Source: Candidatus Gastranaerophilales bacterium (GTDB lineage Bacteria; Cyanobacteriota; Vampirovibrionia; Gastranaerophilales; Gastranaerophilaceae). From it: a DNA stretch of 64,000 nt. The first letter of the stretch is position 1. Every line of letters begins with the position of its first letter. The notes below the pieces were generated by a model that saw only the letters and a program-made list of their open reading frames with translations, was not told the origin of the DNA and did not search any database. Shown here piece by piece: positions 1 through 64,000 of the stretch. The position numbers were made by a program, and so were the translations under genes. The DNA is taken from NCBI GenBank assembly GCA_944325885.1, contig CALVBT010000004.1:124001-188000 (forward strand), in the 5' to 3' direction.

Positions 1-477
1 GGCAGGATAGATGCAATACTTGAAGACAACAGCGGCAACATCTCCATTGTGGATTACAAAACAGGAAAAAACAAACCGCCGCTCGACTATTTGATAAGCG
101 ATTACGGCGTAAACTTTAAAACTTCACGAGGCTCCGACCCGGCAAACATAGAAGTTTTGCAAAACGCATACGATTATCAAATACCAATATACTATCTTGC
201 CTGCTGCTACAGCAAAGAACTTGCGCAATACAAAGACGCTCTGTCCTGCGCAGGATATATCTATATACGCCCGAAATCAAGAGAAAACGGATGCGACACA
301 GACTTTGTATCAAAAAAACAACTCGAACAACACAAAGACAGTATTATAAAAAACCTGAAAGAAACGATTGTGGACAAAATCATAAACACAACCGAGTTTA
401 AAAAGAACAAAAGTTTTAGCTGCGACAACTGTGCTTACAAATTTTTGTGCGATGAAGAAGAGGAAGAAGATGAATAA
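1..477 (+). CDS. AddB/RecB-like PD-(D/E)XK nuclease, C-terminal part
   Basis: The reading frame is open from the first base, so the 5' part lies outside the window. The visible part carries the nuclease core: GRID at its start, VDYKTGK (catalytic Asp and Lys) about 15 residues on, and a later QIPIYYL helix with the usual Gln-Tyr. Near the C-terminus three cysteines in CX2CX5C spacing match the iron-sulfur staple of AddB-type nucleases; a fourth would lie in the missing N-terminal part. The stop overlaps the start of the following UvrD-type helicase, so the two are probably translationally coupled. Inferred role: nuclease partner in recombinational double-strand break repair. A Cas4-like or other RecB-family nuclease is less likely given the neighbour. 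Confidence 0.85.
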   Translation, partial: GRIDAILEDNSGNISIVDYKTGKNKPPLDYLISDYGVNFKTSRGSDPANIEVLQNAYDYQIPIYYLACCYSKELAQYKDALSCAGYIYIRPKSRENGCDTDFVSKKQLEQHKDSIIKNLKETIVDKIINTTEFKKNKSFSCDNCAYKFLCDEEEEEDE

Positions 478-2944
478 CACAAAAAGCCTGAGTGAAAAAA
501 TCTTAAACACAACAGACGGCCTCAACGATGCACAAAAACAGGCTGTGCTAAATTCTGCCGATTCCTGTACAAAAATTGTTGCCGGTGCCGGCACAGGCAA
601 AACTAAAATTATCTCAAAAAGATTTTTAAAACTGGTGCTTGATTTGCTGGAGCAGGGAGAAGAAAACCCTCAATCGAAAATTCTTGTAATCACATTTACG
701 GACAAAGCTGCAAATGAAATGAAAGAAAGAATAATACAGGAACTCGAAGCAAACGGAATTGATTCTTACGGCAGCGGGGATTTGTGGATTTCTACTTTTC
801 ACAGTTTTTGTATAAAAATTTTAAAAAAATACTCAATAGAAGCAGGACTATCGCCTTCTTTTAAAATGGCTGAAGAACAACAGCTGCAAGATATCTACGA
901 CAATCTGATAAAACACATAAAATACGGCGAAACAGAAAACGAAATACTGTCCATAGAAAATATATCAAAACTCTCCAAAATCACAGACCTTGACAGCCTT
1001 TTTGCGGATATTTATTCCACTATAAAAAAGATTAAATCACTCGGAGTTTCTCCGCAGGAGTTTCTGGCACAATCAACACAGGCTGTTGAAAAATTTTCTG
1101 ACTGCATGGAATCGACACCGTTTAGATTCGAATCAAAAGAAGACTATGCAAACAGCTGGTCGCAGCATTTCAAAGCTTATACGGATGACTCTTGTGTTTT
1201 AGACGAAAAAGTTTTTGATGACATTGCAAAAACAAAATTGATTCTTGATAAAAACGGAAAAAGAAAAGCCATAGAATACGGACAGGCAACAGGTTTTCCG
1301 GAAAATATAAAACCGATTCAAGAATACGAAATCCTTTTGACAAAAGTAATTGCAGAAATATACGGGCTTTATCAACAGGAACTTGAAAAAAACGATATTG
1401 CAGACTTTGACGACCTGATAAACAAAACAATCCAAATTTTTAAAGAAAATGAACTCATCAGAGCATATTATCAAAAATATTTTAAACAAATAATTGTAGA
1501 CGAATTTCAAGACACAAACGGTGCGCAGCTGGAACTCATAAAACTGCTGCTAAATCCGCAGCACCCTGACCTGACTTTTGTAGGGGACAGAAAACAATCC
1601 ATCTACGCTTTCAGATATGCTCAGATGGAAAATCTTGAGGTTCTGCAGCAAGAGGTAGAAAAAAAATACGCTCAAAAATATTCACCGATAAATCTTTCTA
1701 TCAACTACCGCTCAACACCCGAGGTTCTGCATGCCGTAAACTATGTGACACAGGAAGAACTCAACCTGCCTCAAGAAGCATTGAGTGCAAACCCGAACAT
1801 TACCTTCCCTGACACTGCAAAAGATATAAAAGTCACGTTAATAGACGGATTTGAAAACGCTTTTGAACAAAAAATCCAAGAAGCAAAATACATTGCAGAA
1901 GAAATAGAAACCCTCATTGCACGTGATAATGCACACTACAAAGACTTTGCCGTGCTGGTAAAATCACACTCTCAGGCAGATATTATAGAAAAAGAATTGA
2001 AAAAGAAAAATATCCCTTCAATAAAAAAAGTAAACACAGGCTTTTTCAAAGAACCGGTAATAAAAAATGTAATATCCGCCCTGTCGCTAATTAAAAATAC
2101 AGAAAACGAGCAGGCTCTTTTCAGACTGCTCAAAACATCGCTAAGCGATTCTCAAATTTATGCTCTGAAAAAAAATCTCGATGAAAAACTGCTAAAACAA
2201 TTAGAAAAAGACGAGCTGAAAAAACTAAACCTTGCACAAAAATTTATACTCCTAAACCCCGACAACCTCGATACAACAGAAGAAGCCGCAGTATCTCAAA
2301 TTTATACGGTGATAAATTCTATAAGAAAAAAACAAAGCACACTTAATCTGCTGCAAATTTTTGAAATCATTAAACAACAAATACCCCTGTTCAAACCATC
2401 TAATCAGGAATTTGAAACACAAAAAACGCTCAACAATCTCTCCGTAATGGAAAAAATAATCGACGATTTTTCACAAAACGAAAATTACATAAGCGTTAAC
2501 AGCCTTTTAAAATATTTAGAAAAAATACAGGAGGACAGAAGTTTTGAACTCCCGTCTGTCACGACAGCAGAGCTTGATGCGGTACAAATATTGACCATTC
2601 ACGCATCAAAAGGGCTGGAGTTCCCTTATGTATTTGTTTTGAGCATATCATCCAACCCCAAAACAGCGGACAAAAGCAGCATCTTTTTTGATATGCAATA
2701 CGGCAAAAAGCCAGGATTCGGAATAATTGCGGCAAAATTTAAAGGCAATTCCACTCCAAAATCCGTAATCTACAAACAGCTCTGGCAAAAACCCCGAGAG
2801 GCAGCGGAGGCTCTTAGATTGTTCTACGTAGCCGTAAGCCGTGCAAAAAAATATCTTAATGTATTGAGCTTTGAGCCGTATTCTTCCGTAAAACCGGCAG
2901 AATATATTGAAAACCTGAGATTGTATCTTGGATTAACAAAATAA
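470..2944 (+). CDS. UvrD/Rep-family ATP-dependent helicase, AddA-like
   Basis: An 824-residue superfamily 1A helicase. Visible motifs in order: Walker A GAGTGKT (about residues 39-45), VDEFQDT (motif II), GDRKQSIYAFR (III), NYRSTPEVL (IV), TIHASKGLEFPYVFV (V) and LFYVAVSRAK (VI). It lacks the C-terminal nuclease domain of full-length AddA (about 1200 residues), so cleavage presumably comes from the upstream AddB-like protein. The ATG at 470 was chosen because AGGAAG precedes it and it overlaps the upstream stop; an in-frame GTG at 431 would place 13 extra residues inside the upstream gene. It may be a minimal AddAB helicase or a PcrA-like repair helicase; the pairing favours the former. Confidence 0.85.
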   Translation: MNNTKSLSEKILNTTDGLNDAQKQAVLNSADSCTKIVAGAGTGKTKIISKRFLKLVLDLLEQGEENPQSKILVITFTDKAANEMKERIIQELEANGIDSYGSGDLWISTFHSFCIKILKKYSIEAGLSPSFKMAEEQQLQDIYDNLIKHIKYGETENEILSIENISKLSKITDLDSLFADIYSTIKKIKSLGVSPQEFLAQSTQAVEKFSDCMESTPFRFESKEDYANSWSQHFKAYTDDSCVLDEKVFDDIAKTKLILDKNGKRKAIEYGQATGFPENIKPIQEYEILLTKVIAEIYGLYQQELEKNDIADFDDLINKTIQIFKENELIRAYYQKYFKQIIVDEFQDTNGAQLELIKLLLNPQHPDLTFVGDRKQSIYAFRYAQMENLEVLQQEVEKKYAQKYSPINLSINYRSTPEVLHAVNYVTQEELNLPQEALSANPNITFPDTAKDIKVTLIDGFENAFEQKIQEAKYIAEEIETLIARDNAHYKDFAVLVKSHSQADIIEKELKKKNIPSIKKVNTGFFKEPVIKNVISALSLIKNTENEQALFRLLKTSLSDSQIYALKKNLDEKLLKQLEKDELKKLNLAQKFILLNPDNLDTTEEAAVSQIYTVINSIRKKQSTLNLLQIFEIIKQQIPLFKPSNQEFETQKTLNNLSVMEKIIDDFSQNENYISVNSLLKYLEKIQEDRSFELPSVTTAELDAVQILTIHASKGLEFPYVFVLSISSNPKTADKSSIFFDMQYGKKPGFGIIAAKFKGNSTPKSVIYKQLWQKPREAAEALRLFYVAVSRAKKYLNVLSFEPYSSVKPAEYIENLRLYLGLTK

Positions 2945-2949
2945 ATTAA

Positions 2950-2987
2950 AAAACCCGCTGTTAATTGAATAATAACAACGGGTTTTA
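2950..2987. terminator. Bidirectional intrinsic terminator between the helicase gene and rplL
   Basis: AACCCGCTGTT pairs with AACAACGGGTT around an A/T-rich loop, with one mismatch. A T run follows on both strands, so it can end the helicase transcript on the plus strand and the rplJL transcript on the minus strand. Confidence 0.8.
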
Positions 2988-3009
2988 AAAAATTTATAAA
3001 GATTGAAAA

Positions 3010-3384
3010 CTATTTCAATTCAACTGTAGCGCCAGCAGCTTCGAGTTGTTTTTTAATAGCTTCAGCGTCTTCTTTTTTAACGCCTTCTTTAATAGCTTTA
3101 GGTGCGCCATCAACAAGGTCTTTAGCTTCTTTCAAGCCAAGGCCAGTGATAGCTCTAACTTCTTTCAATACAGCGATTTTGTTAGCACCTGCAGAAGCAA
3201 GGATAACGTTAACTTCAGAAGCTTCTTCAGCACCGCCTTCAGCAGCAGCGGCAGCAGGAGCAGCAGCTACAGCTACAGGAGCAGCAGCAGATACGCCGAA
3301 TTTTTCTTCCATAGCTTTTACGAGTTCAGCTGCTTCTAATAAAGTTAATTTTTCAATTGATTCTAAAATAGATTCTACACTCAT
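3010..3384 (-). CDS. rplL: 50S ribosomal protein L7/L12
   Basis: A 124-residue protein with the full L7/L12 layout: N-terminal dimerisation helices ([20 protein letters not shown]), an Ala-rich hinge, and a C-terminal domain with [20 protein letters not shown], the surface that binds translation factors. It forms the ribosomal stalk with L10, encoded 85 bases upstream on the same strand. AAGGAG lies just before the ATG. Length and sequence are ordinary for the family. Confidence 0.97.
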
Positions 3385-3469
3385 GATTTTCTCCTTTTAT
3401 AATTTTGTGTATTTTGTACGTATTTTGTATTGTGTTTAGTGTTTTACAGTGTTTTCGTTAGTTATTTAA

Positions 3470-3991
3470 TTATGCACTTTTTTGTTTTGCAACAGCATCA
3501 ACTGCTCTAACAAGGCTGCTCATAACAGCATTGATAGAACCAACAATACCGGTTGCAGGTGAATTTACGCAGCCAAGCATTTTTGCATAAAGCTCTTCTT
3601 TAGACGGAGTTTTAGCAAGTGCTTCTACCTGTTTTGCATCCAGAAGTTGTCCGTCCAATGCGCCGCATAAAATTTCTGTTTTCTTAGTATCTTTGATGAA
3701 TTTTGCAAGAACTTTTGCTGCAGAAACTTCATCATCGAAACCAAATGCAATAGCTGTTGCACCCTTCATAGAGTCAACCAGAACTTCAAAATCAGTTCCT
3801 TTCATTGCTATCTTGGCCAATGTATTTTTTGTAACTGTATAATCAGCACCTTCTTTTTGAAGCGCTCTTCTCAGGTTTGTGATTTCTTCTACAGACAAAC
3901 CTGTATAATTAGTTACAATTGCTACTTTAGCCTTTTGCACATAGTCTTTGATATGTGCGATTTTTTGTTCTTTAAAGGCTTTTGTTGCCAT
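3470..3991 (-). CDS. rplJ: 50S ribosomal protein L10
   Basis: A 173-residue stalk base protein. The N-terminal rRNA-binding domain shows VTNYTGLSVEEITNLRRAL and YTVTKNTLAKIA; the C-terminal helix region binds L7/L12 dimers. It is followed by rplL as usual. An MFS transporter gene, not rplK-rplA, lies upstream on the same strand, so the common rplKAJL cluster is split. The 5' untranslated region carries an attenuator-like hairpin (separate entry). AAAGGAG precedes the ATG. Confidence 0.96.
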   Translation of the reverse strand: MATKAFKEQKIAHIKDYVQKAKVAIVTNYTGLSVEEITNLRRALQKEGADYTVTKNTLAKIAMKGTDFEVLVDSMKGATAIAFGFDDEVSAAKVLAKFIKDTKKTEILCGALDGQLLDAKQVEALAKTPSKEELYAKMLGCVNSPATGIVGSINAVMSSLVRAVDAVAKQKSA

Positions 3992-4090
3992 AATCTGCTC
4001 CTTTTATATTTATTTTGTATCGACCTGTCTGATTTAATGTCGCTGTGATGCTCAAATCTCTGAGTACCACTGTTTTTGCTCATTTTTCAT

Positions 4091-4240
4091 ACAAAAAATG
4101 ATTTTACGAAAACCGCAAAATCATTACATCAATTATAAAATACCATTGTGGTAAATACTTATTGAATTATGACCTCGATGAGCTGACTTTTTAAGGAGTG
4201 GTATTTACTCCGCTCATTGTCTGCGGTTCGTATAGATTAT
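4091..4240 (-). promoter_or_regulatory. Probable L10 leader with transcription attenuator upstream of rplJ
   Basis: About 300 bases lie between rplJ and the upstream transporter gene. Read on the minus strand, an 8-bp helix (GTAAATAC at 4151-4158 with GTATTTAC at 4201-4208) encloses about 40 bases. It is followed by a 9-bp perfect stem (4117-4125 with 4097-4105) running into six Ts: an intrinsic terminator ahead of rplJ. This fits the known autoregulation of rplJL by L10-L12 binding to its leader. The fold is read from the sequence; the regulation is inferred from the family. Confidence 0.65.
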
Positions 4241-4308
4241 GTTATTCAAAACATGATTTAAAATCAACCATGAAAAAATGACAGGTTACATTTTTTAATA
4301 TAGCAGGG

Positions 4309-5508
4309 TTATGCTTCCGGCTGTTTGTCAGGCAAAAATCTTACAAAATAAGACAAAACAAACGGTATAAACGATATTATAACAAGGGTCTTAATTATAC
4401 CGATATTCTGCGCAACATACCCTATCAAAGGTAAAAACACGCCTACTATCCCCCAGCTGAATCCGCCTATAAAACCGGAAATCATGCTCTTGTACTGTGG
4501 CATTGTCTTTTGTGCCATCACCATATTGATTGATACAGACAGCATTGTCACAAAACCTGTCAAAACAAACAAAAGGAATGAAAGCAAAGGTGTAATTTTT
4601 ATAAGGCTGACAAAAACAAGAGTCAGCAAAAACGGCACAATAAGTGAAGTATAAAACACATTTTTGTAGCCGATAACTTTTTCGTATCTGCTGCTGATAT
4701 AAGTACCAAACGCCCCTACTGTCAAAAACAGAAACACTGCCAGACCTATCTGAAAAGCGTTATACCCCATGCTTTTCCAATAAAACGGCATCAGAATACT
4801 AAAACTTGAAGACACAAGCGATTTTAATGCCGAAACCATTATCAATATACGCACGGTTTTATTTTTAAAAATGTCTGTAATCGTAGTTTTAAAAGAGTTC
4901 TGGTTTTTAACAAAATTCTTTGCCTGTATTTTAGGTACACAAACAAATACCAAAAAAGCAAACACAAGCCCCCACACAGAAGCCAGAGGAAGTTTTGTTA
5001 CGCCCAAAAACTGGGTTATGGTTGAAGAAATTATAGGCCCGAGAGAATAGCCTATTGTTCCCGCAGCAATAAAAATGCTCATATATTCAGCAAGTTTTTT
5101 GCCGCTGTATCGTACGACAAAACCCGTTGCCTGAGGATGATAAAATCCGACCCCGACCCCGCCGAGAATCAGGCAAAGAGCCAGCTGCCAGATATTATGC
5201 ACAAGACCGGTCAAAGAGAAAAATACCGAGGCCATGATAATACCCCAGAAAATAAAAAATCTTTTTTGCCATTTGTCGGCAATATAGCCAAATACAGGCT
5301 GCATCATAGAAGAAAACAGCTGTGATGCACTCATTGCACATGTCGCCATAGTAAGGCTTGCGCCAATATTAGCCACAATAAAAGGCAAAATAGGATTTAT
5401 AAAACCGGAATAACTGTCGGCCATACCATGCCCGAGCGTCAACCACGCCACAGCTTTTTTATTTTCCGGCTGCATAGACTGTTCCTGCGATAAATTCGTA
5501 TTTTCCAT
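4309..5508 (-). CDS. MFS transporter, fosmidomycin-resistance (Fsr)-like
   Basis: A 399-residue integral membrane protein with about 12 hydrophobic segments. The first is preceded by LTLGHGMADSYSGF, the second half of the N-terminal bundle carries GVGVGFYHPQATGFV, and PVFGYIADKWQKR is the MFS loop 2-3 signature. GHGM.D and GFYHPQA are typical of the Fsr-like branch, a group of drug exporters. It is separated from rplJ by the leader and from purH by about 40 bases. The substrate cannot be read from the sequence. Confidence 0.8.
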   Translation of the reverse strand: MENTNLSQEQSMQPENKKAVAWLTLGHGMADSYSGFINPILPFIVANIGASLTMATCAMSASQLFSSMMQPVFGYIADKWQKRFFIFWGIIMASVFFSLTGLVHNIWQLALCLILGGVGVGFYHPQATGFVVRYSGKKLAEYMSIFIAAGTIGYSLGPIISSTITQFLGVTKLPLASVWGLVFAFLVFVCVPKIQAKNFVKNQNSFKTTITDIFKNKTVRILIMVSALKSLVSSSFSILMPFYWKSMGYNAFQIGLAVFLFLTVGAFGTYISSRYEKVIGYKNVFYTSLIVPFLLTLVFVSLIKITPLLSFLLFVLTGFVTMLSVSINMVMAQKTMPQYKSMISGFIGGFSWGIVGVFLPLIGYVAQNIGIIKTLVIISFIPFVLSYFVRFLPDKQPEA

Positions 5509-5550
5509 TTTACTAAAAACCTTTATTTAAACTGGTTCGAATCCAATAAA

Positions 5551-7080
5551 TTAATGTCTGAAATGTCTGATACCGGTCGTAATCATAACCATATCATATT
5601 TGTTTGCTGCGTCAATTACATCCTTGTCCTTAATGCTTCCGCCCGGCTGGATAATACCCGCAATACGGCATTGAGCAGCAGCCTGAATATTATCTATAGC
5701 AGGGAAAAATCCGTCAGACGCAGCCACAGCATCTTTTGCACCGTCACAAGCACGATTGAGCGCAATTTCCATTGAGTCTATTCTGCTGGTTTGTCCGCCG
5801 CATATAGCAAGGGTTTTAAAATCTTTTGCAATAACTATTGCGTTTGATTTCACGTGTTTGCACACCTTCCAGGCAAAAACCATATCCTCAATCATTTCCG
5901 TAGTCGGTTTTTTCTTTGTTACGACTTCAAAAGAATCTTTATCTAGTTCTTTTGTATCAAACTCCTGCACCAGTGTGCCGAAAGGAGTGACTTTGATATC
6001 CTTTTCACAAAACTTTTTGAAGTCCTTAAGAGGAGTATTTAATTTAATTATTCTCAGGTTCTTTTTCTTTTTCAAAAGCTCTAATGCCTCGGGTTCGTAG
6101 TCAGGAGCAACAAGCACCTCTAAAAACATGGAAGAAGCATGTTTCGCAATTTCTGTATTCACCGGCTGAGAAAAAGCTATTATCCCGCCAAAAGCACTAA
6201 TCGGGTCTGAGTCAATTGCTTTTAGATATGCTTCGTTAATGGATTTTCCCAACGCAACGCCGCATGGGGTGTTATGTTTTACCACAGCCACAGATGCAAC
6301 ATCATAAAATTCGCTCACAATATTTATTGCTGCTGTCATATCGAGGATATTGTTATATGAAAGTTCTTTTCCGTTTAAAAATTCATAATCGACTGACTCT
6401 GACTCAACATTTTTATAAAGAGCGGCCTTTTGATGCGGATTTTCGCCGTATCTTAAATCACCTTCTTTTTTCAAAAACATTGTTTTGTGTGCATCTTTTT
6501 CTTCTGACAATTCCGACATAATCACGGAATCATACTTTGAAGTAATTTCAAAAGCATCCAGCGCAAGCCCTCTTCTAAAGACAGGTGTTGTTTCTCCATT
6601 GTTTTCTTTCAGATTTTGAAGCACTGTAGAGTACTGGTTTATAGAAGAAACTACCGTAACATTTTTATGATTTTTTGCAGCGGCACGCAAAAGAGCGACC
6701 CCGCCAATATCAATATTGTCGATTAGTGTCTGTTCATCGTGTTCCTGTGAGGCGACCTGCTCAAACGGATACAAATTCACAACAACCATTTGAAACGCCT
6801 GAATATTTTTATCTGCAATTTCTTTTGCCTCGTGTATATTTTGAACATCCGCAAGAATACCCGCATGGATGACAGGGTGAAGAGTTTTTACTTTACCGGA
6901 GAGCATTTCTTCGCAGCCTGTGAGTTTGCTTACTTCAATTGTTTCTATTCCGTTGTCTTTCAAAAGTTTTGCTGTTGAGCCTGTAGAAACAATCTCATAA
7001 TCATATTGCTGCTGCAATGCTTTTGCAAAGTCAACTATACCTGTTTTATCAAATACACTAATGATTGCACGTTTTTTCAT
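5551..7080 (-). CDS. purH: Bifunctional AICAR formyltransferase / IMP cyclohydrolase
   Basis: A 509-residue enzyme for the last two steps of IMP synthesis. The N-terminal MGS-like cyclohydrolase domain starts KRAIISVFDKTGIVDFAKAL. The formyltransferase domain shows the catalytic VVKHNTPCGVA (Lys-His) and LRYGENPHQKA. The C-terminus IITTGIRHFRH is typical. The ATG at 7080 is preceded by GAGGAT at suitable spacing and matches the family N-terminus; an in-frame start at 7152 would add 24 unrelated residues. It is divergent from the AIM24 gene. Confidence 0.95.
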   Translation of the reverse strand: MKKRAIISVFDKTGIVDFAKALQQQYDYEIVSTGSTAKLLKDNGIETIEVSKLTGCEEMLSGKVKTLHPVIHAGILADVQNIHEAKEIADKNIQAFQMVVVNLYPFEQVASQEHDEQTLIDNIDIGGVALLRAAAKNHKNVTVVSSINQYSTVLQNLKENNGETTPVFRRGLALDAFEITSKYDSVIMSELSEEKDAHKTMFLKKEGDLRYGENPHQKAALYKNVESESVDYEFLNGKELSYNNILDMTAAINIVSEFYDVASVAVVKHNTPCGVALGKSINEAYLKAIDSDPISAFGGIIAFSQPVNTEIAKHASSMFLEVLVAPDYEPEALELLKKKKNLRIIKLNTPLKDFKKFCEKDIKVTPFGTLVQEFDTKELDKDSFEVVTKKKPTTEMIEDMVFAWKVCKHVKSNAIVIAKDFKTLAICGGQTSRIDSMEIALNRACDGAKDAVAASDGFFPAIDNIQAAAQCRIAGIIQPGGSIKDKDVIDAANKYDMVMITTGIRHFRH

Positions 7081-7212
7081 CACATATCCTCGCAAATTTT
7101 TTATTATTAGTGATTTTAATCTATCACAAAAGAGGCTGTGTGTCTTATCCATATTTTACTTAAGTCAAAAACAATGATAAAATTTTTATGATTATTTTAA
7201 TAGGAGTTTTTT

Positions 7213-7920
7213 ATGTCTGAAGTAATTTCAAGGTACAGTATTGAAGAATTTGTAAACACTACCTCTCAAAAAGACAAAAATGAAGGCTTTTTTGAACAAG
7301 AAACAGCCAGAATTATGGAGATAAATCTTAATGATAACCTGGCATGGATAAAAAAAGGTGCAATGATTGCATACACGGGTAATGTAAAATTTGCAATGGA
7401 AGATCTTTTTGAACACGGACTAAAAACCGTTGTAAAAAGATTTGTTTCCGGAGAAAGCGGAAATCTTGTAAAAGCTAAAGGAACAGGAAAAGTCTACATT
7501 GCAGATGAAGGTAAAAAGATTTCCATTCTTAACCTTCAAAATGACTCATTAATTGTAAATGGGTCAAATGTACTTGCGTTTGAACCATCATTAAAATGGG
7601 ATATCAAACTAATGAAACTAACATCAATGATGGCTGGAGGATTGACTAATATAGAAATTCAAGGACAGGGGATGCTTGCAATAACAACTATGTATGAACC
7701 AATGACCCTAAAAGTTACCCCTGAGTGTCCGGTAATGACAGACCCCTCTGCAACGGTAGCATGGTCATCAGGACTTAAAACAAGTTTTAAAACAGACATT
7801 TCCGTAAAAACACTTATAGGCAGAGGCAGCGGTGATTCTATCCAAATGAAATTTGAGGGAGAAGGATTTGTAATTGTACAACCCGGAAGTATTATTTATC
7901 CATCATATACTGCTGAATAA
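7213..7920 (+). CDS. AIM24-family protein
   Basis: A 235-residue all-beta protein resembling the AIM24/TIGR00266 family: an early AWIKKGAMIAYTGNVKF, a central LVKAKGTGKVYIADEGKKI and a C-terminal GEGFVIVQPGSI. No signal peptide or membrane segment is seen. The molecular role of bacterial members is not established; the name comes from a yeast mitochondrial protein. AGGAG precedes the ATG and a strong terminator follows, so it is probably monocistronic. Confidence 0.8.
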   Translation: MSEVISRYSIEEFVNTTSQKDKNEGFFEQETARIMEINLNDNLAWIKKGAMIAYTGNVKFAMEDLFEHGLKTVVKRFVSGESGNLVKAKGTGKVYIADEGKKISILNLQNDSLIVNGSNVLAFEPSLKWDIKLMKLTSMMAGGLTNIEIQGQGMLAITTMYEPMTLKVTPECPVMTDPSATVAWSSGLKTSFKTDISVKTLIGRGSGDSIQMKFEGEGFVIVQPGSIIYPSYTAE

Positions 7921-7930
7921 CAAACAAAAC

Positions 7931-7966
7931 AAAGCTCCTTGTTTAATTAATACAGGGAGCTTTTTT
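7931..7966 (+). terminator. Intrinsic terminator after the AIM24 gene
   Basis: AAAGCTCC-T-TGT pairs with ACA-G-GGAGCTTT around a 9-base A/T loop and ends in six Ts. Confidence 0.9.
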
Positions 7967-8058
7967 AAAACTTGATAAAATTTATTTATAATATATGATT
8001 ATTAGGTGAACAGTAGTTGCTGTTTATATGTTTGACAATTTAATAGCGAATTTTGTAC

Positions 8059-8161
8059 GGCTGTGGAATCGAGTCTGCAAAACAGACGAGTGAACAGCCA
8101 TGTGAGCAAGGTTGACGAAGCGTAATTTGCAAAGCAAATTAAAGCGGAGTGCAATACCTTG
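8059..8161. repeat. Two nested palindromes upstream of tRNA-Arg
   Basis: The first structure has an outer stem GGCTGT (8059-8064)/ACAGCC (8094-8099) and an inner hairpin GTCTG-CAAAA-CAGAC (8073-8087). The second has an outer stem CAAGGT (8107-8112)/ACCTTG (8156-8161) and an inner perfect hairpin AATTTGC-AAA-GCAAATT (8124-8140). No coding potential is seen. They look like interspersed hairpin elements or cruciform-forming DNA. Confidence 0.6.
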
Positions 8162-8186
8162 TGAACGTCAATAATTCAAGACAAAT

Positions 8187-8255
8187 GCGCCCGTAGCCCA
8201 GTTGGCTAAGCAAGCGGATAGCTTGCGAATTCCAATAAAGTTTGGCTACCAAACG
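8187..8255 (+). pseudogene. Degenerate 5' half copy of tRNA-Arg
   Basis: Bases 8187-8205 are identical to the first 19 bases of the intact tRNA-Arg 90 bases downstream (GCGCCCGTAGCCCAGTTGG). The copy is then broken by a short palindrome (CAAGC-GGATA-GCTTG). The anticodon-arm sequence TTTGGCTAC reappears at 8241-8249, and the remainder is missing. An outer CTTGCG/CGCAAG pairing encloses TTTGG-CTA-CCAAA. It has no acceptor or T arm, so it is a tRNA remnant and not a functional gene. Confidence 0.7.
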
Positions 8256-8276
8256 CAAGTTTGACAATTAAATAAT

Positions 8277-8333
<57 letters not shown>

Positions 8334-8350
<17 letters not shown>

Positions 8351-8394
8351 TTTTGCCTTCTTTTACTATTTTTATTTACATCCCGGAGGGATTC
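8334..8394 (+). terminator. Hairpin between the tRNA 3' half and an inverted copy of it
   Basis: Bases 8382-8394 (CCCGGAGGGATTC) are the perfect reverse complement of tRNA bases 8334-8346. Four Ts then follow. The 13-bp stem with a 35-base loop could act as a terminator or compete with folding of the T and acceptor arms in the precursor. Confidence 0.5.
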
Positions 8395-8415
8395 TTTTAA
8401 TTTCTATACAGCACG

Positions 8416-8508
8416 CAAAAGCTTCGCTTTTGACTTTGCTTGCCTCTATTTGAAACTTGCCACAGGCAACTTTCAAACAGAGTTCTTGGGCGCGTTTTGC
8501 CTTCTTTT
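8416..8508. repeat. Palindromes downstream of tRNA-Arg and a copy of the tRNA 3' end
   Basis: CAAAAGC-TTC-GCTTTTG (8416-8432) is a perfect hairpin. A longer imperfect palindrome at 8445-8482 pairs TTTGAAA-C-TTGCC with GGCAA-C-TTTCAAA around ACA, with symmetric C-C mismatches and a flanking CTCT/AGAG. Bases 8488-8508 repeat the last seven bases of the tRNA plus 14 bases of its 3' flank (original at 8344-8364). From here to 8640 I see no gene. Confidence 0.6.
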
Positions 8509-8640
8509 GCCGCTGAGCTATAGCGAAGCGTACAAAATAGCGTCACGAATATGCAATAAACTTTTCTGTCAGCCGTGATTTTTAAATAGTGACTGTTTTC
8601 TGTTAATTAACGGAGCTTCTTTTAACTGTTTATATTAGAT

Positions 8641-9600
8641 TTATTTGAAAATAGAGTTTTGCCCGGACAAATCAAATTTCAACATAGATTTTTGCATTCC
8701 CTGTATAACAGTATCATCCGGTTTTATATTGCCTAATAACAAAGGCGAATCAGGATTGTGATATTTGTAATTGTCAAAAGCCTTTTGCGGATTTTTGTTG
8801 GCATAGCAATATTTGCAGCCGTTCAAACAGGTATCATACGCACCTATATCACGGCTTTCTATGCAATGACATCCCTGACGCATACCTTTATGTTTTAAAT
8901 CCTTAAAAACAATATTGTTAGCTTTGCCCAAAATATCCAGCGTTACACAGCCCGAAAGATGAATTCCGTATCTTGTAAAACTTTCATCCGTCCCGCAGGT
9001 TTGCAGCAGCAGACCATATTTGCCGGCAATTTCAGCGAGGTGTTTGGCGATAAAATCTCTATTTTCTTCTGTTAAAAGAATAATTTCAGGCATGTTTTTT
9101 TCAAGCTTTTTATACATTTCAACAAAACTAAAAATACACCTGTCGACATGTCCTGATAGTTGTTTTGCCATATTATCAAAGGTTTCTAAATGATAATCTA
9201 TTGTATATTTTTCTGTTAACAAAACAGGGTCATAACGCCACGCTATTTTATTTGAACCGACTATGTCCTCTAATTTCAATAAAGTATCAATACTTTTTTC
9301 AATTGCAGGAACTCCGGGTTCCACATCTTTTCCATAAGCCGTTATTGTATAGTAAAAATATGTATGGAATTTGTCCGTTATTTCATGCAAATTTTGCAAG
9401 ATAGGTTCGTAATTCTTGGAACAAAAAATAACACAATCAATCTTATCCGGAGTCAGCTCATACCTTGTTACTTTATTAGGGAACAGAGGATTTCTCGAAT
9501 AAACAAAACCCTCCTGAAATCTTTTTAAAAGCCATTTGTTATAATATTGAACAATATCAGTTCTTCCGCCGGTATTAAGTATCATATCCCCATTTATCAA
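8641..9600 (-). CDS. DUF1848 family protein
   Basis: A 319-residue protein that resembles the DUF1848 family. It starts MILNTGGRTDIVQYYNKWL and shows IDCVIFCSKNYEPIL, YFYYTITAYG and KIAWRYDPVLL. Its C-terminal region is cysteine-rich (GCHCIES, then CLNGCKYCYAN), suggesting metal or iron-sulfur binding. The family function is unknown. The same-strand neighbour upstream is a small coiled-coil protein 21 bases away, so the two may be co-transcribed. Confidence 0.8.
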   Translation of the reverse strand: MINGDMILNTGGRTDIVQYYNKWLLKRFQEGFVYSRNPLFPNKVTRYELTPDKIDCVIFCSKNYEPILQNLHEITDKFHTYFYYTITAYGKDVEPGVPAIEKSIDTLLKLEDIVGSNKIAWRYDPVLLTEKYTIDYHLETFDNMAKQLSGHVDRCIFSFVEMYKKLEKNMPEIILLTEENRDFIAKHLAEIAGKYGLLLQTCGTDESFTRYGIHLSGCVTLDILGKANNIVFKDLKHKGMRQGCHCIESRDIGAYDTCLNGCKYCYANKNPQKAFDNYKYHNPDSPLLLGNIKPDDTVIQGMQKSMLKFDLSGQNSIFK

Positions 9601-9621
9601 AATATTTTTTGTTTCACAAAA

Positions 9622-9948
9622 TTATTTTTCTAAGCATTTTTGGATGTTTAATCTGTTTATTTTTATCTCTTTTATTGCTTCTCTCAATCTATCTATCTGA
9701 TTATATATAATATCTATTTTTTCTGAATAATACTCCCAATTTTGAGGAGTCACTCGTTTATATTCAAAATAGCGTTTAAATTTGTACAAATCAACTTCCA
9801 AACGGGTAATATTTTCTTGCAGCGCATTTATTTTTTCCGTATCATCTTTTGTCAGTTTTAAAACAGGGCCACTGTATTTATTTATCGGAATAAGTTTTCC
9901 AAAGCTTACATTTCTGTTTACGTAATTAGTGTTGTTATTTATCAGCAT
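9622..9948 (-). CDS. Small coiled-coil protein with N-terminal SFGK motif
   Basis: A 108-residue protein of unknown function. The N-terminus contains NRNVSFGKLIPI; the rest is predicted helical and heptad-like (KINALQENITRLEVDLYKFK, then IDRLREAIKEIKI). The ATG at 9948 is preceded by AAAGGA at good spacing; an upstream GTG/TTG-type start at 9972 is less likely. The short N-terminal F-G-K motif resembles that of the proteins at 21065 and 52576 in this window. Confidence 0.65.
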   Translation of the reverse strand: MLINNNTNYVNRNVSFGKLIPINKYSGPVLKLTKDDTEKINALQENITRLEVDLYKFKRYFEYKRVTPQNWEYYSEKIDIIYNQIDRLREAIKEIKINRLNIQKCLEK

Positions 9949-10022
9949 ATTTTTTGTCCTTTGTTTACACAAAGAACAAAATACAAAAAATTTGCTATTT
10001 ACTAATTTCTTTTTAACACTTC

Positions 10023-11225
10023 TTAATCATCACTATTCCATTCAACATTTCTCGTTGAATACATAACAACAGCTATTATCAAGAACAGTACAAGGCTGCC
10101 AATCAACAAAGAAAAATCCTGAAGCATAAGCAATATGTATAAAAACACATACAACAAAGCCATAATTGCCGTAATCAAACATGTAAATTTAATATTTTCT
10201 TTTTTGGTAATTACAAAATGCGTATATGCTGCTATCAAACCCACTGTCATCAAAGCCGCAATGATATAAGCAACAGCAAACGGCCAAAACTCGGAGATAG
10301 AAATCAACAAAAGATAAAAAATCAGCATAGCACCGCCCATCATAAGATACTGCAGCTGATGAATCGGTCTTTTCTTAGAAGAAGCAATTTCAAATATAAA
10401 ATAAGCAAGAAAAGTCAAAGACAGGAACAAAAATGCATATTTTACAGCTCTGGTTGCCATTCTGTAACTGTCTACAGGAGTCAAAAATGACACGCCTGCT
10501 TTTGGCTGTATAAGCGATGAAGCAGCTATTGCAGGTATTTTCCATTCTGCTTCAAAAGCATCTTTAGAAATCTCTCTTTCTTCAGGCAAAAAATCACCGT
10601 CAAAACTCGGGTTTTTCCAATCTCCTTCTATCTCAATTTCGTTATTTATACCGCCCGGCACCACATATATTTTATTTATACCTCTTATCTGATATTTAAT
10701 TTCAAAAGGAATATTTTTTTCATTTGTATTGAGCTTTTTTGAATATTTTTTAGAACTGTTTGTTACAAATTTATCCGACATCAGCTTAAATTCCGGCTGA
10801 GAAACAAACCCTTTTGCATCGGCAACATCAAAAGCCAAATCCGCCGTCAAGTTTCTTATTCTTCCATAGTTGTTTAAAAAATCACCCTTCAGCTCAACCT
10901 CTGCTGTATAAACAGGTACAGTAAAAATACCTTTTTTACGCATTTGAGTTTTTACATTCACTTCCGCTTCATAATTATTTAAATCAAGAGTTTCTTTAAC
11001 AATTCCTTTTTTAGAAGGAATATTCAATGTTAAAGTCGGAGCCATGATTGTTTGAGAATCTGCCCAAGAAATTTTGACATTATCGACCGCTTCATTTTTA
11101 TAAGACTGTCTGTCCCTTATAATCCCGCTCATAAAAGCTATCGGGATAAGAAGAATCAACAGCATACCCAAAACAATATAAAACTTTTTAACTTTTTTGC
11201 TCACACCCTTTTTCTGACCGTCCAT
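10023..11225 (-). CDS. creD: CreD-like inner membrane protein
   Basis: A 400-residue protein with one N-terminal membrane segment (FYIVLGMLLILLIPIAFMSGII), a large extracytoplasmic beta-rich domain (about residues 35-260) and a C-terminal block of about five membrane segments (VKYAFLFLSLTFLAYFIFE onward). This matches CreD (colicin E2 tolerance), including the RPIHQLQYLMMGGAMLIFY stretch. CreD belongs to the CreBC envelope-stress regulon in enterobacteria; no creBC is seen here. The ATG at 11225 follows AAGGAG. Confidence 0.88.
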   Translation of the reverse strand: MDGQKKGVSKKVKKFYIVLGMLLILLIPIAFMSGIIRDRQSYKNEAVDNVKISWADSQTIMAPTLTLNIPSKKGIVKETLDLNNYEAEVNVKTQMRKKGIFTVPVYTAEVELKGDFLNNYGRIRNLTADLAFDVADAKGFVSQPEFKLMSDKFVTNSSKKYSKKLNTNEKNIPFEIKYQIRGINKIYVVPGGINNEIEIEGDWKNPSFDGDFLPEEREISKDAFEAEWKIPAIAASSLIQPKAGVSFLTPVDSYRMATRAVKYAFLFLSLTFLAYFIFEIASSKKRPIHQLQYLMMGGAMLIFYLLLISISEFWPFAVAYIIAALMTVGLIAAYTHFVITKKENIKFTCLITAIMALLYVFLYILLMLQDFSLLIGSLVLFLIIAVVMYSTRNVEWNSDD

Positions 11226-11287
11226 AAAAACTCCTTTTTGTTTATTGTTCACCAAAAAGACGAATTGAGCAACTTGTTAAAATAAGT

Positions 11288-11764
11288 TTAAGGCTGCACA
11301 CAGGTTTTGCAAACATCCACCCAACCATCAGAGCCGGAATATTTTTCCAAATCCAGAATATTCAACTCGATTGCGCTGTTTGAACTGCCGCATGCCGGAA
11401 ACACCGTATCAAAACGCTTTAAAGACTCATCCAGATAAACTTTCACCCCGTCATTGACAGCAAAAGGGCAAACCCCTCCGACCCCGTGACCGATAACAGA
11501 TTCGACCTCTTCAAACTTTAACATTTTAGCTTTTGTATGGAACAATTTTTTGTATTTTGAATTATCTATTTTTACATCACCAGCAGTCACAATCAGCACA
11601 GGCTGTTCATCTATCCGGAAAGACAAAGTCTTTGCGATTCTGGCTTCTTCACAGCCGAGAGCCTTTGCTGCAAGCTCCACTGTCGCACTCGATACATCAA
11701 ACTCCATAACAGCATTTTCAAGCCCTTTTGACTCAAAAAACTTTTTTACTTTTTCCAAAGACAT
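11288..11764 (-). CDS. YbaK/EbsC-family aminoacyl-tRNA deacylase
   Basis: A 158-residue single-domain protein. It shows ELAAKALGCEEARIAKTLSF and VLIVTAGDVKIDNSKYKK (the conserved Lys region), then GHGVGGVCPFAV, typical of the YbaK fold that hydrolyses mischarged tRNAs such as Cys-tRNA(Pro). The ATG at 11764 has GAGG upstream; an in-frame start at 11797 would overlap the preceding helicase gene. It lies 25 bases after the helicase stop, probably the same transcript. Confidence 0.87.
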   Translation of the reverse strand: MSLEKVKKFFESKGLENAVMEFDVSSATVELAAKALGCEEARIAKTLSFRIDEQPVLIVTAGDVKIDNSKYKKLFHTKAKMLKFEEVESVIGHGVGGVCPFAVNDGVKVYLDESLKRFDTVFPACGSSNSAIELNILDLEKYSGSDGWVDVCKTCVQP

Positions 11765-11789
11765 AAAAACCTCAAAAATTTTAACAAAA

Positions 11790-14123
11790 TCAATCAATAT
11801 CTATTGGCGAACGATTTATTGCATCGATTGCAGCTCTTGCGTTTTGAACAAGCTCATCAGACACATTCGGTATCACGGTAAGCTGACGAAGCACGTCAAT
11901 AGTACGTTTAAAACATCTTACCACATCTCCTTCGCCTGCGGGAATCTGCTCCATCAGCTCATCCCACTCGCCGCCGTTCACCCAGTATTCTATCAAAGGC
12001 GAGTAATAAGAATTTATGTACATAGGAGTTTCTATCTCATAGTCACGCTGAACAATAGCCACTCTCCGGCGGATATCTTTTATTCTGTTAAGAGCCTTTC
12101 TTGTTCCCTTGCTTATTGGAATTTCCGGATAAACATCCGCTCTCAAATCTTCCGTAGTTATTGCACAAATCACAGAAGCCAGCTCATCGACCTTCAATGT
12201 ATCCAGAATTCCGCTAAAGATTATTTCTGATAAAAACAGCTCATTTTCTGCTCTTATTGCGGCTGTAGTTTTGCCTTTTTCGTTAGGATAATCATTTTCA
12301 ATATATCCCATTTTTTCCAACACACCTACGTGATTTAAAAAGATACGCCAGTACACGTCTTTTTGATAGTCGATTGTTTTTTCAAGCTTCATCGCACGTT
12401 TTTGGAATCTTTCGAGCAATTCATTTTCCTTTACGTGTTTGCGATATAACTTGCAGGTATCGCAGCCGTATGACTGCACCTTGTGCAGCAGCTGTTTTGT
12501 CTTGTACTCAAAATCCTTTACATAATCAACATTTTCAGGATTTTTTTTGTTCATCTGTTTTCTCAAAACTTTTGCTGTTTTTCGCTGTTCCACGTAAGTA
12601 TTTTTTAGTTTTAAATACTCGAACATGTCCTTTGTTGAATGGCCAAAAGGACATTTGAACTCTTTTATGCCGTCAATTACTTTGTTCAGTTCTTCCTGTT
12701 GTTTTATCAAAGGAGTGAGCCTTGTTGTGGAAGTGTAATACCCAAAACTCTTTAAAATCAACTCTTTTGCTTCATCAAGAGTAAAACGCTGCAGCAAATT
12801 CAAAACCATTGAATAAGTAGGAGTAAAACGGCTCTCCAGAGGATTTGCATCACTTTTCACAAGCTCTGCAACTTCTTCCGGCGACTGAAATGCAGTGCCG
12901 ACAATCGTAACATAACCGATTTCATCCATACCTCTTCTGCCGGCACGGCCTGACATTTGTAAAAACTCACTCGGAGTAAGCATTCTGTGACCGGAGTCAG
13001 TACGTTTTGAAACAGCGGAAATTACCGTAGAACGAGCCGGCATATTTATCCCTGCAGCAAGAGTTTCTGTAGCAAACACTACCTTTATCAACCCTTTTTG
13101 AAACAGCTTTTCAACAAGGACTTTCCATCCCGGCAAAAGCCCTGCATGGTGTGAGGCCACCCCGCACAATACGTATTCAAGATGTTTGTTATTGTACAAG
13201 TACGGGTTTTCTGCCAGATAATCATCCACAATTTTTTTGATTTCTTTTTGTTCTTCAGGTGTGGTCAGGCACAACCCTGCGCATTTCTCCATTTGTTCAT
13301 CACATTTTTTGCGTGAAAATGTAAAATAAATCGCAGGCAGCATATTTTTCTTGTGCAGCACGGATACAACATCTTTTGCGACCTGTCTTTGAGGCATTTT
13401 TCCCTTGCGGCCAAAATACTTTGCTTTGGATTCGGGTTTTATTTTTTTGTTTAATCTACCCTCCGGTGTCAAAAGAGGAAGAATATCGTTCGGTTTTGAA
13501 GAATCATAATAATAGTATCGTAAAGGTACCGGCCTAAAATCCGTATACACAAGCTCTGTTCTTGAATGAACAGTGTTTATCCAGTCAGTAAGCTGCTGAG
13601 AATTTGCAACCGTAGCAGAAAGAGCAATAATCTGCACATTTGTCGGACAATAGATTATACTTTCTTCCCAGACAGTGCCTCTTTGTTCGTCGTTCATATA
13701 ATGGACTTCGTCCAGAACTACGTATCGGACTTCTTTCAGGTTGTCAGAAACAGAGCCGAAGTTTGTACCGTAGAGCATGTTTCTAAAGACCTCTGTCGTC
13801 ATAACAACAATCTGGGCATTACGATTTATCGAAGTGTCACCCGTCAAAAGCCCGACTCTGTCTTCGCCGTATTTTTGTGAAAAGTCACTGTACTTCTGGT
13901 TGGACAGAGCTTTTAGAGGAGTTGTATAAAAAATTCTTGTGCCTTCTCTGAGGGCTTTGTGTATAGCCATCTGGGCTATACAGGTTTTGCCCGCACCGGT
14001 CGGGGCGCACACTACTACGCTCTTGCCGTTATTAATATGGTAGAGTGCTTCTTCTTGAAAATCGTCTAATTTAAAACTGAACCCGTAATCACAACTATCT
14101 TTAGAAATGTTTTCTTCCGGCAT
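11790..14123 (-). CDS. Ski2/Mtr4-like DExH RNA helicase with DSHCT-type C-terminus
   Basis: A 777-residue superfamily 2 helicase: Q-motif region LDDFQEEAL, Walker A PTGAGKT (residues 41-47), TTPLKALSNQK (Ia), DEVHYM (motif II), SAT (III) and QMSGRAGRRGMD (VI). The C-terminal third is helical and ends with a conserved block typical of DSHCT domains. Such helicases are widespread in Cyanobacteria and plastids (ISE2-like) and act in RNA processing or decay. The minus-strand promoter region shows TATTATAT about 30 bases before the ATG. Confidence 0.87.
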   Translation of the reverse strand: MPEENISKDSCDYGFSFKLDDFQEEALYHINNGKSVVVCAPTGAGKTCIAQMAIHKALREGTRIFYTTPLKALSNQKYSDFSQKYGEDRVGLLTGDTSINRNAQIVVMTTEVFRNMLYGTNFGSVSDNLKEVRYVVLDEVHYMNDEQRGTVWEESIIYCPTNVQIIALSATVANSQQLTDWINTVHSRTELVYTDFRPVPLRYYYYDSSKPNDILPLLTPEGRLNKKIKPESKAKYFGRKGKMPQRQVAKDVVSVLHKKNMLPAIYFTFSRKKCDEQMEKCAGLCLTTPEEQKEIKKIVDDYLAENPYLYNNKHLEYVLCGVASHHAGLLPGWKVLVEKLFQKGLIKVVFATETLAAGINMPARSTVISAVSKRTDSGHRMLTPSEFLQMSGRAGRRGMDEIGYVTIVGTAFQSPEEVAELVKSDANPLESRFTPTYSMVLNLLQRFTLDEAKELILKSFGYYTSTTRLTPLIKQQEELNKVIDGIKEFKCPFGHSTKDMFEYLKLKNTYVEQRKTAKVLRKQMNKKNPENVDYVKDFEYKTKQLLHKVQSYGCDTCKLYRKHVKENELLERFQKRAMKLEKTIDYQKDVYWRIFLNHVGVLEKMGYIENDYPNEKGKTTAAIRAENELFLSEIIFSGILDTLKVDELASVICAITTEDLRADVYPEIPISKGTRKALNRIKDIRRRVAIVQRDYEIETPMYINSYYSPLIEYWVNGGEWDELMEQIPAGEGDVVRCFKRTIDVLRQLTVIPNVSDELVQNARAAIDAINRSPIDID

Positions 14124-14325
14124 GCATTTGTCCTATTTTCGCTCTTATTTATATAATACCCCAAAAAGTCGTTTGCTAAACCGGTTTTATATACGAATTT
14201 CGATATTTTCACAATTTTCAAAAAATATCAGGAGTCAGTTGACTATATGAAAGATTACTGTGCAAATTCCCTTGTGCGTGATAAAATCATTATGAAGAAA
14301 ATTAGACTTGAGGAATTTTTATATA
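14124..14325. other. Divergent intergenic region, helicase gene / secA, with repeat-end fragment
   Basis: This region should hold promoters for both genes. On the minus strand TATTATAT lies near the helicase start. On the plus strand TGATAAAATC precedes secA by about 40 bases; neither is a strong match. Bases 14231-14250 (GGAGTCAGTTGACTATATGA) are an exact inverted copy of the end of the dispersed repeat at 58457-58476. No gene is seen. Confidence 0.55.
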
Positions 14326-17124
14326 ATGCTAGACTTATTATTTAAACTTTTGGGCGATCCTAATGCAAAAAAAGTAAAAAAAATGATGCCCATAGTTGAA
14401 CATATAAACAAGCTCGAACCGGAAATGGAAAAACTCACGGATGAAGAACTTCGGGCTAAAACAGAAGAATTTAAAGAACATTTAAGAAACAGAGAGTTCT
14501 CCTCTGACTTTAAAAAAGACAGAGCCTTAGAGAAAAAAGCACTGGATGAAATCCTGCCGGAAGCTTTTGCCGTAGTAAGAGAAGCCGGAAAACGTGTCTT
14601 GAATATGAGGCATTTTGATGTACAGCTCATAGGCGGTATTTTCCTGCACAACGGACACATTGCGGAAATGAGAACAGGTGAAGGTAAAACTCTCGTAGCC
14701 ACACTTCCTGCATATCTGAATGCGCTGACAGGCAAAGGTGTACACGTTATCACGGTAAACGATTATCTGGCAAAACGTGACAGCGAGTGGATGGGCAAAA
14801 TCTACAAATTTTTAGGCCTCAGCGTAGGTGTAATCCTCGCAAACCAAGAACGAGGCTACGATGACTTTGAACGCAAAAAAGCAGCCTATGCGTGTGATAT
14901 CACTTACGGAACAAACAACGAATTCGGCTTTGACTATCTGAGAGATAACATGGCAGGCAGCATGGATATGCTTGTACAGCGTCCTTACAACTATGCCATC
15001 ATCGATGAAGTCGACTCAATCCTTATTGATGAAGCAAGAACACCTTTAATCATCTCAGGCCGTCTGGAACAATCTGCCCAGCTCTATCAAACAATGGCAA
15101 AAATTGCTCCTCAGCTTCAAAAAGACCTTGATTACGAAGTAGATGAAAAAAATAAAAACGTAATCCTTTCAGAAGAGGGTATTGACCACGCAGAAAAACT
15201 TCTCGGCATAGAGGATTTGTTCGACGTACACAATCAGTATGCGCATCATCTGCTGCAAGCCCTTAAGGCAAAAGAATTGTATCAAAAAGATACCGACTAT
15301 GTAATAAAAGACGGCGAAGTTGTAATTGTTGATGAATTTACAGGCCGTTTGATGGAAGGCCGCCGCTGGTCTGACGGGTTGCATCAGGCTGTAGAAGCAA
15401 AAGAAGGGGTAAAAATTCAAGACGAAACTCAGACTCTTGCTAGCATTACCTTCCAGAATCTGTTCAGACTGTACCCGAAACTCGCAGGTATGACAGGTAC
15501 AGCAATGACAGAAGAGGCAGAATTCGGAAAGATTTACAACCTCGAAGTTACAACAATCCCGACAAACAAACCGGATATCAGAATCAACCTGCCCGATGTT
15601 GTTTACAAAACACAAAAGCAAAAATACCTTGCGGTTGTAGAAGAAATAGTAAAAATGCATAACCTCGGCAGACCGGTTCTTGTCGGTACAATAAGCATTG
15701 ACAAATCAGAATATCTTTCGGATTTGTTGAAAAAAAGAGGGATTAAACACAACGTACTGAACGCAAAACACCACGAAAAAGAAGCCTACATTATCGCACA
15801 GGCAGGACGTTTCGGTGCGGTAACAATTGCAACAAACATGGCCGGTCGTGGTACGGATATTCTCTTAGGCGGTAACGCTGAATATCTGGCAAAAGATATG
15901 CTGGATCAAAAAGGTATTACCCCCGAAAGCCCGAATTATGAACAACAAAGAGATGCTGCGCTGAAAGAAGCCAAAGCTATTACAGAGGCTGAACACGAAA
16001 AAGTTGTCCAAGCGGGCGGTCTTCACGTAATAGGTACGGAAAGACACGAGTCACGCCGTATCGACAACCAGCTGAGAGGCCGTGCAGCAAGACAGGGCGA
16101 CCCCGGATCCACAAGATTTTTCCTGTCACTGGAAGACGACCTGATGAGAATCTTCGGCGGACAGCATATCATCAATCTTATGAACACTCTGAATGTTGAA
16201 GAGGATATGGCTATCGAATCAAATCTTATCACAAGACAGATTCAGGCTTCTCAAAGAAAAGTAGAAACCTATCACTTTGACATAAGAAAAAGCGTACTCG
16301 AATACGACGATGTTATGAATGTTCAAAGAGAAAAATTCTACAGCCAAAGACGCCGTGTGCTAAAAGGCGAAGACCTTACACCTGACATCTATTACATGAT
16401 AGAAAGAGAAATCGACAGAATAATAAAAAGCTATATCTCTCCTGGTCAAAACCCTCAAGAATATATCTACGAAGATATGCTCGGAATGGTAAAAGAGATT
16501 CACTCTCTTATCCCGCAGCTCTCTTATCTGGAAGTAAACGATTTACAGGGCTTGAGCTACGAATCTATCTTTGAAAAGCTCAAAAAAATGGCCATAGATG
16601 CTTATCGTGAACACGAAGAAGCTACTATCAGCTTCTACAATGACATACAGACACAATACGAACAGGACTTTGTTCCGGAAGAACCCTTCTCTCACACAAA
16701 TGTGATGAGAAATATAGAAAAGGATATCCTCTTAAGAGTCGTAGACAACAAATGGATAGACCACCTGCACAACATAGATATGCTGCGTGACGGCATAGGA
16801 CTCAGGGCTTACGGACAGAAAGACCCTCTCATTGAATACAAAAGAGAAGCCTATGACCTGTTTAACAACATGATGTACGAAATCCAATCCGAAACAGTAA
16901 AATATCTGTTCAGAACACGTTTCGGTGTACAGATTGTAAACAGAAGAGATGATGAAGTTATACAGACACAGCTTTCTCAAGCAGCACAGGAGTTCAAAGC
17001 TCCGACAGAAGATGAAGAACCATCTCATTCACCGGTGCAAAAGGGTGACAAAATAGGAAGAAACGACCCTTGCCCGTGCGGAAGCGGAAAAAAATACAAA
17101 AACTGCTGCGGAAAAGATAAATAA
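14326..17124 (+). CDS. secA: Preprotein translocase ATPase SecA
   Basis: A 932-residue motor of the Sec export pathway. Visible: Walker [31 protein letters not shown], the preprotein cross-linking region, [15 protein letters not shown], helicase motif [16 protein letters not shown], and a C-terminal SEC-C zinc motif ([17 protein letters not shown]) that binds SecB or the ribosome. The ATG at 14326 has GAGGAA upstream and gives the family start [19 protein letters not shown]; a TTG at 14308 would overlap that site. It is followed 63 bases later by the ZorA-like gene. Confidence 0.97.
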
Positions 17125-17187
17125 TATGCCCATTTTTACAAAAAATGGTATAAATATAATTAATTAATATAAAAAACAGGAAGTATA

Positions 17188-18075
17188 ATGTTTGATTTTA
17201 AACTTTTCTTAAATCCGGTCATACTGGCTATTTTAGTTCTATTCATCGGCGTTCTCGGGTATTTTATTGCAAAAGTAAAATACATAAACAAATCTCTTGT
17301 TTCGCTCACAAAGGTGCTACATTCCTTCAAAAAAGGGAATATTGTATACAGATTCAAGGAGCTTGATGATATTTTTTCAAACAACCCTTTTATTTCAAAC
17401 TACTGGGTTGAGTTTAAAAACACACTTGTTTTTAACGAAGGCATTTCAATAAACGGAGCAAAAACAGACGCCTCTGCAATACAGTGTACAATAGATGCAA
17501 GTTACTTTTTTAATGAAGAAACTCTTGTAAACAGCAAACTAAACTACAAATTTATCTCGGCTGTACCTACAATATTGACGGGTCTTGGGCCTTTATTTAC
17601 TTTTCTGCACATTTCAATAGCATTTTCAAAAGTTAATTTTGCCACACAAGAAGCAACTATTGCCTCTGTGTCCTCACTGCTCGCCTCTATGAAAATAGCA
17701 GCAATGATTTCTGTAGTAGCGGTCGGAACGTCTATTCTGTTTATGATTGTAGAAAGAATTTTGTACAAAAACATGTGCAAAACTCCGCTGAATGCTTTTC
17801 AGCTGGAATTAAACAAACTCTTTGACAGCATTACGTCAGAAAAATTTCTTGTAGAACTTTTAAAAGAATCAAAAATCCAGAACAACGCACTGAATCAGGC
17901 TTTCCAGACCCTGCCCGTACAGATAAAAGCAGCTTTTGACAAGAGTTTGAAAGAAAGTCTTGTGCCTTATCTTGATAATTTGATTTTTTCTGTAAACAAA
18001 TTGCAGGAAAACATAAAAAAACAAGACTCAAAAGGTCTTTTGGATGACCTGTTCGGAAATAATGACGAAGAATAA
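17188..18075 (+). CDS. ZorA-like MotA/TolQ/ExbB-family proton channel protein
   Basis: A 295-residue inner membrane protein. It has one N-terminal membrane segment (about residues 9-30), a cytoplasmic stretch, then two segments (about 122-147 and 163-188) joined by a short periplasmic loop. The second segment contains PTILTGLGPLFTFL, closely resembling the pore helix of ZorA. The C-terminal about 100 residues are helical and form only a short tail, whereas ZorA of Zorya defence systems has a long tail. AACAGGAAG precedes the ATG. The partner gene starts 4 bases after its stop. A stator unit of unknown purpose fits; flagellar MotA is less likely because MotA has four membrane segments. Confidence 0.75.
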   Translation: MFDFKLFLNPVILAILVLFIGVLGYFIAKVKYINKSLVSLTKVLHSFKKGNIVYRFKELDDIFSNNPFISNYWVEFKNTLVFNEGISINGAKTDASAIQCTIDASYFFNEETLVNSKLNYKFISAVPTILTGLGPLFTFLHISIAFSKVNFATQEATIASVSSLLASMKIAAMISVVAVGTSILFMIVERILYKNMCKTPLNAFQLELNKLFDSITSEKFLVELLKESKIQNNALNQAFQTLPVQIKAAFDKSLKESLVPYLDNLIFSVNKLQENIKKQDSKGLLDDLFGNNDEE

Positions 18076-18078
18076 ACT

Positions 18079-18768
18079 ATGAAATATATAAAATACAAAA
18101 CAGACGCACAGGGCGGAGATGATAATGTTTTCTGGGTTACAATGAGCGACCTTTTACTCGGTCTTGTTGTAGTGTTTCTTGTGCTGTTTGTTTTTGCCAT
18201 TACAGGGTTTACACAGAACAAAGTCAACGAACAGGAAAAACAGTACGAAGTAACCGAAAAAATTGCAAAAGAGCTACAAAAAAACAATATAAAAGCAGAA
18301 GCTGACAAATTTTCCGGAACAATAAAAATCTCTGACCTCGAATTGTTTGCGCTGAACAGCGCAGAGTTGTCCCCGAAGGGAAAAGCCTATATGTCAAAGT
18401 TTGTGCCGGTATATCTTAACACCATAATGAAAGACGAAAAAATAAAAGAAAATATAACCAGAATCATAATAGAAGGCCACACAGACTCACAGACCTTTGC
18501 CGGTGCAAAAACAGAAGAAGAAAAATACTTTAAAAATATGGATTTGAGCCTTAGACGTGCCTCTGCTGTTGCACAGTATATAGTCTTTTCCAACTATTCA
18601 GGCAAAGAAAAATACGAAAAAGACCTGTTCAAACTCCTGTCTGTAGAAGGCAAAGGCCCCTCAGAACCTGTCTTTGTAAACGGAAAAGAAGACTATGCAA
18701 AAAGCAGACGTGTTGAACTAAAGCTTGTTTTTAAAGACAAAAGCATACTAGATGCCATTAAAAAATAG
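18079..18768 (+). CDS. ZorB-like / MotB-like OmpA-domain protein
   Basis: A 229-residue partner of the preceding channel protein. A single N-terminal membrane segment (about residues 24-43) starts with Asp24 in VTMSDLLLGLVVVFLVLF, the position of the proton-carrying Asp of MotB and ZorB. The periplasmic part is an OmpA-like peptidoglycan-binding domain with IIIEGHTDS (132-137), LSLRRASAVAQYI and SRRVELKLV. Together the two genes would form a peptidoglycan-anchored, ion-driven 5:2 stator. No ZorC, ZorD or ZorE gene follows. Confidence 0.78.
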   Translation: MKYIKYKTDAQGGDDNVFWVTMSDLLLGLVVVFLVLFVFAITGFTQNKVNEQEKQYEVTEKIAKELQKNNIKAEADKFSGTIKISDLELFALNSAELSPKGKAYMSKFVPVYLNTIMKDEKIKENITRIIIEGHTDSQTFAGAKTEEEKYFKNMDLSLRRASAVAQYIVFSNYSGKEKYEKDLFKLLSVEGKGPSEPVFVNGKEDYAKSRRVELKLVFKDKSILDAIKK

Positions 18769-18873
18769 TTTAAACCACTTGCTATAAAAGCCTTTTTTGG
18801 AATATCAACTTTCTTAATTCGTCCCATTTTGTAAATTTATGTAAACAAATTCGTAAAAAATCGGACTTCTCCC

Positions 18874-18901
18874 TAAAGTTCATTAAACTGTTAGCCGATA
18901 A
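18874..18901 (+). promoter_or_regulatory. Sigma-28 (FliA/SigD)-type promoter
   Basis: TAAAGTTC at 18874 is followed by an exact GCCGATAA at 18894-18901, with 16 bases between TAAA and GCCGATAA. The known consensus is TAAA-N14 to 16-GCCGATAA. It lies 34 bases upstream of the small gene at 18936. Confidence 0.75.
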
Positions 18902-18935
18902 AGTTAATGTGGAAATAATAAACAGGAGAAGATAA

Positions 18936-19316
18936 ATGTCAAACGAAATTAACAGAATTGGTATCAACACAGGTGCAGTAAACCCTTACGGAAATCAGGC
19001 AAAAGGCAGCGAAGCAAAACCGGAAGAAAACAAACCCGAAGTACAAAACAATGCACCGAAAAACCCATCGGTAAAACCTGATGATGTTTTAACATATATG
19101 GCAAATTCGGCAGTAGTAATAAACCCGAAAGCCGCACAAAAGACTTATGACGTAGCAAAATATGTTACTCCGGAACAAGCACAAAGAATTGCCGGATTTG
19201 TAACAAGCTTTGAAGATCAGGTAGCAAAAGGCCTGCTCGCAATCAATGGTATGGACGAACTTGCAGGATTGTCCGACAAAGCAAAATATGAAATTGCAGC
19301 CAATATGGTTGTTTAA
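18936..19316 (+). CDS. Small protein under a flagellar-type promoter, FlgM-like N-terminus
   Basis: A 126-residue soluble protein. The N-terminus NEINRIGINTGAVNPYGNQ resembles the start of Gram-positive FlgM (MKINxxGxxxVNPYxK). A Pro/Glu-rich linker follows, then a helical C-terminal half (TPEQAQRIAGFV, then KAKYEIAANMVV). FlgM is the anti-sigma-28 factor and is itself transcribed from a sigma-28 promoter, as appears to be so here. The C-terminal half is not a clear FlgM match, so this is a hypothesis. CAGGAGAAG precedes the ATG. Confidence 0.7.
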   Translation: MSNEINRIGINTGAVNPYGNQAKGSEAKPEENKPEVQNNAPKNPSVKPDDVLTYMANSAVVINPKAAQKTYDVAKYVTPEQAQRIAGFVTSFEDQVAKGLLAINGMDELAGLSDKAKYEIAANMVV

Positions 19317-19368
19317 TTGCAAAAGTATGAAACAGATGCTTTAACTTCTCCAACATTATTATAGATTT

Positions 19369-19395
19369 AAGCCCTAATAACTTTAGGGCTTTTTG
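19369..19395 (+). terminator. Intrinsic terminator
   Basis: AAGCCCTAA pairs with TTAGGGCTT around a short loop, followed by a T-rich run; it ends the 18936 transcript. Confidence 0.85.
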
Positions 19396-19417
19396 TTTTG
19401 TATGTATAATTATAGAT

Positions 19418-19636
19418 ATGTATATCATTGAATTAATAACAAAACTTATTAAAAACAAAAATCAAAAAGATGTACAAAAAAGCCCGATGCCGCCGGAAAT
19501 TGACTATCACGACCAGCAATGCAATCATACATTTTTGCCGGTGGACAGCACAGGCCAAACCCTTGCCTGCACAAAATGCGGACTGATTGTAAAGAACGAC
19601 CCCTCAAAAATCAAGCCCAAAAACCCGTTTTCTTGA
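19418..19636 (+). CDS. Small zinc-ribbon-like protein
   Basis: A 72-residue protein with a hydrophobic/basic N-terminus (MYIIELITKLIKNKNQK) and a C-terminal pair of metal-ligand-like sites: QCNHTF, then ACTKCGLI about 20 residues later. It could bind one zinc ion. No clear ribosome-binding site precedes the ATG. Function unknown. Confidence 0.55.
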   Translation: MYIIELITKLIKNKNQKDVQKSPMPPEIDYHDQQCNHTFLPVDSTGQTLACTKCGLIVKNDPSKIKPKNPFS

Positions 19637-19739
19637 TTAATAATGTAAAGATATTTGACTTTTGTGTTTCAATAACAGGTCATTTAAAATATAATACTTA
19701 TAAATTATATATATTTCATAAGCTCAAGAGGAAGGTACC

Positions 19740-20378
19740 TTGACTAACGCATATAACGGACAGCCCCAAACAGGAACACAAAATTTCTCCGTTGGAACAG
19801 TCAGAAATATTTTAAACACAGATAATAAAGGCATTGCAAAATTGTGCGCACAGGTTTCTATGATGCCGAAAAAAGACCAGTTTGGCAGAACATATTTTAC
19901 CAGAGATGATCTTGAAATTTTAAAACGCACAAAAAAAATAAACGAAAAAGCACAGCAGCAAAAACCCTCTGCAAAAGCCTACGCTACTGCACCTATTCCG
20001 TCTGCAGCTGCAGCAATGAAAGCAAAACTCAAACAACAACAGCAAATACAACAGGCTCCTGTCGTGATGAGCCAGCCTGTACAAATACCTGCGCCAGCCT
20101 ATTCTTTTGAACAAATTTTAAACTCACTTTCAGAAATCGAAACCAATCTGACCGACAAAATCTCTGAACTTTTAGAAAAAAAATTGGACGAAAAACTCGA
20201 CGGCATGGACGAAGTTGTTGTTGAGCTTGTCAGATGCAAAACAGAAAACGAAACTCTGCGCTACAAAATAAATGAGTTGAACAAAGAAGTTTATAACATA
20301 AAAAACGAATTGAGCCTCTACAAACCGATAGGCCTTGGTTTTTATGTAAAAAAATCAGTTGATTCGTCTTTACTTTAA
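19740..20378 (+). CDS. MerR-like HTH protein with coiled-coil tail
   Basis: A 212-residue protein. Residues about 17-65 (SVGTVRNILNTDNKGIAKLC, then TYFTRDDLEILKRTKKINEK) resemble a MerR/excisionase winged helix. A Gln/Ala/Pro-rich linker follows, then a long coiled coil (about 125-200) with heptads in SEIETNLTDKISELLEKKLD and NETLRYKINELNKEVYNIKNE. It starts at TTG 19740 with AGAGGAAGG just upstream. TATAAT at about 19690 may be the -10 box. The radical SAM gene follows 16 bases downstream. Probably a DNA-binding or scaffold protein. Confidence 0.7.
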   Translation: MTNAYNGQPQTGTQNFSVGTVRNILNTDNKGIAKLCAQVSMMPKKDQFGRTYFTRDDLEILKRTKKINEKAQQQKPSAKAYATAPIPSAAAAMKAKLKQQQQIQQAPVVMSQPVQIPAPAYSFEQILNSLSEIETNLTDKISELLEKKLDEKLDGMDEVVVELVRCKTENETLRYKINELNKEVYNIKNELSLYKPIGLGFYVKKSVDSSLL

Positions 20379-20393
20379 TGCAAAAATATCGCT

Positions 20394-21017
20394 ATGACAA
20401 AAAATAATTACGTATACCTTTTAGACGGAAAAATTTATATAAACCTGACCAACCTCTGCACAAACGACTGCGTTTTTTGTATCAGAGCAATAAAAGATGA
20501 TGTGGTGGGAGCAAATCTCTTTTTGGACACAGAAAAACTCGATGTCGAAGAGGTAAAATCCCAGCTCGACAGCTTTGACCCTGACAAATACAAAGAAATT
20601 GTATTTTGCGGGTATGGCGAGCCTATCTTAAAACTCGAAGAACTTAAAGAAGTAGCCAAATATATTAAAGAAAAATATCCGCACATAAAAACAAGAATAA
20701 ACACAAACGGTCAGGGCAACTTAATCTATAAAAGAAACATCGTACCTGAGCTAAAAGGGCTAATAGACAGCGTTTCAATCAGCTTTAACGGCGAAAACAA
20801 ACAAATCTACGATGCAATCTCACTTCCAAAGCTCGAAAATGCTTATGAAGGGATGAAAGAATTTATAAAAGAATGCGTAAAAGAAGGCATAGAAACTACA
20901 GCCACAATCGTAACCGGCTATAAAGATTACAAAGTTAATCTTGATAGCTGCAAAGAACAAATAGAGGCTATGGGAGCAAAATTCAGAGAAAGGCCATGGC
21001 TCGATAACGGTTACTAA
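20394..21017 (+). CDS. Radical SAM protein, TatD-associated type
   Basis: A 207-residue minimal radical SAM protein with the CX3CX2C cluster motif CTNDCVFC at residues about 20-27, then VFCGYGEPILKLEEL (the GGE-like SAM-binding strand), INTNGQGN and VSISFNGENKQIYD. The short length and motif style match radical SAM proteins often found next to TatD nucleases; no tatD is in this window. It probably shares a transcript with the MerR-like gene just upstream. Substrate unknown. Confidence 0.82.
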   Translation: MTKNNYVYLLDGKIYINLTNLCTNDCVFCIRAIKDDVVGANLFLDTEKLDVEEVKSQLDSFDPDKYKEIVFCGYGEPILKLEELKEVAKYIKEKYPHIKTRINTNGQGNLIYKRNIVPELKGLIDSVSISFNGENKQIYDAISLPKLENAYEGMKEFIKECVKEGIETTATIVTGYKDYKVNLDSCKEQIEAMGAKFRERPWLDNGY

Positions 21018-21064
21018 AACTTGTCCGGCTGACAGACTACGGGAGATTAAGGGGTTAAACACAG

Positions 21065-21484
21065 ATGATTATCGTTAATAACAGCGAAAAAATTAATTTT
21101 AAAGGCAAAATATTTTTGAAATCAAAAAATATGGAACCTGAAAAAATAGAAGTCGTCAAACGTATTTCAAAAACGCTTAAAAGATTTATTAAAGACGAAA
21201 AGTTTGATTTGTTGTTCTATTACAAACTAAAAGACGGCCTCGACCCGCTGCATGTCAGCGCACAAAAAGGCTACAAACGTAACTTCTTTACAAAATGTAT
21301 AGATATTGCTATGCCTGAGCTGGAATACATAGATGATGAAAGCTATATCGAAATGGCAAAAGGTGCAGTCACAAGGTACAAAGAGTTTTTCCCGAAAGAA
21401 GCTGCCACAGACAATATCAGCCTCTTAAAACAGGTCAAAAACAAAGCAAATAAAATATTTACAAAAGAACAGAAAGCGGGTTAA
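21065..21484 (+). CDS. Hypothetical protein with N-terminal INFKGK motif
   Basis: A 139-residue soluble, mostly helical, Lys-rich protein. The N-terminus IVNNSEKINFKGKIFLKS contains an FKG motif like those of other lineage-restricted proteins here. Conserved-looking stretches: DLLFYYKLKDGLDPLHVSAQ and KGAVTRYKEFFP. AAGGGG lies upstream of the ATG. It ends 26 bases before the convergent autotransporter gene. Function unknown. Confidence 0.65.
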   Translation: MIIVNNSEKINFKGKIFLKSKNMEPEKIEVVKRISKTLKRFIKDEKFDLLFYYKLKDGLDPLHVSAQKGYKRNFFTKCIDIAMPELEYIDDESYIEMAKGAVTRYKEFFPKEAATDNISLLKQVKNKANKIFTKEQKAG

Positions 21485-21509
21485 TCCCCGCCTTCTTAAT
21501 CCTTGCTAT

Positions 21510-24356
21510 CTAATCCTTACCCACCCTCCAGCGGAATCCTGCTGTAAGGGATACACCGTTTCGGCCTCCGTTATGCACCATGGCCTGTCCGTATGCTGTG
21601 AATCTATCGTCCTTAAAGCATTTCTGTATACCTGCTCCGTATGACACATACGGGTCGATGGACATGGATGGCAGTCTTACGTCGTTTGCTGTTACTTTTG
21701 TTTCATCCAGTATATTCCATGTCATATTTACTGCGAGATATGGCTGCCATCCGTTCTTTGTATTCATTATGAATTTTATTCCGGGGGAGAGTTGGAGTGC
21801 ATGCAACGGGTCACTTTCGATTCTTACGTTTGCTGCGTTTGTATAGTCGAAAGTATTTATGAAGGAATAGGACATTAAGAAGTTGGGTTGGAGTATATAT
21901 TTTCCTTGTTTAAATTCAAAGTTATACCCGAATTTATTACCTATACCTGCCATGAGCATAGTATAGTTTTCTGAGCCGTACATGGTAGTTGCATCGCCTA
22001 CGCTTGCTCCTACTGAGAGGGTGGTTGCGTTAAAGAAGTTACCTTTGTAGAAGGTAGTAGTTGTGCCGAGGATACCGCCGTTTTGGTAGGCATCTACGCC
22101 TTGATATCTTTGGGAAGCACCGTTGTAACCAATATATGCAGTTAAGACTCTATTGAAGCCGTGATTAATTTGTTTAATATCGGAGTCATAGCCTATGAGG
22201 GTGCCGTAGTTGATATTGGAGACGGTTGGGCCGTTATTGAGGGGGATAGACTCGAAGGAGGCGTAGGGTTTAACCCAGAATCCGTTGTGGGAGTGTGGGG
22301 TAAGGAGTGGGGAGAAGTTTGTTGTATTTAGTGCATATTTATTGTTATTGATGATAGATAGTCTATCTAAAGAGGGGATATTCATGAAGGAGTCTGAGTG
22401 TTGGAAGGCGTAGTTAAAGGTTTGGAGCTGGGTAGTATATGCGCCTGCCTGGGTGGCTACTGATGGGGTAAGGACAGCGGGGTTGAAGGCATCTGACTGG
22501 TTGCCTGAGGAAGAGGATGCTCTATTGAAGAAGAAGTAGCCGAGGTTATCTTCGGGGTTAGTAGAATATGAGACGTCGTATTTATATATTGGTGAGTAGG
22601 CTATGGGGGAGGGGCCTGAGTAAGATACTTGATTAGAGTAAGAAGCATCAGCGAATTTAATAGAAGTAGAGTCAGAGGATGCATCGTTGAGGAGGTTGAG
22701 GTAGTTGACGGAGATATGGGCGTCTGGGGAGACAATAGTATTAGAGGGGAGGGTATCCATGGACTTGTTAGCTAAGTCGACATCAACAGCCATGTTTATA
22801 TTGCCGTTGATGTTGGCGGATTTCATGGATTGTTGTTCTGCGATATTGTTTATGAAGCCTAAAGAGCCTGAGTTAATGGTGAAGTCGGATTGTTCAAAGA
22901 CGTTGTTTTTGCCTAGGTTGAGGTTGATGTTATCTGAGGTTACTTTTGCGTTTATGACTGAGTTGTTGAGGTAGATGGAGCCTGAACTGTCGCCTGTGAG
23001 GGCGAGGTCAAAGGCTGTTTCAGGGGTTTCGATTATTTGCATAGAGTCGCCGTCTATTGCGCCGCCACGGATTGTGTCATCAAAGACTATTACGCCGTTG
23101 TTTACGGCTTTGAGTGTTAAAGAGGCAGGGTTTTTGTCTAACTGAGTACCTGTTAACGGGTCTGAAAATACATATTTGTCGTCTTGTTTTTCGACAAGGC
23201 CATACATGCCGATTGCGTTTTGTTCTTCTGTTCCGTTTGAGATTGTTTTGTTACCGGAGAAGACGGATTGAGCGTTGTCTGCTGTGATATTTAGGTGGGA
23301 TGTACTAAATATTGCACCGCCTATTGCTGTTCCGTTTGTTGATTCTGCGTAGTTACCTATGAATGAGGAATTTTTAATTTCGCCGTAGGTGATTTCTTGT
23401 GTATCCAGGTTAATAGAGCCGATTATGCCCATATTCCAAATCGCAGCGCCCATGGCAATGCCGTTTGTGGATTTTGCGTAGTTACCAATAAAGTCGCCTG
23501 TTATGTTTCCGATTGTGCCTGCATTATAAATCGCTCCGCCTTCGGCACCATTTTCAGATTTTGCATAGTTGCCTATGAAATCTCCTGTTATGTTTCCGAT
23601 TGTTCCATATACATTATAAATCGCTCCGCCAAAGGCATAGTTATTTTCAGATTTTGCATAGTTGCCTATGAAATCTCCGGTTATATTGCCGATTGTTCCT
23701 CCATTAGCAATCGCTCCGCCTAAGGCCGCATTATTAGAAGAAGAAGTAAAAGCATAGTTACCGATGAAATCGCCTGTTATATCTCCGATTGTTCCTTTTT
23801 CATTATAAATCGCTCCGCCATAGACATAAGAAGATGACTCAACTTTCAACCCTACAAAATCCATATCTATATCAGCACCATTTTGGTCGGTTGTGATTCG
23901 GTCAGGGGATAGACGGTCATTGTTTACATAGTAGTTGATTTCGTATTCAAAGGCATTGCCGGTATTGTCGGCGTTTGGCGTGGTTACTGTGAAAGTTTTT
24001 ACTTCGTCATAATCTGTTGTATGGCCATAGTCTGTTTGTTTTAAATCCACACGATAATACACGGGAATGAGTTTGTTATCTGTTTCGCTCCATTCGTATT
24101 TTGTAATTGTATTAGCAGGAAGGTTAGAGGGGTCTTGGACTTCTATTTTTGTAAGAGTATATGCGTGGTCATCTGCCGGTTCCTGAGAAAAAGCAGGGAG
24201 CACGGATGAAAAAGAAAGAGCAAGGGAAAGAGTCAAAGTAAGGGTCAACGAACAGGCGAAATGCTTTGTTTTTAGCGGTTTATACCCCCCCCCCGAAAGG
24301 CTAAAAGCATTGTTACGAGCGGGTTTTGGCACCATTTCAATATTATTTACTTCCAT
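21510..24356 (-). CDS. Autotransporter with right-handed beta-helix passenger
   Basis: A 948-residue type V secreted or surface protein. It has a long N-region followed by a hydrophobic signal (LTLTLTLSLALSFSSVLPAFSQ, ending about residue 60), an extended-signal-peptide-like arrangement. The passenger contains five repeats of about 30 residues with the core GDFIGNYAKS / GGAIYN, typical of polymorphic-outer-membrane or pertactin-like beta-helices. The last about 280 residues (from GFWVKPYASFE) form the beta-barrel, ending TAGFRWRVGKD. The ATG at 24356 has GAGGAT at 8 bases; the ATG at 24362 sits too close to it. A G10 tract in the coding strand lies within the N-region, and a C/T-rich coding stretch (about 22230-22990) differs from the rest. 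Confidence 0.88.
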   Translation of the reverse strand: MEVNNIEMVPKPARNNAFSLSGGGYKPLKTKHFACSLTLTLTLSLALSFSSVLPAFSQEPADDHAYTLTKIEVQDPSNLPANTITKYEWSETDNKLIPVYYRVDLKQTDYGHTTDYDEVKTFTVTTPNADNTGNAFEYEINYYVNNDRLSPDRITTDQNGADIDMDFVGLKVESSSYVYGGAIYNEKGTIGDITGDFIGNYAFTSSSNNAALGGAIANGGTIGNITGDFIGNYAKSENNYAFGGAIYNVYGTIGNITGDFIGNYAKSENGAEGGAIYNAGTIGNITGDFIGNYAKSTNGIAMGAAIWNMGIIGSINLDTQEITYGEIKNSSFIGNYAESTNGTAIGGAIFSTSHLNITADNAQSVFSGNKTISNGTEEQNAIGMYGLVEKQDDKYVFSDPLTGTQLDKNPASLTLKAVNNGVIVFDDTIRGGAIDGDSMQIIETPETAFDLALTGDSSGSIYLNNSVINAKVTSDNINLNLGKNNVFEQSDFTINSGSLGFINNIAEQQSMKSANINGNINMAVDVDLANKSMDTLPSNTIVSPDAHISVNYLNLLNDASSDSTSIKFADASYSNQVSYSGPSPIAYSPIYKYDVSYSTNPEDNLGYFFFNRASSSSGNQSDAFNPAVLTPSVATQAGAYTTQLQTFNYAFQHSDSFMNIPSLDRLSIINNNKYALNTTNFSPLLTPHSHNGFWVKPYASFESIPLNNGPTVSNINYGTLIGYDSDIKQINHGFNRVLTAYIGYNGASQRYQGVDAYQNGGILGTTTTFYKGNFFNATTLSVGASVGDATTMYGSENYTMLMAGIGNKFGYNFEFKQGKYILQPNFLMSYSFINTFDYTNAANVRIESDPLHALQLSPGIKFIMNTKNGWQPYLAVNMTWNILDETKVTANDVRLPSMSIDPYVSYGAGIQKCFKDDRFTAYGQAMVHNGGRNGVSLTAGFRWRVGKD
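23341..23830. repeat. Degenerate tandem repeats inside the autotransporter gene
   Basis: Five copies of an 87-129 base unit, recognisable by GC(A/G)TAGTT(G/A)CC at 23347, 23476, 23563, 23656 and 23752. Each encodes one GDFIGNYA...GGAIYN...IGNIT coil of the beta-helix. The middle three are nearly identical at the DNA level, so copy-number change by recombination is possible. Confidence 0.85.
24285..24294. repeat. Homopolymeric C10 tract (G10 in the autotransporter coding strand)
   Basis: Ten consecutive Cs, encoding Ser-Gly-Gly-Gly-Tyr about 22 codons after the autotransporter start and before its hydrophobic signal. I noticed no other poly-G/C run of this length in this AT-rich window. Length change by one base would shift the frame. 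Confidence 0.9.
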
Positions 24357-24501
24357 ACACATATCCTCTATTTTTTAATACTAATATTTTCTTAATCGGA
24401 TATGGTCTTATTTATCTTTAGGTTTTTCACAACTAAATTTACAAAAGTTTATAATTTTTCAAATTCACACTCTACTCAAAAGTTAACACCCCTTTTTGGA
24501 T

Positions 24502-24577
24502 TTGTACAAAAATTTTTTTCGTACGATAATTATATTGATGGATTACAACAATCGTGATTAAAAAAAAATAATCGTGA
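24502..24577 (+). promoter_or_regulatory. Promoter and direct-repeat operator upstream of the acetyl-CoA synthetase gene
   Basis: TTGTAC (24502-24507), a 17-base spacer and GATAAT (24525-24530) form a plausible sigma-70 promoter. Downstream, AATCGTGA occurs at 24550-24557 and again at 24570-24577, exactly 20 bases apart, separated by an A tract. Same-face repeats at two helical turns suggest a repressor site. Confidence 0.5.
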
Positions 24578-24607
24578 AATATAAGTCCCAAAAAGAAAGG
24601 TGAAAAC

Positions 24608-26773
24608 ATGCTAAAAGAACAAATGGACAAAATCATGCGTCCAAAAGCTATTGCCGTAATCGGCGCATCTACAAAGGACCACACTATCGGTTCTGACATC
24701 ATGAAAAGATTAAAAGAATATAACTTTACAGGCGATATTTATCCTGTAAACCCTAAAGGCGGCGAAATCCAAGGTTTCAAAGCTTATACAAGCGTAAAAG
24801 AAATCCCCGGCAACGTTGATTTGGCTATCATCGTTATTGCACAAAAATTCGTTTTGAACGCAATCGACGAATGCCACGAAAAAGGCATCAAAGGTATTTG
24901 TATCATCTCTGCAGGCTTTAAAGAAGCAGGCGAAGAAGGTGCTAAAGCAGAAAAAGAACTCGTTGCAAAATTAAAAGAATACGGTATGAGATGCGTAGGC
25001 CCTAACTGCCTCGGCGTTGTAAACACTGCTCCTGACATCAAAATGGACGGATGTTTCGCTGAATCTCTTCCTGAAAGAGGCAACATCGGTTTTGTTTCTC
25101 AATCAGGTGCTTTAGGCGGCGGTATTTTAAACATCTTAAAAGACCTCAACCTCGGTTTTGCTCAGTTCATTTCTATCGGCAACCAGGCTGATGTAAACGC
25201 AGAAACAGCTATCGAATACTGGGAAAACGAAGACGATGTACAACAAATTTTGTTATACATGGAATCTATTCAAAACCCTGCAAACTTTAGAAAACTGGCT
25301 ACTAGAATCACTAAGAAAAAACCGATTCTCGCTCTCAAAGCCGGCCGTTCCGCTGCAGGTGCTTCTGCTGCTTCTTCTCACACAGGTTCTTTGGCAGGTG
25401 CTGACAAAGCTGCTAACGCATTATTGCAACAGTCAGGTGTTATCAGAGAATACTCTTTGAAAAACCTTTTTGCTACAGCTAAAGTTTTTGCTACTTCTCC
25501 GATTCCGAAAGGTGACAGAGTAGCTATCATCACAAACTCAGGCGGCCCGGGCATCATGGCTACTGACGCTGTTTGTGAATACGGTATGCAAATGGCAAAA
25601 CTTTCTGACGCAACTAAAGAAAAATTAAGAAGCTTCCTTCCTGCAGCAGCAAGTGTTAAAAACCCTGTTGATATGATTGCTTCCGCTCCTATCGAACACT
25701 ACAAACAAACACTTGAAACTGTTATTGCAGACGAAAATGTTGATATGATTGGTGTTATTTACCTTCCGTTCCTCGGCTTGAAAGACATTGACGTTGCTCA
25801 AGCATTGATGGAAATCAAAGCTAAATATCCTGAAAAACCAATCATCGGTATTTTCATGACAAAAAATGAATTCTTTACAAAACTTTCTAACATGGATGTT
25901 AACATGCCGTTCTTTATGTACGCTGAAGAAGCAGCTGACGGATTTAACAGACTCAACCAGCAAAGAAAATGGATTGAAAGACCGGAAGGCAAAATGCCTG
26001 TTTACGACGTTGACAAAGCTAAAGCAGAAAAAATCATCAAAGCTGCTGTTGCTGACGGTCGTGCGCAATTGACTACTTTAGAATCTATTGACGTTCTCGA
26101 TGCATACGGTATCAGAGCTTGCAAATACGGTCTTGCAACAAACGAAGAAGAAGTTGTAAACCTCGGCAACTCTATCGGTTACCCTGTTGTTATGAAGATG
26201 ACTTCAAAAACAACTTCTCACAAAACTGATGTCGGCGGTGTAAGAGTAAACATCCAATCAGAAGAACAATTGAGAGCAGAATACAAAGACCTCATCGCAA
26301 AATTGACAGAAAAAGGTCTTATTGACGGTCTGGAAGGTGTTATCATCCAAGAAATGGTAAAAGGCAACCGTGAAATGGTTTGCGGTATTGCTACAGACCC
26401 GCAATACGGCCCGATGATGATGTTCGGCCTCGGCGGTGTATTCATCGAAACTATGAAAGACGTTACTTTCAGAATTGCTCCTTTGACAGATGTTGATGCT
26501 GACGAAATGATTAAATCAGTAAAAGCATACGAACTCTTGAAAGGTGCAAGAGGTACAAAACCTGCTGACATGGCTCAAATTCAAGAAACTCTCTTGAGAT
26601 TGTCACAAATGGTTAACGACTTCAAATTCATCGATGAACTCGACATCAACCCGCTTCTTATTTCTGAAAAAACCGGCGAAGGCATTGCCGTTGACGGTCG
26701 TATCAAAGTAAGAGTAGACGAAGTTAAAGAATACTTCGGCTGCGGTTCCGAATGCGCTGCTTGCAGCAAATAA
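24608..26773 (+). CDS. Acetyl-CoA synthetase (ADP-forming), fused alpha-beta
   Basis: A 721-residue enzyme that interconverts acetyl-CoA, ADP and phosphate with acetate, CoA and ATP, giving ATP in fermentation. Order: CoA-binding domain (IAVIGASTKD, GDIYPVNPKGGEI), succinyl-CoA-ligase-like domain with the phospho-accepting His258 in SSHTGSLAGADKAA, then an ATP-grasp domain (YPVVMKMTSKTTSHKTDVGGV, EMVKGNREMVCG). No acetyltransferase domain, so it is not PatZ. Codon use is more regular than in the neighbours, suggesting high expression. The protein ends GCGSECAACSK, a cysteine tail not expected in this family. GAAAGG precedes the ATG. Confidence 0.92.
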   Translation: MLKEQMDKIMRPKAIAVIGASTKDHTIGSDIMKRLKEYNFTGDIYPVNPKGGEIQGFKAYTSVKEIPGNVDLAIIVIAQKFVLNAIDECHEKGIKGICIISAGFKEAGEEGAKAEKELVAKLKEYGMRCVGPNCLGVVNTAPDIKMDGCFAESLPERGNIGFVSQSGALGGGILNILKDLNLGFAQFISIGNQADVNAETAIEYWENEDDVQQILLYMESIQNPANFRKLATRITKKKPILALKAGRSAAGASAASSHTGSLAGADKAANALLQQSGVIREYSLKNLFATAKVFATSPIPKGDRVAIITNSGGPGIMATDAVCEYGMQMAKLSDATKEKLRSFLPAAASVKNPVDMIASAPIEHYKQTLETVIADENVDMIGVIYLPFLGLKDIDVAQALMEIKAKYPEKPIIGIFMTKNEFFTKLSNMDVNMPFFMYAEEAADGFNRLNQQRKWIERPEGKMPVYDVDKAKAEKIIKAAVADGRAQLTTLESIDVLDAYGIRACKYGLATNEEEVVNLGNSIGYPVVMKMTSKTTSHKTDVGGVRVNIQSEEQLRAEYKDLIAKLTEKGLIDGLEGVIIQEMVKGNREMVCGIATDPQYGPMMMFGLGGVFIETMKDVTFRIAPLTDVDADEMIKSVKAYELLKGARGTKPADMAQIQETLLRLSQMVNDFKFIDELDINPLLISEKTGEGIAVDGRIKVRVDEVKEYFGCGSECAACSK

Positions 26774-26794
26774 GCCGGAAACAAATCAATATAA

Positions 26795-26826
26795 AAAGCC
26801 CGTGTTTTAAACAACACGGGTTTTTT
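26795..26826. terminator. Bidirectional intrinsic terminator
   Basis: AAGCCCGTGTT pairs with AACACGGGTTT around TTAAAC, with a T run on each strand. It serves the acetyl-CoA synthetase gene (plus) and rlmH (minus). Confidence 0.9.
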
Positions 26827-26844
26827 AATCTAAATAAAAAATTT

Positions 26845-27315
26845 TTATCTGTGATAATTTTCGTTGTTAATAATTTTAAACGCTCTGTATATTTGTTCGT
26901 ACAAAAATATTCTTATCAACTGATGCGTAAACGTCATTTTTGAAAAGCTCAGCTTGAAATTGGCTCTGTCGCTCACGGCCTTAGACAATCCGTTTGCACC
27001 GCCTATTACAAAAACAATTTCGTTATGACCTTCATTGGACAAATCTTTTATTTTTTGAGCAAACTCTTCTGAAGAAAGCATTTTTCCTAAAATTTCTAAC
27101 GTCACAACATAAGCGTCCGGCTTTATTGCAGAAAGAATTTTTTCGCCTTCTATTTCCATATATTTTTGTGCAAGATTGTCATCTTTAATCTCCTGTGCGG
27201 GAATTTCGACAACAGACAGGCTGCAATATGCACCGAGTCGTTTTTTGAACTCGTCTATTGCTTCTTTTGTATATTTTTCTTTTAACTTTCCTACTGCTAT
27301 GATTTTTATATTCAT
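26845..27315 (-). CDS. rlmH: 23S rRNA (pseudouridine1915-N3)-methyltransferase
   Basis: A 156-residue SPOUT methyltransferase that modifies helix 69 of 23S rRNA using SAM. It starts MNIKIIAVGKLKEKY; the knot region shows LEILGKMLSSEEFA and FVIGGANGLSKAV, and it ends with FTHQLIRIFLYEQIYRAFKI. Length is normal. Confidence 0.96.
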   Translation of the reverse strand: MNIKIIAVGKLKEKYTKEAIDEFKKRLGAYCSLSVVEIPAQEIKDDNLAQKYMEIEGEKILSAIKPDAYVVTLEILGKMLSSEEFAQKIKDLSNEGHNEIVFVIGGANGLSKAVSDRANFKLSFSKMTFTHQLIRIFLYEQIYRAFKIINNENYHR

Positions 27316-27353
27316 AATCTGCCGGCTATACGTCCTGAAAATTATTTCATACT

Positions 27354-27382
27354 AAAAAAGCCCCATAACTGAGGCTTTTTTA
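27354..27382. terminator. Intrinsic terminator after rpmE
   Basis: AAAAAAGCC pairs with GGCTTTTTT around a short loop. On the minus strand it ends the rpmE transcript; it can also work on the plus strand. Confidence 0.85.
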
Positions 27383-27409
27383 AACTTAATTTGAAAACAA
27401 AACCCAAAA

Positions 27410-27610
27410 CTATTTGTTTTCGTATCTTTTTTTGAATCTTTCAACTCTACCTTCAGTATCCATAATTTTTTGGTTACCAGTGTAGAACGGATGGCATTTG
27501 TTGCAAATTTCAACAGTAATGTTTTCTTCAACAGAACCTGTTTCGATTTCATTACCGCAAACGCATTTGATTTTCATTTTTTTATATTCCGGATGAATAC
27601 CTTGTTTCAT
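27410..27610 (-). CDS. rpmE: 50S ribosomal protein L31
   Basis: A 66-residue protein starting MKQGIHPEY with the zinc ligands of the C+ type: KCVCGN and [12 protein letters not shown]. The ATG at 27610 gives the usual family start and good spacing from AAGAAGGG; the ATG at 27619 would sit one base from that site. Confidence 0.93.
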
Positions 27611-27728
27611 TTTTTTCATTCCCTTCTTAAGAATTGTCTAAGTAGTTAAATTTTAGATTGCTGAAAAAATATTATCAAGTTTTTTTGTGATAATATTAAA
27701 GAAAAATTAAGTAAAAGGTACCAAAACT

Positions 27729-29513
27729 ATGAAAATGTCACGTCTTTTTGTACAAACACTGAGAGAATTTCCTTCTGATGCAGAAGTTATAAGCCACAAA
27801 TTGCTGGTCAGAGCAGGATATATAAGAAAACTTGCACAGGGCGTATACAACTATATGCCGTTAATGTGGAGAGTTTTAAAAAAGGTTGAAAATATAGTCA
27901 GAGAAGAAATGGACGCAGCAGGCGCACAGGAAATGCTTATGCCGTTTGTTCAGCCCGAAGAACTCTGGCAGGAATCCGGAAGATGGAATGTATACGGCAA
28001 AGAACTGATGAGGCTGAAAGACCGCCACGGACGTGGTATGTGTCTTGGACCGACTCACGAAGAAGTTATCACCTCTGTAGCAAGAGAAGGTATCAAATCT
28101 TACAAACAATTGCCTGTAAACTTATACCAGATACAGTCAAAATTCCGTGACGAAGTCCGCCCCAGATACGGCCTTTTAAGAGGACGTGAATTTATCATGA
28201 AAGATGCATACAGCTTTGATTCTTCTCAAGAAGGGCTTGAAAAATCTTATGCTGACATGGCAAAAGCTTATTACAAAATCTTTGAACGCTGCGGGCTGGA
28301 AACAAAAGCCGTACAATCAGATTCCGGCGCAATAGGCGGTGCTGTATCACATGAATATATGGTTTTGATTGATGATACGGAAAACAATGCAGGAGAAAAC
28401 GATGTATTCTTCTGTAAAAATAAAAACTGCGGCTATGCAGCTAACGCAAACCACGCTGTTTCCGTACTGGAGCCGGCAAAAGTTGACGGTGCAGACTTCG
28501 GATTTAATGAGTTCAAAAAAGTCGACACACCCGATACGACAACTATTGAAGAACTCGCTAATTTCTTAAAAATTCCGCAAACAATAATTTTAAAATCAAT
28601 GATTTATGTTGCAGACAACAAAATCGTAATGGCTTTAATCAGAGCAGACAAGACTTTTGAAGAAACAAAAGTTATGAATGCGGTTTGCGCAAACGAAATA
28701 AGAAGCGCAGCCCCGTCTGAACTCGAGGCAATTTTTGGCGCAAGCAAAGGATTTGTCGGGCCGAAAGACATTGAAAAAGTAAAAATCCCTGAAGAATATG
28801 ACGGAGAAAAAATCACTGTAGTAGCTGATTTAACAGCAAAAGAAATGAAAAACTTTGTCATCGGGGCAAACGAAACAGACAAACACTTTGTCGGTGTAAA
28901 CTGGTCGGATTTACAAAATGTGAATGAAAACGGCCCGATTTTTGCTGACATAAGACTTGTAGAAGCCGGTGAAAAATGTCCGGACTGCGGTGAGCCTTTG
29001 TATGTAACAAAAGGTATTGAAGTAGGTAATATTTTCCAATTAGGAACAAAATACTCAAAAGCAATGAATGCTGTTTATCTTGACGAAAACGGAAAAACGC
29101 AGCCGTTCATAATGGGTTGTTACGGTATCGGTATCTCAAGAACAGCAGCTGCTGCTGTTGAAAGACACCACGATGAATGGGGTATCAAATGGCCTGTGTC
29201 CATAGCTCCGTATCACGTTGACATTGTGCCTGTAAACATTCAAGACGAACTGCAGATGAAAGTAGCACAAGAACTTTATGAAAAACTATCGGCAGCAGGT
29301 GTAGAAGTAGTATTTGACGACAGAGATGAACGTGCCGGTGTAAAATTCAAAGATGCTGATTTAATAGGCTTCCCCTACAGAATTACTGTCGGAAAAACAA
29401 TAAACGAAGGTCTTGTCGAATTCAAAATCAGAGAAACCGGTGAATCAACTACTCTGAAGCCTGAAGAAGCTGCAGAAAAAGTTATTGAACTCGTAAAACC
29501 TTATATCAAATAA
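27729..29513 (+). CDS. proS: Prolyl-tRNA synthetase, bacterial type
   Basis: A 594-residue class II synthetase. N-terminal SRLFVQTLREFPSDAEVISHKLL, motif 2 region FRDEVRPRYGLLRGREFIMKDAYSFD, motif 3 MGCYGIGISRTAAA and a C-terminal anticodon domain (DIVPVN, then DDRDERAGVKFKDADLIG). A YbaK-like editing insertion is present between motifs 2 and 3 (about residues 225-400). It is divergent from rpmE. Confidence 0.96.
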   Translation: MKMSRLFVQTLREFPSDAEVISHKLLVRAGYIRKLAQGVYNYMPLMWRVLKKVENIVREEMDAAGAQEMLMPFVQPEELWQESGRWNVYGKELMRLKDRHGRGMCLGPTHEEVITSVAREGIKSYKQLPVNLYQIQSKFRDEVRPRYGLLRGREFIMKDAYSFDSSQEGLEKSYADMAKAYYKIFERCGLETKAVQSDSGAIGGAVSHEYMVLIDDTENNAGENDVFFCKNKNCGYAANANHAVSVLEPAKVDGADFGFNEFKKVDTPDTTTIEELANFLKIPQTIILKSMIYVADNKIVMALIRADKTFEETKVMNAVCANEIRSAAPSELEAIFGASKGFVGPKDIEKVKIPEEYDGEKITVVADLTAKEMKNFVIGANETDKHFVGVNWSDLQNVNENGPIFADIRLVEAGEKCPDCGEPLYVTKGIEVGNIFQLGTKYSKAMNAVYLDENGKTQPFIMGCYGIGISRTAAAAVERHHDEWGIKWPVSIAPYHVDIVPVNIQDELQMKVAQELYEKLSAAGVEVVFDDRDERAGVKFKDADLIGFPYRITVGKTINEGLVEFKIRETGESTTLKPEEAAEKVIELVKPYIK

Positions 29514-29547
29514 ATCAATAAAAATAATAAAGCTGGAGAATCGGAGT

Positions 29548-30729
29548 ATGAAATACATAAACAGAATCTTACTTTTAGCGGTAATTATTCTCTCCTTTTG
29601 CTGCAATAATTCTGCATTGGCAAAAGAAGAAAAGCTCCCGATATCACCTTCAGCAAAACCTGTTGATATAATTTATATTCACGGTGCCTACGAAACACGT
29701 GACGCCTTTAACAAATCCGTACGCAATGTGCATGATGATATGGTTGAACAAATTCAAAACGACCCGTTGATGCACAAAAAACTTTTAGACAACGGTGAAA
29801 AGAAAATTGGCGAAAAAGAGATAATTTTTTTCTGGGCAGACCAGACCGAAGAAAATTTAAAAATGCTGGACAAAGCCCTTGCTTATGTAAAAAATGTAGG
29901 CTCAATAATTGCACAATTCGGCAGAGAAACCCTGTCACACCTGCTGCACGATGCTATATGGATAAGCAAACCGGTTAACTACACTCCGCTTTTAAATGAC
30001 CTCAACACCATTGTCAAAAATGAATACGCAACAGGCAATCAGGTTATTCTATACGGATACAGCGCAGGCAGTCTGCTCGCATCAGAATACCTTACACAAA
30101 AAATGCCGATAATTGACATAAATGATATTAAAAATGTAGACGACAATTCTTATGTTGGTAAATATTTTGCAAACACAATAAAAAAACAACAATTCAAACC
30201 CACATGTCTGGATGCACTGGAAGAAAGCAAGATACTTTTTTATACTGCCAACGATGAATTTGTAGCAAATCCGGATATTGCTTATTTGAAAAAAGAATTT
30301 CCCAGACTGGATGTTTATACTGACAAATACTGCTCTCCCAAAGATTCTGTAAAAGGGTTTGTTGTATTTGGCGCACCTCTTACTATATTTGAATCTTCTG
30401 CCGCAAAAGAAGGCTCCTCAAGCAACATGCTATTACAGCTGGCTATAAAATATCTTGTGGAAAACGATGTATTCTTTTTAGTCGTAAATTACGAAAACGA
30501 TTTTATAGGTATGCCTCTGGCTGCAAAACCTACTTTAAAGGATTTGCAAAACTCTAAAAATCTCGGCACAATCACGCCCAATGACGGATTTTTATACGAT
30601 GCCTCAGGTGTAAAATGCAGAACAAATATTTTCTCTTCCCACATGGCATACTGGTCTAACGGAAAAAGATTTGCAAAAAGCATTGTAAAAGCATACAACG
30701 ACGGATACAAATTTTTCTATTCCGAATAA
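29548..30729 (+). CDS. Secreted alpha/beta hydrolase
   Basis: A 393-residue exported protein. Signal peptide: MKYINRILLLAVIILSFCCNNSALA, with possible cleavage after ALA; the tandem Cys could also suggest a lipoprotein. The mature part starts with VDIIYIHGAYETRDAF (oxyanion region). It has a nucleophile elbow LYGYSAGSLLASEYL with Ser172 and a late His365 in FSSHMAYWSNG. A catalytic Asp or Glu between them was not pinned down. Substrate unknown; a periplasmic lipase or esterase is plausible. It starts 34 bases after proS with a GGAG site. Confidence 0.72.
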   Translation: MKYINRILLLAVIILSFCCNNSALAKEEKLPISPSAKPVDIIYIHGAYETRDAFNKSVRNVHDDMVEQIQNDPLMHKKLLDNGEKKIGEKEIIFFWADQTEENLKMLDKALAYVKNVGSIIAQFGRETLSHLLHDAIWISKPVNYTPLLNDLNTIVKNEYATGNQVILYGYSAGSLLASEYLTQKMPIIDINDIKNVDDNSYVGKYFANTIKKQQFKPTCLDALEESKILFYTANDEFVANPDIAYLKKEFPRLDVYTDKYCSPKDSVKGFVVFGAPLTIFESSAAKEGSSSNMLLQLAIKYLVENDVFFLVVNYENDFIGMPLAAKPTLKDLQNSKNLGTITPNDGFLYDASGVKCRTNIFSSHMAYWSNGKRFAKSIVKAYNDGYKFFYSE

Positions 30730-30874
30730 TCAATTGTAATAATTTCTTTACTTTATCTTTTACAACTGCCATGAAAAACCATTTTTTATGGTAGAGTGGT
30801 TGTGTGTGGCTTTTTAGCCATGACAGGTTTCAAATTAACGAAACAAAAAACACTGATATGTGAAAGGGATTAAG
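30730..30874. other. Intergenic region with two small hairpins before the phosphate genes
   Basis: ACCAT-TTTTT-ATGGT and TGGCT-TTTT-AGCCA are short hairpins upstream of the DUF47 gene. The first may end the hydrolase transcript. No Pho-box was recognised. Confidence 0.4.
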
Positions 30875-31516
30875 ATGAGTAAATTCAATTTGTTAGCATA
30901 CATTCTTCCGCCTGAAGAAAAAGTTTTTTATACTCTTTTTGAAGAAAGTGCAAAGGTATGCAATGACGTGGCTAATTTGTACAAAGAAATTGTTACCACC
31001 TCTTTGACAGAAGACCACGTAATCAACGCAAAAAGACTCAAACATAAAAGCAATGATTTGTTAAAAGAAACACTGCACCAGTTGAATGTTACACTCATTA
31101 CTCCTATAGATAGAGAAGACATTCAGGCTATTGCATCTCTGCTGAATAAAATTACAAAAAGAATAGTCAAAGCCTCATTGAATCTTAAAGTTTATCGTCT
31201 GGAAAACTTTACGGAAAATATGCAAAAACAGGCAGAAACTCTTTATAAAGCAACAGAAGAGCTGAAAATTATTATCCACAACTTTAAAAAATCCAGCTCT
31301 ATTAAAGAAATGACAGAAACTAACCTGAAAATGAAAGAAATTGAATCTCACGGGGACGAAATTCACTACCACGCAATCGATGAATTGTTTTCAGGAAAAT
31401 ATGATGCACTGACAGTTATAAAACTGAGAGATATCCACAAAGATATCGAAAATGCACTGGACAGCTGTTTTTCTGTATCAGATGCAGTTGTTAACGTTGT
31501 TTTAAAACAATCATAG
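30875..31516 (+). CDS. DUF47/PhoU-like phosphate transport regulator
   Basis: A 213-residue all-helical protein of the DUF47 (TIGR00153) family. It starts SKFNLLAYILPPEEKVFYTLFEE and contains KIVKASLNLKVYRLE-like and ESHGDEIHYHAIDELFS stretches. These proteins accompany Pit transporters and are thought to control them. The pit gene follows 36 bases later. The ATG at 30875 has GAAAGGG upstream; a GTG at 30860 would overlap that site. Confidence 0.9.
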   Translation: MSKFNLLAYILPPEEKVFYTLFEESAKVCNDVANLYKEIVTTSLTEDHVINAKRLKHKSNDLLKETLHQLNVTLITPIDREDIQAIASLLNKITKRIVKASLNLKVYRLENFTENMQKQAETLYKATEELKIIIHNFKKSSSIKEMTETNLKMKEIESHGDEIHYHAIDELFSGKYDALTVIKLRDIHKDIENALDSCFSVSDAVVNVVLKQS

Positions 31517-31552
31517 TATTGCAAAAGCAGGATTGAGGGAAAGAAAAAGAAT

Positions 31553-32566
31553 ATGACAGTTTCAATAGTATTGTTAGTACTGGTAGTAGGCGGCGCACTT
31601 GTGTTTGAATACATTAACGGTTTTCACGATGCAGCAAATGCTATTGCGACAGTTGTTTCTACAAAAGTTTTGACACCTCGTCAGGCTGTTGTATACGGGG
31701 CAGCACTGGAATTCACAGGCGCATTGACCGGCACACACGTAGCAAAAACTATAGGTGCAGGCATTGTAGACCCGTCAACAATCACTCTGCACGTTATCTT
31801 TTGTGCATTGTGCGCAGCTATTATATGGAACCTCATCACATGGTTTTTCGGACTTCCGTCAAGCTCTTCCCATGCCTTGATTGGCGGTTTGATTGGTGCA
31901 GCCGTAGTAAACGCAGGCTGGGGCTGTGTAAGATTTTTGGAACTTGTGGACAAAGTAGTTGCGCCAATGTTTATGGCTCCGGTAATAGGATTTGTCACAG
32001 GGCTTATTGTAATGGCTGTTTTGCTTAGAATTTTTTACAAGGCAAATCCGGATAAAGTCAACAGACGCTTTAGAAGATGCCAGATATTCTCAGCAGGGTT
32101 GATGGCGCTGAGCCACGGCTCCAACGATGCTCAAAAAACAATGGGTATAATTACACTGGCGCTTTTAGCCGGCGGTATTGTAAAACACAATGCGCAGGGC
32201 AGTTTTGACATTCCAGTTTATGTAATTTTAGCCTGTGCTACGGTAATGAGTTTAGGTGTAATGTCTGGCGGCTGGAAAATAATCCGTACAATGGGCAGCA
32301 AAATCATTAAACTAAAACCAATAAACGGATTTGCAGCAGAAACATCAGCAGCATCAATAATCCTTGCTGCATCTCATTTTGGTGTACCTTTGAGTACAAC
32401 CCACGTAATTTCAACTGCTATTATGGGTGTGGGTACAACTTACAAAGCACACGCAGTAAAATGGGGCGTAATCGGAAATATTGTCTGGGCATGGGTATTA
32501 ACCATTCCTATATGTATTATGATTTCCGGTACAATATACTTTTTGTACAGAACATTTATTTTGTAA
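31553..32566 (+). CDS. pit: Low-affinity inorganic phosphate transporter, Pit family
   Basis: A 337-residue membrane protein with about ten hydrophobic segments. Both copies of the family signature are visible: EYINGFHDAANAIATVVSTKVLTPRQA and, in the second half, LMALSHGSNDAQKTMGIITLAL. SSSSHALIGGLIGAAV and HFGVPLSTTHVI are also typical. Proton- or metal-phosphate coupled uptake is the family role. It forms an operon with the DUF47 gene and is convergent with rnpB. Confidence 0.95.
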   Translation: MTVSIVLLVLVVGGALVFEYINGFHDAANAIATVVSTKVLTPRQAVVYGAALEFTGALTGTHVAKTIGAGIVDPSTITLHVIFCALCAAIIWNLITWFFGLPSSSSHALIGGLIGAAVVNAGWGCVRFLELVDKVVAPMFMAPVIGFVTGLIVMAVLLRIFYKANPDKVNRRFRRCQIFSAGLMALSHGSNDAQKTMGIITLALLAGGIVKHNAQGSFDIPVYVILACATVMSLGVMSGGWKIIRTMGSKIIKLKPINGFAAETSAASIILAASHFGVPLSTTHVISTAIMGVGTTYKAHAVKWGVIGNIVWAWVLTIPICIMISGTIYFLYRTFIL

Positions 32567-32575
32567 AAATAAAAA

Positions 32576-32926
32576 GGAGCAGCTCATAAGCCGGGTTCTG
32601 TTTTAAGATAATCATCTGTCTTGGCTTGCAGTTGCTTGCAAGCTCCAGCGGTTTGTCAAAAGACGGCGGGTCACCTTAACCTTTTTGTCAACCTTGCATC
32701 CGACCGGGGTTTACCTGGCCAAGACCTCTCAGCCTTGCCGGTGAGCTTTTACCTCGCCGTTGCACCATCGCCTGTTTTCGCTGAAAAATCAGGAATCATC
32801 GGCAGTCTACATTTCTGTGGCACTATCCTCACGGTCGCCCGCACCTGACGTTATCAGGCGGTCTGCCCTTGGATGCCCGGACTTTCCTCACAGAGTTTTT
32901 CATCTGCGCGATTATCCGGCTGCTCC
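32576..32926 (-). ncRNA. rnpB: RNase P RNA
   Basis: About 351 bases on the minus strand. P1 is GGAGCAGC at the 5' end (32926 downward) paired with GCTGCTCC at the 3' end. The conserved GAGGAAAGTCCGGGC (P4 5' strand) appears about 45 bases in, and ACAGAACCCGGCTTAT near the 3' end. A T-rich run follows the 3' end. TATGAT about 25 bases upstream may be the -10 box. The RNA removes 5' leaders from tRNA precursors. Open frames on the plus strand here are artefacts. Confidence 0.93.
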
Positions 32927-33125
32927 TTTTCTAAATTTATCATACATTACGACTAATTTAAATCCCGTACGCAGATTTCTTCATATACTACTAATAAATT
33001 ATCTTTTCACAAAGCCCAAAACCCTGATATAGCAGCAAAAAACGACTATTTATTGACCAGATGGTCTATACCCTCCGGAAGATTAAAAACACAAAAATTT
33101 TCAATCTGTCAGTCGATGAGAGGAT

Positions 33126-33235
33126 ACTCTGTTTGGGGGTAATATACAGAGTGTAAATAATATAATTACACGATTAATACGTACAAAAAACATGCGGCAT
33201 CGCAGCAAAATTCCGAAAATCTATTACACTCGGAA
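33126..33235 (+). promoter_or_regulatory. Three inverted repeats upstream of the response-regulator gene
   Basis: ACTCTGT-N13-ACAGAGT (33126-33152), GTGTAA-N9-TTACAC (33151-33171) and TTCCGA-N13-TCGGAA (33211-33235) lie between rnpB and the start at 33274. They look like operators or leader hairpins. The rest of 32927-33273 shows no gene. Confidence 0.5.
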
Positions 33236-33273
33236 TGAACAATAACTAAAATTAAGAATCTTGGGGGGAGTAG

Positions 33274-33984
33274 ATGAGAAGAAGTCTAGATTTTAAAAAG
33301 AAAGCCAGAGTCATTATTGTTGACGACAATTATGATCATCTGTCAGGTATCAAAGAGTTGATTGAAATTGAAAGCGATTTTGATGTAGTGGCAACAGCTA
33401 CCAGTGCAAGTGTTGCAATCAGTCTTATTAAGAAGTATCGTCCGGAAATCGTTTTGATGGATATCAACATGCCTGAAAAAGACGGTTTGACCGCAATTGC
33501 GGAAATTGAAAAACTGGATTTGGGAGTGCGTATCATTGCTTTGACAGGCTACGATGATCCTGATTTAATTTTCAGAGCTATGAAAATAGGTGCAAAAGGC
33601 TACATTTTAAAAACTATGGCTTCTGCTCAACTCATCTATGCTATAGACGAAGTTGCAGCAGGAAAAATTTATCTTCCGGCAACTTTGTCCTCAAGATTCT
33701 TCGAATACTTCCAGCAATCCTTCAAAGAAGAAACTCAGTCAGTTTCTGATGAAGAAAACCTCTTGAACTACCTCACACAAAGAGAAGAAGAGGTTCTGGA
33801 CTTGTTGACACAAGGTATCACCTACAAAGGTGTAGCACAAAAATTGTTTATCTCAGAAACAACCGTAAAAACTCACGTAAACAACATCTTCCAAAAATTG
33901 CAGGTCAATGACAGAACACAGGCTGTTTTGTATGCATTGAACAACGGATTTTTGAACAGACGCAAAGTTAAAATTGCTATTTAG
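33274..33984 (+). CDS. NarL/FixJ-type response regulator
   Basis: A 236-residue regulator. Receiver domain: acidic pocket IIVDD (16-18), phosphoacceptor Asp63 in IVLMDINMPEKDG, TG in IALTGYDD and Lys in KGYILK. The C-terminal LuxR-type HTH starts LTQREEEVLDLLTQG with IAQKLFISETTVKTHVNNIFQKL-like recognition helices. A GGGGGGAG site precedes the ATG. The sensor kinase follows, then flagellar rod genes, so flagellar gene control is likely. Confidence 0.9.
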   Translation: MRRSLDFKKKARVIIVDDNYDHLSGIKELIEIESDFDVVATATSASVAISLIKKYRPEIVLMDINMPEKDGLTAIAEIEKLDLGVRIIALTGYDDPDLIFRAMKIGAKGYILKTMASAQLIYAIDEVAAGKIYLPATLSSRFFEYFQQSFKEETQSVSDEENLLNYLTQREEEVLDLLTQGITYKGVAQKLFISETTVKTHVNNIFQKLQVNDRTQAVLYALNNGFLNRRKVKIAI

Positions 33985-33989
33985 CAACG

Positions 33990-34012
33990 GGCCGCTTGGC
34001 TTTAAAGCGGCC
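33990..34012 (+). promoter_or_regulatory. GC-rich hairpin between response regulator and kinase genes
   Basis: GGCCGCTT pairs perfectly with AAGCGGCC around a 7-base loop and has no T run. It stands out in AT-rich surroundings. It may stabilise the upstream mRNA or reduce kinase expression. Confidence 0.55.
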
Positions 34013-34050
34013 GCAAAAACAAATTTAACAAAGGTAAGATTAAAAATTAA

Positions 34051-35325
34051 ATGAGCGGAGCAAACTTTAGACAAAAAAATCTCTTGAGAGATTTAATCTA
34101 TCTCGGTCAAACAAGACCGGTAAACAAACAAACCGTAAAAGGTTTGTTCCGTTTTGCGCTGGAACCGCTTTTGGAGGCACAAACCCAAAAAGCCGTGGTT
34201 CTGGTACGTCTTTTTGATACACAGGGGTTGGACGGCGTACTAAAAAGACTGGAATTTACAAACGCAGAAGTCTACTCTTTTGATGACGCAACAAAAGGCG
34301 AAAATCTGCAAAAAGAAGATATCTGGGGCGATACAGAATTTCTGGTAATTTTATCCCCGAGATACTCTGCCTGCCTTTTATGGGATTTTTCAACAGAAAC
34401 AGTCAAAGACACTTCCTGCCTTTATTATTTGCTCAACTCAAAAGATGTAAACAATGTAATTCAGATAATTTCGCAAAACTCAAAAATTGATTTGATGAGA
34501 TACACTCAGGAATATACCCCTGAGCGAAGAAGCAATGAACTCTTGAACAAAGCCGTTCACAAATTTATCAACTTTGCAGATTCCTTTGTAGAAGAAGCTA
34601 CCCTTACACAGGCCGAAGCAGGTCTGCTCGGAGAAAGCGATGATATTGCAAAAAAATACGAATATATTTCTACAAAATCAAAAATTATCTCACATGACAT
34701 AAAAAATCATCTTTCCGTAATCGACCTTTATTCAAAAATTATGGAAAAAAGATTGGAAAATGTTGCAAATAAAGAATTACAGGATTCTCTGCTCAATGCG
34801 GTGAGCAGTATAAAAAAATCAAAAGATTCCATAACAGAACTTTTGACAGAACTAAGAACAATTCAGGGTGTAAAACTTGAAACAATAAATGTTTCAAAAA
34901 TCCTGCAAAGCGCAATAAACCTTGTACAGGCCAGAGCAATGGAAACAGGTACAAAATTTGAAGTATCAAATCAATACACAGGCAATGTGCTTGCTGATGA
35001 AAACAAACTGCTCAATGTCTTTATCAATCTGTTTTACAATGCGCTGGACGCACTAAAAGAAAAAGGCAATGACGGCGTTATCAAAATAAACGTCATCGAA
35101 GCCGAAAACAACATGCTGAAAATTTATATAACAGACAACGGCTGCGGTATCCAAAAAGACCTGTGTGAAAAAGTTTTTGAAGAAGGCTACACCTCAAAAG
35201 CAACAGGCAGCGGGCTGGGTCTGTATATTTCAAAAGATGCAATGAAAGAACAGTACGGAGATTTGATACTTGTAAACTCCGACAAAAACGGCACAACATT
35301 TGAAGTATCACTATCTAAAGTTTAA
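34051..35325 (+). CDS. Sensor histidine kinase, soluble
   Basis: A 424-residue kinase without membrane segments. Residues 1-150 form an uncharacterised sensory region (AVVLVRLFDTQGLDGVL, then WGDTEFLVILSPRYSACLLWDF), possibly DICT-like. The phosphoacceptor is His215 in IISHDIKNHLSVIDLYSK. The ATPase domain shows the N box VFINLFYNALDALKE, G1 ITDNGCGI and G2 GSGLGLYISK. flgB starts 20 bases after its stop, so it shares the flagellar transcript. Confidence 0.88.
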   Translation: MSGANFRQKNLLRDLIYLGQTRPVNKQTVKGLFRFALEPLLEAQTQKAVVLVRLFDTQGLDGVLKRLEFTNAEVYSFDDATKGENLQKEDIWGDTEFLVILSPRYSACLLWDFSTETVKDTSCLYYLLNSKDVNNVIQIISQNSKIDLMRYTQEYTPERRSNELLNKAVHKFINFADSFVEEATLTQAEAGLLGESDDIAKKYEYISTKSKIISHDIKNHLSVIDLYSKIMEKRLENVANKELQDSLLNAVSSIKKSKDSITELLTELRTIQGVKLETINVSKILQSAINLVQARAMETGTKFEVSNQYTGNVLADENKLLNVFINLFYNALDALKEKGNDGVIKINVIEAENNMLKIYITDNGCGIQKDLCEKVFEEGYTSKATGSGLGLYISKDAMKEQYGDLILVNSDKNGTTFEVSLSKV

Positions 35326-35345
35326 AAAAAGGGAAGGAGGTAAAA

Positions 35346-35861
35346 ATGGATTTGTTCAACGTAAGAGCGATAGAAGTTTCTAAACTCGCAATGGACGGGC
35401 TTGTAAAAAGACAATCTGCTATTGCCTCTAACACTGCAAACGCCATGACTCCTGATTATCAAAGAAAAAGAGTAGCATTTGAAGACCAGCTCAGAGATAT
35501 CATCGGCAAAGATAACATAAGACGTGACCTCAGAATGCAAAACAGCATATCTTATGTAAACGACAAAAACTATAAAACAGGTTACAGCCAACAGCCAAAC
35601 CCGATGACACAAAACATAGCCCAGAGATTGCCTCAAGAGCAGTTTATGTACATTCAGCAGACGCAACAAGACCTGAATGACTATGCCCCTGAAGTAATCA
35701 AAGATACAAGATGGATTGATTATGGCAACGGCAACAACGTAAACGTTGAAGAAGAAATGATGGACATGGCAAAAACAGGCTCACAATACAATGTTATTGC
35801 CACTGTAGAAAGCAGATTTATGTCCAATCTTCTTGACGTTGTAAGAGGCGGAGGTTCATAA
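35346..35861 (+). CDS. flgB: Flagellar basal-body rod protein FlgB
   Basis: A 171-residue rod protein. The N-terminus carries the rod/hook motif LVKRQSAIASNTANAMTPDY (ANNxAN-type), followed by VAFEDQLRDI. The C-terminal helix runs NVEEEMMDMAKTGSQYNVIA. GGAAGGAGG precedes the ATG. It starts the flgB-flgC-fliE set. Confidence 0.93.
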   Translation: MDLFNVRAIEVSKLAMDGLVKRQSAIASNTANAMTPDYQRKRVAFEDQLRDIIGKDNIRRDLRMQNSISYVNDKNYKTGYSQQPNPMTQNIAQRLPQEQFMYIQQTQQDLNDYAPEVIKDTRWIDYGNGNNVNVEEEMMDMAKTGSQYNVIATVESRFMSNLLDVVRGGGS

Positions 35862-35864
35862 TAG

Positions 35865-36371
35865 ATGAGTTTTAGCGCATTTGATATTTCAGGTTCAGGT
35901 ATGTATGCACAGAGGACAATGATGGACAACATTGCCTCCAACCTTGCAAACATAAACACCACAAGAAACCCTGACGGCACACCAGGGGTTTATGTAAAAA
36001 AGACAGTCAGCTTTAAAGCTATCTATGCTGACAAACTCGGATCCTCAACTCCTGCTTTCCCTGACGGGCAGCACGATGCATACTGGAGTCCGACAAACAA
36101 TATGGTTATGCTCAAAGGCGGAATTTCCTATGACGAAAAAGATATTTCTCAAGGGGTAGAAGTAGCAGAAATAACACCATCAGCAGACCCTTACAAAACT
36201 ATCTATGACCCCTCAAATCCGGAAGCAGATGCAGACGGTTTTGTTACTCTGCCAAATATCAATGTTGTGGAAGAAATGGTAAACATGGTATCAGCTTCAC
36301 GTGCGTATGAAGCAAACGTAACTACTGCAGAAACTACAAAGGGTATGATTTCTGCTGCATTAAGAATCTAA
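35865..36371 (+). CDS. flgC: Flagellar basal-body rod protein FlgC
   Basis: A 168-residue proximal rod protein. It starts SFSAFDISGSGMYAQRTMMD, then NIASNLANINTTRNPDGTPG, and ends with VNVVEEMVNMVSASRAYEANVTT, all typical of FlgC. Only 3 bases separate it from flgB. Confidence 0.95.
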   Translation: MSFSAFDISGSGMYAQRTMMDNIASNLANINTTRNPDGTPGVYVKKTVSFKAIYADKLGSSTPAFPDGQHDAYWSPTNNMVMLKGGISYDEKDISQGVEVAEITPSADPYKTIYDPSNPEADADGFVTLPNINVVEEMVNMVSASRAYEANVTTAETTKGMISAALRI

Positions 36372-36402
36372 TCTTTAAAAAACCCTGAAAAGGAGTATAA
36401 AA

Positions 36403-36930
36403 TTGCAATTTAATCAAATAGCAAACAATTCGATTTCAAATTATAACAAAATATTTTCACAGCAAATGGAGTCATTCAATATCAGTGCTGACAAAAACGG
36501 AATGACTGCATTCGACAATGTTTTGAACAGCAAAATACAGGAAAGAAACAGCCTGCCTCAAGGCCCCATTATCAACACAGGCATACAGATGAATGTAGGA
36601 CTTGAGAATATGGGAGTTTCTCCTCTGGAAAGACTGGACAATATCCACGCTGCTGAAAAAAGCACGGAAATTTCTAAAAAGAAAAGCAATTCTCCTGTAG
36701 AAAGTTTTGCAGACAGTGTAGGAAAGGCTTTTTCTAACGGGCTTAATGACGTAAACGCATCACAAAACGCAGCCTACGAAGCAGCAGAAACTTTTGCCTC
36801 AGGCGGTGACATAAGCGTACATGAAGTAATGATTGCTTCTCAAAAAGCAAACCTCACAATGCAAATGGCTCTGCAATTAAGAAATCGTCTGGTCAATGCC
36901 TATAACGAAATAAATAACGTACGTGTATAA
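36403..36930 (+). CDS. fliE: Flagellar hook-basal body protein FliE
   Basis: A 175-residue protein, longer than usual FliE (about 105) because of an N-terminal extension of about 80 residues. The C-terminal part is typical: SFADSVGKAFSNGLNDVNASQ, then GGDISVHEVMIASQKANLTMQMALQLRNRLVNAYNEI. It uses a TTG start with AAGGAG upstream. FliE links the MS ring to the rod. It is convergent with infC. Confidence 0.92.
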   Translation: MQFNQIANNSISNYNKIFSQQMESFNISADKNGMTAFDNVLNSKIQERNSLPQGPIINTGIQMNVGLENMGVSPLERLDNIHAAEKSTEISKKKSNSPVESFADSVGKAFSNGLNDVNASQNAAYEAAETFASGGDISVHEVMIASQKANLTMQMALQLRNRLVNAYNEINNVRV

Positions 36931-36982
36931 CACATAACCGCACTACAGCAGCTGCAAACAGGCCCGTATTAAAAAAACGAAT

Positions 36983-37522
36983 TTAATTAGACGGTGCCAG
37001 AATAATAATAAGATTGCGGCCTTCCATAGAAGGTTTCTTTTCAACGTTTATCGGTTCACCCTCAAGGTCTGTAATAAATCTGTTCGCAAGATCAAAAGCA
37101 AGCTCTGTATGCTGCATTTCACGACCTCTTAACATGATGACAATTTTAACTTTGTCGCCTTGAGCAATGAATTTTTTAATATTTTTAATTCTTACGTTGT
37201 AATCATGAACATCGATTTTATATCTGATTTTAATTTCTTTAATTTCAACTGTATGTTGTTTTTTCTTGGCTTCTTTAGCCTTTTTTTCCAGTTCATATTT
37301 ATATTTGCCGTAGTTCATGATTTTTGCTACGGGTGGTTCCTGATTTGGAGAAACAATAACTAAATCGAGGTCTTTTTCATCGGCCATTCTTTGTGCTTCT
37401 GATGTGGCAATAACTCCGAAATTTTCACCTTCGCTGCCTATAAGTCTAACTTCCTTACTTCTTATATTCCTGTTAATAAGGGCTGCATCTTTGCTGCCGC
37501 TGTTTGAAAAACCTCTGCTAAT
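36983..37522 (-). CDS. infC: Translation initiation factor IF-3 (ATT start)
   Basis: The family N-terminus (DAALINRNIRSKEVRLIG) is encoded upstream of the first in-frame ATG at 37387. The frame is open back to an ATT at 37522-37520, preceded by AAAGGAG at 7 bases, giving 179 residues, normal for IF-3. infC is known for non-canonical starts (ATT in E. coli), through which IF-3 represses its own translation. The C-terminal domain is complete (EIKEIKIRYKIDVHDYNVRI, then LRGREMQHTELAFDL). No rpmI or rplT follows; fliE is convergent. Confidence 0.92.
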   Translation of the reverse strand: MSRGFSNSGSKDAALINRNIRSKEVRLIGSEGENFGVIATSEAQRMADEKDLDLVIVSPNQEPPVAKIMNYGKYKYELEKKAKEAKKKQHTVEIKEIKIRYKIDVHDYNVRIKNIKKFIAQGDKVKIVIMLRGREMQHTELAFDLANRFITDLEGEPINVEKKPSMEGRNLIIILAPSN

Positions 37523-37553
37523 AATTATTCTCCTTTGTTATGCTATTTTAATC

Positions 37554-37583
37554 ATTTTAATGTGCAACATGCGCAAATGTCAA
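37554..37583 (-). promoter_or_regulatory. Promoter of infC
   Basis: Read on the minus strand: TTGACA (37583-37578), an 18-base spacer, and TAAAAT (37559-37554). It lies about 30 bases before the infC start. The spacer holds TGCGCA-TGT-TGCACA, an imperfect palindrome. Confidence 0.7.
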
Positions 37584-37642
37584 CAATCATACGCTGTATA
37601 CACTATGTATAGTATAGCTTTATAAATCCAAACAAAAATAAA

Positions 37643-38302
37643 CTAAACAATCCCCTCGATATGACCGTGGGAATCAGACCCGCCTGTCATTATAAGGTTA
37701 TATTTTTCACCGATTTTTTTAACAGCCGCTGCGGTATGAAACTTTATTATCCCCCTGTGGCGGCGATACGGGTAATAAACCTCAATCCCGTCCAGCCCGA
37801 GATTGATAAGGCTTTTTACAAAATGGTCAAGATTGATTGCCCAGTAGCATGCCGGATGCGCAAGCACAGCCACCCCGCCCGCAGCGTGAATAGCCTTGAT
37901 TACATCTTTTGGATGTCTGTGGTTTAAAAGCCTTACAACATCAGCTTCCGTTTCTTTTTTTGTCTTTGCACAAATACTCAAAAGCTCTTCATTATAAATA
38001 TCCACCCCGTACCCGAGCAAATGTACAAGCACAAACCTGTACCAGCAGTCAAATTCCACTGCAGGCAAGACCTCAGGAGAGGTACTGTTCAATATATCAG
38101 TTTTTTTGTAACCTTCAACGGTATTGTGATCGGCAATAGCAATAAGTTTGTATTCTTTTTTTCTCGCATCTTCCAAAAGCTCCTCCGGTGTCAATTTTCC
38201 GTCAGAAAAACAAGAATGCATGTGCAAATCAACACCGTGTGCAAAATCCTCTGCCGTCAAACCCCTCAAGATATCTTTTGTATTTTTATTTTGCCTGTCC
38301 AT
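37643..38302 (-). CDS. PHP-domain phosphoesterase
   Basis: A 219-residue metal-dependent phosphoesterase of the PHP family. Visible ligands: DLHMHSCFSDGKLTPEEL, IAIADHNTVEGY, LPAVEFDCWY, AVLAHPACYWA and a late GGSDSHGH. It is similar to the RNase AM/TrpH group, which acts on nucleotide 3',5'-bisphosphates or RNA 5' ends. It stands alone upstream of infC. The substrate is inferred from the family only. Confidence 0.85.
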   Translation of the reverse strand: MDRQNKNTKDILRGLTAEDFAHGVDLHMHSCFSDGKLTPEELLEDARKKEYKLIAIADHNTVEGYKKTDILNSTSPEVLPAVEFDCWYRFVLVHLLGYGVDIYNEELLSICAKTKKETEADVVRLLNHRHPKDVIKAIHAAGGVAVLAHPACYWAINLDHFVKSLINLGLDGIEVYYPYRRHRGIIKFHTAAAVKKIGEKYNLIMTGGSDSHGHIEGIV

Positions 38303-38352
38303 ACTTTACATGTTAATATAAACATAACTATAGTGTCAGCAGGAAAAAAACA

Positions 38353-39342
38353 TTGGCAAAAAAAGATTCGGTTTTTGTAAACACAGCAAAAATATTTTTT
38401 AACGGGATAAAAATGTATTTTCTAAATTTTGAAAAATTTTTTAAATACATGGCCTTCCCGATTTTTGGACAGATTATAGGAATTTCATTGATATTTTTTG
38501 CATCGTATATTTTTACGCTGCACGTATCATCACTGACAAACAAAAGCCCTATCTTTGACAATATTCCGCTTGTGTTTTTAATACTGCTTTTGTTGACACT
38601 TCCAGGATTTTTCATCTTTTGCAAAGCCTTCTGGGATTATTTGATTGCAATGGCTTCTCTAAACTCTATGGCCAGCACACTGCTCGAAGGCGGAGAACTC
38701 GAAGATTTGGGCATACACTCAGAATTGATAAAAAGAAGAACAGGCTCTTATATTTTGTTCCTGCTTTTGATTTCAATCATCTATCTTTTGTTGTCTTTTC
38801 CTCTTTTGTGGGGATTGCTTGCGATAGTATTTGTATATCTGGCATTGAGTTTTCAGGTTTTTGCTCTTGAAGAAGACAAAAGCGCATTTGGAGCTATAAA
38901 AACAAGCATAAGCCTGATTAAATTTAACTTCTGGAGAACAACAATACTGCTGATTATGCTGGGTGCAACAACATACTGGCTGATTCCGGGGTTGATAAGC
39001 TGGGGCTTTGAGCAGGGGGATCTGGCAGGATTTTTCTCATATCCTGTAGAACAGTACATCAGACTTTTGCCGCTCAATGATTTTAACAGTATCCTTGCAA
39101 ATTCTCCCGTGCATTACACAATAAAAAGCTATACTATTGCAAAATTCATTGTCCTTACAACAGTATCTTTTGCCGTAACAGGATTTACACTGCCATTAAG
39201 AAGCCTGTGCTGCACGGAGCTTTATAAAGAAATAATCAAAAAGAATTATGCAGGTAAAATCGCTGCAGACAAACTTGCCCAGCGTGCGCAAAAACCTAAA
39301 AACAACAAAAAAAGAAAAAACATTGAGGATGACGAAGACTAA
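38353..39342 (+). CDS. Integral membrane protein of unknown function
   Basis: A 329-residue protein with about six or seven hydrophobic segments, including MAFPIFGQIIGISLIFFASYIF, PLVFLILLLLTLPGFFIFC, SYILFLLLISIIYLLLSFPL and FWRTTILLIMLGATTYWLIP, and a charged Lys/Asp-rich cytoplasmic tail. It starts at TTG 38353 with CAGGAAA upstream. The zinc-ribbon gene starts on its stop codon (TAATG), so the two are coupled. No specific family was recognised. Confidence 0.75.
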   Translation: MAKKDSVFVNTAKIFFNGIKMYFLNFEKFFKYMAFPIFGQIIGISLIFFASYIFTLHVSSLTNKSPIFDNIPLVFLILLLLTLPGFFIFCKAFWDYLIAMASLNSMASTLLEGGELEDLGIHSELIKRRTGSYILFLLLISIIYLLLSFPLLWGLLAIVFVYLALSFQVFALEEDKSAFGAIKTSISLIKFNFWRTTILLIMLGATTYWLIPGLISWGFEQGDLAGFFSYPVEQYIRLLPLNDFNSILANSPVHYTIKSYTIAKFIVLTTVSFAVTGFTLPLRSLCCTELYKEIIKKNYAGKIAADKLAQRAQKPKNNKKRKNIEDDED

Positions 39343-39566
39343 TGTTTATCTGCAAAAACTGCAAATCTGTTGACAAATTTGAACTAATGTTTGCACCGGA
39401 CTACAAAGGTGCAAAAAACTACAAACAGGAATACAACAAAAACGGCGATATAGTAATAACAGTCGACGGTTATACTTTTATTCCCGACTTGAGTTTTATG
39501 AACCACCATGCAGTTTGCAGATACTGCGGACAGATTTATCAGTGGGATTACAGCTCAAACCCGTAA
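39342..39566 (+). CDS. Small zinc-ribbon protein
   Basis: A 74-residue protein with two CXXC knuckles, FICKNCKSV at the start and AVCRYCGQIYQW near the end, fitting one four-cysteine zinc site. It is translationally coupled to the preceding membrane protein and overlaps the 3' end of the convergent cdd gene by 19 bases. Function unknown. Confidence 0.7.
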   Translation: MFICKNCKSVDKFELMFAPDYKGAKNYKQEYNKNGDIVITVDGYTFIPDLSFMNHHAVCRYCGQIYQWDYSSNP

Positions 39567-39940
39567 GGCAAAAGCTCTTCTATAGTAAAAACAGCACACT
39601 TTGAGTCTTCGCTCTCGAGAATAATCTGCAGATTTTTATCTTTTTTAAACTCTGCCATCCACTGGCGGCACGCACCGCAGGGCATACAGTTTGCTCTGTC
39701 TTTTGAAAATATAGCTATTTTTACCAGCTTTCCTTTTTCTCCGGCAACAATAGCGTTTGACATAGCATTTCTTTCTGCACACAAAGACAGCCCGTAGCTG
39801 GCATTTTCTACATTACATCCCAGATAATAATTCCCGCTGTCATACAATGCACACGCCCCTACATGAAAATCGGAATACGGAGCATACGCATTTTCACAAG
39901 CCTGTTTTGCAAGATTCAAAAGTTCTGTATTGTCGTGCAT
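39548..39940 (-). CDS. cdd: Cytidine deaminase
   Basis: A 130-residue tetrameric-type deaminase of pyrimidine salvage. It has the catalytic LCAERNAMSNAI (zinc Cys and proton-shuttle Glu) and MPCGACRQWMAEF (two zinc Cys), and FHVGACALYDSG near the start. AAAGGAT precedes the ATG. Confidence 0.95.
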   Translation of the reverse strand: MHDNTELLNLAKQACENAYAPYSDFHVGACALYDSGNYYLGCNVENASYGLSLCAERNAMSNAIVAGEKGKLVKIAIFSKDRANCMPCGACRQWMAEFKKDKNLQIILESEDSKCAVFTIEELLPYGFEL

Positions 39941-40091
39941 AATCCTTTACCTATAAATCACTCGTGACAAGCATTTATTATTTTACTATATTTTTTTTAT
40001 TTTAAAACCCGAATATGTGAAAAATACTATATTTAAGGGATATAAATTTAATAAAAAATCAACGATAATAAAATTACAAATGGGGATTAGT

Positions 40092-41546
40092 ATGATTTGG
40101 GATAATTTAAGGAAATTTTATATACTGGTAATAGCTTTACTTACTATGCTTATGCCGTCTTGCAACAGTGTTTTTGCTGCAGCGAGAAAAGTGCCGACAA
40201 TCGTAGTTCTTACAGATTCCGCTCACAGAAACGGAACAAAATATATTATCTGCGGAGCTGCCTCTGATATAATTGCCACAGACATAATCAACCGTCTGAA
40301 CCAAACAGGGCGCATTAAAGCACCGCTTCTGGGCGAAAATATGTCTAAAGTAACCTCAGGCAATTTCAGTCTTTACAAAGAAACTTTCTTTAATGAATAC
40401 AAATACAACTATAACGTGGATTTTGTAAATCTTAAAAGAATCACCAGATACGTTAATGCGGACTATATCCTTATGATTACGAGCGGCCTTGATACCCAGA
40501 GCCAGCTTTTAAAAGAAAACTGGTGGTCAAAAATCAGCTGGTCAGCAGGCGACCCTATTACACCGAGATACAGATTGACTACACTGCTTACCTTAATCGA
40601 CAAAAAGACTTATTCAATTGTATGGCAGGATATGTATCAAAGAAGCCTAAAAGCCGATGATATGGATTTGGGCATCACTCAATTTTCACCAAGCTATCCT
40701 CAGCTGGCAAAAATTAAAAAATATTCAAACACCATGTCAGAATATGTGGTAAACAATATAGACAAAGTCGTAAACCCTTGGACAGTTCCGCCCGAAGAAC
40801 CCAAATCTGTTGAGATGAGAAGCAGATTTGTCAACGAAGGCACAAAAGTTTACTACCCTGCTGTAAACGGCGAAGTTGTTAAAGAAAACTTTAACGAATT
40901 TAAAACAGATACTCAAAAGAAATGGAACGATTACCAAAAACAAAGAAAACAAAAACAACACATAGAAAACGTCAGACGTCTGGAAAGAAAACGCCAGATG
41001 GAAGAAATCAAACAGCTCGAACTTAAAAACAAACAATACGAAGCTGAATCAAAAGCAAAAAATAAATCCAATTCAAACAAGTCCTTTATTGTTCCTATTA
41101 AAAACCAGAATCAATCATCACCATTGCAAAAAGACTCTCAAGGACTGCAATGGAAACAGAAAAAACAGGAACAAAGACTCTTTGACACAATCGATTCCAA
41201 TGCAATAGAAAACAATATTGACGATATGACAAACACTCTGCCTGCACCAAGAAAACAGGAAGAATTACGCCCGATAAATACGGAACCAAAACCCGCAATC
41301 GAATTAAAACCCGTAAAACAACAGGAAGAACCCGCTATCATAAAACCCTCATTGGACAAACCTGTTATAAAAGAAGAAGCTAAAAAACCTGCTTCAAATG
41401 TTCAAAAATCACAACCTGCACAACAAAAAGAAATACAACAAGAAGAACAAAAACAACTCCAGCAGGAAGAACACACTCCTTATTACGATTGGAATTTAAA
41501 AAATATCTATCTGGAAAAAATAGGACGACTAAGTAATTTACATTAA
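40092..41546 (+). CDS. Exported protein with Q/K/E-rich C-terminal half
   Basis: A 484-residue protein. The N-terminal signal is KFYILVIALLTMLMPSCNSVFAA, cleavable or possibly a weak lipobox at MPSC. Residues about 35-230 form a folded domain (IVVLTDSAHRNGTKYIICGA, YVNADYILMITSGLD, RLTTLLTLIDKKTYSIVWQD) reminiscent of CsgG/TolB-like outer-membrane-associated domains, without certain homology. The rest is a charged coiled coil and a low-complexity Pro/Gln/Glu/Lys region ending in a short folded tail. GGGGAT precedes the ATG at 40092; upstream in-frame starts lack such a site. Confidence 0.65.
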   Translation: MIWDNLRKFYILVIALLTMLMPSCNSVFAAARKVPTIVVLTDSAHRNGTKYIICGAASDIIATDIINRLNQTGRIKAPLLGENMSKVTSGNFSLYKETFFNEYKYNYNVDFVNLKRITRYVNADYILMITSGLDTQSQLLKENWWSKISWSAGDPITPRYRLTTLLTLIDKKTYSIVWQDMYQRSLKADDMDLGITQFSPSYPQLAKIKKYSNTMSEYVVNNIDKVVNPWTVPPEEPKSVEMRSRFVNEGTKVYYPAVNGEVVKENFNEFKTDTQKKWNDYQKQRKQKQHIENVRRLERKRQMEEIKQLELKNKQYEAESKAKNKSNSNKSFIVPIKNQNQSSPLQKDSQGLQWKQKKQEQRLFDTIDSNAIENNIDDMTNTLPAPRKQEELRPINTEPKPAIELKPVKQQEEPAIIKPSLDKPVIKEEAKKPASNVQKSQPAQQKEIQQEEQKQLQQEEHTPYYDWNLKNIYLEKIGRLSNLH

Positions 41547-41618
41547 TTAAATTATATACGACAAATTTTCTTGGTTATATTATTATAAAAGAAAGGACTA
41601 AAAACTCCGGAGGATATC

Positions 41619-42953
41619 TTGGTAGAGAAACTAAAAATTGTAGGCGGAAACCCTTTACACGGGGAAGTTTCAATAAGCGGTGCAAAAAATGCCGTATTAA
41701 AATTGATGGCAGCAGCCATTTTGCCGCAGGGTGAAAGTATTATACACAACGTTCCTCAATTGACTGACGTTAATATAATGCTGCGTGTTATAGAAGAACT
41801 CGGTGTAAAAACAAAGTATGACAAAGCCTCTAAAACAGTAGCCATCGATGCCACAGATATCACAAGCATAACCGCAAAATATGAACTGGTAAGCAAAATG
41901 CGTGCCTCTTTCATCATTCTCGGCGCACTGGTCACAAGATGTAAAGAAGCTATTGTCGCACTGCCCGGCGGATGTGCTATCGGAGAAAGACGTGTTGATT
42001 TTCACATCAAAGGGCTTGAGGCACTGGGTGCTGACATAAAAATCGAAAACGGATATGTTCACGCAAAAGCACAAAGACTCGTCGGAACGGATATTTATCT
42101 TGACATTCCGTCTGTCGGCGCAACAGAAAACCTCATGCTGGCTGCAGTTCTGGCTGAAGGTGCTACAAGAATCCAAAATGCTGCACAGGAACCTGAAATT
42201 GTTGACCTTGCCAATTTCTTAAATGCTATGGGAGCAGATATTTCAGGTGCTGGTACATCAGAAATTATTATTAACGGTGTAAAACAGGAAAATCTACACC
42301 CGATAGAATACACAACAATCCCTGACAGAATCGAAGCCGGTACCTATATGGCAGCAATCATTGCCACAAAAGGAAAAGGGATTATCAAAAATGTTTTGCC
42401 CTCACATTTGACTTTTTTCAATTCAAAATTGATAAAAATGGGTGCAAATATAAAACTCATCGAGCCTACAGTGCTTGAAGTAAGCTGCAATCAGCGTCTT
42501 AACTCTGTAAACATAGTTACCCAGCCTTATCCGGGATTCCCTACAGACCTGCAATCTCTTGCAATGGCTATGCTTACAACAGCTGACGGTGTAAGCATTA
42601 TTACAGAAAGTCTTTATGAAAATAGATTTATGCAGGTTCCCGAGTTGAGAAGAATGGGTGCTGACATACATCAGGAAAGAAACCATGCTCTTGTCAGAGG
42701 CGTGGAAAAACTTGCCGGCACCAATGTAAAAGCTTCTGACCTTCGTGCGGGTGCATCTTTGATTGTTGCAGCACTAATGGCAGAAGGCAAAAGTGAAATA
42801 GAAGCTCTGCACCATATCGACAGAGGCTATGAACTTTTTGAAACAAAATTTGCCAATCTGGGGGCAAATATAGTAAGATACAATGATGAAAGCGATACTT
42901 TAGCTAACGCTTCTTTGGAACTTAACAAGGAAAACTTAAATGCCTCAGTATAA
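41619..42953 (+). CDS. murA: UDP-N-acetylglucosamine 1-carboxyvinyltransferase
   Basis: A 444-residue enzyme for the first committed step of peptidoglycan synthesis. It starts IVGGNPLHGEVSISGAKNAVL. The active-site cysteine (about residue 119) is in LPGGCAIGERRVDFH, so it would be fosfomycin-sensitive. YPGFPTDLQSLAMAML and DLRAGASLIVAALMAEG are typical. It uses a TTG start with CCGGAGG upstream. It overlaps the next gene by 14 bases. Confidence 0.96.
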   Translation: MVEKLKIVGGNPLHGEVSISGAKNAVLKLMAAAILPQGESIIHNVPQLTDVNIMLRVIEELGVKTKYDKASKTVAIDATDITSITAKYELVSKMRASFIILGALVTRCKEAIVALPGGCAIGERRVDFHIKGLEALGADIKIENGYVHAKAQRLVGTDIYLDIPSVGATENLMLAAVLAEGATRIQNAAQEPEIVDLANFLNAMGADISGAGTSEIIINGVKQENLHPIEYTTIPDRIEAGTYMAAIIATKGKGIIKNVLPSHLTFFNSKLIKMGANIKLIEPTVLEVSCNQRLNSVNIVTQPYPGFPTDLQSLAMAMLTTADGVSIITESLYENRFMQVPELRRMGADIHQERNHALVRGVEKLAGTNVKASDLRAGASLIVAALMAEGKSEIEALHHIDRGYELFETKFANLGANIVRYNDESDTLANASLELNKENLNASV

Positions 42954-43278
42954 AAGATGGTACGATCATGATCCGGTTTTGATGGAAGTTGTTGAACTCT
43001 TGCGCAATTATCAGGACGAATTGAGAGCGCAGGCAGAAATTTTTCTCGCTAAAATTGAAGAAAAAGTATCAAAAGAAACTATTGACAAATTTTATGACAT
43101 GGTTAAACCAATAAACGGAAACCGCTGGTATGACAAGGATCCGGTAATTTCAAAAACCGTAGAACTCTTAAGAGTTGTTCCGCCGGAAATCCAAAAATCT
43201 GCTGCAGAAAATTTTATTAAATCTTTAGAAGATATGGGCGTGGACAGAAATGCCCCTAAAAATCAAGAAACAAAATAA
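42940..43278 (+). CDS. Small protein with duplicated RWYDxDPV motif
   Basis: A 112-residue helical protein of unknown function. It consists of two homologous halves: RWYDHDPVLMEVVELLRNYQ (residues about 6-25) and RWYDKDPVISKTVELLRVVP (about 62-81), each followed by a helix. Its start lies inside the end of murA, giving translational coupling, and glmS follows. The context suggests a link to UDP-GlcNAc or envelope metabolism, but that is only context. Confidence 0.72.
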   Translation: MPQYKRWYDHDPVLMEVVELLRNYQDELRAQAEIFLAKIEEKVSKETIDKFYDMVKPINGNRWYDKDPVISKTVELLRVVPPEIQKSAAENFIKSLEDMGVDRNAPKNQETK

Positions 43279-43378
43279 AAATTCTTTATAAAATATTAAT
43301 ATAGAACTACTTCCCAAAAACTGTTTTTTGAAATAGAATCGATGAATAGTCTAGGATTTTAATCGGGAGAAAGATAAA

Positions 43379-45226
43379 ATGTGTGGAATAGTCGGATATG
43401 TAGGTTCAAAATCTGTTGTTGATATTTTACTTAACGGCTTGAGCAAACTCGAATACAGAGGCTATGACTCTGCAGGTGTTGCTATAAATTCCGAAGGAAA
43501 AATAAAAGTTTATAAGGCAGAGGGCAAACTCCAAAACCTTAAAGATTTACTTGAAAAACACAAACCTGAAATTGTGGACACAACAGCAGGTATAGGCCAT
43601 ATCAGATGGGCAACTCACGGTCTGCCTAATACAATAAACGCACATCCTCACACCTGCAATTGCGGAAAACTCGCTATTGTTCACAACGGGATTATCGAAA
43701 ATTACAAAGAACTAAAAAAAGATTTGATGGACAAAGGTTGTGAATTCAAATCCGAAACAGATACCGAAGTCGTTGCACACCTTATTGCACAAGAATACGG
43801 AATCCATAACGACCTGCCAAAAGCTGTTAGAGAAGCAGCAAAAAAACTCAAAGGTGCTTATGCTCTGTGTGTAATGCATCAGGATGAGCCGAATATCCTT
43901 GTCGGCACAAGAAAAAATGCTCCTCTTATTGTTGCACTCGGACAGGGCGAAAATTATCTTGCCAGCGACTCTCCTGCAATTATCCAGTACACAAAACGTG
44001 TTATCTATCTTGACGATGACCAGTTCGCAATACTTACACCTGCGAGTGTACTCATTACCGATATAGAAGGCCGCCAGATAGATAGAAAAGAAGAAATCCT
44101 GCCATGGGAACCCGTTGCTATGAGCAAACTGGGCTACAAACACTTTATGCTAAAAGAAATCCATGAGCAGCCCGATGTAATCAGAAATGTTCTGTCAGGC
44201 AAACTCCCTGACATCAACAAACCGATTGTCTTAGACGAAGTAAAACTAACAAAAGAAGAAATCAAAAACTTAAAAAGGATAGAGATTATTGCCTGCGGTA
44301 CTTCTTTGCACGCTGCAATGGTAGCAAAATACATACTGGAAGCATTTACAAATATCCCTGTGGATGTAGAAGCCTCAAGCGAATATATTTACAGAAAAAC
44401 CGTAACAGATGCAAACACTCTGGTTATTGGTATTTCTCAATCAGGCGAAACATCTGACACAATTACAGCAATCAGACAGGCAAAATCCGTTGGTTCACAT
44501 GTTCTAATCATCACCAACAGACCGGACTCTATTATGGCTAGAGAAGCTCACAGCCTTATCCCCGTAAATGCAGGTATAGAAGTCAGTGTAGCAGCGACAA
44601 AATCCTTTAATGCTCAATTGATTGCGCTTTATCTTTTTGCAATGTACATTGCAGAGATTAAAGAATCTTTTGACCTTGAAAAAATCAAAGAACTCAAGCA
44701 CGAAATGCTTTTGCTCCCGCAAAAGATAGAAACAATTCTTTCTCACAAAGAAGATATCATGAAATGTGCAAGAGCCTTTGCTTCTTACAAAAACTTTATT
44801 TATATAGCAAGAGGAATAAACTATCCTACAGCACTGGAAGGCGCACTAAAACTGAAAGAAATCAGCTACATCAATGCAACTGGATATCCTGCAGGGGAAC
44901 TAAAACACGGCCCAATCGCAATGCTGGATGAAACCATGCCGGTACTTGCAATACTTATGCCCGGCAGCATTGTATATGAAAAAGTTCTGTCGAATGCTGA
45001 AGAAGCAAAAGCAAGAAATGCTAGAATGATAGCACTAACATCCGCTCATGATGCGCATTTGAATGATGTATTTGAATACATTCTGAGAGTACCGGCAGTA
45101 GACGAATACCTCTCACCGGTGATTGCTTCAGTTCCATTACAGCTTCTGGCATATTATATTGCAGAATTTTTAGGCAAAGATGTCGACCAGCCAAGAAACC
45201 TTGCAAAATCAGTTACGGTAGAGTAA
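43379..45226 (+). CDS. glmS: Glutamine-fructose-6-phosphate aminotransferase
   Basis: A 615-residue enzyme making glucosamine-6-phosphate for UDP-GlcNAc. It starts MCGIVGYVG with the catalytic Cys directly after Met. The glutaminase domain has IGHIRWATHG. Two SIS domains follow (IACGTSLHAAMVAKY with SQSGETSDT, then GRG-like ARGINYPTALEGALKLKEISY), and it ends LAKSVTVE. No glmS ribozyme was recognised upstream. A 53-residue gene starts on its stop codon. Confidence 0.97.
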   Translation: MCGIVGYVGSKSVVDILLNGLSKLEYRGYDSAGVAINSEGKIKVYKAEGKLQNLKDLLEKHKPEIVDTTAGIGHIRWATHGLPNTINAHPHTCNCGKLAIVHNGIIENYKELKKDLMDKGCEFKSETDTEVVAHLIAQEYGIHNDLPKAVREAAKKLKGAYALCVMHQDEPNILVGTRKNAPLIVALGQGENYLASDSPAIIQYTKRVIYLDDDQFAILTPASVLITDIEGRQIDRKEEILPWEPVAMSKLGYKHFMLKEIHEQPDVIRNVLSGKLPDINKPIVLDEVKLTKEEIKNLKRIEIIACGTSLHAAMVAKYILEAFTNIPVDVEASSEYIYRKTVTDANTLVIGISQSGETSDTITAIRQAKSVGSHVLIITNRPDSIMAREAHSLIPVNAGIEVSVAATKSFNAQLIALYLFAMYIAEIKESFDLEKIKELKHEMLLLPQKIETILSHKEDIMKCARAFASYKNFIYIARGINYPTALEGALKLKEISYINATGYPAGELKHGPIAMLDETMPVLAILMPGSIVYEKVLSNAEEAKARNARMIALTSAHDAHLNDVFEYILRVPAVDEYLSPVIASVPLQLLAYYIAEFLGKDVDQPRNLAKSVTVE

Positions 45227-45387
45227 TGATTACGACAAACAATTTTGAAATAAAAAAAACACAAAATCTAACAAGTTCGTATATTGAAAATGAACTTAAT
45301 TTGATGGGAATAAGACCGCTTCGATGGGCAATTGTAAATGTCTGCGAGGACAGTTACAGTGTGTCTGTGTCATATGAAAGTAGCTAA
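45226..45387 (+). CDS. 53-residue protein coupled to glmS
   Basis: The ATG at 45226 shares a base with the glmS stop (TAATG). The product starts MITTNNFEIKKTQNLTSSYI, then ENELNLMGIRPLRWAIVN and a Ser/Tyr-rich end VCEDSYSVSVSYESS. It is soluble with no clear family. The coupled start and open frame make it a likely real gene; function unknown. Confidence 0.55.
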   Translation: MITTNNFEIKKTQNLTSSYIENELNLMGIRPLRWAIVNVCEDSYSVSVSYESS

Positions 45388-45469
45388 TTTTTAACAAATA
45401 AAAATTTACTAGCAATTAATTTTTTGTTTGAGCTTTATTATATTTGCCCGAACAAGAAAGGAATAACAA

Positions 45470-45769
45470 ATGACATTACTCAGTACTTTACCAAGAATCG
45501 ACGGCTCTGTTTTGCGTGAATACAAAAGCAAATCCGGTAATATCACATATACATTAAGAAATGAAATTGCAGGAAGAGGCATTACACTAAAAGTCATGAA
45601 TTGTGACGCAAAAGGCAACCCCAAAATTATAAGAGATGTCGCAAAAGGCCGCAATGATGTTTACATAAAAGCAGAAGACGGCTCAACAATCCTGAAACAG
45701 GGCGACAAAACAACAACTTTCCCGAATCTTGTTTTCAACAAAGTTTGTGAAATACTTTTTAAACAATAA
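45470..45769 (+). CDS. Hypothetical protein
   Basis: A 99-residue beta-rich, basic protein (LREYKSKSGNITYTLRNEIAG, GRNDVYIKAEDGSTILKQGD). GAAAGGAAT precedes the ATG. No family recognised. It lies between the glmS group and the convergent flagellar cluster. Confidence 0.65.
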   Translation: MTLLSTLPRIDGSVLREYKSKSGNITYTLRNEIAGRGITLKVMNCDAKGNPKIIRDVAKGRNDVYIKAEDGSTILKQGDKTTTFPNLVFNKVCEILFKQ

Positions 45770-45770
45770 G

Positions 45771-45803
45771 AAAAAGCCTCTGCAGTCTCATTCAAGCAAA
45801 GGC
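45771..45803 (-). terminator. Intrinsic terminator of the flagellar cluster
   Basis: On the minus strand GCCTTTGC pairs with GCAGAGGC (one mismatch) around a 12-base loop, then TTTTTCTT. It lies after the hook/rod gene that ends at 45866. Confidence 0.7.
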
Positions 45804-45865
45804 ATTAATAAATTAGGTCTTTGTTTTGTGCAACATGCACATTATTCATAATTAACAGAATCAAA

Positions 45866-46702
45866 TTATGAACTTATCAGCTGCAAAACTTCTTGCAGAA
45901 GGGATTTGTTTGTTTGTATCAATTTGTTCGCCATATCCATCTGCATTTTTGCCTGTTGATAATATGTAATATTTGCCTTAAAATCACAGTTGGACATTTC
46001 TAACAAACCGCCTCTGACTTCACCACGGCCGATTACAGGACGTCCTGATTCTTCTGTTTCGATAAACTCGCCCTGTTTAATTTCATACAGGCCTTCAGGG
46101 TTGTGAAAATTCATAATAGCAAGTTTGTATAACGGAACAACATTTTTACCGCCGTCGGATTTTCCGTACAAAATTCCGTCGCCTTTGAATTCAAATTCGT
46201 CGTATTTGCCGAGATATTTTCCGTTGTTCGGGTCAATCCAGAGTTTTATATTTGTAGTCGGAATATTTACAGCCCCGCCTTTTATACCTGTTTCTGCATA
46301 TATATCTGCATCGATAGGTTTTGTACCCTGCATGATTTCGCCTTTGTCATTAAGGATATAACCCTGAACAGTATATCCGCTTGTGTTTTTGTAAACACCT
46401 TCTTTGTCAAAAGTGAATTCACCCAGTCTAGAATAAACTATCTGGCCGTCTTCTCTACGCAAAGTAAAATAGCCCTCGCCTTCCAAGAAGACGTTTTCGT
46501 TAGAAGTACCTGGGGTAGATTTACCTTGACCTGTGTTTTTATTAAAACCGTCTATAATAGCCGTATTCAAAAAAGTTTTGAATGAGGCCTGCGTTTCTCT
46601 ATACCCGGGAGTATAGATGTTCGTCAGGTTTTCTGATATTGCATCCATCCAGTCCGAGGTGGATTTTTGAGTATTTAGAGCGTTTACAAATGAATCATTC
46701 AT
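45866..46702 (-). CDS. Flagellar hook/rod protein, FlgE/FlgF/FlgG family
   Basis: A 278-residue axial protein. N-terminal DWMDAISENLTNIYTPGYRETQASFKTFL is the rod/hook helix. A central FFLEGEGYFTLRREDGQIVYSRLGEFTFDKEG-like stretch (VFLEGEGYFTL, YSRLGEFTF) is the FlgG-type core. The C-terminus has EVRGGLLEMSNCDFKANITYY and a final helix. The length is close to FlgF/FlgG, so it is a distal-rod-like protein. AAGGAG precedes the ATG. It is the last gene of the fliJ cluster. Confidence 0.87.
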   Translation of the reverse strand: MNDSFVNALNTQKSTSDWMDAISENLTNIYTPGYRETQASFKTFLNTAIIDGFNKNTGQGKSTPGTSNENVFLEGEGYFTLRREDGQIVYSRLGEFTFDKEGVYKNTSGYTVQGYILNDKGEIMQGTKPIDADIYAETGIKGGAVNIPTTNIKLWIDPNNGKYLGKYDEFEFKGDGILYGKSDGGKNVVPLYKLAIMNFHNPEGLYEIKQGEFIETEESGRPVIGRGEVRGGLLEMSNCDFKANITYYQQAKMQMDMANKLIQTNKSLLQEVLQLISS

Positions 46703-46705
46703 TTT

Positions 46706-47458
46706 TTACTCTCCTTTATCTTTTTGTTGATTCTGTCGTTCTCTGTTTCTGCCATTGCCGCCCTGTCTGTACATAATGTCGTTATAAGGGAGATTCTGGT
46801 CATCAAATCGCTGTTTTAAAGAGCTTATATTATTTCTCAAATACATTTCTACAGCCTTGTCGCCGGGAATAAATTCTGCAGAAACTTTTCCTTTTGTATC
46901 CACTTTCAAAATTACGGATACTTTGTTGTCAAAATCTATACGGACAGGCTTTTGTTCGTTATAAGCTTTTGAAATCAAATCAGCCAGAACTTTTGATGTT
47001 TGCTGTGTTTTGTATGTTGGTCCTATTTCATCAGCAAATTTGATTAAAGATGTTTTGTCACCGTTTTGCAGCATCGCAAACTGTTTATTATCCACCAAAT
47101 CCGCAAAAAACTTTGCATCTTCTTTAGAAATTTTTAAAGAATCATAATTGTACATTGATTTTATATTTTTCAAACCCGCAACAGTATCAAAACCGAATTT
47201 GTTTACATACTGTTCGTTTATCATCTGATTCAAATTGTTTTGCTGAGGTTGTTCAATACTGACTTTGTCAGTACCTTTTTGCTCTTCCAGAACTTTTTTA
47301 AAATCCTGTTTTTCTTCAGTCGTGCTTTCGTCTTTTGTTTCTTCAGGTTTTGATGCAGTAACCTTATCGGTATTTGATACCGATTGTTTGTCATTCACCA
47401 CAGGTTGGGTCTGTGTTGATTCAGTTGCTGTTGTCTGGGTACTGCTTGATATATTCAT
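46706..47458 (-). CDS. FliK-like flagellar hook-length control protein, short
   Basis: A 250-residue protein with a Ser/Thr/Gln/Lys-rich disordered N-terminal half and a folded C-terminal part (PVRIDFDNKVSVILKVDTKG, then FIPGDKAVEMYLRNNISSLKQRFDDQ) that resembles the FliK C-terminal switch domain. It ends in a low-complexity Gln/Arg/Lys tail. Position between fliJ and a hook/rod gene supports FliK. It overlaps fliJ by 38 bases and lies 3 bases before the hook/rod gene. Confidence 0.68.
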   Translation of the reverse strand: MNISSSTQTTATESTQTQPVVNDKQSVSNTDKVTASKPEETKDESTTEEKQDFKKVLEEQKGTDKVSIEQPQQNNLNQMINEQYVNKFGFDTVAGLKNIKSMYNYDSLKISKEDAKFFADLVDNKQFAMLQNGDKTSLIKFADEIGPTYKTQQTSKVLADLISKAYNEQKPVRIDFDNKVSVILKVDTKGKVSAEFIPGDKAVEMYLRNNISSLKQRFDDQNLPYNDIMYRQGGNGRNRERQNQQKDKGE

Positions 47459-47963
47459 CTTGTATTATTCCTTCGCCTGACTCATCATTGTATAGGGGAT
47501 TTTTCATCAACTCTTCGAGTTCTTCTTCTTGTTTTGCTTTTGTTTTTGCAAAATATTTTTGAATTGCAACTTCTGATAGCTGTTTGAGTTCTGCTTTTTT
47601 TTCTTCTTCTATATACGCTTCTCTTGAATGTTCTTTGTGTTTTTCAAGTACCTTTACCGCTTTTTCAAGTTCTCTGAGTTTATCTTTTTCTACATCAAGA
47701 GCCTCTTGAGCTTTCTGCCGGTCTTCTTCCAGACTTTCGCCTTTGACATAGAGATGTTTGAGATATGTGTCATAGGCCTCGTACATAGAAAAATCAGCCT
47801 GCCTCATATTTATTCTTGTTGATGCAATTTCTTTGTTGTTTCTGTCTATCAGTCCTTCTATTTTTAGCACTAATGCCTGTGCGTTACGAACGTTCTGGAG
47901 CTGTTCTTCTTTTTTGCGGATTCTAAAATCCAGTATTTTTTGGAGTCTGTAACGAAAAGGCAT
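47421..47963 (-). CDS. fliJ: Flagellar export chaperone FliJ
   Basis: A 180-residue coiled-coil protein starting MPFRYRLQKILDFRIRKKEEQLQ, the FliJ N-terminus, and helical to about residue 155 with an acidic tail. FliJ forms the central stalk of the FliI export ATPase. No strong ribosome-binding site precedes the ATG. Confidence 0.82.
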   Translation of the reverse strand: MPFRYRLQKILDFRIRKKEEQLQNVRNAQALVLKIEGLIDRNNKEIASTRINMRQADFSMYEAYDTYLKHLYVKGESLEEDRQKAQEALDVEKDKLRELEKAVKVLEKHKEHSREAYIEEEKKAELKQLSEVAIQKYFAKTKAKQEEELEELMKNPLYNDESGEGIIQDEYIKQYPDNSN

Positions 47964-48078
47964 GGGGTTCGCTAATTTACTATTACACTAATTAATTATT
48001 AAGTATTGCCCTAATGATTACTACATCTGTTTGTATGATTATGTTTTAATAATACAAAATCAAAAGTCAATATATTTA

Positions 48079-48296
48079 ATATAGTCAACTGACACCGGCT
48101 ATCTGCTGAACCTGTGCATTCAACAAGTCCATTTTTGTCAACAAGTCCGGCACAGGCAACAAGCGGAATCAGACGGGGCTTTGCCCCATGCGTAGTCCCA
48201 CGTTCAGGGGGACGTAGCGTCTGATTTCAAGACAGAACAAGGGGTCACTTCCACAAAAAAATAAATATCCCACAAATCATATAGTCAACCGACACC
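48079..48296. repeat. Dispersed hairpin element, copy A
   Basis: Starts TATAGTCAACTGACACCGG and ends GGGGTCACTT (48241-48250). Inside, CCTGTGC pairs with GCACAGG around two AACAAGTCC direct repeats. An extra cassette has an outer stem AATCAGACG/CGTCTGATT enclosing GGGGC-TTT-GCCCC and GTCCC...GGGAC. A further start motif (ATAGTCAACCGACACC) follows at 48281-48296. It shares order and sequence with copy B at 58459-58559, which lacks the cassette. The ends are imperfect inverted repeats (CTGACACC against GTGACCCC). Confidence 0.75.
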
Positions 48297-48421
48297 AAAA
48301 ACAGCACAAATTATATTACAAAATGTAAAAAAGACTTTAATTCTCAAAATGCTGTGGTAGACTAGATTATAGAGATTTGGGTTAATTTCCATCTATTCAA
48401 ACTAGCAAAAAATTTTTTGAC

Positions 48422-48442
48422 AGTCCTTAAATAAATAGGACT
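48422..48442 (+). promoter_or_regulatory. Inverted repeat upstream of the 48464 operon
   Basis: AGTCCT-N9-AGGACT lies 22 bases before the start codon, just after a TTGACA at 48417. Position suits a repressor operator or a 5' untranslated hairpin. Confidence 0.45.
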
Positions 48443-48463
48443 ACATGCGATTCAAGGGGAACT

Positions 48464-49633
48464 ATGGTTACTGTATCAAATAGTGTAAATAGTCAAATGA
48501 ACAGACCTGCCTATCAAAGTTCATTTACATCGACAGCCAAAGCTTACATCGACAAAAATTTTCAATCAAATAACAGCGACTCAAAAAAAGCTGACAATCG
48601 CAAATACAAAGAAGATACCCTTCTTGAAAATACATTTGCAAATCGCATGAGGATTAATTTAAACAAAACTCTTGATATCCCTCTCGTTCATTTTCCGAGA
48701 GGTCTTGGCGGTGCGCCTGATTATACATTTTTTGAATTTTTACAAACAGCCAAATTTCCTTATTACATAGGCGGTCCTATACTGGCAGCACTGTTTTATG
48801 CAGGTGTAAAAAAAGACAACTTTAAATCTGCCGAAGCAGCACAAAGAGTAGCAAAACACATGGCTCTCGGTGTTGGTCTTTATTATGTCGGAGCTGCAGT
48901 AGCAAAATCCATCATCAACAACACTGTAAAACTCAGCCGTGGAATGGATTTAAAACACCCTTACGCAAAAGCTATTTCTACTACAACAAACCATACAGGT
49001 GCCTTCAAAAAAGATGTTGAATATCATACAGTCTTTGAAAGCGCAGACTTTACAAGAACAGACTTGCTCTACAACAAAAAAGGAACAACCCCCAAAGAAA
49101 TAAACGAAACATACGCCCGCTACGGCAAAAAATACGGAGTAAATACAGAAACAAACGATGTAGACCAGACAGTAAAACCATTGATGAAAAAGACAATCAT
49201 CATGGCAAGAGCATGGCAATATGCACTGACTGCATTCTTTGTTACTCTCGGAATCGGCATGGCAAACCAGAAAGCATGGGACAATACCTCTGCTTACGGA
49301 TTTAAAGAAACACTCAAAAAAGGTGTATTCGGAAGAAACATCAAAGACAAAGCCGCACAGCAGGGTGAATTTGTTTCAAAACTTTCTGCAAAAGATAGAA
49401 TTAACAACCTTAAAGTTGCCGTATATGACTATATATTGCAGCCTTTCGGACAGAGTTTTGTACAGTTCTGGAAAGGACACAACAAAGCCTCCTCCATTGC
49501 AGGAAAAACGGTTATCCTGTCTACTGCACTGGCTACAGCTACGGCAATAGGACTTATTACACACAAAACTTCTGCAAGAAAACACAAAGTAGAAGTATCC
49601 GGAACAAATAGTTTTGATGAGGGGCAAAAATAG
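48464..49633 (+). CDS. Membrane protein of unknown function, first gene of GH13 operon
   Basis: A 389-residue protein. The N-terminal about 60 residues are polar (NRPAYQSSFTSTAKAYIDKN). Hydrophobic segments lie at about residues 100-118 (YYIGGPILAALFYAGV), 132-150 (ALGVGLYYVGAAVAKSII), 250-268 (YALTAFFVTLGIGMA) and near the C-terminus (VILSTALATATAIGLIT). Parts resemble the next, larger protein in segment order and in the motif before the third segment. CAAGGGGA precedes the ATG. No known family recognised. Confidence 0.72.
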   Translation: MVTVSNSVNSQMNRPAYQSSFTSTAKAYIDKNFQSNNSDSKKADNRKYKEDTLLENTFANRMRINLNKTLDIPLVHFPRGLGGAPDYTFFEFLQTAKFPYYIGGPILAALFYAGVKKDNFKSAEAAQRVAKHMALGVGLYYVGAAVAKSIINNTVKLSRGMDLKHPYAKAISTTTNHTGAFKKDVEYHTVFESADFTRTDLLYNKKGTTPKEINETYARYGKKYGVNTETNDVDQTVKPLMKKTIIMARAWQYALTAFFVTLGIGMANQKAWDNTSAYGFKETLKKGVFGRNIKDKAAQQGEFVSKLSAKDRINNLKVAVYDYILQPFGQSFVQFWKGHNKASSIAGKTVILSTALATATAIGLITHKTSARKHKVEVSGTNSFDEGQK

Positions 49634-52576
49634 ATGGGAAACTTAATTAATTCAATACCTGTTTACAGACCTCAACAACCGGCACAACAGCCTCAAGCAC
49701 CTGCCGCAAAAATTCCTGCTGCACAAACAACAGTACCAAAATCTATTTTGCAGCTGGAAAACCCGTTCCCTCAATTACAAACTTACACATACGCTCCTGC
49801 AAGACCGTTGAGTGAACCTCATACTACACCAAAAGGCGTAAAACCGCAGGCTGCATCAGGATACCTCGTAAAAGAAAATATTTTCCAATCTGCAGCAAGC
49901 ACGGTAAAATCATACGCTGACTATGTAAAATATTTCTACAAGGCAGCATTTAAAGGCGAAGGCACAGACTATTCCGTAGGTAAAATTAATGACCTTGCCA
50001 TCAGAACAGGTTCTTTAGGCATAGCTGCTGTTCTTGCAACATCTAAAATGTTCCCGTTTGCAAAAGGCATGGAATTTATCGGACTCGGCACTTGGTTTGC
50101 TTCTATGGCTGTATGGCCTCACATTCTCGGTGCGCCGATAAAAGCTCTTTACGGTGTAGATATAAACCAGAAATATATTGATTCTTACGGCAGAAGAAAA
50201 TATGTCTACGAAGACAACCAGTATCGTCCGATGGATATATACAGACACGTTGACTTAAAAGGCAGAACTCTTACACCTGAAGAATACAATGCAAAATACG
50301 ACAAAGACTATGTATATCTTGACAAAATAGGCAACAAACTCGGTATCCCGAAAGATATTAACAACAGAAACGAAGCAACCATGAACAAAATGGGTCAGGT
50401 TGCAGTACAGGGCAAAACTTTATGGATGCTGACTGCAGGCGTTATGACTCCTGTAATATCATCTATTGTTGCAGATGCTCTGCAAAATCCGTTGAAAAAC
50501 CACCTTGAAAAATCAAGATACAAAAAACAAGAAGCAAAACTCGAAACACTAAATGCACAGGTAGGTGCGCTGCTCGATGCAGGAGAAAAAGATGTTGAAA
50601 AAATAATGACAGGTTTGAATGTCAAAATATCTCCTGAAGCTGAAAAACAATTCAATTCGCTTTTGACAGAAAACGGTCAAATGACAAAAGCTCAATTCAA
50701 AAACTTAGAAGCATTCCTCGAAAAACGCTTCTGGGGTACAGGCTTCTACGAAGCTATACATGAAGCTATGTCTAAAAACTTAAAAATGTCAGAGCCTATT
50801 ATAACAGCATCTGATGAACTCAAAACAAACATTACAAAAATCACATCAGAAGCAGTAAAAGAAGCTGTAGAAAAACTTCCTCAGGAAGTTAAAAACAATC
50901 TTCCTGACATGCTCATCAACTACGAAGGTTTGAGCGCACAAGATGTAACAAATCTGATAAACAAAACCTGGAATGCCGGTGAAAACAAAGCAATGGATTT
51001 GTTCGCTCACGAAGCATTGAGAAACACTATCCCAGGCAAAACAATTGAAAATCTTCAAAACTCACTCAACGGTGTAATTGACGAAGACCTGCTCGAAGAT
51101 ATTTCTGCAGAAGCACAAAAATTAATCAACAAAAAAACAGCTGCATACTGGGAAGAACAAAAACGCTTTGTAGTTCCTAAAGACACTGTTACAAAACTCT
51201 TCAAATTTGCAGAAATAAACAACAACATCAAAACAAGAATAGATGAATTTGAAAAAACTTCTATCAAAAACATCTCTGAATCAATCACAGCAAACAACTG
51301 GGGCGTACTGCCTAAGAAATACTTAAAACTCCTCGGCTTTAACAAAGGCGAACTCGCAATAATAGCCTCTGCCGATGCAAACACAGCAAGCAAAGTAATT
51401 GCTAAAAAACTGGAAGAAGTTGCTAAAAATCCAGAACAATACAAAAAAGCAATTACAGAAATGTCAAAACTTGCAAAAGATGCTGCAACAAAAGAAGAAA
51501 AAGCCGTAATCAAACTCATCGGTTCTATAGAAGAAAATGGCATTCTTTCACAAATAAAAGAACTTATGAAAACTACGGCAGAAACAAACTTTGGCCATGA
51601 GATGAAAAATTCTCTTGAAAGATATTACGATGGCAAATTCAGAGGCGTACAAAGAAAATTCAGAAATACTTTCGATTCCTTTGTAAGACCGATAAAAGCA
51701 CTTGATTTCTTCAAACACATTGATGAGGCTGTTGTTGATTTCTTCAAAGAATACAATGCACCTGCCGGAAAATCACTGGAAGAACAATACTATGCATCAA
51801 GACCGTATACTTTCCACAATACATCTTATGAAGAAGCTCAAAAAGTAATGAAAGAATATCTTGAAGATGCAATTCTTCAAAAGAATGACATAAACAACTG
51901 GACAACAAAATTTGAACACGAAGTAAAAGGCACAAAACGTGGATTCAAATTCTCTGTTGATTCAGTAAGACGTATTGCAGAAGCTATTCTTGGCGATTTG
52001 TGCAAAGACACAGCAGAAATAATCAATGACAAAGATTTTGTTAACAAAATCAACACAAACAATCAGGCAATGAAAGCCCGCTTCTTAAGAATAGAAAACG
52101 AATTAACAAAAACCTTCACAACTACATACAACTGGTTCCACGGCGCAGTAGAGGCGTTTGCAAACGGAGATGCTTCACAGTATGACAGACTTGCCGGTCT
52201 TTTAGAAGACAGACGTTCAAATATCACTCCGGAAGAATTTAACGAATGCAAAGGCATCTTAAATACCTTCAAACGTGACGGAGCAAAAGCATTCGGTGAC
52301 CAGAAAACTAACAAATTAAATTATCTCAAAGGCAAAATGGACTTCTTTGCTTCTAACAGATCAATAGCAGAAATGACGGGCAAAAATGTTACAGACTTCT
52401 TTACCGGTGCAGCTCAAGAACTCCGTGCAAGAAGCAAATGGGCAAATCTCGTTTATGGTCTGCTCATCGGTACTGTCGGACTTTCTGCAGTAACAATAGC
52501 ATTGATGGGTAAGAAAAATTATTTCAACAAAGATATATATGAGCCAAAACAGACAGAACAAGGAGCAGGTAACTAA
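49634..52576 (+). CDS. Large membrane-anchored protein with long helical middle, unknown function
   Basis: A 980-residue protein starting directly after the previous stop. It has a Pro/Gln/Ala-rich N-terminus (about residues 10-70), hydrophobic segments at about 118-170 (SLGIAAVLATSKMF, LGTWFASMAVWPHILGAPI) and about 265-285 (MLTAGVMTPVISSIVADAL), then about 600 residues of charged amphipathic helices, and a C-terminal segment LVYGLLIGTVGLSAVTIALM. The two ends are membrane-bound and the middle may be a long rod. It is Lys/Glu/Asn-rich with regular codon use. No family recognised. Confidence 0.72.
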   Translation: MGNLINSIPVYRPQQPAQQPQAPAAKIPAAQTTVPKSILQLENPFPQLQTYTYAPARPLSEPHTTPKGVKPQAASGYLVKENIFQSAASTVKSYADYVKYFYKAAFKGEGTDYSVGKINDLAIRTGSLGIAAVLATSKMFPFAKGMEFIGLGTWFASMAVWPHILGAPIKALYGVDINQKYIDSYGRRKYVYEDNQYRPMDIYRHVDLKGRTLTPEEYNAKYDKDYVYLDKIGNKLGIPKDINNRNEATMNKMGQVAVQGKTLWMLTAGVMTPVISSIVADALQNPLKNHLEKSRYKKQEAKLETLNAQVGALLDAGEKDVEKIMTGLNVKISPEAEKQFNSLLTENGQMTKAQFKNLEAFLEKRFWGTGFYEAIHEAMSKNLKMSEPIITASDELKTNITKITSEAVKEAVEKLPQEVKNNLPDMLINYEGLSAQDVTNLINKTWNAGENKAMDLFAHEALRNTIPGKTIENLQNSLNGVIDEDLLEDISAEAQKLINKKTAAYWEEQKRFVVPKDTVTKLFKFAEINNNIKTRIDEFEKTSIKNISESITANNWGVLPKKYLKLLGFNKGELAIIASADANTASKVIAKKLEEVAKNPEQYKKAITEMSKLAKDAATKEEKAVIKLIGSIEENGILSQIKELMKTTAETNFGHEMKNSLERYYDGKFRGVQRKFRNTFDSFVRPIKALDFFKHIDEAVVDFFKEYNAPAGKSLEEQYYASRPYTFHNTSYEEAQKVMKEYLEDAILQKNDINNWTTKFEHEVKGTKRGFKFSVDSVRRIAEAILGDLCKDTAEIINDKDFVNKINTNNQAMKARFLRIENELTKTFTTTYNWFHGAVEAFANGDASQYDRLAGLLEDRRSNITPEEFNECKGILNTFKRDGAKAFGDQKTNKLNYLKGKMDFFASNRSIAEMTGKNVTDFFTGAAQELRARSKWANLVYGLLIGTVGLSAVTIALMGKKNYFNKDIYEPKQTEQGAGN

Positions 52577-54612
52577 TGATAATTAACAGCAATATCAATT
52601 ATACATCTCCACTAAAATCCAATTTTAAAGCATCATTATTAGCACAAATGATGCAAAAATCAGGAGGTTCTCAGGTTGCTGCTTCTGCTGTAATGCCTCA
52701 AACAGACAAACAACCGGTAAATGTTGCATACATCCCTGTAAGCACACCTGTTGCAGACAAATATACAAAAAGCAGCCTTCTTGCTGCATTAATGGAAAAA
52801 ACAGGAGCAACACATACTCCTGCAGCAAAACCTCAGGTTGAATCAGCTGCTGCTGTAGCACCTGTTAAAACAGAAAAACTTGAAGGCTACAAAAACAATC
52901 TGCGTTCAATGTTCCAGAACAATCAGGCTGTTATTTATGCTATGATTCCAAGAACATTTAATGCAAAAGACACAGACGGAAACGGCCTGATTGAAGGCAA
53001 CGAAGAACCGGGCTACTTTACAAACATGGTTGACCGTCTTGATGAATTAAAATCTTACGGCATAAACACACTCCACTGGCTGCCTATCAACCCTCCGGGA
53101 AAAATTGCGGCAAAAGGCAGTGCAGGTTCTGTTTATGCACCATTAGACTATCTTTCTATTGACCCGAAACTGGATGACCCAAAAGATCCAAGAGATGTTT
53201 TTGAAGAAGCAAAATATGCAATTAACGAATGCCACAAAAGAGGCATAAAAGTTATGCTCGACCTGCCGAGCTGCATGTCTGTTGACCTCTATGACGCAAG
53301 ACCTGACCTTAGAGCTACAGATGCCGAAGGCAAACCAAAAACTCCGGAAGGCTGGGAAGATATCAGAATGTTCAACCCGTGGCAGGATGCAGACAAAAGA
53401 ACATTGAACCCCGCTCTTCTTGATTATCACAAAAAATTCATTGATATGTGCATAGACCTTGGAATTGACGGTATCAGAGCCGATGTAGGCAGAGCAAAAC
53501 CGCCGGAATTCTGGGACATCATCACATCTTATGCAAGAAGCAAAGACCCTGAATTCGGGTTCTTAGCAGAATGCTACACCTATGAAGATGCTTCTCCGAT
53601 GAAAAACATGCCGGCAGACAGACCGGAAGAAGCACTGGATGCAGGTTTTGACACATACTACGGACAGTATCACATCTTCCACATGTGGAAAGCAAAAGAC
53701 TTCCACAAATTTGTAGAAGACAATCTCAAAATGTCATACAATCATCAAAAAGGCAAAGGGCTTATAGGCTCATTTGCTACACACGATGACAAAAGCCCTA
53801 TGTCAAACGGCGGCCCTGACTACTGTATGATGACCAATGTTATCCAGACTACATTACCTATGACTAACCCCTACATTGTTACAGGTTACGAATCAGGTGA
53901 CAGATATATTTATCCTTACGGCAAAAAGTTTGTGGACAGAACTTTCAACCAGCTGTTAGAAAATCCTGTGTACAAAGACACAGTAAATTCTCTGCTCCAC
54001 ACAAGCAAGTTTGAAGACAGAGATAAACTCAAAAAATTAATCTCCGGCAACGATGCAAACAGAAAAGTAGAAGACCTTGCCAAAGATCCGGAATATCATA
54101 GTATAATCGATTTCTTGAGCGACTTCCCGCTCACAAAAGACAATATCAAACACTATGTCCACTCAGAATTTGTAGATATCTTTAACGAATCAAGAAAACC
54201 TAGCGGAAACCATCCCGAAATCGGTCAGCACTTTGGCTATCTGATGAACTGTGTAAGACCGAAATACGGTGACCTGATTACAAAAGGCAATTACATTGAA
54301 TTAAAAGTTGACGGCGACAAACTCGATGAAGTAATTGCATACGCTCGCTGCAAAGACGGAAAAACTTTAATCACCATTGCAAACCACGATGTAAATTCAA
54401 GACATAAAGTTAAAGTAGAAGTTCCTACCTTAAAAGCTACTCAGGAACTAAAAGACATTGCTCCAAAATACGGTACGGGCAGCAGCTGGGAAGCAGAAAA
54501 TAATGCAATCGAAATTGACCTTGGTCCGGCTCAGGCTCATATCTTTGAAGTTGATACTCCGTATTTGACAGAGTCTGTAAAACCAGACAAAGTCTTCCAG
54601 CAAAATGTATAA
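52576..54612 (+). CDS. GH13 alpha-amylase-family glycosidase
   Basis: A 678-residue protein with the GH13 barrel. The barrel starts at about residue 115 (IYAMIPRTFNAKDTDGNG, YGINTLHWLPINPPG). Nucleophile Asp303 is in GIDGIRADVGRAKPPEFW, acid/base Glu332 in GFLAECYTY, and third Asp404 in FATHDDKSPM. A C-terminal beta domain follows. The GIRADVGRAKPPEFW...FLAECYT pattern is nearer to glucan-phosphate-type GH13 enzymes than to secreted amylases. There is no signal peptide. The N-terminal 110 residues carry two copies of a SLLAxxMxKxGA motif (about 19-32 and 66-79). It starts on the preceding stop (TAATG), so it is coupled to the membrane proteins. Confidence 0.85.
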   Translation: MIINSNINYTSPLKSNFKASLLAQMMQKSGGSQVAASAVMPQTDKQPVNVAYIPVSTPVADKYTKSSLLAALMEKTGATHTPAAKPQVESAAAVAPVKTEKLEGYKNNLRSMFQNNQAVIYAMIPRTFNAKDTDGNGLIEGNEEPGYFTNMVDRLDELKSYGINTLHWLPINPPGKIAAKGSAGSVYAPLDYLSIDPKLDDPKDPRDVFEEAKYAINECHKRGIKVMLDLPSCMSVDLYDARPDLRATDAEGKPKTPEGWEDIRMFNPWQDADKRTLNPALLDYHKKFIDMCIDLGIDGIRADVGRAKPPEFWDIITSYARSKDPEFGFLAECYTYEDASPMKNMPADRPEEALDAGFDTYYGQYHIFHMWKAKDFHKFVEDNLKMSYNHQKGKGLIGSFATHDDKSPMSNGGPDYCMMTNVIQTTLPMTNPYIVTGYESGDRYIYPYGKKFVDRTFNQLLENPVYKDTVNSLLHTSKFEDRDKLKKLISGNDANRKVEDLAKDPEYHSIIDFLSDFPLTKDNIKHYVHSEFVDIFNESRKPSGNHPEIGQHFGYLMNCVRPKYGDLITKGNYIELKVDGDKLDEVIAYARCKDGKTLITIANHDVNSRHKVKVEVPTLKATQELKDIAPKYGTGSSWEAENNAIEIDLGPAQAHIFEVDTPYLTESVKPDKVFQQNV

Positions 54613-54630
54613 GTCTTGATAGGTGTTGCT

Positions 54631-55971
54631 TTATGCATGCGCTGCGGGCAGCAAAAATCTCAAATAAATATAAATCGAACTCATCACAAGCGAAACAAAT
54701 GTGATAAGAACACCGTATTTCAAATACTTCATAAAGGAAATAGGCTTGCCATGAGCAGCAGCGGTTTCTGAAACAATAACGTTTGCCGCAGCACCGATTA
54801 TCGTCATGTTTCCGCCAAGACATGCACCCAAAGACAAACACCACCACAGAGGATGCGCATAAGCCGCACCTTCCACAAGCTGTATTTGATAAATCATCGG
54901 TGCCATTGTTGCAGTGTATGGAATATTGTCAACAATACCGGATAAAATACCCGACGCCCAGAGTATCAGCATCGCAGCAGCAGATTCGTTTCCGTGCGTA
55001 ACATCAAGAATCCACTTTGCCATAACGGAAATCCCTCCTGCAGCCTCAAAACCGCCAATGATAATAAACAGCCCGATAAAAAAGAAAATCGTGTTCCATT
55101 CTATCCCGTTTAATACCCTTTTCGGACTTTCAAAAATCATCAAAAAGCTTGCGCCCAAAAGCGCAATTACATAAGATTCTATATGCAAAACATCATGCAA
55201 AATAAAACCGAGTATAACCAGTGCCAGCACCACGGATGAACGTATTGCAAGAGGCTTGTCCGTAATACTTTTTGAATTGTCCAGCTCTGCAACTGCTTCC
55301 ATTTTTTCTTTTGTCGCTACCAAATCTTTTCTGAAACACAGCCAGAGAATAAACAGAGTAACAACAAGAATCAAAAATACTATGTCAGTAAGCTCCAACA
55401 AAAATGTCATAAAAGTAAAACCGGCCTTGCTGCCGATAATAATATTCGGCGGGTCGCCTATCAAAGTGGCAGTACCGCCTATGTTAGAAGACAAAATCTC
55501 CGTAATCAAATACGGAATCGGATTTATGTCCAATTTTTTTGCAATCAAAAAAGTAACCGGAACAATCAATATAACTGTCGTGACATTGTCCAAAAAAGCA
55601 GAGGTTACTGCAGTAAAAAATCCGAGTACCAAAAGAATTTTTACAGGATGCCCTTTTGTTTTTTTCAACAAAGCATTTGCCACCCACGTAAATATACCGC
55701 TTTTGCTGGCAATGCTGACAATAATCATCATTCCTATAAGCAAAAATATTACATTAAAATCAACAAAATTTATAAAATAATGAGGGTCTATTACCGCATC
55801 ATGTCCTTTTGATTGAGCCAGCAGCCCCAGAACAAGAGTAATCGCCGCACCAATCATTGCGACAGTGACCTTGGATATTTTTTCCCATGCAATAAAAATA
55901 TATGCAACTATCAAAATTGCTGAAGATATAACCAATGCATGTGATTGTACAAACTGGTGAAGGTGTTCCAT
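54631..55971 (-). CDS. ArsB/NhaD-superfamily ion transporter
   Basis: A 446-residue membrane protein with about 11-12 segments. ISKVTVAMIGAAITLVLGLL, TSAFLDNVTTVILIVPVTFLI and SSNIGGTATLIGDPPNIIIG are signatures of the P-protein/NhaD/ArsB group; the second-half repeat shows GILSGIVDNIPYTATMAPMI and SLGACLGGNMTIIGAAANVIV. A Na+/H+ antiporter (NhaD-like) is plausible. The ATG at 55971 has GGAG upstream; a start at 56046 would add 25 atypical residues. Confidence 0.87.
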   Translation of the reverse strand: MEHLHQFVQSHALVISSAILIVAYIFIAWEKISKVTVAMIGAAITLVLGLLAQSKGHDAVIDPHYFINFVDFNVIFLLIGMMIIVSIASKSGIFTWVANALLKKTKGHPVKILLVLGFFTAVTSAFLDNVTTVILIVPVTFLIAKKLDINPIPYLITEILSSNIGGTATLIGDPPNIIIGSKAGFTFMTFLLELTDIVFLILVVTLFILWLCFRKDLVATKEKMEAVAELDNSKSITDKPLAIRSSVVLALVILGFILHDVLHIESYVIALLGASFLMIFESPKRVLNGIEWNTIFFFIGLFIIIGGFEAAGGISVMAKWILDVTHGNESAAAMLILWASGILSGIVDNIPYTATMAPMIYQIQLVEGAAYAHPLWWCLSLGACLGGNMTIIGAAANVIVSETAAAHGKPISFMKYLKYGVLITFVSLVMSSIYIYLRFLLPAAHA

Positions 55972-56119
55972 TTTATAAACTCCATAAAGATAATATTTCA
56001 ATTTTATACTGAGCAAAAAGACTTGTAAATGTTTTTGTATAGTCAACAGACTTAATTTGTAAAACTATCTTGTTTTTGAGATAATTTTTATTACGAATTA
56101 GCAGAAAGAGGCTGGAATT

Positions 56120-57577
56120 ATGGGAATACTGGAATTTTTTAAAGAACCTGCAGCGGCTGAACCGATTAAAGATGAGGAACAAATTAAAAAAACATATTCT
56201 CACTTTAGATTGAGAATGTTTTATTCCTGCTTTATAGGATATGCAATGTTTTATCTTTGCAAAAAGAATATTGCAGCAGCACTTCCGTCAATGAGCAAAG
56301 AACTCGGTTATTCAAATCTGGAACTGGGTGTCATTGGCAGTTCATTATACTTTACCTATGCAATAGGCAAATTTGTAAACGGAATGATAGCAGACCGCTC
56401 TGACGTAAGAAAATTCTTGCCGACAGGACTTATTCTTGCAGGGCTAGCAAATATCTGCTTTGCGCTCAGCTTTTTTGTCTTTACTCCGGGGAAATTCACT
56501 TTCTTTGGTCTTCCCTCTGCAACTATACTGTTGTGGGTACTGGCATTTTTCTGGGGATGTAACGGATGGTTCCAGTCCATGGGTTTCCCTCCTGTTGCAA
56601 AAAGTTTAACCTACTGGTTTTCAAATTCCGAAAGAGCAACAAAATGGGCAATGTGGTCTACATCACACCAGACAGGTACTTTCTTAGCAGTAATTCTTTC
56701 AGGTTTTGCAATAGCAAAATTCGGCTGGCAGGCTGCTTTTTATATTCCCGGTACTCTGGCTATAATAATTGCACTATGGATGTTCAACAGACTCAGAGAT
56801 AAACCTCAATCCATAGGTCTTCTGGACATAGAAGAATACAGAGAACCCGAACGAGCAAAAGAAACTGCAAAAACTGAAGCCGAAGATGACGGACTCAGCT
56901 ATATTCAGGTGCTTGTAAAAAATGTTCTTACAAACAAAGCCGTATGGGCATTGGCCATGGCTTATGTTTTTGTTTATGTAATAAGATTCGGTACAGAGGA
57001 CTGGATTATCAAATACCTTGTAGAAGCAAAAGACAACTCTCTGGAGCTTGCTTCTATGAAGCTCGCCTGTCTGCCGTTGTTCGGATTTTTCGGCACAATC
57101 TCTGCAGGATTGATTTCGGATAAAATATTTAAAGGAGCAAGAGCGCCGATTAACGTAATCTTCCTTATCGGTGTAATTATCTGTATGACAGGTCTGTATT
57201 TTAACGGAACAGGCACAAACTTTATTGACTCCGCTTTTTATGCAATCACTGGCAAATCAATGGTTGATGTATTAAAAATCAACGGCTCCGGCGTAATAGA
57301 TATCCTTCTCATCGGATTTTCAGGATTCTTTACATACGGCCCACAAATGCTGATAGGCGGTGTATGTGCCATAGAATCCAGCTCCAAAAAAGTTGCCTCT
57401 GCCGTAACAGGCTTTACAGGTACATTCGGATATGTCGGCGCAATGCTCTCCGGACTCGGAACAGGTATTGTGGTAGACAAATTCGGCTGGAACGGTGCGC
57501 TGGCCTTCTGGGGCATATCTGCACTTATCTGTGCAGCAATATGTTTGCCAATGTGTTTTAAAAAGAAAACAGCTTAA
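56120..57577 (+). CDS. MFS organophosphate:phosphate antiporter family transporter
   Basis: A 485-residue, 12-segment protein. FYSCFIGYAMFYLCKKNIAAALPSM and LGVIGSSLYFTYAIGKFVNGMIADRSDVRKFLP match the OPA family (GlpT, UhpT, UhpC), as do GCNGWFQSMGFPPVAKSLTYWFSNSERA and FGYVGAMLSGLGTGIVVDKFGWNGA. The likely substrate is a phosphorylated sugar or glycerol-3-phosphate; which one cannot be decided. AAAGAGG lies upstream of the ATG. Confidence 0.88.
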   Translation: MGILEFFKEPAAAEPIKDEEQIKKTYSHFRLRMFYSCFIGYAMFYLCKKNIAAALPSMSKELGYSNLELGVIGSSLYFTYAIGKFVNGMIADRSDVRKFLPTGLILAGLANICFALSFFVFTPGKFTFFGLPSATILLWVLAFFWGCNGWFQSMGFPPVAKSLTYWFSNSERATKWAMWSTSHQTGTFLAVILSGFAIAKFGWQAAFYIPGTLAIIIALWMFNRLRDKPQSIGLLDIEEYREPERAKETAKTEAEDDGLSYIQVLVKNVLTNKAVWALAMAYVFVYVIRFGTEDWIIKYLVEAKDNSLELASMKLACLPLFGFFGTISAGLISDKIFKGARAPINVIFLIGVIICMTGLYFNGTGTNFIDSAFYAITGKSMVDVLKINGSGVIDILLIGFSGFFTYGPQMLIGGVCAIESSSKKVASAVTGFTGTFGYVGAMLSGLGTGIVVDKFGWNGALAFWGISALICAAICLPMCFKKKTA

Positions 57578-57613
57578 CCTTTAACAGATAGACAAAACAG
57601 GAGAACAATACAC

Positions 57614-58453
57614 ATGCTAGATATGAAATACTGTGAACTCAGCAAAGACGGCTTTGGCTGCTGTATGACCGTAAAACAAACCCTCTTCAGCGGACAATCC
57701 GAGTTTCAAAAAGTAGATATTTTTGATACAGAATCCATGGGTCGTGTGCTGACACTGGACGGGCTGATGATGACTACAGAACGTGATGAATTTTATTATC
57801 ACGAAATGATTGCTCACATTCCCATGATGTCGCACAAAAATCCTGAATCAGTTCTTGTTATAGGCGGCGGCGACGGCGGCACTATCAGAGAAGTTCTTAA
57901 ACATGACACAGTAAAAAAAGTTGTGCTGTGCGAGATAGACGGCATGGTAGTTGATGCCTGCAAAAAATATCTGCCGACTATCGGCTGCGAACTCGACAAC
58001 CCGAAAGTCGAAGTTAAAATTGAAGATGCTATAGAATTTATCAAAGACAAAAAAGCACAATACGATGTAATTTTGATAGACTCAACAGACCCGATGGGTC
58101 CCGGAGAAGGACTGTTTACCGAAGAATTTTACACAAATGTAAAAGAAGCCCTCAAAAAAGACGGTATCATGGCAGCACAATCAGAATCACCTTTCATAAA
58201 TCAGGCAGAAATGAAAAAAATGTATCCGCTGTTGAGAAAAGTGTTCCCGATTGTTGATACATACACAGGCCCGATTCCTTCATATCCCGGCGGATACTGG
58301 AGCTGGTGCTTCTGCTCCGAAACAGTAAGCCCCTTCGATTACATCGACGAAGCAAGAGCAGAAAAAATCACAAAACAGTGCAAAATCTACAACAAAGAAT
58401 ACCACATCGCACGTTTTGCACTGCCAAACTTTGTAAAAGAATTAACAAAATAA
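57614..58453 (+). CDS. speE: Polyamine aminopropyltransferase (spermidine synthase)
   Basis: A 279-residue enzyme that transfers aminopropyl from decarboxylated SAM to putrescine. Motifs: VFDTESMGRVLTLDGLMMTTERDEFYYHEMIAH-like N-terminus (FDTESMGRVL, DEFYYHEMI), VLVIGGGDGGTIREVLKH, DVILIDSTDPMGPGEGLFTEEFY and SYPGGYWSWCFCS. CAGGAG precedes the ATG. It follows the OPA transporter by 37 bases. Confidence 0.95.
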   Translation: MLDMKYCELSKDGFGCCMTVKQTLFSGQSEFQKVDIFDTESMGRVLTLDGLMMTTERDEFYYHEMIAHIPMMSHKNPESVLVIGGGDGGTIREVLKHDTVKKVVLCEIDGMVVDACKKYLPTIGCELDNPKVEVKIEDAIEFIKDKKAQYDVILIDSTDPMGPGEGLFTEEFYTNVKEALKKDGIMAAQSESPFINQAEMKKMYPLLRKVFPIVDTYTGPIPSYPGGYWSWCFCSETVSPFDYIDEARAEKITKQCKIYNKEYHIARFALPNFVKELTK

Positions 58454-58458
58454 TTTCA

Positions 58459-58559
58459 TATAGTCAACTGACTCCGACTACTTGTTGAGCCTGTGCATTT
58501 ATCAAGTCCATTCATTGCTTATAAGTCCGGCACAGTCAACAAGTGCATGGGGTCACTTT
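58459..58559. repeat. Dispersed hairpin element, copy B
   Basis: Starts ATATAGTCAACTGACTCCG and ends GGGGTCACTT. ACTTGTTGA-GC-CTGTGC pairs with GCACAG-TCAACAAGT, a 15-bp stem with a 2-base bulge. Two AAGTCC direct repeats lie in the loop. It corresponds base for base in order to copy A (48079-48250) without its inserted cassette. The region from 58560 to 58728 shows no convincing gene. Confidence 0.78.
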
Positions 58560-58728
58560 CGATATATTTATGCTTTCGACCTCAGCAAATCAATAAGTTC
58601 CGAACATTGTAGCCAGACCTTTGCGGCAGATGAATGCTGCCATAAAAAATGCTTCTTTCAATTTTGCAAGTAAATTTTTCATAACCATACAAACACACCT
58701 TTTTTACACTCACATGTATATAATGCCC

Positions 58729-58744
58729 AAAAACCATGGTTTTT
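58729..58744. repeat. Perfect 16-base palindrome after dnaE
   Basis: AAAAACCATGGTTTTT lies six bases beyond the dnaE stop on the minus strand. It may form part of the dnaE 3' end signal, though the loop would be too small for a classic hairpin. Confidence 0.45.
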
Positions 58745-58749
58745 AAACA

Positions 58750-61700
58750 CTATTCATCAAGTGATTTTATGGAAATGCCTACTTTGCTGGCAAAATTGTT
58801 ATTTACAGCGTTTACCAGTTCATTTGATGCATCGACCCAAAAATGAGAGCCGCACAAAATACGGGAATCTGACCCGTCATCTTCTTTGACTTTCATCACA
58901 AGAGGATCGCCACCTTTAAAATGAGCCAGCATATCTTTTAGCCCTACAAGTTCTTCGAATTTCATCTCATCGTTGATAGAAATCGTAACAATATTGCTGT
59001 TATCAACCGATTTTACGGAATCTACAACTATACTGTACTGCTCCTCGTCACGTTTTTGAACTTTACCGGAGATAATAACCTTTTTCTCTGATTCAAGAAA
59101 AGAATTGTAGTCTATCAAAGTCTTGTGAAAAGCAACAAACTCAACCTTGCCTGTTAAGTCTTCTATAATACCCGCTTTCAAGAATTTTGTCGGGTCTTTC
59201 TTTGTCGGGATTTGCCTTACCTGTGTCAACAAACCGCATACGGTAACTGGCTTATCATTTGGCATATCCTTTAACTCGGAGATATTATGTGTGGTCAAAA
59301 ACGGCAGTTTGTCTATTATGCTGGACAGAGGATGGCTCGTAACGTAAAATCCGAGATATTCTTTTTCAAAAGCCTGAATCTGCTTGTCGTCAAATTCGGC
59401 ATCACTGCCTGTCAGAGTATATGTATCAAGATCCACACCTGTAGAAGTTGTAAGACCCGAGAACAAACTGGCCTGACCCAGAGATTTTGCTTCACTCTGT
59501 CTTTTTGCTGATGCAATTAACGGTTCCAGATTTTCTATAAGCTGTTTTCTGCTTTTTTCTATATTTGAAAAAGCACCGGCTTTTATCAAACTTTCCAGAG
59601 TTCTTGTGTTATATGATTTGTAATCTATTCTTGTGCAAAAATCATACAATGATTTAAACTCACCGTCTTGGGATTCTCTTTCTTTTTCAATCAGTTCAAT
59701 AACACCCTCGCCCACGTTTTTTATAGAAGCAAGGCCGAAACGGATATTGTTTCCGTCAGGTGTAAACTTGGCATTTGATTTGTTAACATCCGGTGCAAGA
59801 ACCTTTATACCCATTTTTTGACATTCGGAAATATAAAGCTGGGTCTTTTCCTGATCACTGGAAACACTGGACAAAAGTGCTGACATATATTCTACAGGGT
59901 AATGTGCTTTTAAATATGCTGTCTGATAAGCAACAAAAGCATAAGCTGCAGAGTGGCTTCGGTTAAAACAGTAAGAAGCAAATTTTTCAATCTGTTCAAA
60001 AAGTTCCGTAGCGCCTTTTTCAGTCATACCGTGTGCAGCAGAACGTTCTATAAACAGACCCTTTTGCTCTGCCATTTTTTCAATCTGTTTTTTACCCATC
60101 ATACGGCGGACATTATCAGCTTGACCCAGTGAATAATCAGCAAGGGTCTGGAATATTTGCATGATTTGTTCCTGATAAACAATTGTCCCGTATGTATCCT
60201 TCAAAATAGGTTCAAGCAAAGGATGGGCATATTCAATTTTTTGGCGGCCGTGTTTACGTTCAACAAAATCCTGAACCATGCCTGAACCGAGCGGCCCCGG
60301 ACGGAAGAGAGCAACCAAAGCGCCTAAATCTTCAAATACAGAAGGTTTTAAATCTTTAACAAGCTTTTTCATGCCCGCAGATTCCAGCTGGAACACACCG
60401 TCTGTATCGCCTTTTTGTAAAAGTTCAAAAGTTAATTTGTCATCCAGCGGAATTTTATTAATCTCAAGCCACTCGCCTGTTCTTTTTTGTATCATTTTTA
60501 AGGCATTATGAATGATAGTAAGGTTTCGCAGCCCCAAAAAGTCCATTTTCAACAGGCCGATATGCTCGTCTTCTATCATTGTATATTCCGTAACTACCAG
60601 ACCTTCTTTTGAAGGTTCAACAGGCACAACATCGGACAACGGCATTTTAGAAATAATAACACCCGCAGCGTGCATGCCTGTATTGTTTTTTAGACCTTCG
60701 ATTGCCTTTGCCATATCCACAAGTTTTTTAACTGTAGGATCAGTGTCATAAAGCTTTTTAAGCTCCATACCGTCTTTTAAAGCATCATCAATCTTAATTT
60801 TCGGTTCTGCAGGAATGAGCTGCGCCCACTGGTTGCTCTGTGCAAACGGTATATCATAAACCCTTGCAACTGATTTCATGGCGTTTCTTGCAGCCAGTGT
60901 ACCAAAAGTAATAATCTGACAGACCTTATCCGCACCGTATTTTTGGGTTACATAATCAATAACCTCGCCACGTCGCTCTACACAAAAATCCACGTCGACA
61001 TCAGGCATGCTGACACGTTCCGGATTCAAAAATCTTTCGAACAACAAATTGTGCTTTATCGGGTCAAGATCCGTAATCTCTAATACATAAGAAACCAAAC
61101 TCCCAGCAGCAGAACCACGCCCCGGCCCTACAGGGATATCATTTCTTTTTGCATACTGGATAAAGTCAGACACAATCAAAAAGTATTCCGCAAAGCCCAT
61201 CTTGTTGATTACGCCGAGTTCGTACTCCAGTCGTTCTTTTAATTCCGGAGTAAGAGCGCCGTATCTTTTCTTTATGCCCTGCATACACATATAATCCAGA
61301 TAAGACTCTGATGTATGGTTCGGCGGCAATTCAAAATACGGAATGTGGTATTTGCCCATTTCTATTATCAAATGGCATTTGTCAGCAACTTCTACAGTAT
61401 TTTTTATACATTCTTCAAACAGTTCGGAATCCATCCACTTAAAAGAATCTCTGAGCTGTTCCGGTGTTTTTACATAAAATTCATCGTTAGGAAAACGGAA
61501 CCTGTCATTGCTTTCCTTAAGAGCGTTTGTCTGGATACACAGCAGTGTATCGTGCCAGTCAGCATCTTCTTTTTTCAGATAATGGCTGTCGTTTGTGATT
61601 ACCATTTTTATGCCGAGTTCTTTTGCAAGTTCTATCATGCCCGGATTTGACATCTTTTGTTTTTCCAGACCGTGATCCTGCAGCTCTATATAATAATCAT

Positions 61701-62196
61701 CGCCAAAAAGCCCTTTATAAAACTTTGCAGCCTCGTAAGAAGCCTCTTTGTTGCCCTGAATAAATCCCTGTGCAATTTCACCTTGCACACAGGCAGAAAG
61801 GCATATCAAACCCTCATGATGTTCTTCAATAAGTTCGTGGTTGATTCTGGGTTTGTAATACATGCCCTTGCATTTTGCTATAGAAACGAGTTTTACAAGG
61901 TTTTTATAGCCTGTCTGATCTTTTGCAATCAAAACAAGGTGATAAGGATGAGTTTTTGCGGGATTTTTTTCTGTAATATCACCGTCGTACACGTAAAACT
62001 CACAGCCGATTAGAGGCTTTAGCCCCATTTCTTTGGCTGTTTCGTACATTTGTATTGCACCGTACATATTGCCGTGGTCAGTAAGAGCAACTGCAGGCAT
62101 GTCATTTTCTTTTGCAAATTTGCATAGCTCTTTTATTCTAATAGCACCATCCAGCAAGCTATTTTCGGTGTGTAAGTGTAACGGTACGTATTGCAT
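58750..62196 (-). CDS. dnaE: DNA polymerase III alpha subunit
   Basis: A 1148-residue replicative polymerase. N-terminal PHP domain QYVPLHLHTENSLLDGAIR, catalytic Asp pair in SMPDVDVDFCVERRGEVIDY, GPGRGSAAGSLVSYVLEITDLDP, VVYQEQIMQIFQ-like clamp region (GTIVYQEQIMQIFQTLA), HhH region, beta-binding region and C-terminal OB-fold (PVTVCGLLTQVRQIPTKKDP). It is a normal DnaE1 length. The ATG at 62196 has AGGGGA upstream and gives the usual start; 62232 would add 12 residues. Confidence 0.96.
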   Translation of the reverse strand: MQYVPLHLHTENSLLDGAIRIKELCKFAKENDMPAVALTDHGNMYGAIQMYETAKEMGLKPLIGCEFYVYDGDITEKNPAKTHPYHLVLIAKDQTGYKNLVKLVSIAKCKGMYYKPRINHELIEEHHEGLICLSACVQGEIAQGFIQGNKEASYEAAKFYKGLFGDDYYIELQDHGLEKQKMSNPGMIELAKELGIKMVITNDSHYLKKEDADWHDTLLCIQTNALKESNDRFRFPNDEFYVKTPEQLRDSFKWMDSELFEECIKNTVEVADKCHLIIEMGKYHIPYFELPPNHTSESYLDYMCMQGIKKRYGALTPELKERLEYELGVINKMGFAEYFLIVSDFIQYAKRNDIPVGPGRGSAAGSLVSYVLEITDLDPIKHNLLFERFLNPERVSMPDVDVDFCVERRGEVIDYVTQKYGADKVCQIITFGTLAARNAMKSVARVYDIPFAQSNQWAQLIPAEPKIKIDDALKDGMELKKLYDTDPTVKKLVDMAKAIEGLKNNTGMHAAGVIISKMPLSDVVPVEPSKEGLVVTEYTMIEDEHIGLLKMDFLGLRNLTIIHNALKMIQKRTGEWLEINKIPLDDKLTFELLQKGDTDGVFQLESAGMKKLVKDLKPSVFEDLGALVALFRPGPLGSGMVQDFVERKHGRQKIEYAHPLLEPILKDTYGTIVYQEQIMQIFQTLADYSLGQADNVRRMMGKKQIEKMAEQKGLFIERSAAHGMTEKGATELFEQIEKFASYCFNRSHSAAYAFVAYQTAYLKAHYPVEYMSALLSSVSSDQEKTQLYISECQKMGIKVLAPDVNKSNAKFTPDGNNIRFGLASIKNVGEGVIELIEKERESQDGEFKSLYDFCTRIDYKSYNTRTLESLIKAGAFSNIEKSRKQLIENLEPLIASAKRQSEAKSLGQASLFSGLTTSTGVDLDTYTLTGSDAEFDDKQIQAFEKEYLGFYVTSHPLSSIIDKLPFLTTHNISELKDMPNDKPVTVCGLLTQVRQIPTKKDPTKFLKAGIIEDLTGKVEFVAFHKTLIDYNSFLESEKKVIISGKVQKRDEEQYSIVVDSVKSVDNSNIVTISINDEMKFEELVGLKDMLAHFKGGDPLVMKVKEDDGSDSRILCGSHFWVDASNELVNAVNNNFASKVGISIKSLDE

Positions 62197-62449
62197 TAAA
62201 TTCCCCTGTCTTTTATACAGCCAAAAAGGCAATGTTTTATTAAAAACCGTCCTACAAAATATTTAACCACACAAGCCCCGTTTTTTCAGCAAAATTTAAA
62301 GTTTGTTTAACGTGTGTTTTAAAATTTCCCATAAAAATGTAAACAAATGTAACATTACTGTTTAAAATCCTAAAGAAATTTTTAATTCTCCCGATAAAAC
62401 AAATATAGATAAAGATTCTTATTCAGATAATATTCAGGGGTGCAATCAG
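62197..62449. other. Divergent intergenic region, dnaE / small gene
   Basis: AT-rich region carrying the dnaE promoter area on the minus strand and a sigma-28-like promoter on the plus strand (separate entry). No gene is seen. Confidence 0.5.
62371..62397 (+). promoter_or_regulatory. Sigma-28-type promoter, second copy
   Basis: TAAA at 62371, 15 bases, then CCCGATAA at 62390-62397. The spacing equals the FliA consensus and the -10 box has one mismatch to GCCGATAA. It lies 53 bases before the small gene at 62450. Confidence 0.6.
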
Positions 62450-62605
62450 ATGATAAAAAAAGCTCAAAGACCAACAAGCAACATAAGTGAAGGAGTAGCA
62501 TTTCTTTTAAGAGGTGCAAAAAAAAGACGTTCTATGGCTATTGCCAGTGCAAAAATGATTAACTCCGATATAGGAATTTCTGCAAAGTTGGTGGCCTTAA
62601 AGTAA
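62450..62605 (+). CDS. Small basic protein, 51 residues, possibly frameshifted
   Basis: Starts MIKKAQRPTSNISEGVAFLL and continues with RGAKKRRSMAIASAKMINSD, ending ISAKLVALK. CAGGGG lies upstream. After the GCA codon at 62582-62584, a -1 shift would continue for 24 more codons (KVGGLKVNAREFLRFYKVL, then KSKMK) to a stop at 62656-62658, giving 69 residues. The continuation has the same basic character as the upstream part. It may be a frameshift, a sequence error or two alternative products. Function unknown. Confidence 0.5.
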   Translation: MIKKAQRPTSNISEGVAFLLRGAKKRRSMAIASAKMINSDIGISAKLVALK

Positions 62606-62689
62606 ACGCAAGAGAATTTCTTAGATTTTATAAAGTGCTGAAAAGCAAGATGAAGTAAGGTTTTTACTTCCAGGTCGCAACATTGTAAC

Positions 62690-62730
62690 AAAAGCTCCTC
62701 AGGCAATCAGATGGCCGTGGAGCTTTTTTG
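62690..62730. terminator. Bidirectional intrinsic terminator
   Basis: AAAGCTCC (62691-62698) pairs with GGAGCTTT (62719-62726), followed by Ts on the plus strand. The minus-strand reading also ends in GCTTTTG, so it may serve the convergent divIC/ftsB gene. Confidence 0.8.
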
Positions 62731-62732
62731 TG

Positions 62733-63128
62733 TTATTTCTTTTTATCAATATTTTTTTTCAAAGTTTTTTTCTTTTTTGTTTCTGTTGCAGGAGCCTGAG
62801 GTTTGTTTATTATGACAAGAACCTCGTCCTCGCCTGCCATTTTGAGATTGTTCCTTGCAATAGCTTCCAGACTTTTTAAAGAACTAAAATCCTCCAGCTC
62901 TTCTTTCAATCTCTGATTTTCCGCATAGGCCTGCTGGTTTAGAGCTTTCATTTTTTTGATTTTGCCGTGATAGCTAATGCTCTTTGTTATATTATTAAAG
63001 GCACTTATCCCGATTTGAACCAGACAAATCAATAGAACTATTGTTAAAAAAGAATAATAAAAACGAATTTTGTTCTTTCGTTTATTATTTTTTTCCTGAG
63101 TTTTTTCAATCAAATCAGGTTTCTTCAT
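62733..63128 (-). CDS. Septum formation initiator FtsB/DivIC-like
   Basis: A 131-residue bitopic protein with a basic cytoplasmic N-terminus (NNKRKNKIRF), one membrane segment (FYYSFLTIVLLICLVQIGISAF), a coiled coil (KIKKMKALNQQAYAENQRLKEELED) and the family end LEAIARNNLKMAGEDEVLVII. It has a Lys-rich tail. It acts at the divisome with FtsL/FtsQ homologues. murG lies upstream on the same strand, fitting a cell-envelope context. AGGGGTT precedes the ATG. Confidence 0.88.
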   Translation of the reverse strand: MKKPDLIEKTQEKNNKRKNKIRFYYSFLTIVLLICLVQIGISAFNNITKSISYHGKIKKMKALNQQAYAENQRLKEELEDFSSLKSLEAIARNNLKMAGEDEVLVIINKPQAPATETKKKKTLKKNIDKKK

Positions 63129-63174
63129 TGTCTAACCCCTATTTTGTATAGCAGTTACAATATTATAGCTTCAA

Positions 63175-63203
63175 CATGCCCGAATGACAAGTATTCGGGC
63201 ATG
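63175..63203. repeat. Strong hairpin between murG and divIC/ftsB
   Basis: CATGCCCGAAT pairs perfectly over 11 bp with ATTCGGGCATG around a 7-base loop. There is no T run, so it is not a classic terminator. A TATAAT on the minus strand at about 63164-63159 just beyond it may be the divIC/ftsB -10 box. Confidence 0.7.
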
Positions 63204-63230
63204 CTCTGCAGTCTATTTTGGGCTGTAGCC

Positions 63231-64000
63231 TTACTTTTCGGATTTATTCAGCACGTCTTTTATCTGCTCAACAATATTTTTTGTTGCGTCGTATTTTACG
63301 AGTTTTTTTGCATTGTTTTGCAGTTCAATCATTTTTTGTGTATCGTTAATAATTTCTTCGAGTTTTTCCATAAAAGACTCTGCTGTACATTCTTTGTCCT
63401 CAAGATACAAAGCAGCACCCTGCTCTGCCATCTCCTGTGCATTTTTGCGCTGATGGTCAGCAGCAGCATAAGGATAAGGTATCAACAATGATGCCAGACC
63501 TGACACACAAATCTCTGACAAACTCAAAGAACCTGCTCTGGAAACCGCAATATCAGATGCAAGCATTGGCAGATACATTTTCTTAAAATAAGGTCTTACT
63601 AAATATTGAGAATTTTCTGTATAGTTAGGATATACTTTTTTGAGTTCTTTTATTGTTTCGTCATAATTTTTCAGACCTGTTTGATGAATAATCTGGATAT
63701 CGTATTTTTTAAACAGTTTTTTCAAACATTGAACAAGCACACTGTTTATCTTTTTTGCACCTTGAGAACCGCCCATAACCATAATTGTCAGTTTGTCTTT
63801 CAGGTTCCATGCCTGTCTTGCGTGGTATCTGTCAGTGCTTAAAAACTCTTCTCTTATAGGGTTGCCGTTATAGTGTATATTTTTGGATTTTAAATCATCT
63901 TTTGCTGCCTCAAATGCTACAGAAACCGATTTTGCAAAAGGTGCAACCGCTTTTGTCACTTTGCCTGCAACAGCATCACATTCGTGAACAACGATAGGAG
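63231..64000 (-). CDS. murG: MurG, UDP-GlcNAc:lipid I transferase, C-terminal part
   Basis: The frame is open to the window edge, so the N-terminus lies outside; a GTG at 63959 is internal. Visible: PIVVHECDAVAGK (the family HExNAxxG strand with Cys-Asp substituted for Gln-Asn), YNGNPIREEFL, TIMVMGGSQGAKKIN, IHQTGLKNY, VSRAGSLSLSEI and YPYAAADHQRKNA. It adds GlcNAc to lipid I on the inner face of the membrane. The GT-B C-terminal domain is complete. Confidence 0.93.
   Translation of the reverse strand, partial: PIVVHECDAVAGKVTKAVAPFAKSVSVAFEAAKDDLKSKNIHYNGNPIREEFLSTDRYHARQAWNLKDKLTIMVMGGSQGAKKINSVLVQCLKKLFKKYDIQIIHQTGLKNYDETIKELKKVYPNYTENSQYLVRPYFKKMYLPMLASDIAVSRAGSLSLSEICVSGLASLLIPYPYAAADHQRKNAQEMAEQGAALYLEDKECTAESFMEKLEEIINDTQKMIELQNNAKKLVKYDATKNIVEQIKDVLNKSEK

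Follow-up and report, generated by a model that had tools for sequence, protein, structure and literature searches.

The window analysed here is a stretch of 64,000 nucleotides from a genome of Candidatus Gastranaerophilales, in which two open reading frames on the forward strand, 3 nt apart, follow secA. The first, the zorA-like gene (17188..18075), encodes a 295-aa subunit of the three-helix MotA/TolQ type with a ZorA fold and a short cytoplasmic tail, and the second, the zorB-like gene (18079..18768), encodes a 229-aa protein with one N-terminal membrane helix and a periplasmic OmpA-type peptidoglycan-binding domain. An earlier sequence-only reading had placed a stator pair at 17188-18768 behind secA; both frames are exactly as it gave them, and the position of secA can be read off directly.

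The zorA product was matched by the PADLOC profile ZorA1 (E = 4e-28) over positions 16-240 of 663 only, which indicates that the core is present without the long tail. NCBIfam ZorA models matched it down to 3e-25, under their curated cut-offs; one of these, NF033915 (antiphage_ZorA_2), matched nearly all of the 295 aa (residues 13-288 on positions 5-278 of 383), though with a score of 88 against a curated cut-off of 100. The Pfam scan of this protein did not return MotA_ExbB (PF01618), and its closest PDB sequences were E. coli and Shewanella ZorA (8qyy/8qyd/8vvn). The predicted model (m291414279b50, pLDDT 75.7) has long membrane helices at residues 10-45, 120-147 and 154-211. Every Foldseek match to this model under E = 0.001 was a ZorA, the best by Foldseek and VIA being 8qyy, 8qyh, 8qyd, 8qyk and 8vvn, and among the families listed VIA-align gave Z scores of 16-17 for type I ZorA, 10.7 for TolQ and less than 8 for PomA/MotA. 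The motif PTILTGLGPLFTFL in TM2 (residues 127-140; 17566..17607, forward strand) aligns to LTGMGIIGTF of E. coli ZorA, and T131 and T138 occupy invariant alignment columns and are aligned with solved ZorA; these threonines may form a polar ring facing Asp24 of ZorB. E75 aligns to E. coli E86, at a site named as calcium-binding in the title of 8QYH, and the second Glu of that site (E89) is replaced by Asn in the window's protein.

The zorB product was matched by PADLOC ZorB1 over its full length (E = 8e-54); Pfam found OmpA in it (3e-11), with MotB_plug at E = 0.09, and its closest PDB sequences were Sulfuricurvum and E. coli ZorB (8vvi/8qyd). The ion-path aspartate Asp24 (codon 18148..18150, forward strand) is invariant in 25 aligned sequences and aligns to D24 of Shewanella ZorB. 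The OmpA domain (residues 89-206; 18343..18696, forward strand) was delimited by Pfam and contains the invariant residues H134 and R160; R210 and R211, directly past the domain, are likewise invariant and align with solved ZorB. Judged from the alignment, these four residues probably lie at the peptidoglycan site. Profiles, PDB sequences and predicted fold agree that the two proteins are members of the ZorA/ZorB family, ahead of MotAB, TolQR and ExbBD, so that the three-segment channel protein, the OmpA-domain partner with its proton-path Asp24 and the ZorAB affinity proposed from sequence all stand. The pair shares with TolQR and ExbBD the general 5:2 motor plan and the lack of a flagellar torque domain, but its partner subunit is an OmpA-type ZorB rather than ExbD or TolR, and its fold is far closer to ZorA (Z of 16-17 as opposed to about 10). 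It resembles MotAB and PomAB in having a B subunit with an OmpA-type peptidoglycan domain, but its A subunit is distant from theirs in fold and sequence, and it occurs independently of MotB. Both genes are under purifying selection (NG86 dN/dS of about 0.05-0.09, with dS saturated).

The tail, already described as short in the sequence-only reading, comprises about 80 residues in the model, several-fold fewer than in canonical ZorA. Residues 217-284 (17836..18039, forward strand), delimited from the predicted model and alignments to 8qyd and 8vvn, contain helices 217-241 and 244-278, the latter predicted with low confidence, and a variable linker. The linker is followed by the peptide LDDLF (residues 285-289; 18040..18054, forward strand), which the tail alignment shows to be conserved: an ending of the type D-x-[VL]-D-[DE]-L-F, behind a variable Lys/Gly/Ser-rich linker, was present in 96 of 103 unique ZorA tails (102 short and one canonical), with Phe as the very last residue in 72 of the 103. 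In the window's own genus LDDLF is followed by a further 4-7 residues, most of them acidic; as the peptide is then not at the extreme end, a strict C-terminal carboxylate clamp is less likely. A short conserved peptide placed behind a linker that varies has the appearance of a docking motif, and the peptide may resemble the CheY-binding ends of CheZ and FliM and TPR-binding EEVD ends.

A PADLOC scan of the neighbours of zorAB in the window revealed no Zorya effector (ZorC/ZorD, ZorE or ZorF/ZorG), in line with the earlier description of a stand-alone stator with no ZorC, ZorD or ZorE beside it; helicase and radical-SAM matches nearby look like generic family matches and were discarded as defence genes. 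The gene that follows the pair had been called sigma-28-type. Its 126-aa product (18936-19316) has no significant Pfam match, but an exact sigma-28-type promoter (TAAAGTT-N13-GCCGATAA, 0 mismatches) lies at 18874-18901, 35 nt ahead of the frame, which is probably a flagellar-regulon gene. A survey of related genomes, as had been proposed, showed that the neighbours of zorAB vary and that those identified are housekeeping genes rather than parts of a defence island; UvrC and GlgA were dismissed as partners for this reason. Downstream of zorB, a DUF711 gene is found in 13 genera (L031, L032, L034, L037, L039, L040, L042-L044, L047, L051, L053 and L054), frequently with its start overlapping the stop codon of zorB. 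At several loci a member of c2, an uncharacterised family of small proteins (about 105-170 aa) that is duplicated in places, comes next. Each occurs at about a dozen loci and both were rejected as partners: DUF711 is not beside zorAB in the window, and c2 is missing from the window's genome and from all but 7 of 59 relatives. Farther along the window, at 21510-24362, lies a gene whose repeat-rich product of 950 aa, with a start resembling a signal and a barrel-like region at the C-terminus, looks autotransporter-like by eye.

To describe the distribution of the pair, we searched related genomes, the own genus and a sample of the phylum. A single-sequence search found zorAB in 48 of 99 genomes, counting the window's own. 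Of 22 further genomes of the own genus 18 carried it, as did most of the family's genera. The phylum sample contained it in 136 of 386 genomes, all of one family, together with eight other matches that were weak, ZorA-type and in longer frames; elsewhere in the class only G063 and G068, two genomes of two further families, carried it. The pair is nearly core and vertically inherited in its family. The contig scan of relatives covered the best 80 of 286, all from this order, and short pairs may exist in other phyla. Trees that have no reliable root, and so give no direction to the earlier idea of an ancestor of the defence motor, placed the short pairs in a single clade separate from Zorya I, the complete system of G068 among it (support 96/98 for ZorA and 94/95 for ZorB). 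Plasmid matches to ZorA were all remote and Zorya-type (21-27% identity), and a search of a literature collection for stand-alone ZorAB found no paper.

One gene stood out among the neighbours in relatives. At 11 loci, in different genera of three families, a gene of about 1,100 aa, which we call c4-A, lies divergently upstream of zorA, with a small ORF in between at one of them; these loci include those of the isolated bearers G033, G063 and G068. In most genera c4-A is unlinked to zorAB, as it is in the window's genome (G000:C1, L195:5130-8636, reverse strand), where it is flanked by genes that appear from their sequences to be glutamate dehydrogenase-like and aconitase/LeuC-like and by a short unknown ORF. 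The earlier reading had named a conserved effector gene consistently linked in relatives as something that would count against it; this applies in part, through adjacency in 11 genera and co-inheritance almost without exception. Outside the own genus, every one of the 29 relatives with zorAB carried c4-A, compared with 0 of 47 that lack zorAB. The copy in G029 is diverged and has no zinc ribbons; its membership of the A clade comes from the tree. Across the 386 phylum genomes, 135 had both, 249 neither, one zorAB alone (G198) and one c4-A alone (G420), the c4-A frame of G420 containing a stop. Within the own genus, four genomes (85-94% complete) have c4-A and no detected zorA. Because c4-A was picked up through its adjacency to zorAB in some genera rather than by unbiased genome-wide profiling, further genes co-inherited with the pair may exist.

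The predicted structure of c4-A begins with zinc ribbons (residues 1-72, six CxxC half-sites), followed by a class-III-cyclase fold at residues 75-263 (CyaB Z 17.8, rmsd 2.7 A, 170 aligned), a STAND-type core at residues 312-749 (MalT Z 17.7, Apaf-1 Z 16.4) and a TPR superhelix from about residue 690 to 1168. The Foldseek list was headed by the STAND protein 6MFV, with Avs3 next. In its predicted STAND-type core and TPR superhelix c4-A resembles MalT, Apaf-1 and Avs3, but unlike them it has no P-loop, and it starts with zinc ribbons and a fold of the cyclase type in which the metal Asp is not conserved. The Walker A P-loop is lost in 29 of 29 c4-A sequences, whereas it is kept in all 19 sequences covering the site of the paralogue c4-B, which has zinc ribbons, an intact P-loop and TPRs and is found nearly throughout the order (e.g., L273 and L274). 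At what we take, relative to known cyclases, to be the metal-Asp position of cyclase motif 1, c4-A has D, E, K, T and other residues. With this position variable and the P-loop gone, c4-A gives the impression of a scaffold that is catalytically dead.

Collectively, these observations led us to two linked proposals. That the pair is a ZorAB-type, peptidoglycan-anchored rotary motor working outside Zorya defence, with its tail peptide coupled to the c4-A scaffold, is in our judgement an evenly balanced proposition. A little more tentatively, we suggest a previously undescribed three-protein machine, in which a short-tailed ZorAB and a pseudo-STAND/pseudo-cyclase TPR scaffold turn ion-driven rotation, or contact with peptidoglycan, into a signal in the cytoplasm, in a role unrelated to phage defence. 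ZorAB would assemble 5:2 in the inner membrane, with ZorB anchored to peptidoglycan, and ion flow past Asp24 of ZorB would make the ZorA pentamer rotate. Through the peptides at their ends, its five tails would dock on c4-A, probably on its TPR superhelix, so that rotation or stalling of the motor could be relayed to it. Because c4-A has lost the P-loop that c4-B keeps, it would act as a scaffold or adaptor and not as an ATPase. The likeliest output would be that the state of the cell envelope is sensed or handled.

The most serious competitor, which we regard as unlikely but not lightly dismissed, holds that zorAB is a housekeeping motor for envelope upkeep, and that c4-A is inherited vertically and was lost in the same lineages, with no physical link between them. 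The Fisher value for co-occurrence is 1e-103 and ignores descent; on a marker tree of FHIPEP, 2-3 of 5 independent contrasts were informative and none was opposed (sign test p 0.25-0.5). Independent gains and losses of zorAB and c4-A are few, and shared ancestry therefore accounts for much of their joint presence. The housekeeping account is further favoured by the separation of c4-A from zorAB in most genera and by the occurrence of its paralogue nearly throughout the order. However, this account sits poorly with the divergent adjacency in three families, including G033, G063 and G068, and with only 2 discordant genomes among 386. After removal of marker distances, the evolutionary rate of ZorA covaried most strongly with that of c4-A (r = 0.82, compared with 0.65 for ZorA/ZorB and 0.59 for ZorA/c4-B, all raised), and the loss of the P-loop is confined to the co-inherited paralogue; both findings argue for the coupling of ZorAB to c4-A, while the raised covariation of ZorA with c4-B counts against it.

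A defence system of new make-up, in which ZorAB senses a disturbance of the envelope by phage and c4-A relays the signal or acts as the effector, appears improbable. ZorAB is known from defence (PMC11890865), and the Foldseek list of c4-A, with a STAND protein first and then Avs3, would suit such a role. The short pair also shares with the type I systems of E. coli (8QYD) and Shewanella ANA-3 (8VVN) the ZorA core fold, the gene order zorA-zorB, and a ZorB with an ion-path Asp and an OmpA-type peptidoglycan domain. However, Zorya defence requires D24 and the peptidoglycan-site residues of ZorB (peptidoglycan binding) and the long ZorA tail (PMC11890865), and this tail is missing here: the short pair has about 80 residues with a conserved end peptide, compared with about 460-490 in Zorya type I. 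It also differs from type I in having no zorC or zorD, in being near-core and chromosomal, and in its co-inheritance with c4-A. The patchy distribution and defence-island setting typical of Zorya were not seen, the pair being vertically inherited among housekeeping neighbours, and c4-A has no visible nuclease or other effector domain, no P-loop and no match in a PADLOC search. An internal control is provided by G068, which contains both a short pair (L035) and, at L052:1663-8869, a complete Zorya I (ZorA of 542 aa, ZorB, ZorC and ZorD) adjoining genes that by sequence encode type I restriction, indicating that the two are different things. The genome-wide effector search, which covered ZorC and not ZorD, ZorE, ZorF or ZorG, found ZorC in one of 99 related genomes, namely in this separate Zorya I of G068, and an unlinked ZorC was discarded as the effector of the short pair. 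Although its chassis would work in the manner of Zorya's, we did not file the pair as a Zorya defence system, since it has neither the long tail nor effectors linked to it and is not set in a defence island; together with c4-A it has the appearance of a two-part machine in its own right rather than one that defends against phages.

The motility accessory role raised in the sequence-only reading, in which zorAB would be an accessory stator of the flagellum, found no backing and is in our view very improbable. The own genome encodes two MotAB-like pairs and FlhA, and the next gene downstream has the sigma-28-type promoter described above. However, no such promoter was found upstream of zorA, and the fold is distant from MotA. 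The order includes several known non-flagellated lineages (PMC4040986), and among the other genera of the family zorAB was present in 16 of 22 genomes without MotB and in 11 of 15 with it (Fisher p = 1.0); MotB is accordingly missing from 16 of the 27 pair-bearing genomes. That the pair is a decayed Zorya remnant, as the missing effectors and most of the tail might suggest, is hardly credible given frames intact in nearly all relatives, low dN/dS, a conserved tail end of its own and a single deep clade.

The preferred reading, a short ZorAB motor coupled to c4-A, touches on how the Zorya motor relays an envelope signal through its tail. With a naturally occurring motor whose tail is minimal and ends in a single conserved peptide, and for which there is one candidate partner, this transmission step becomes testable. 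If the reading is correct, the ZorAB chassis is not restricted to defence but has other tasks as well, and automatic annotation of such pairs as anti-phage ZorAB would be misleading.

Other motors and export genes of the window's genome were also recorded. In addition to the two MotAB-like pairs, the genome encodes one ExbB and two ExbD, located away from zorAB, and its only three OmpA-domain proteins are all B subunits, so no Pal was found in it. A second gene of the FHIPEP (FlhA/SctV) family occurs family-wide (e.g., G027:C11:299039-301015), including in genomes without MotB or flagellar-type FlhA, which suggests a separate export apparatus or a remnant.
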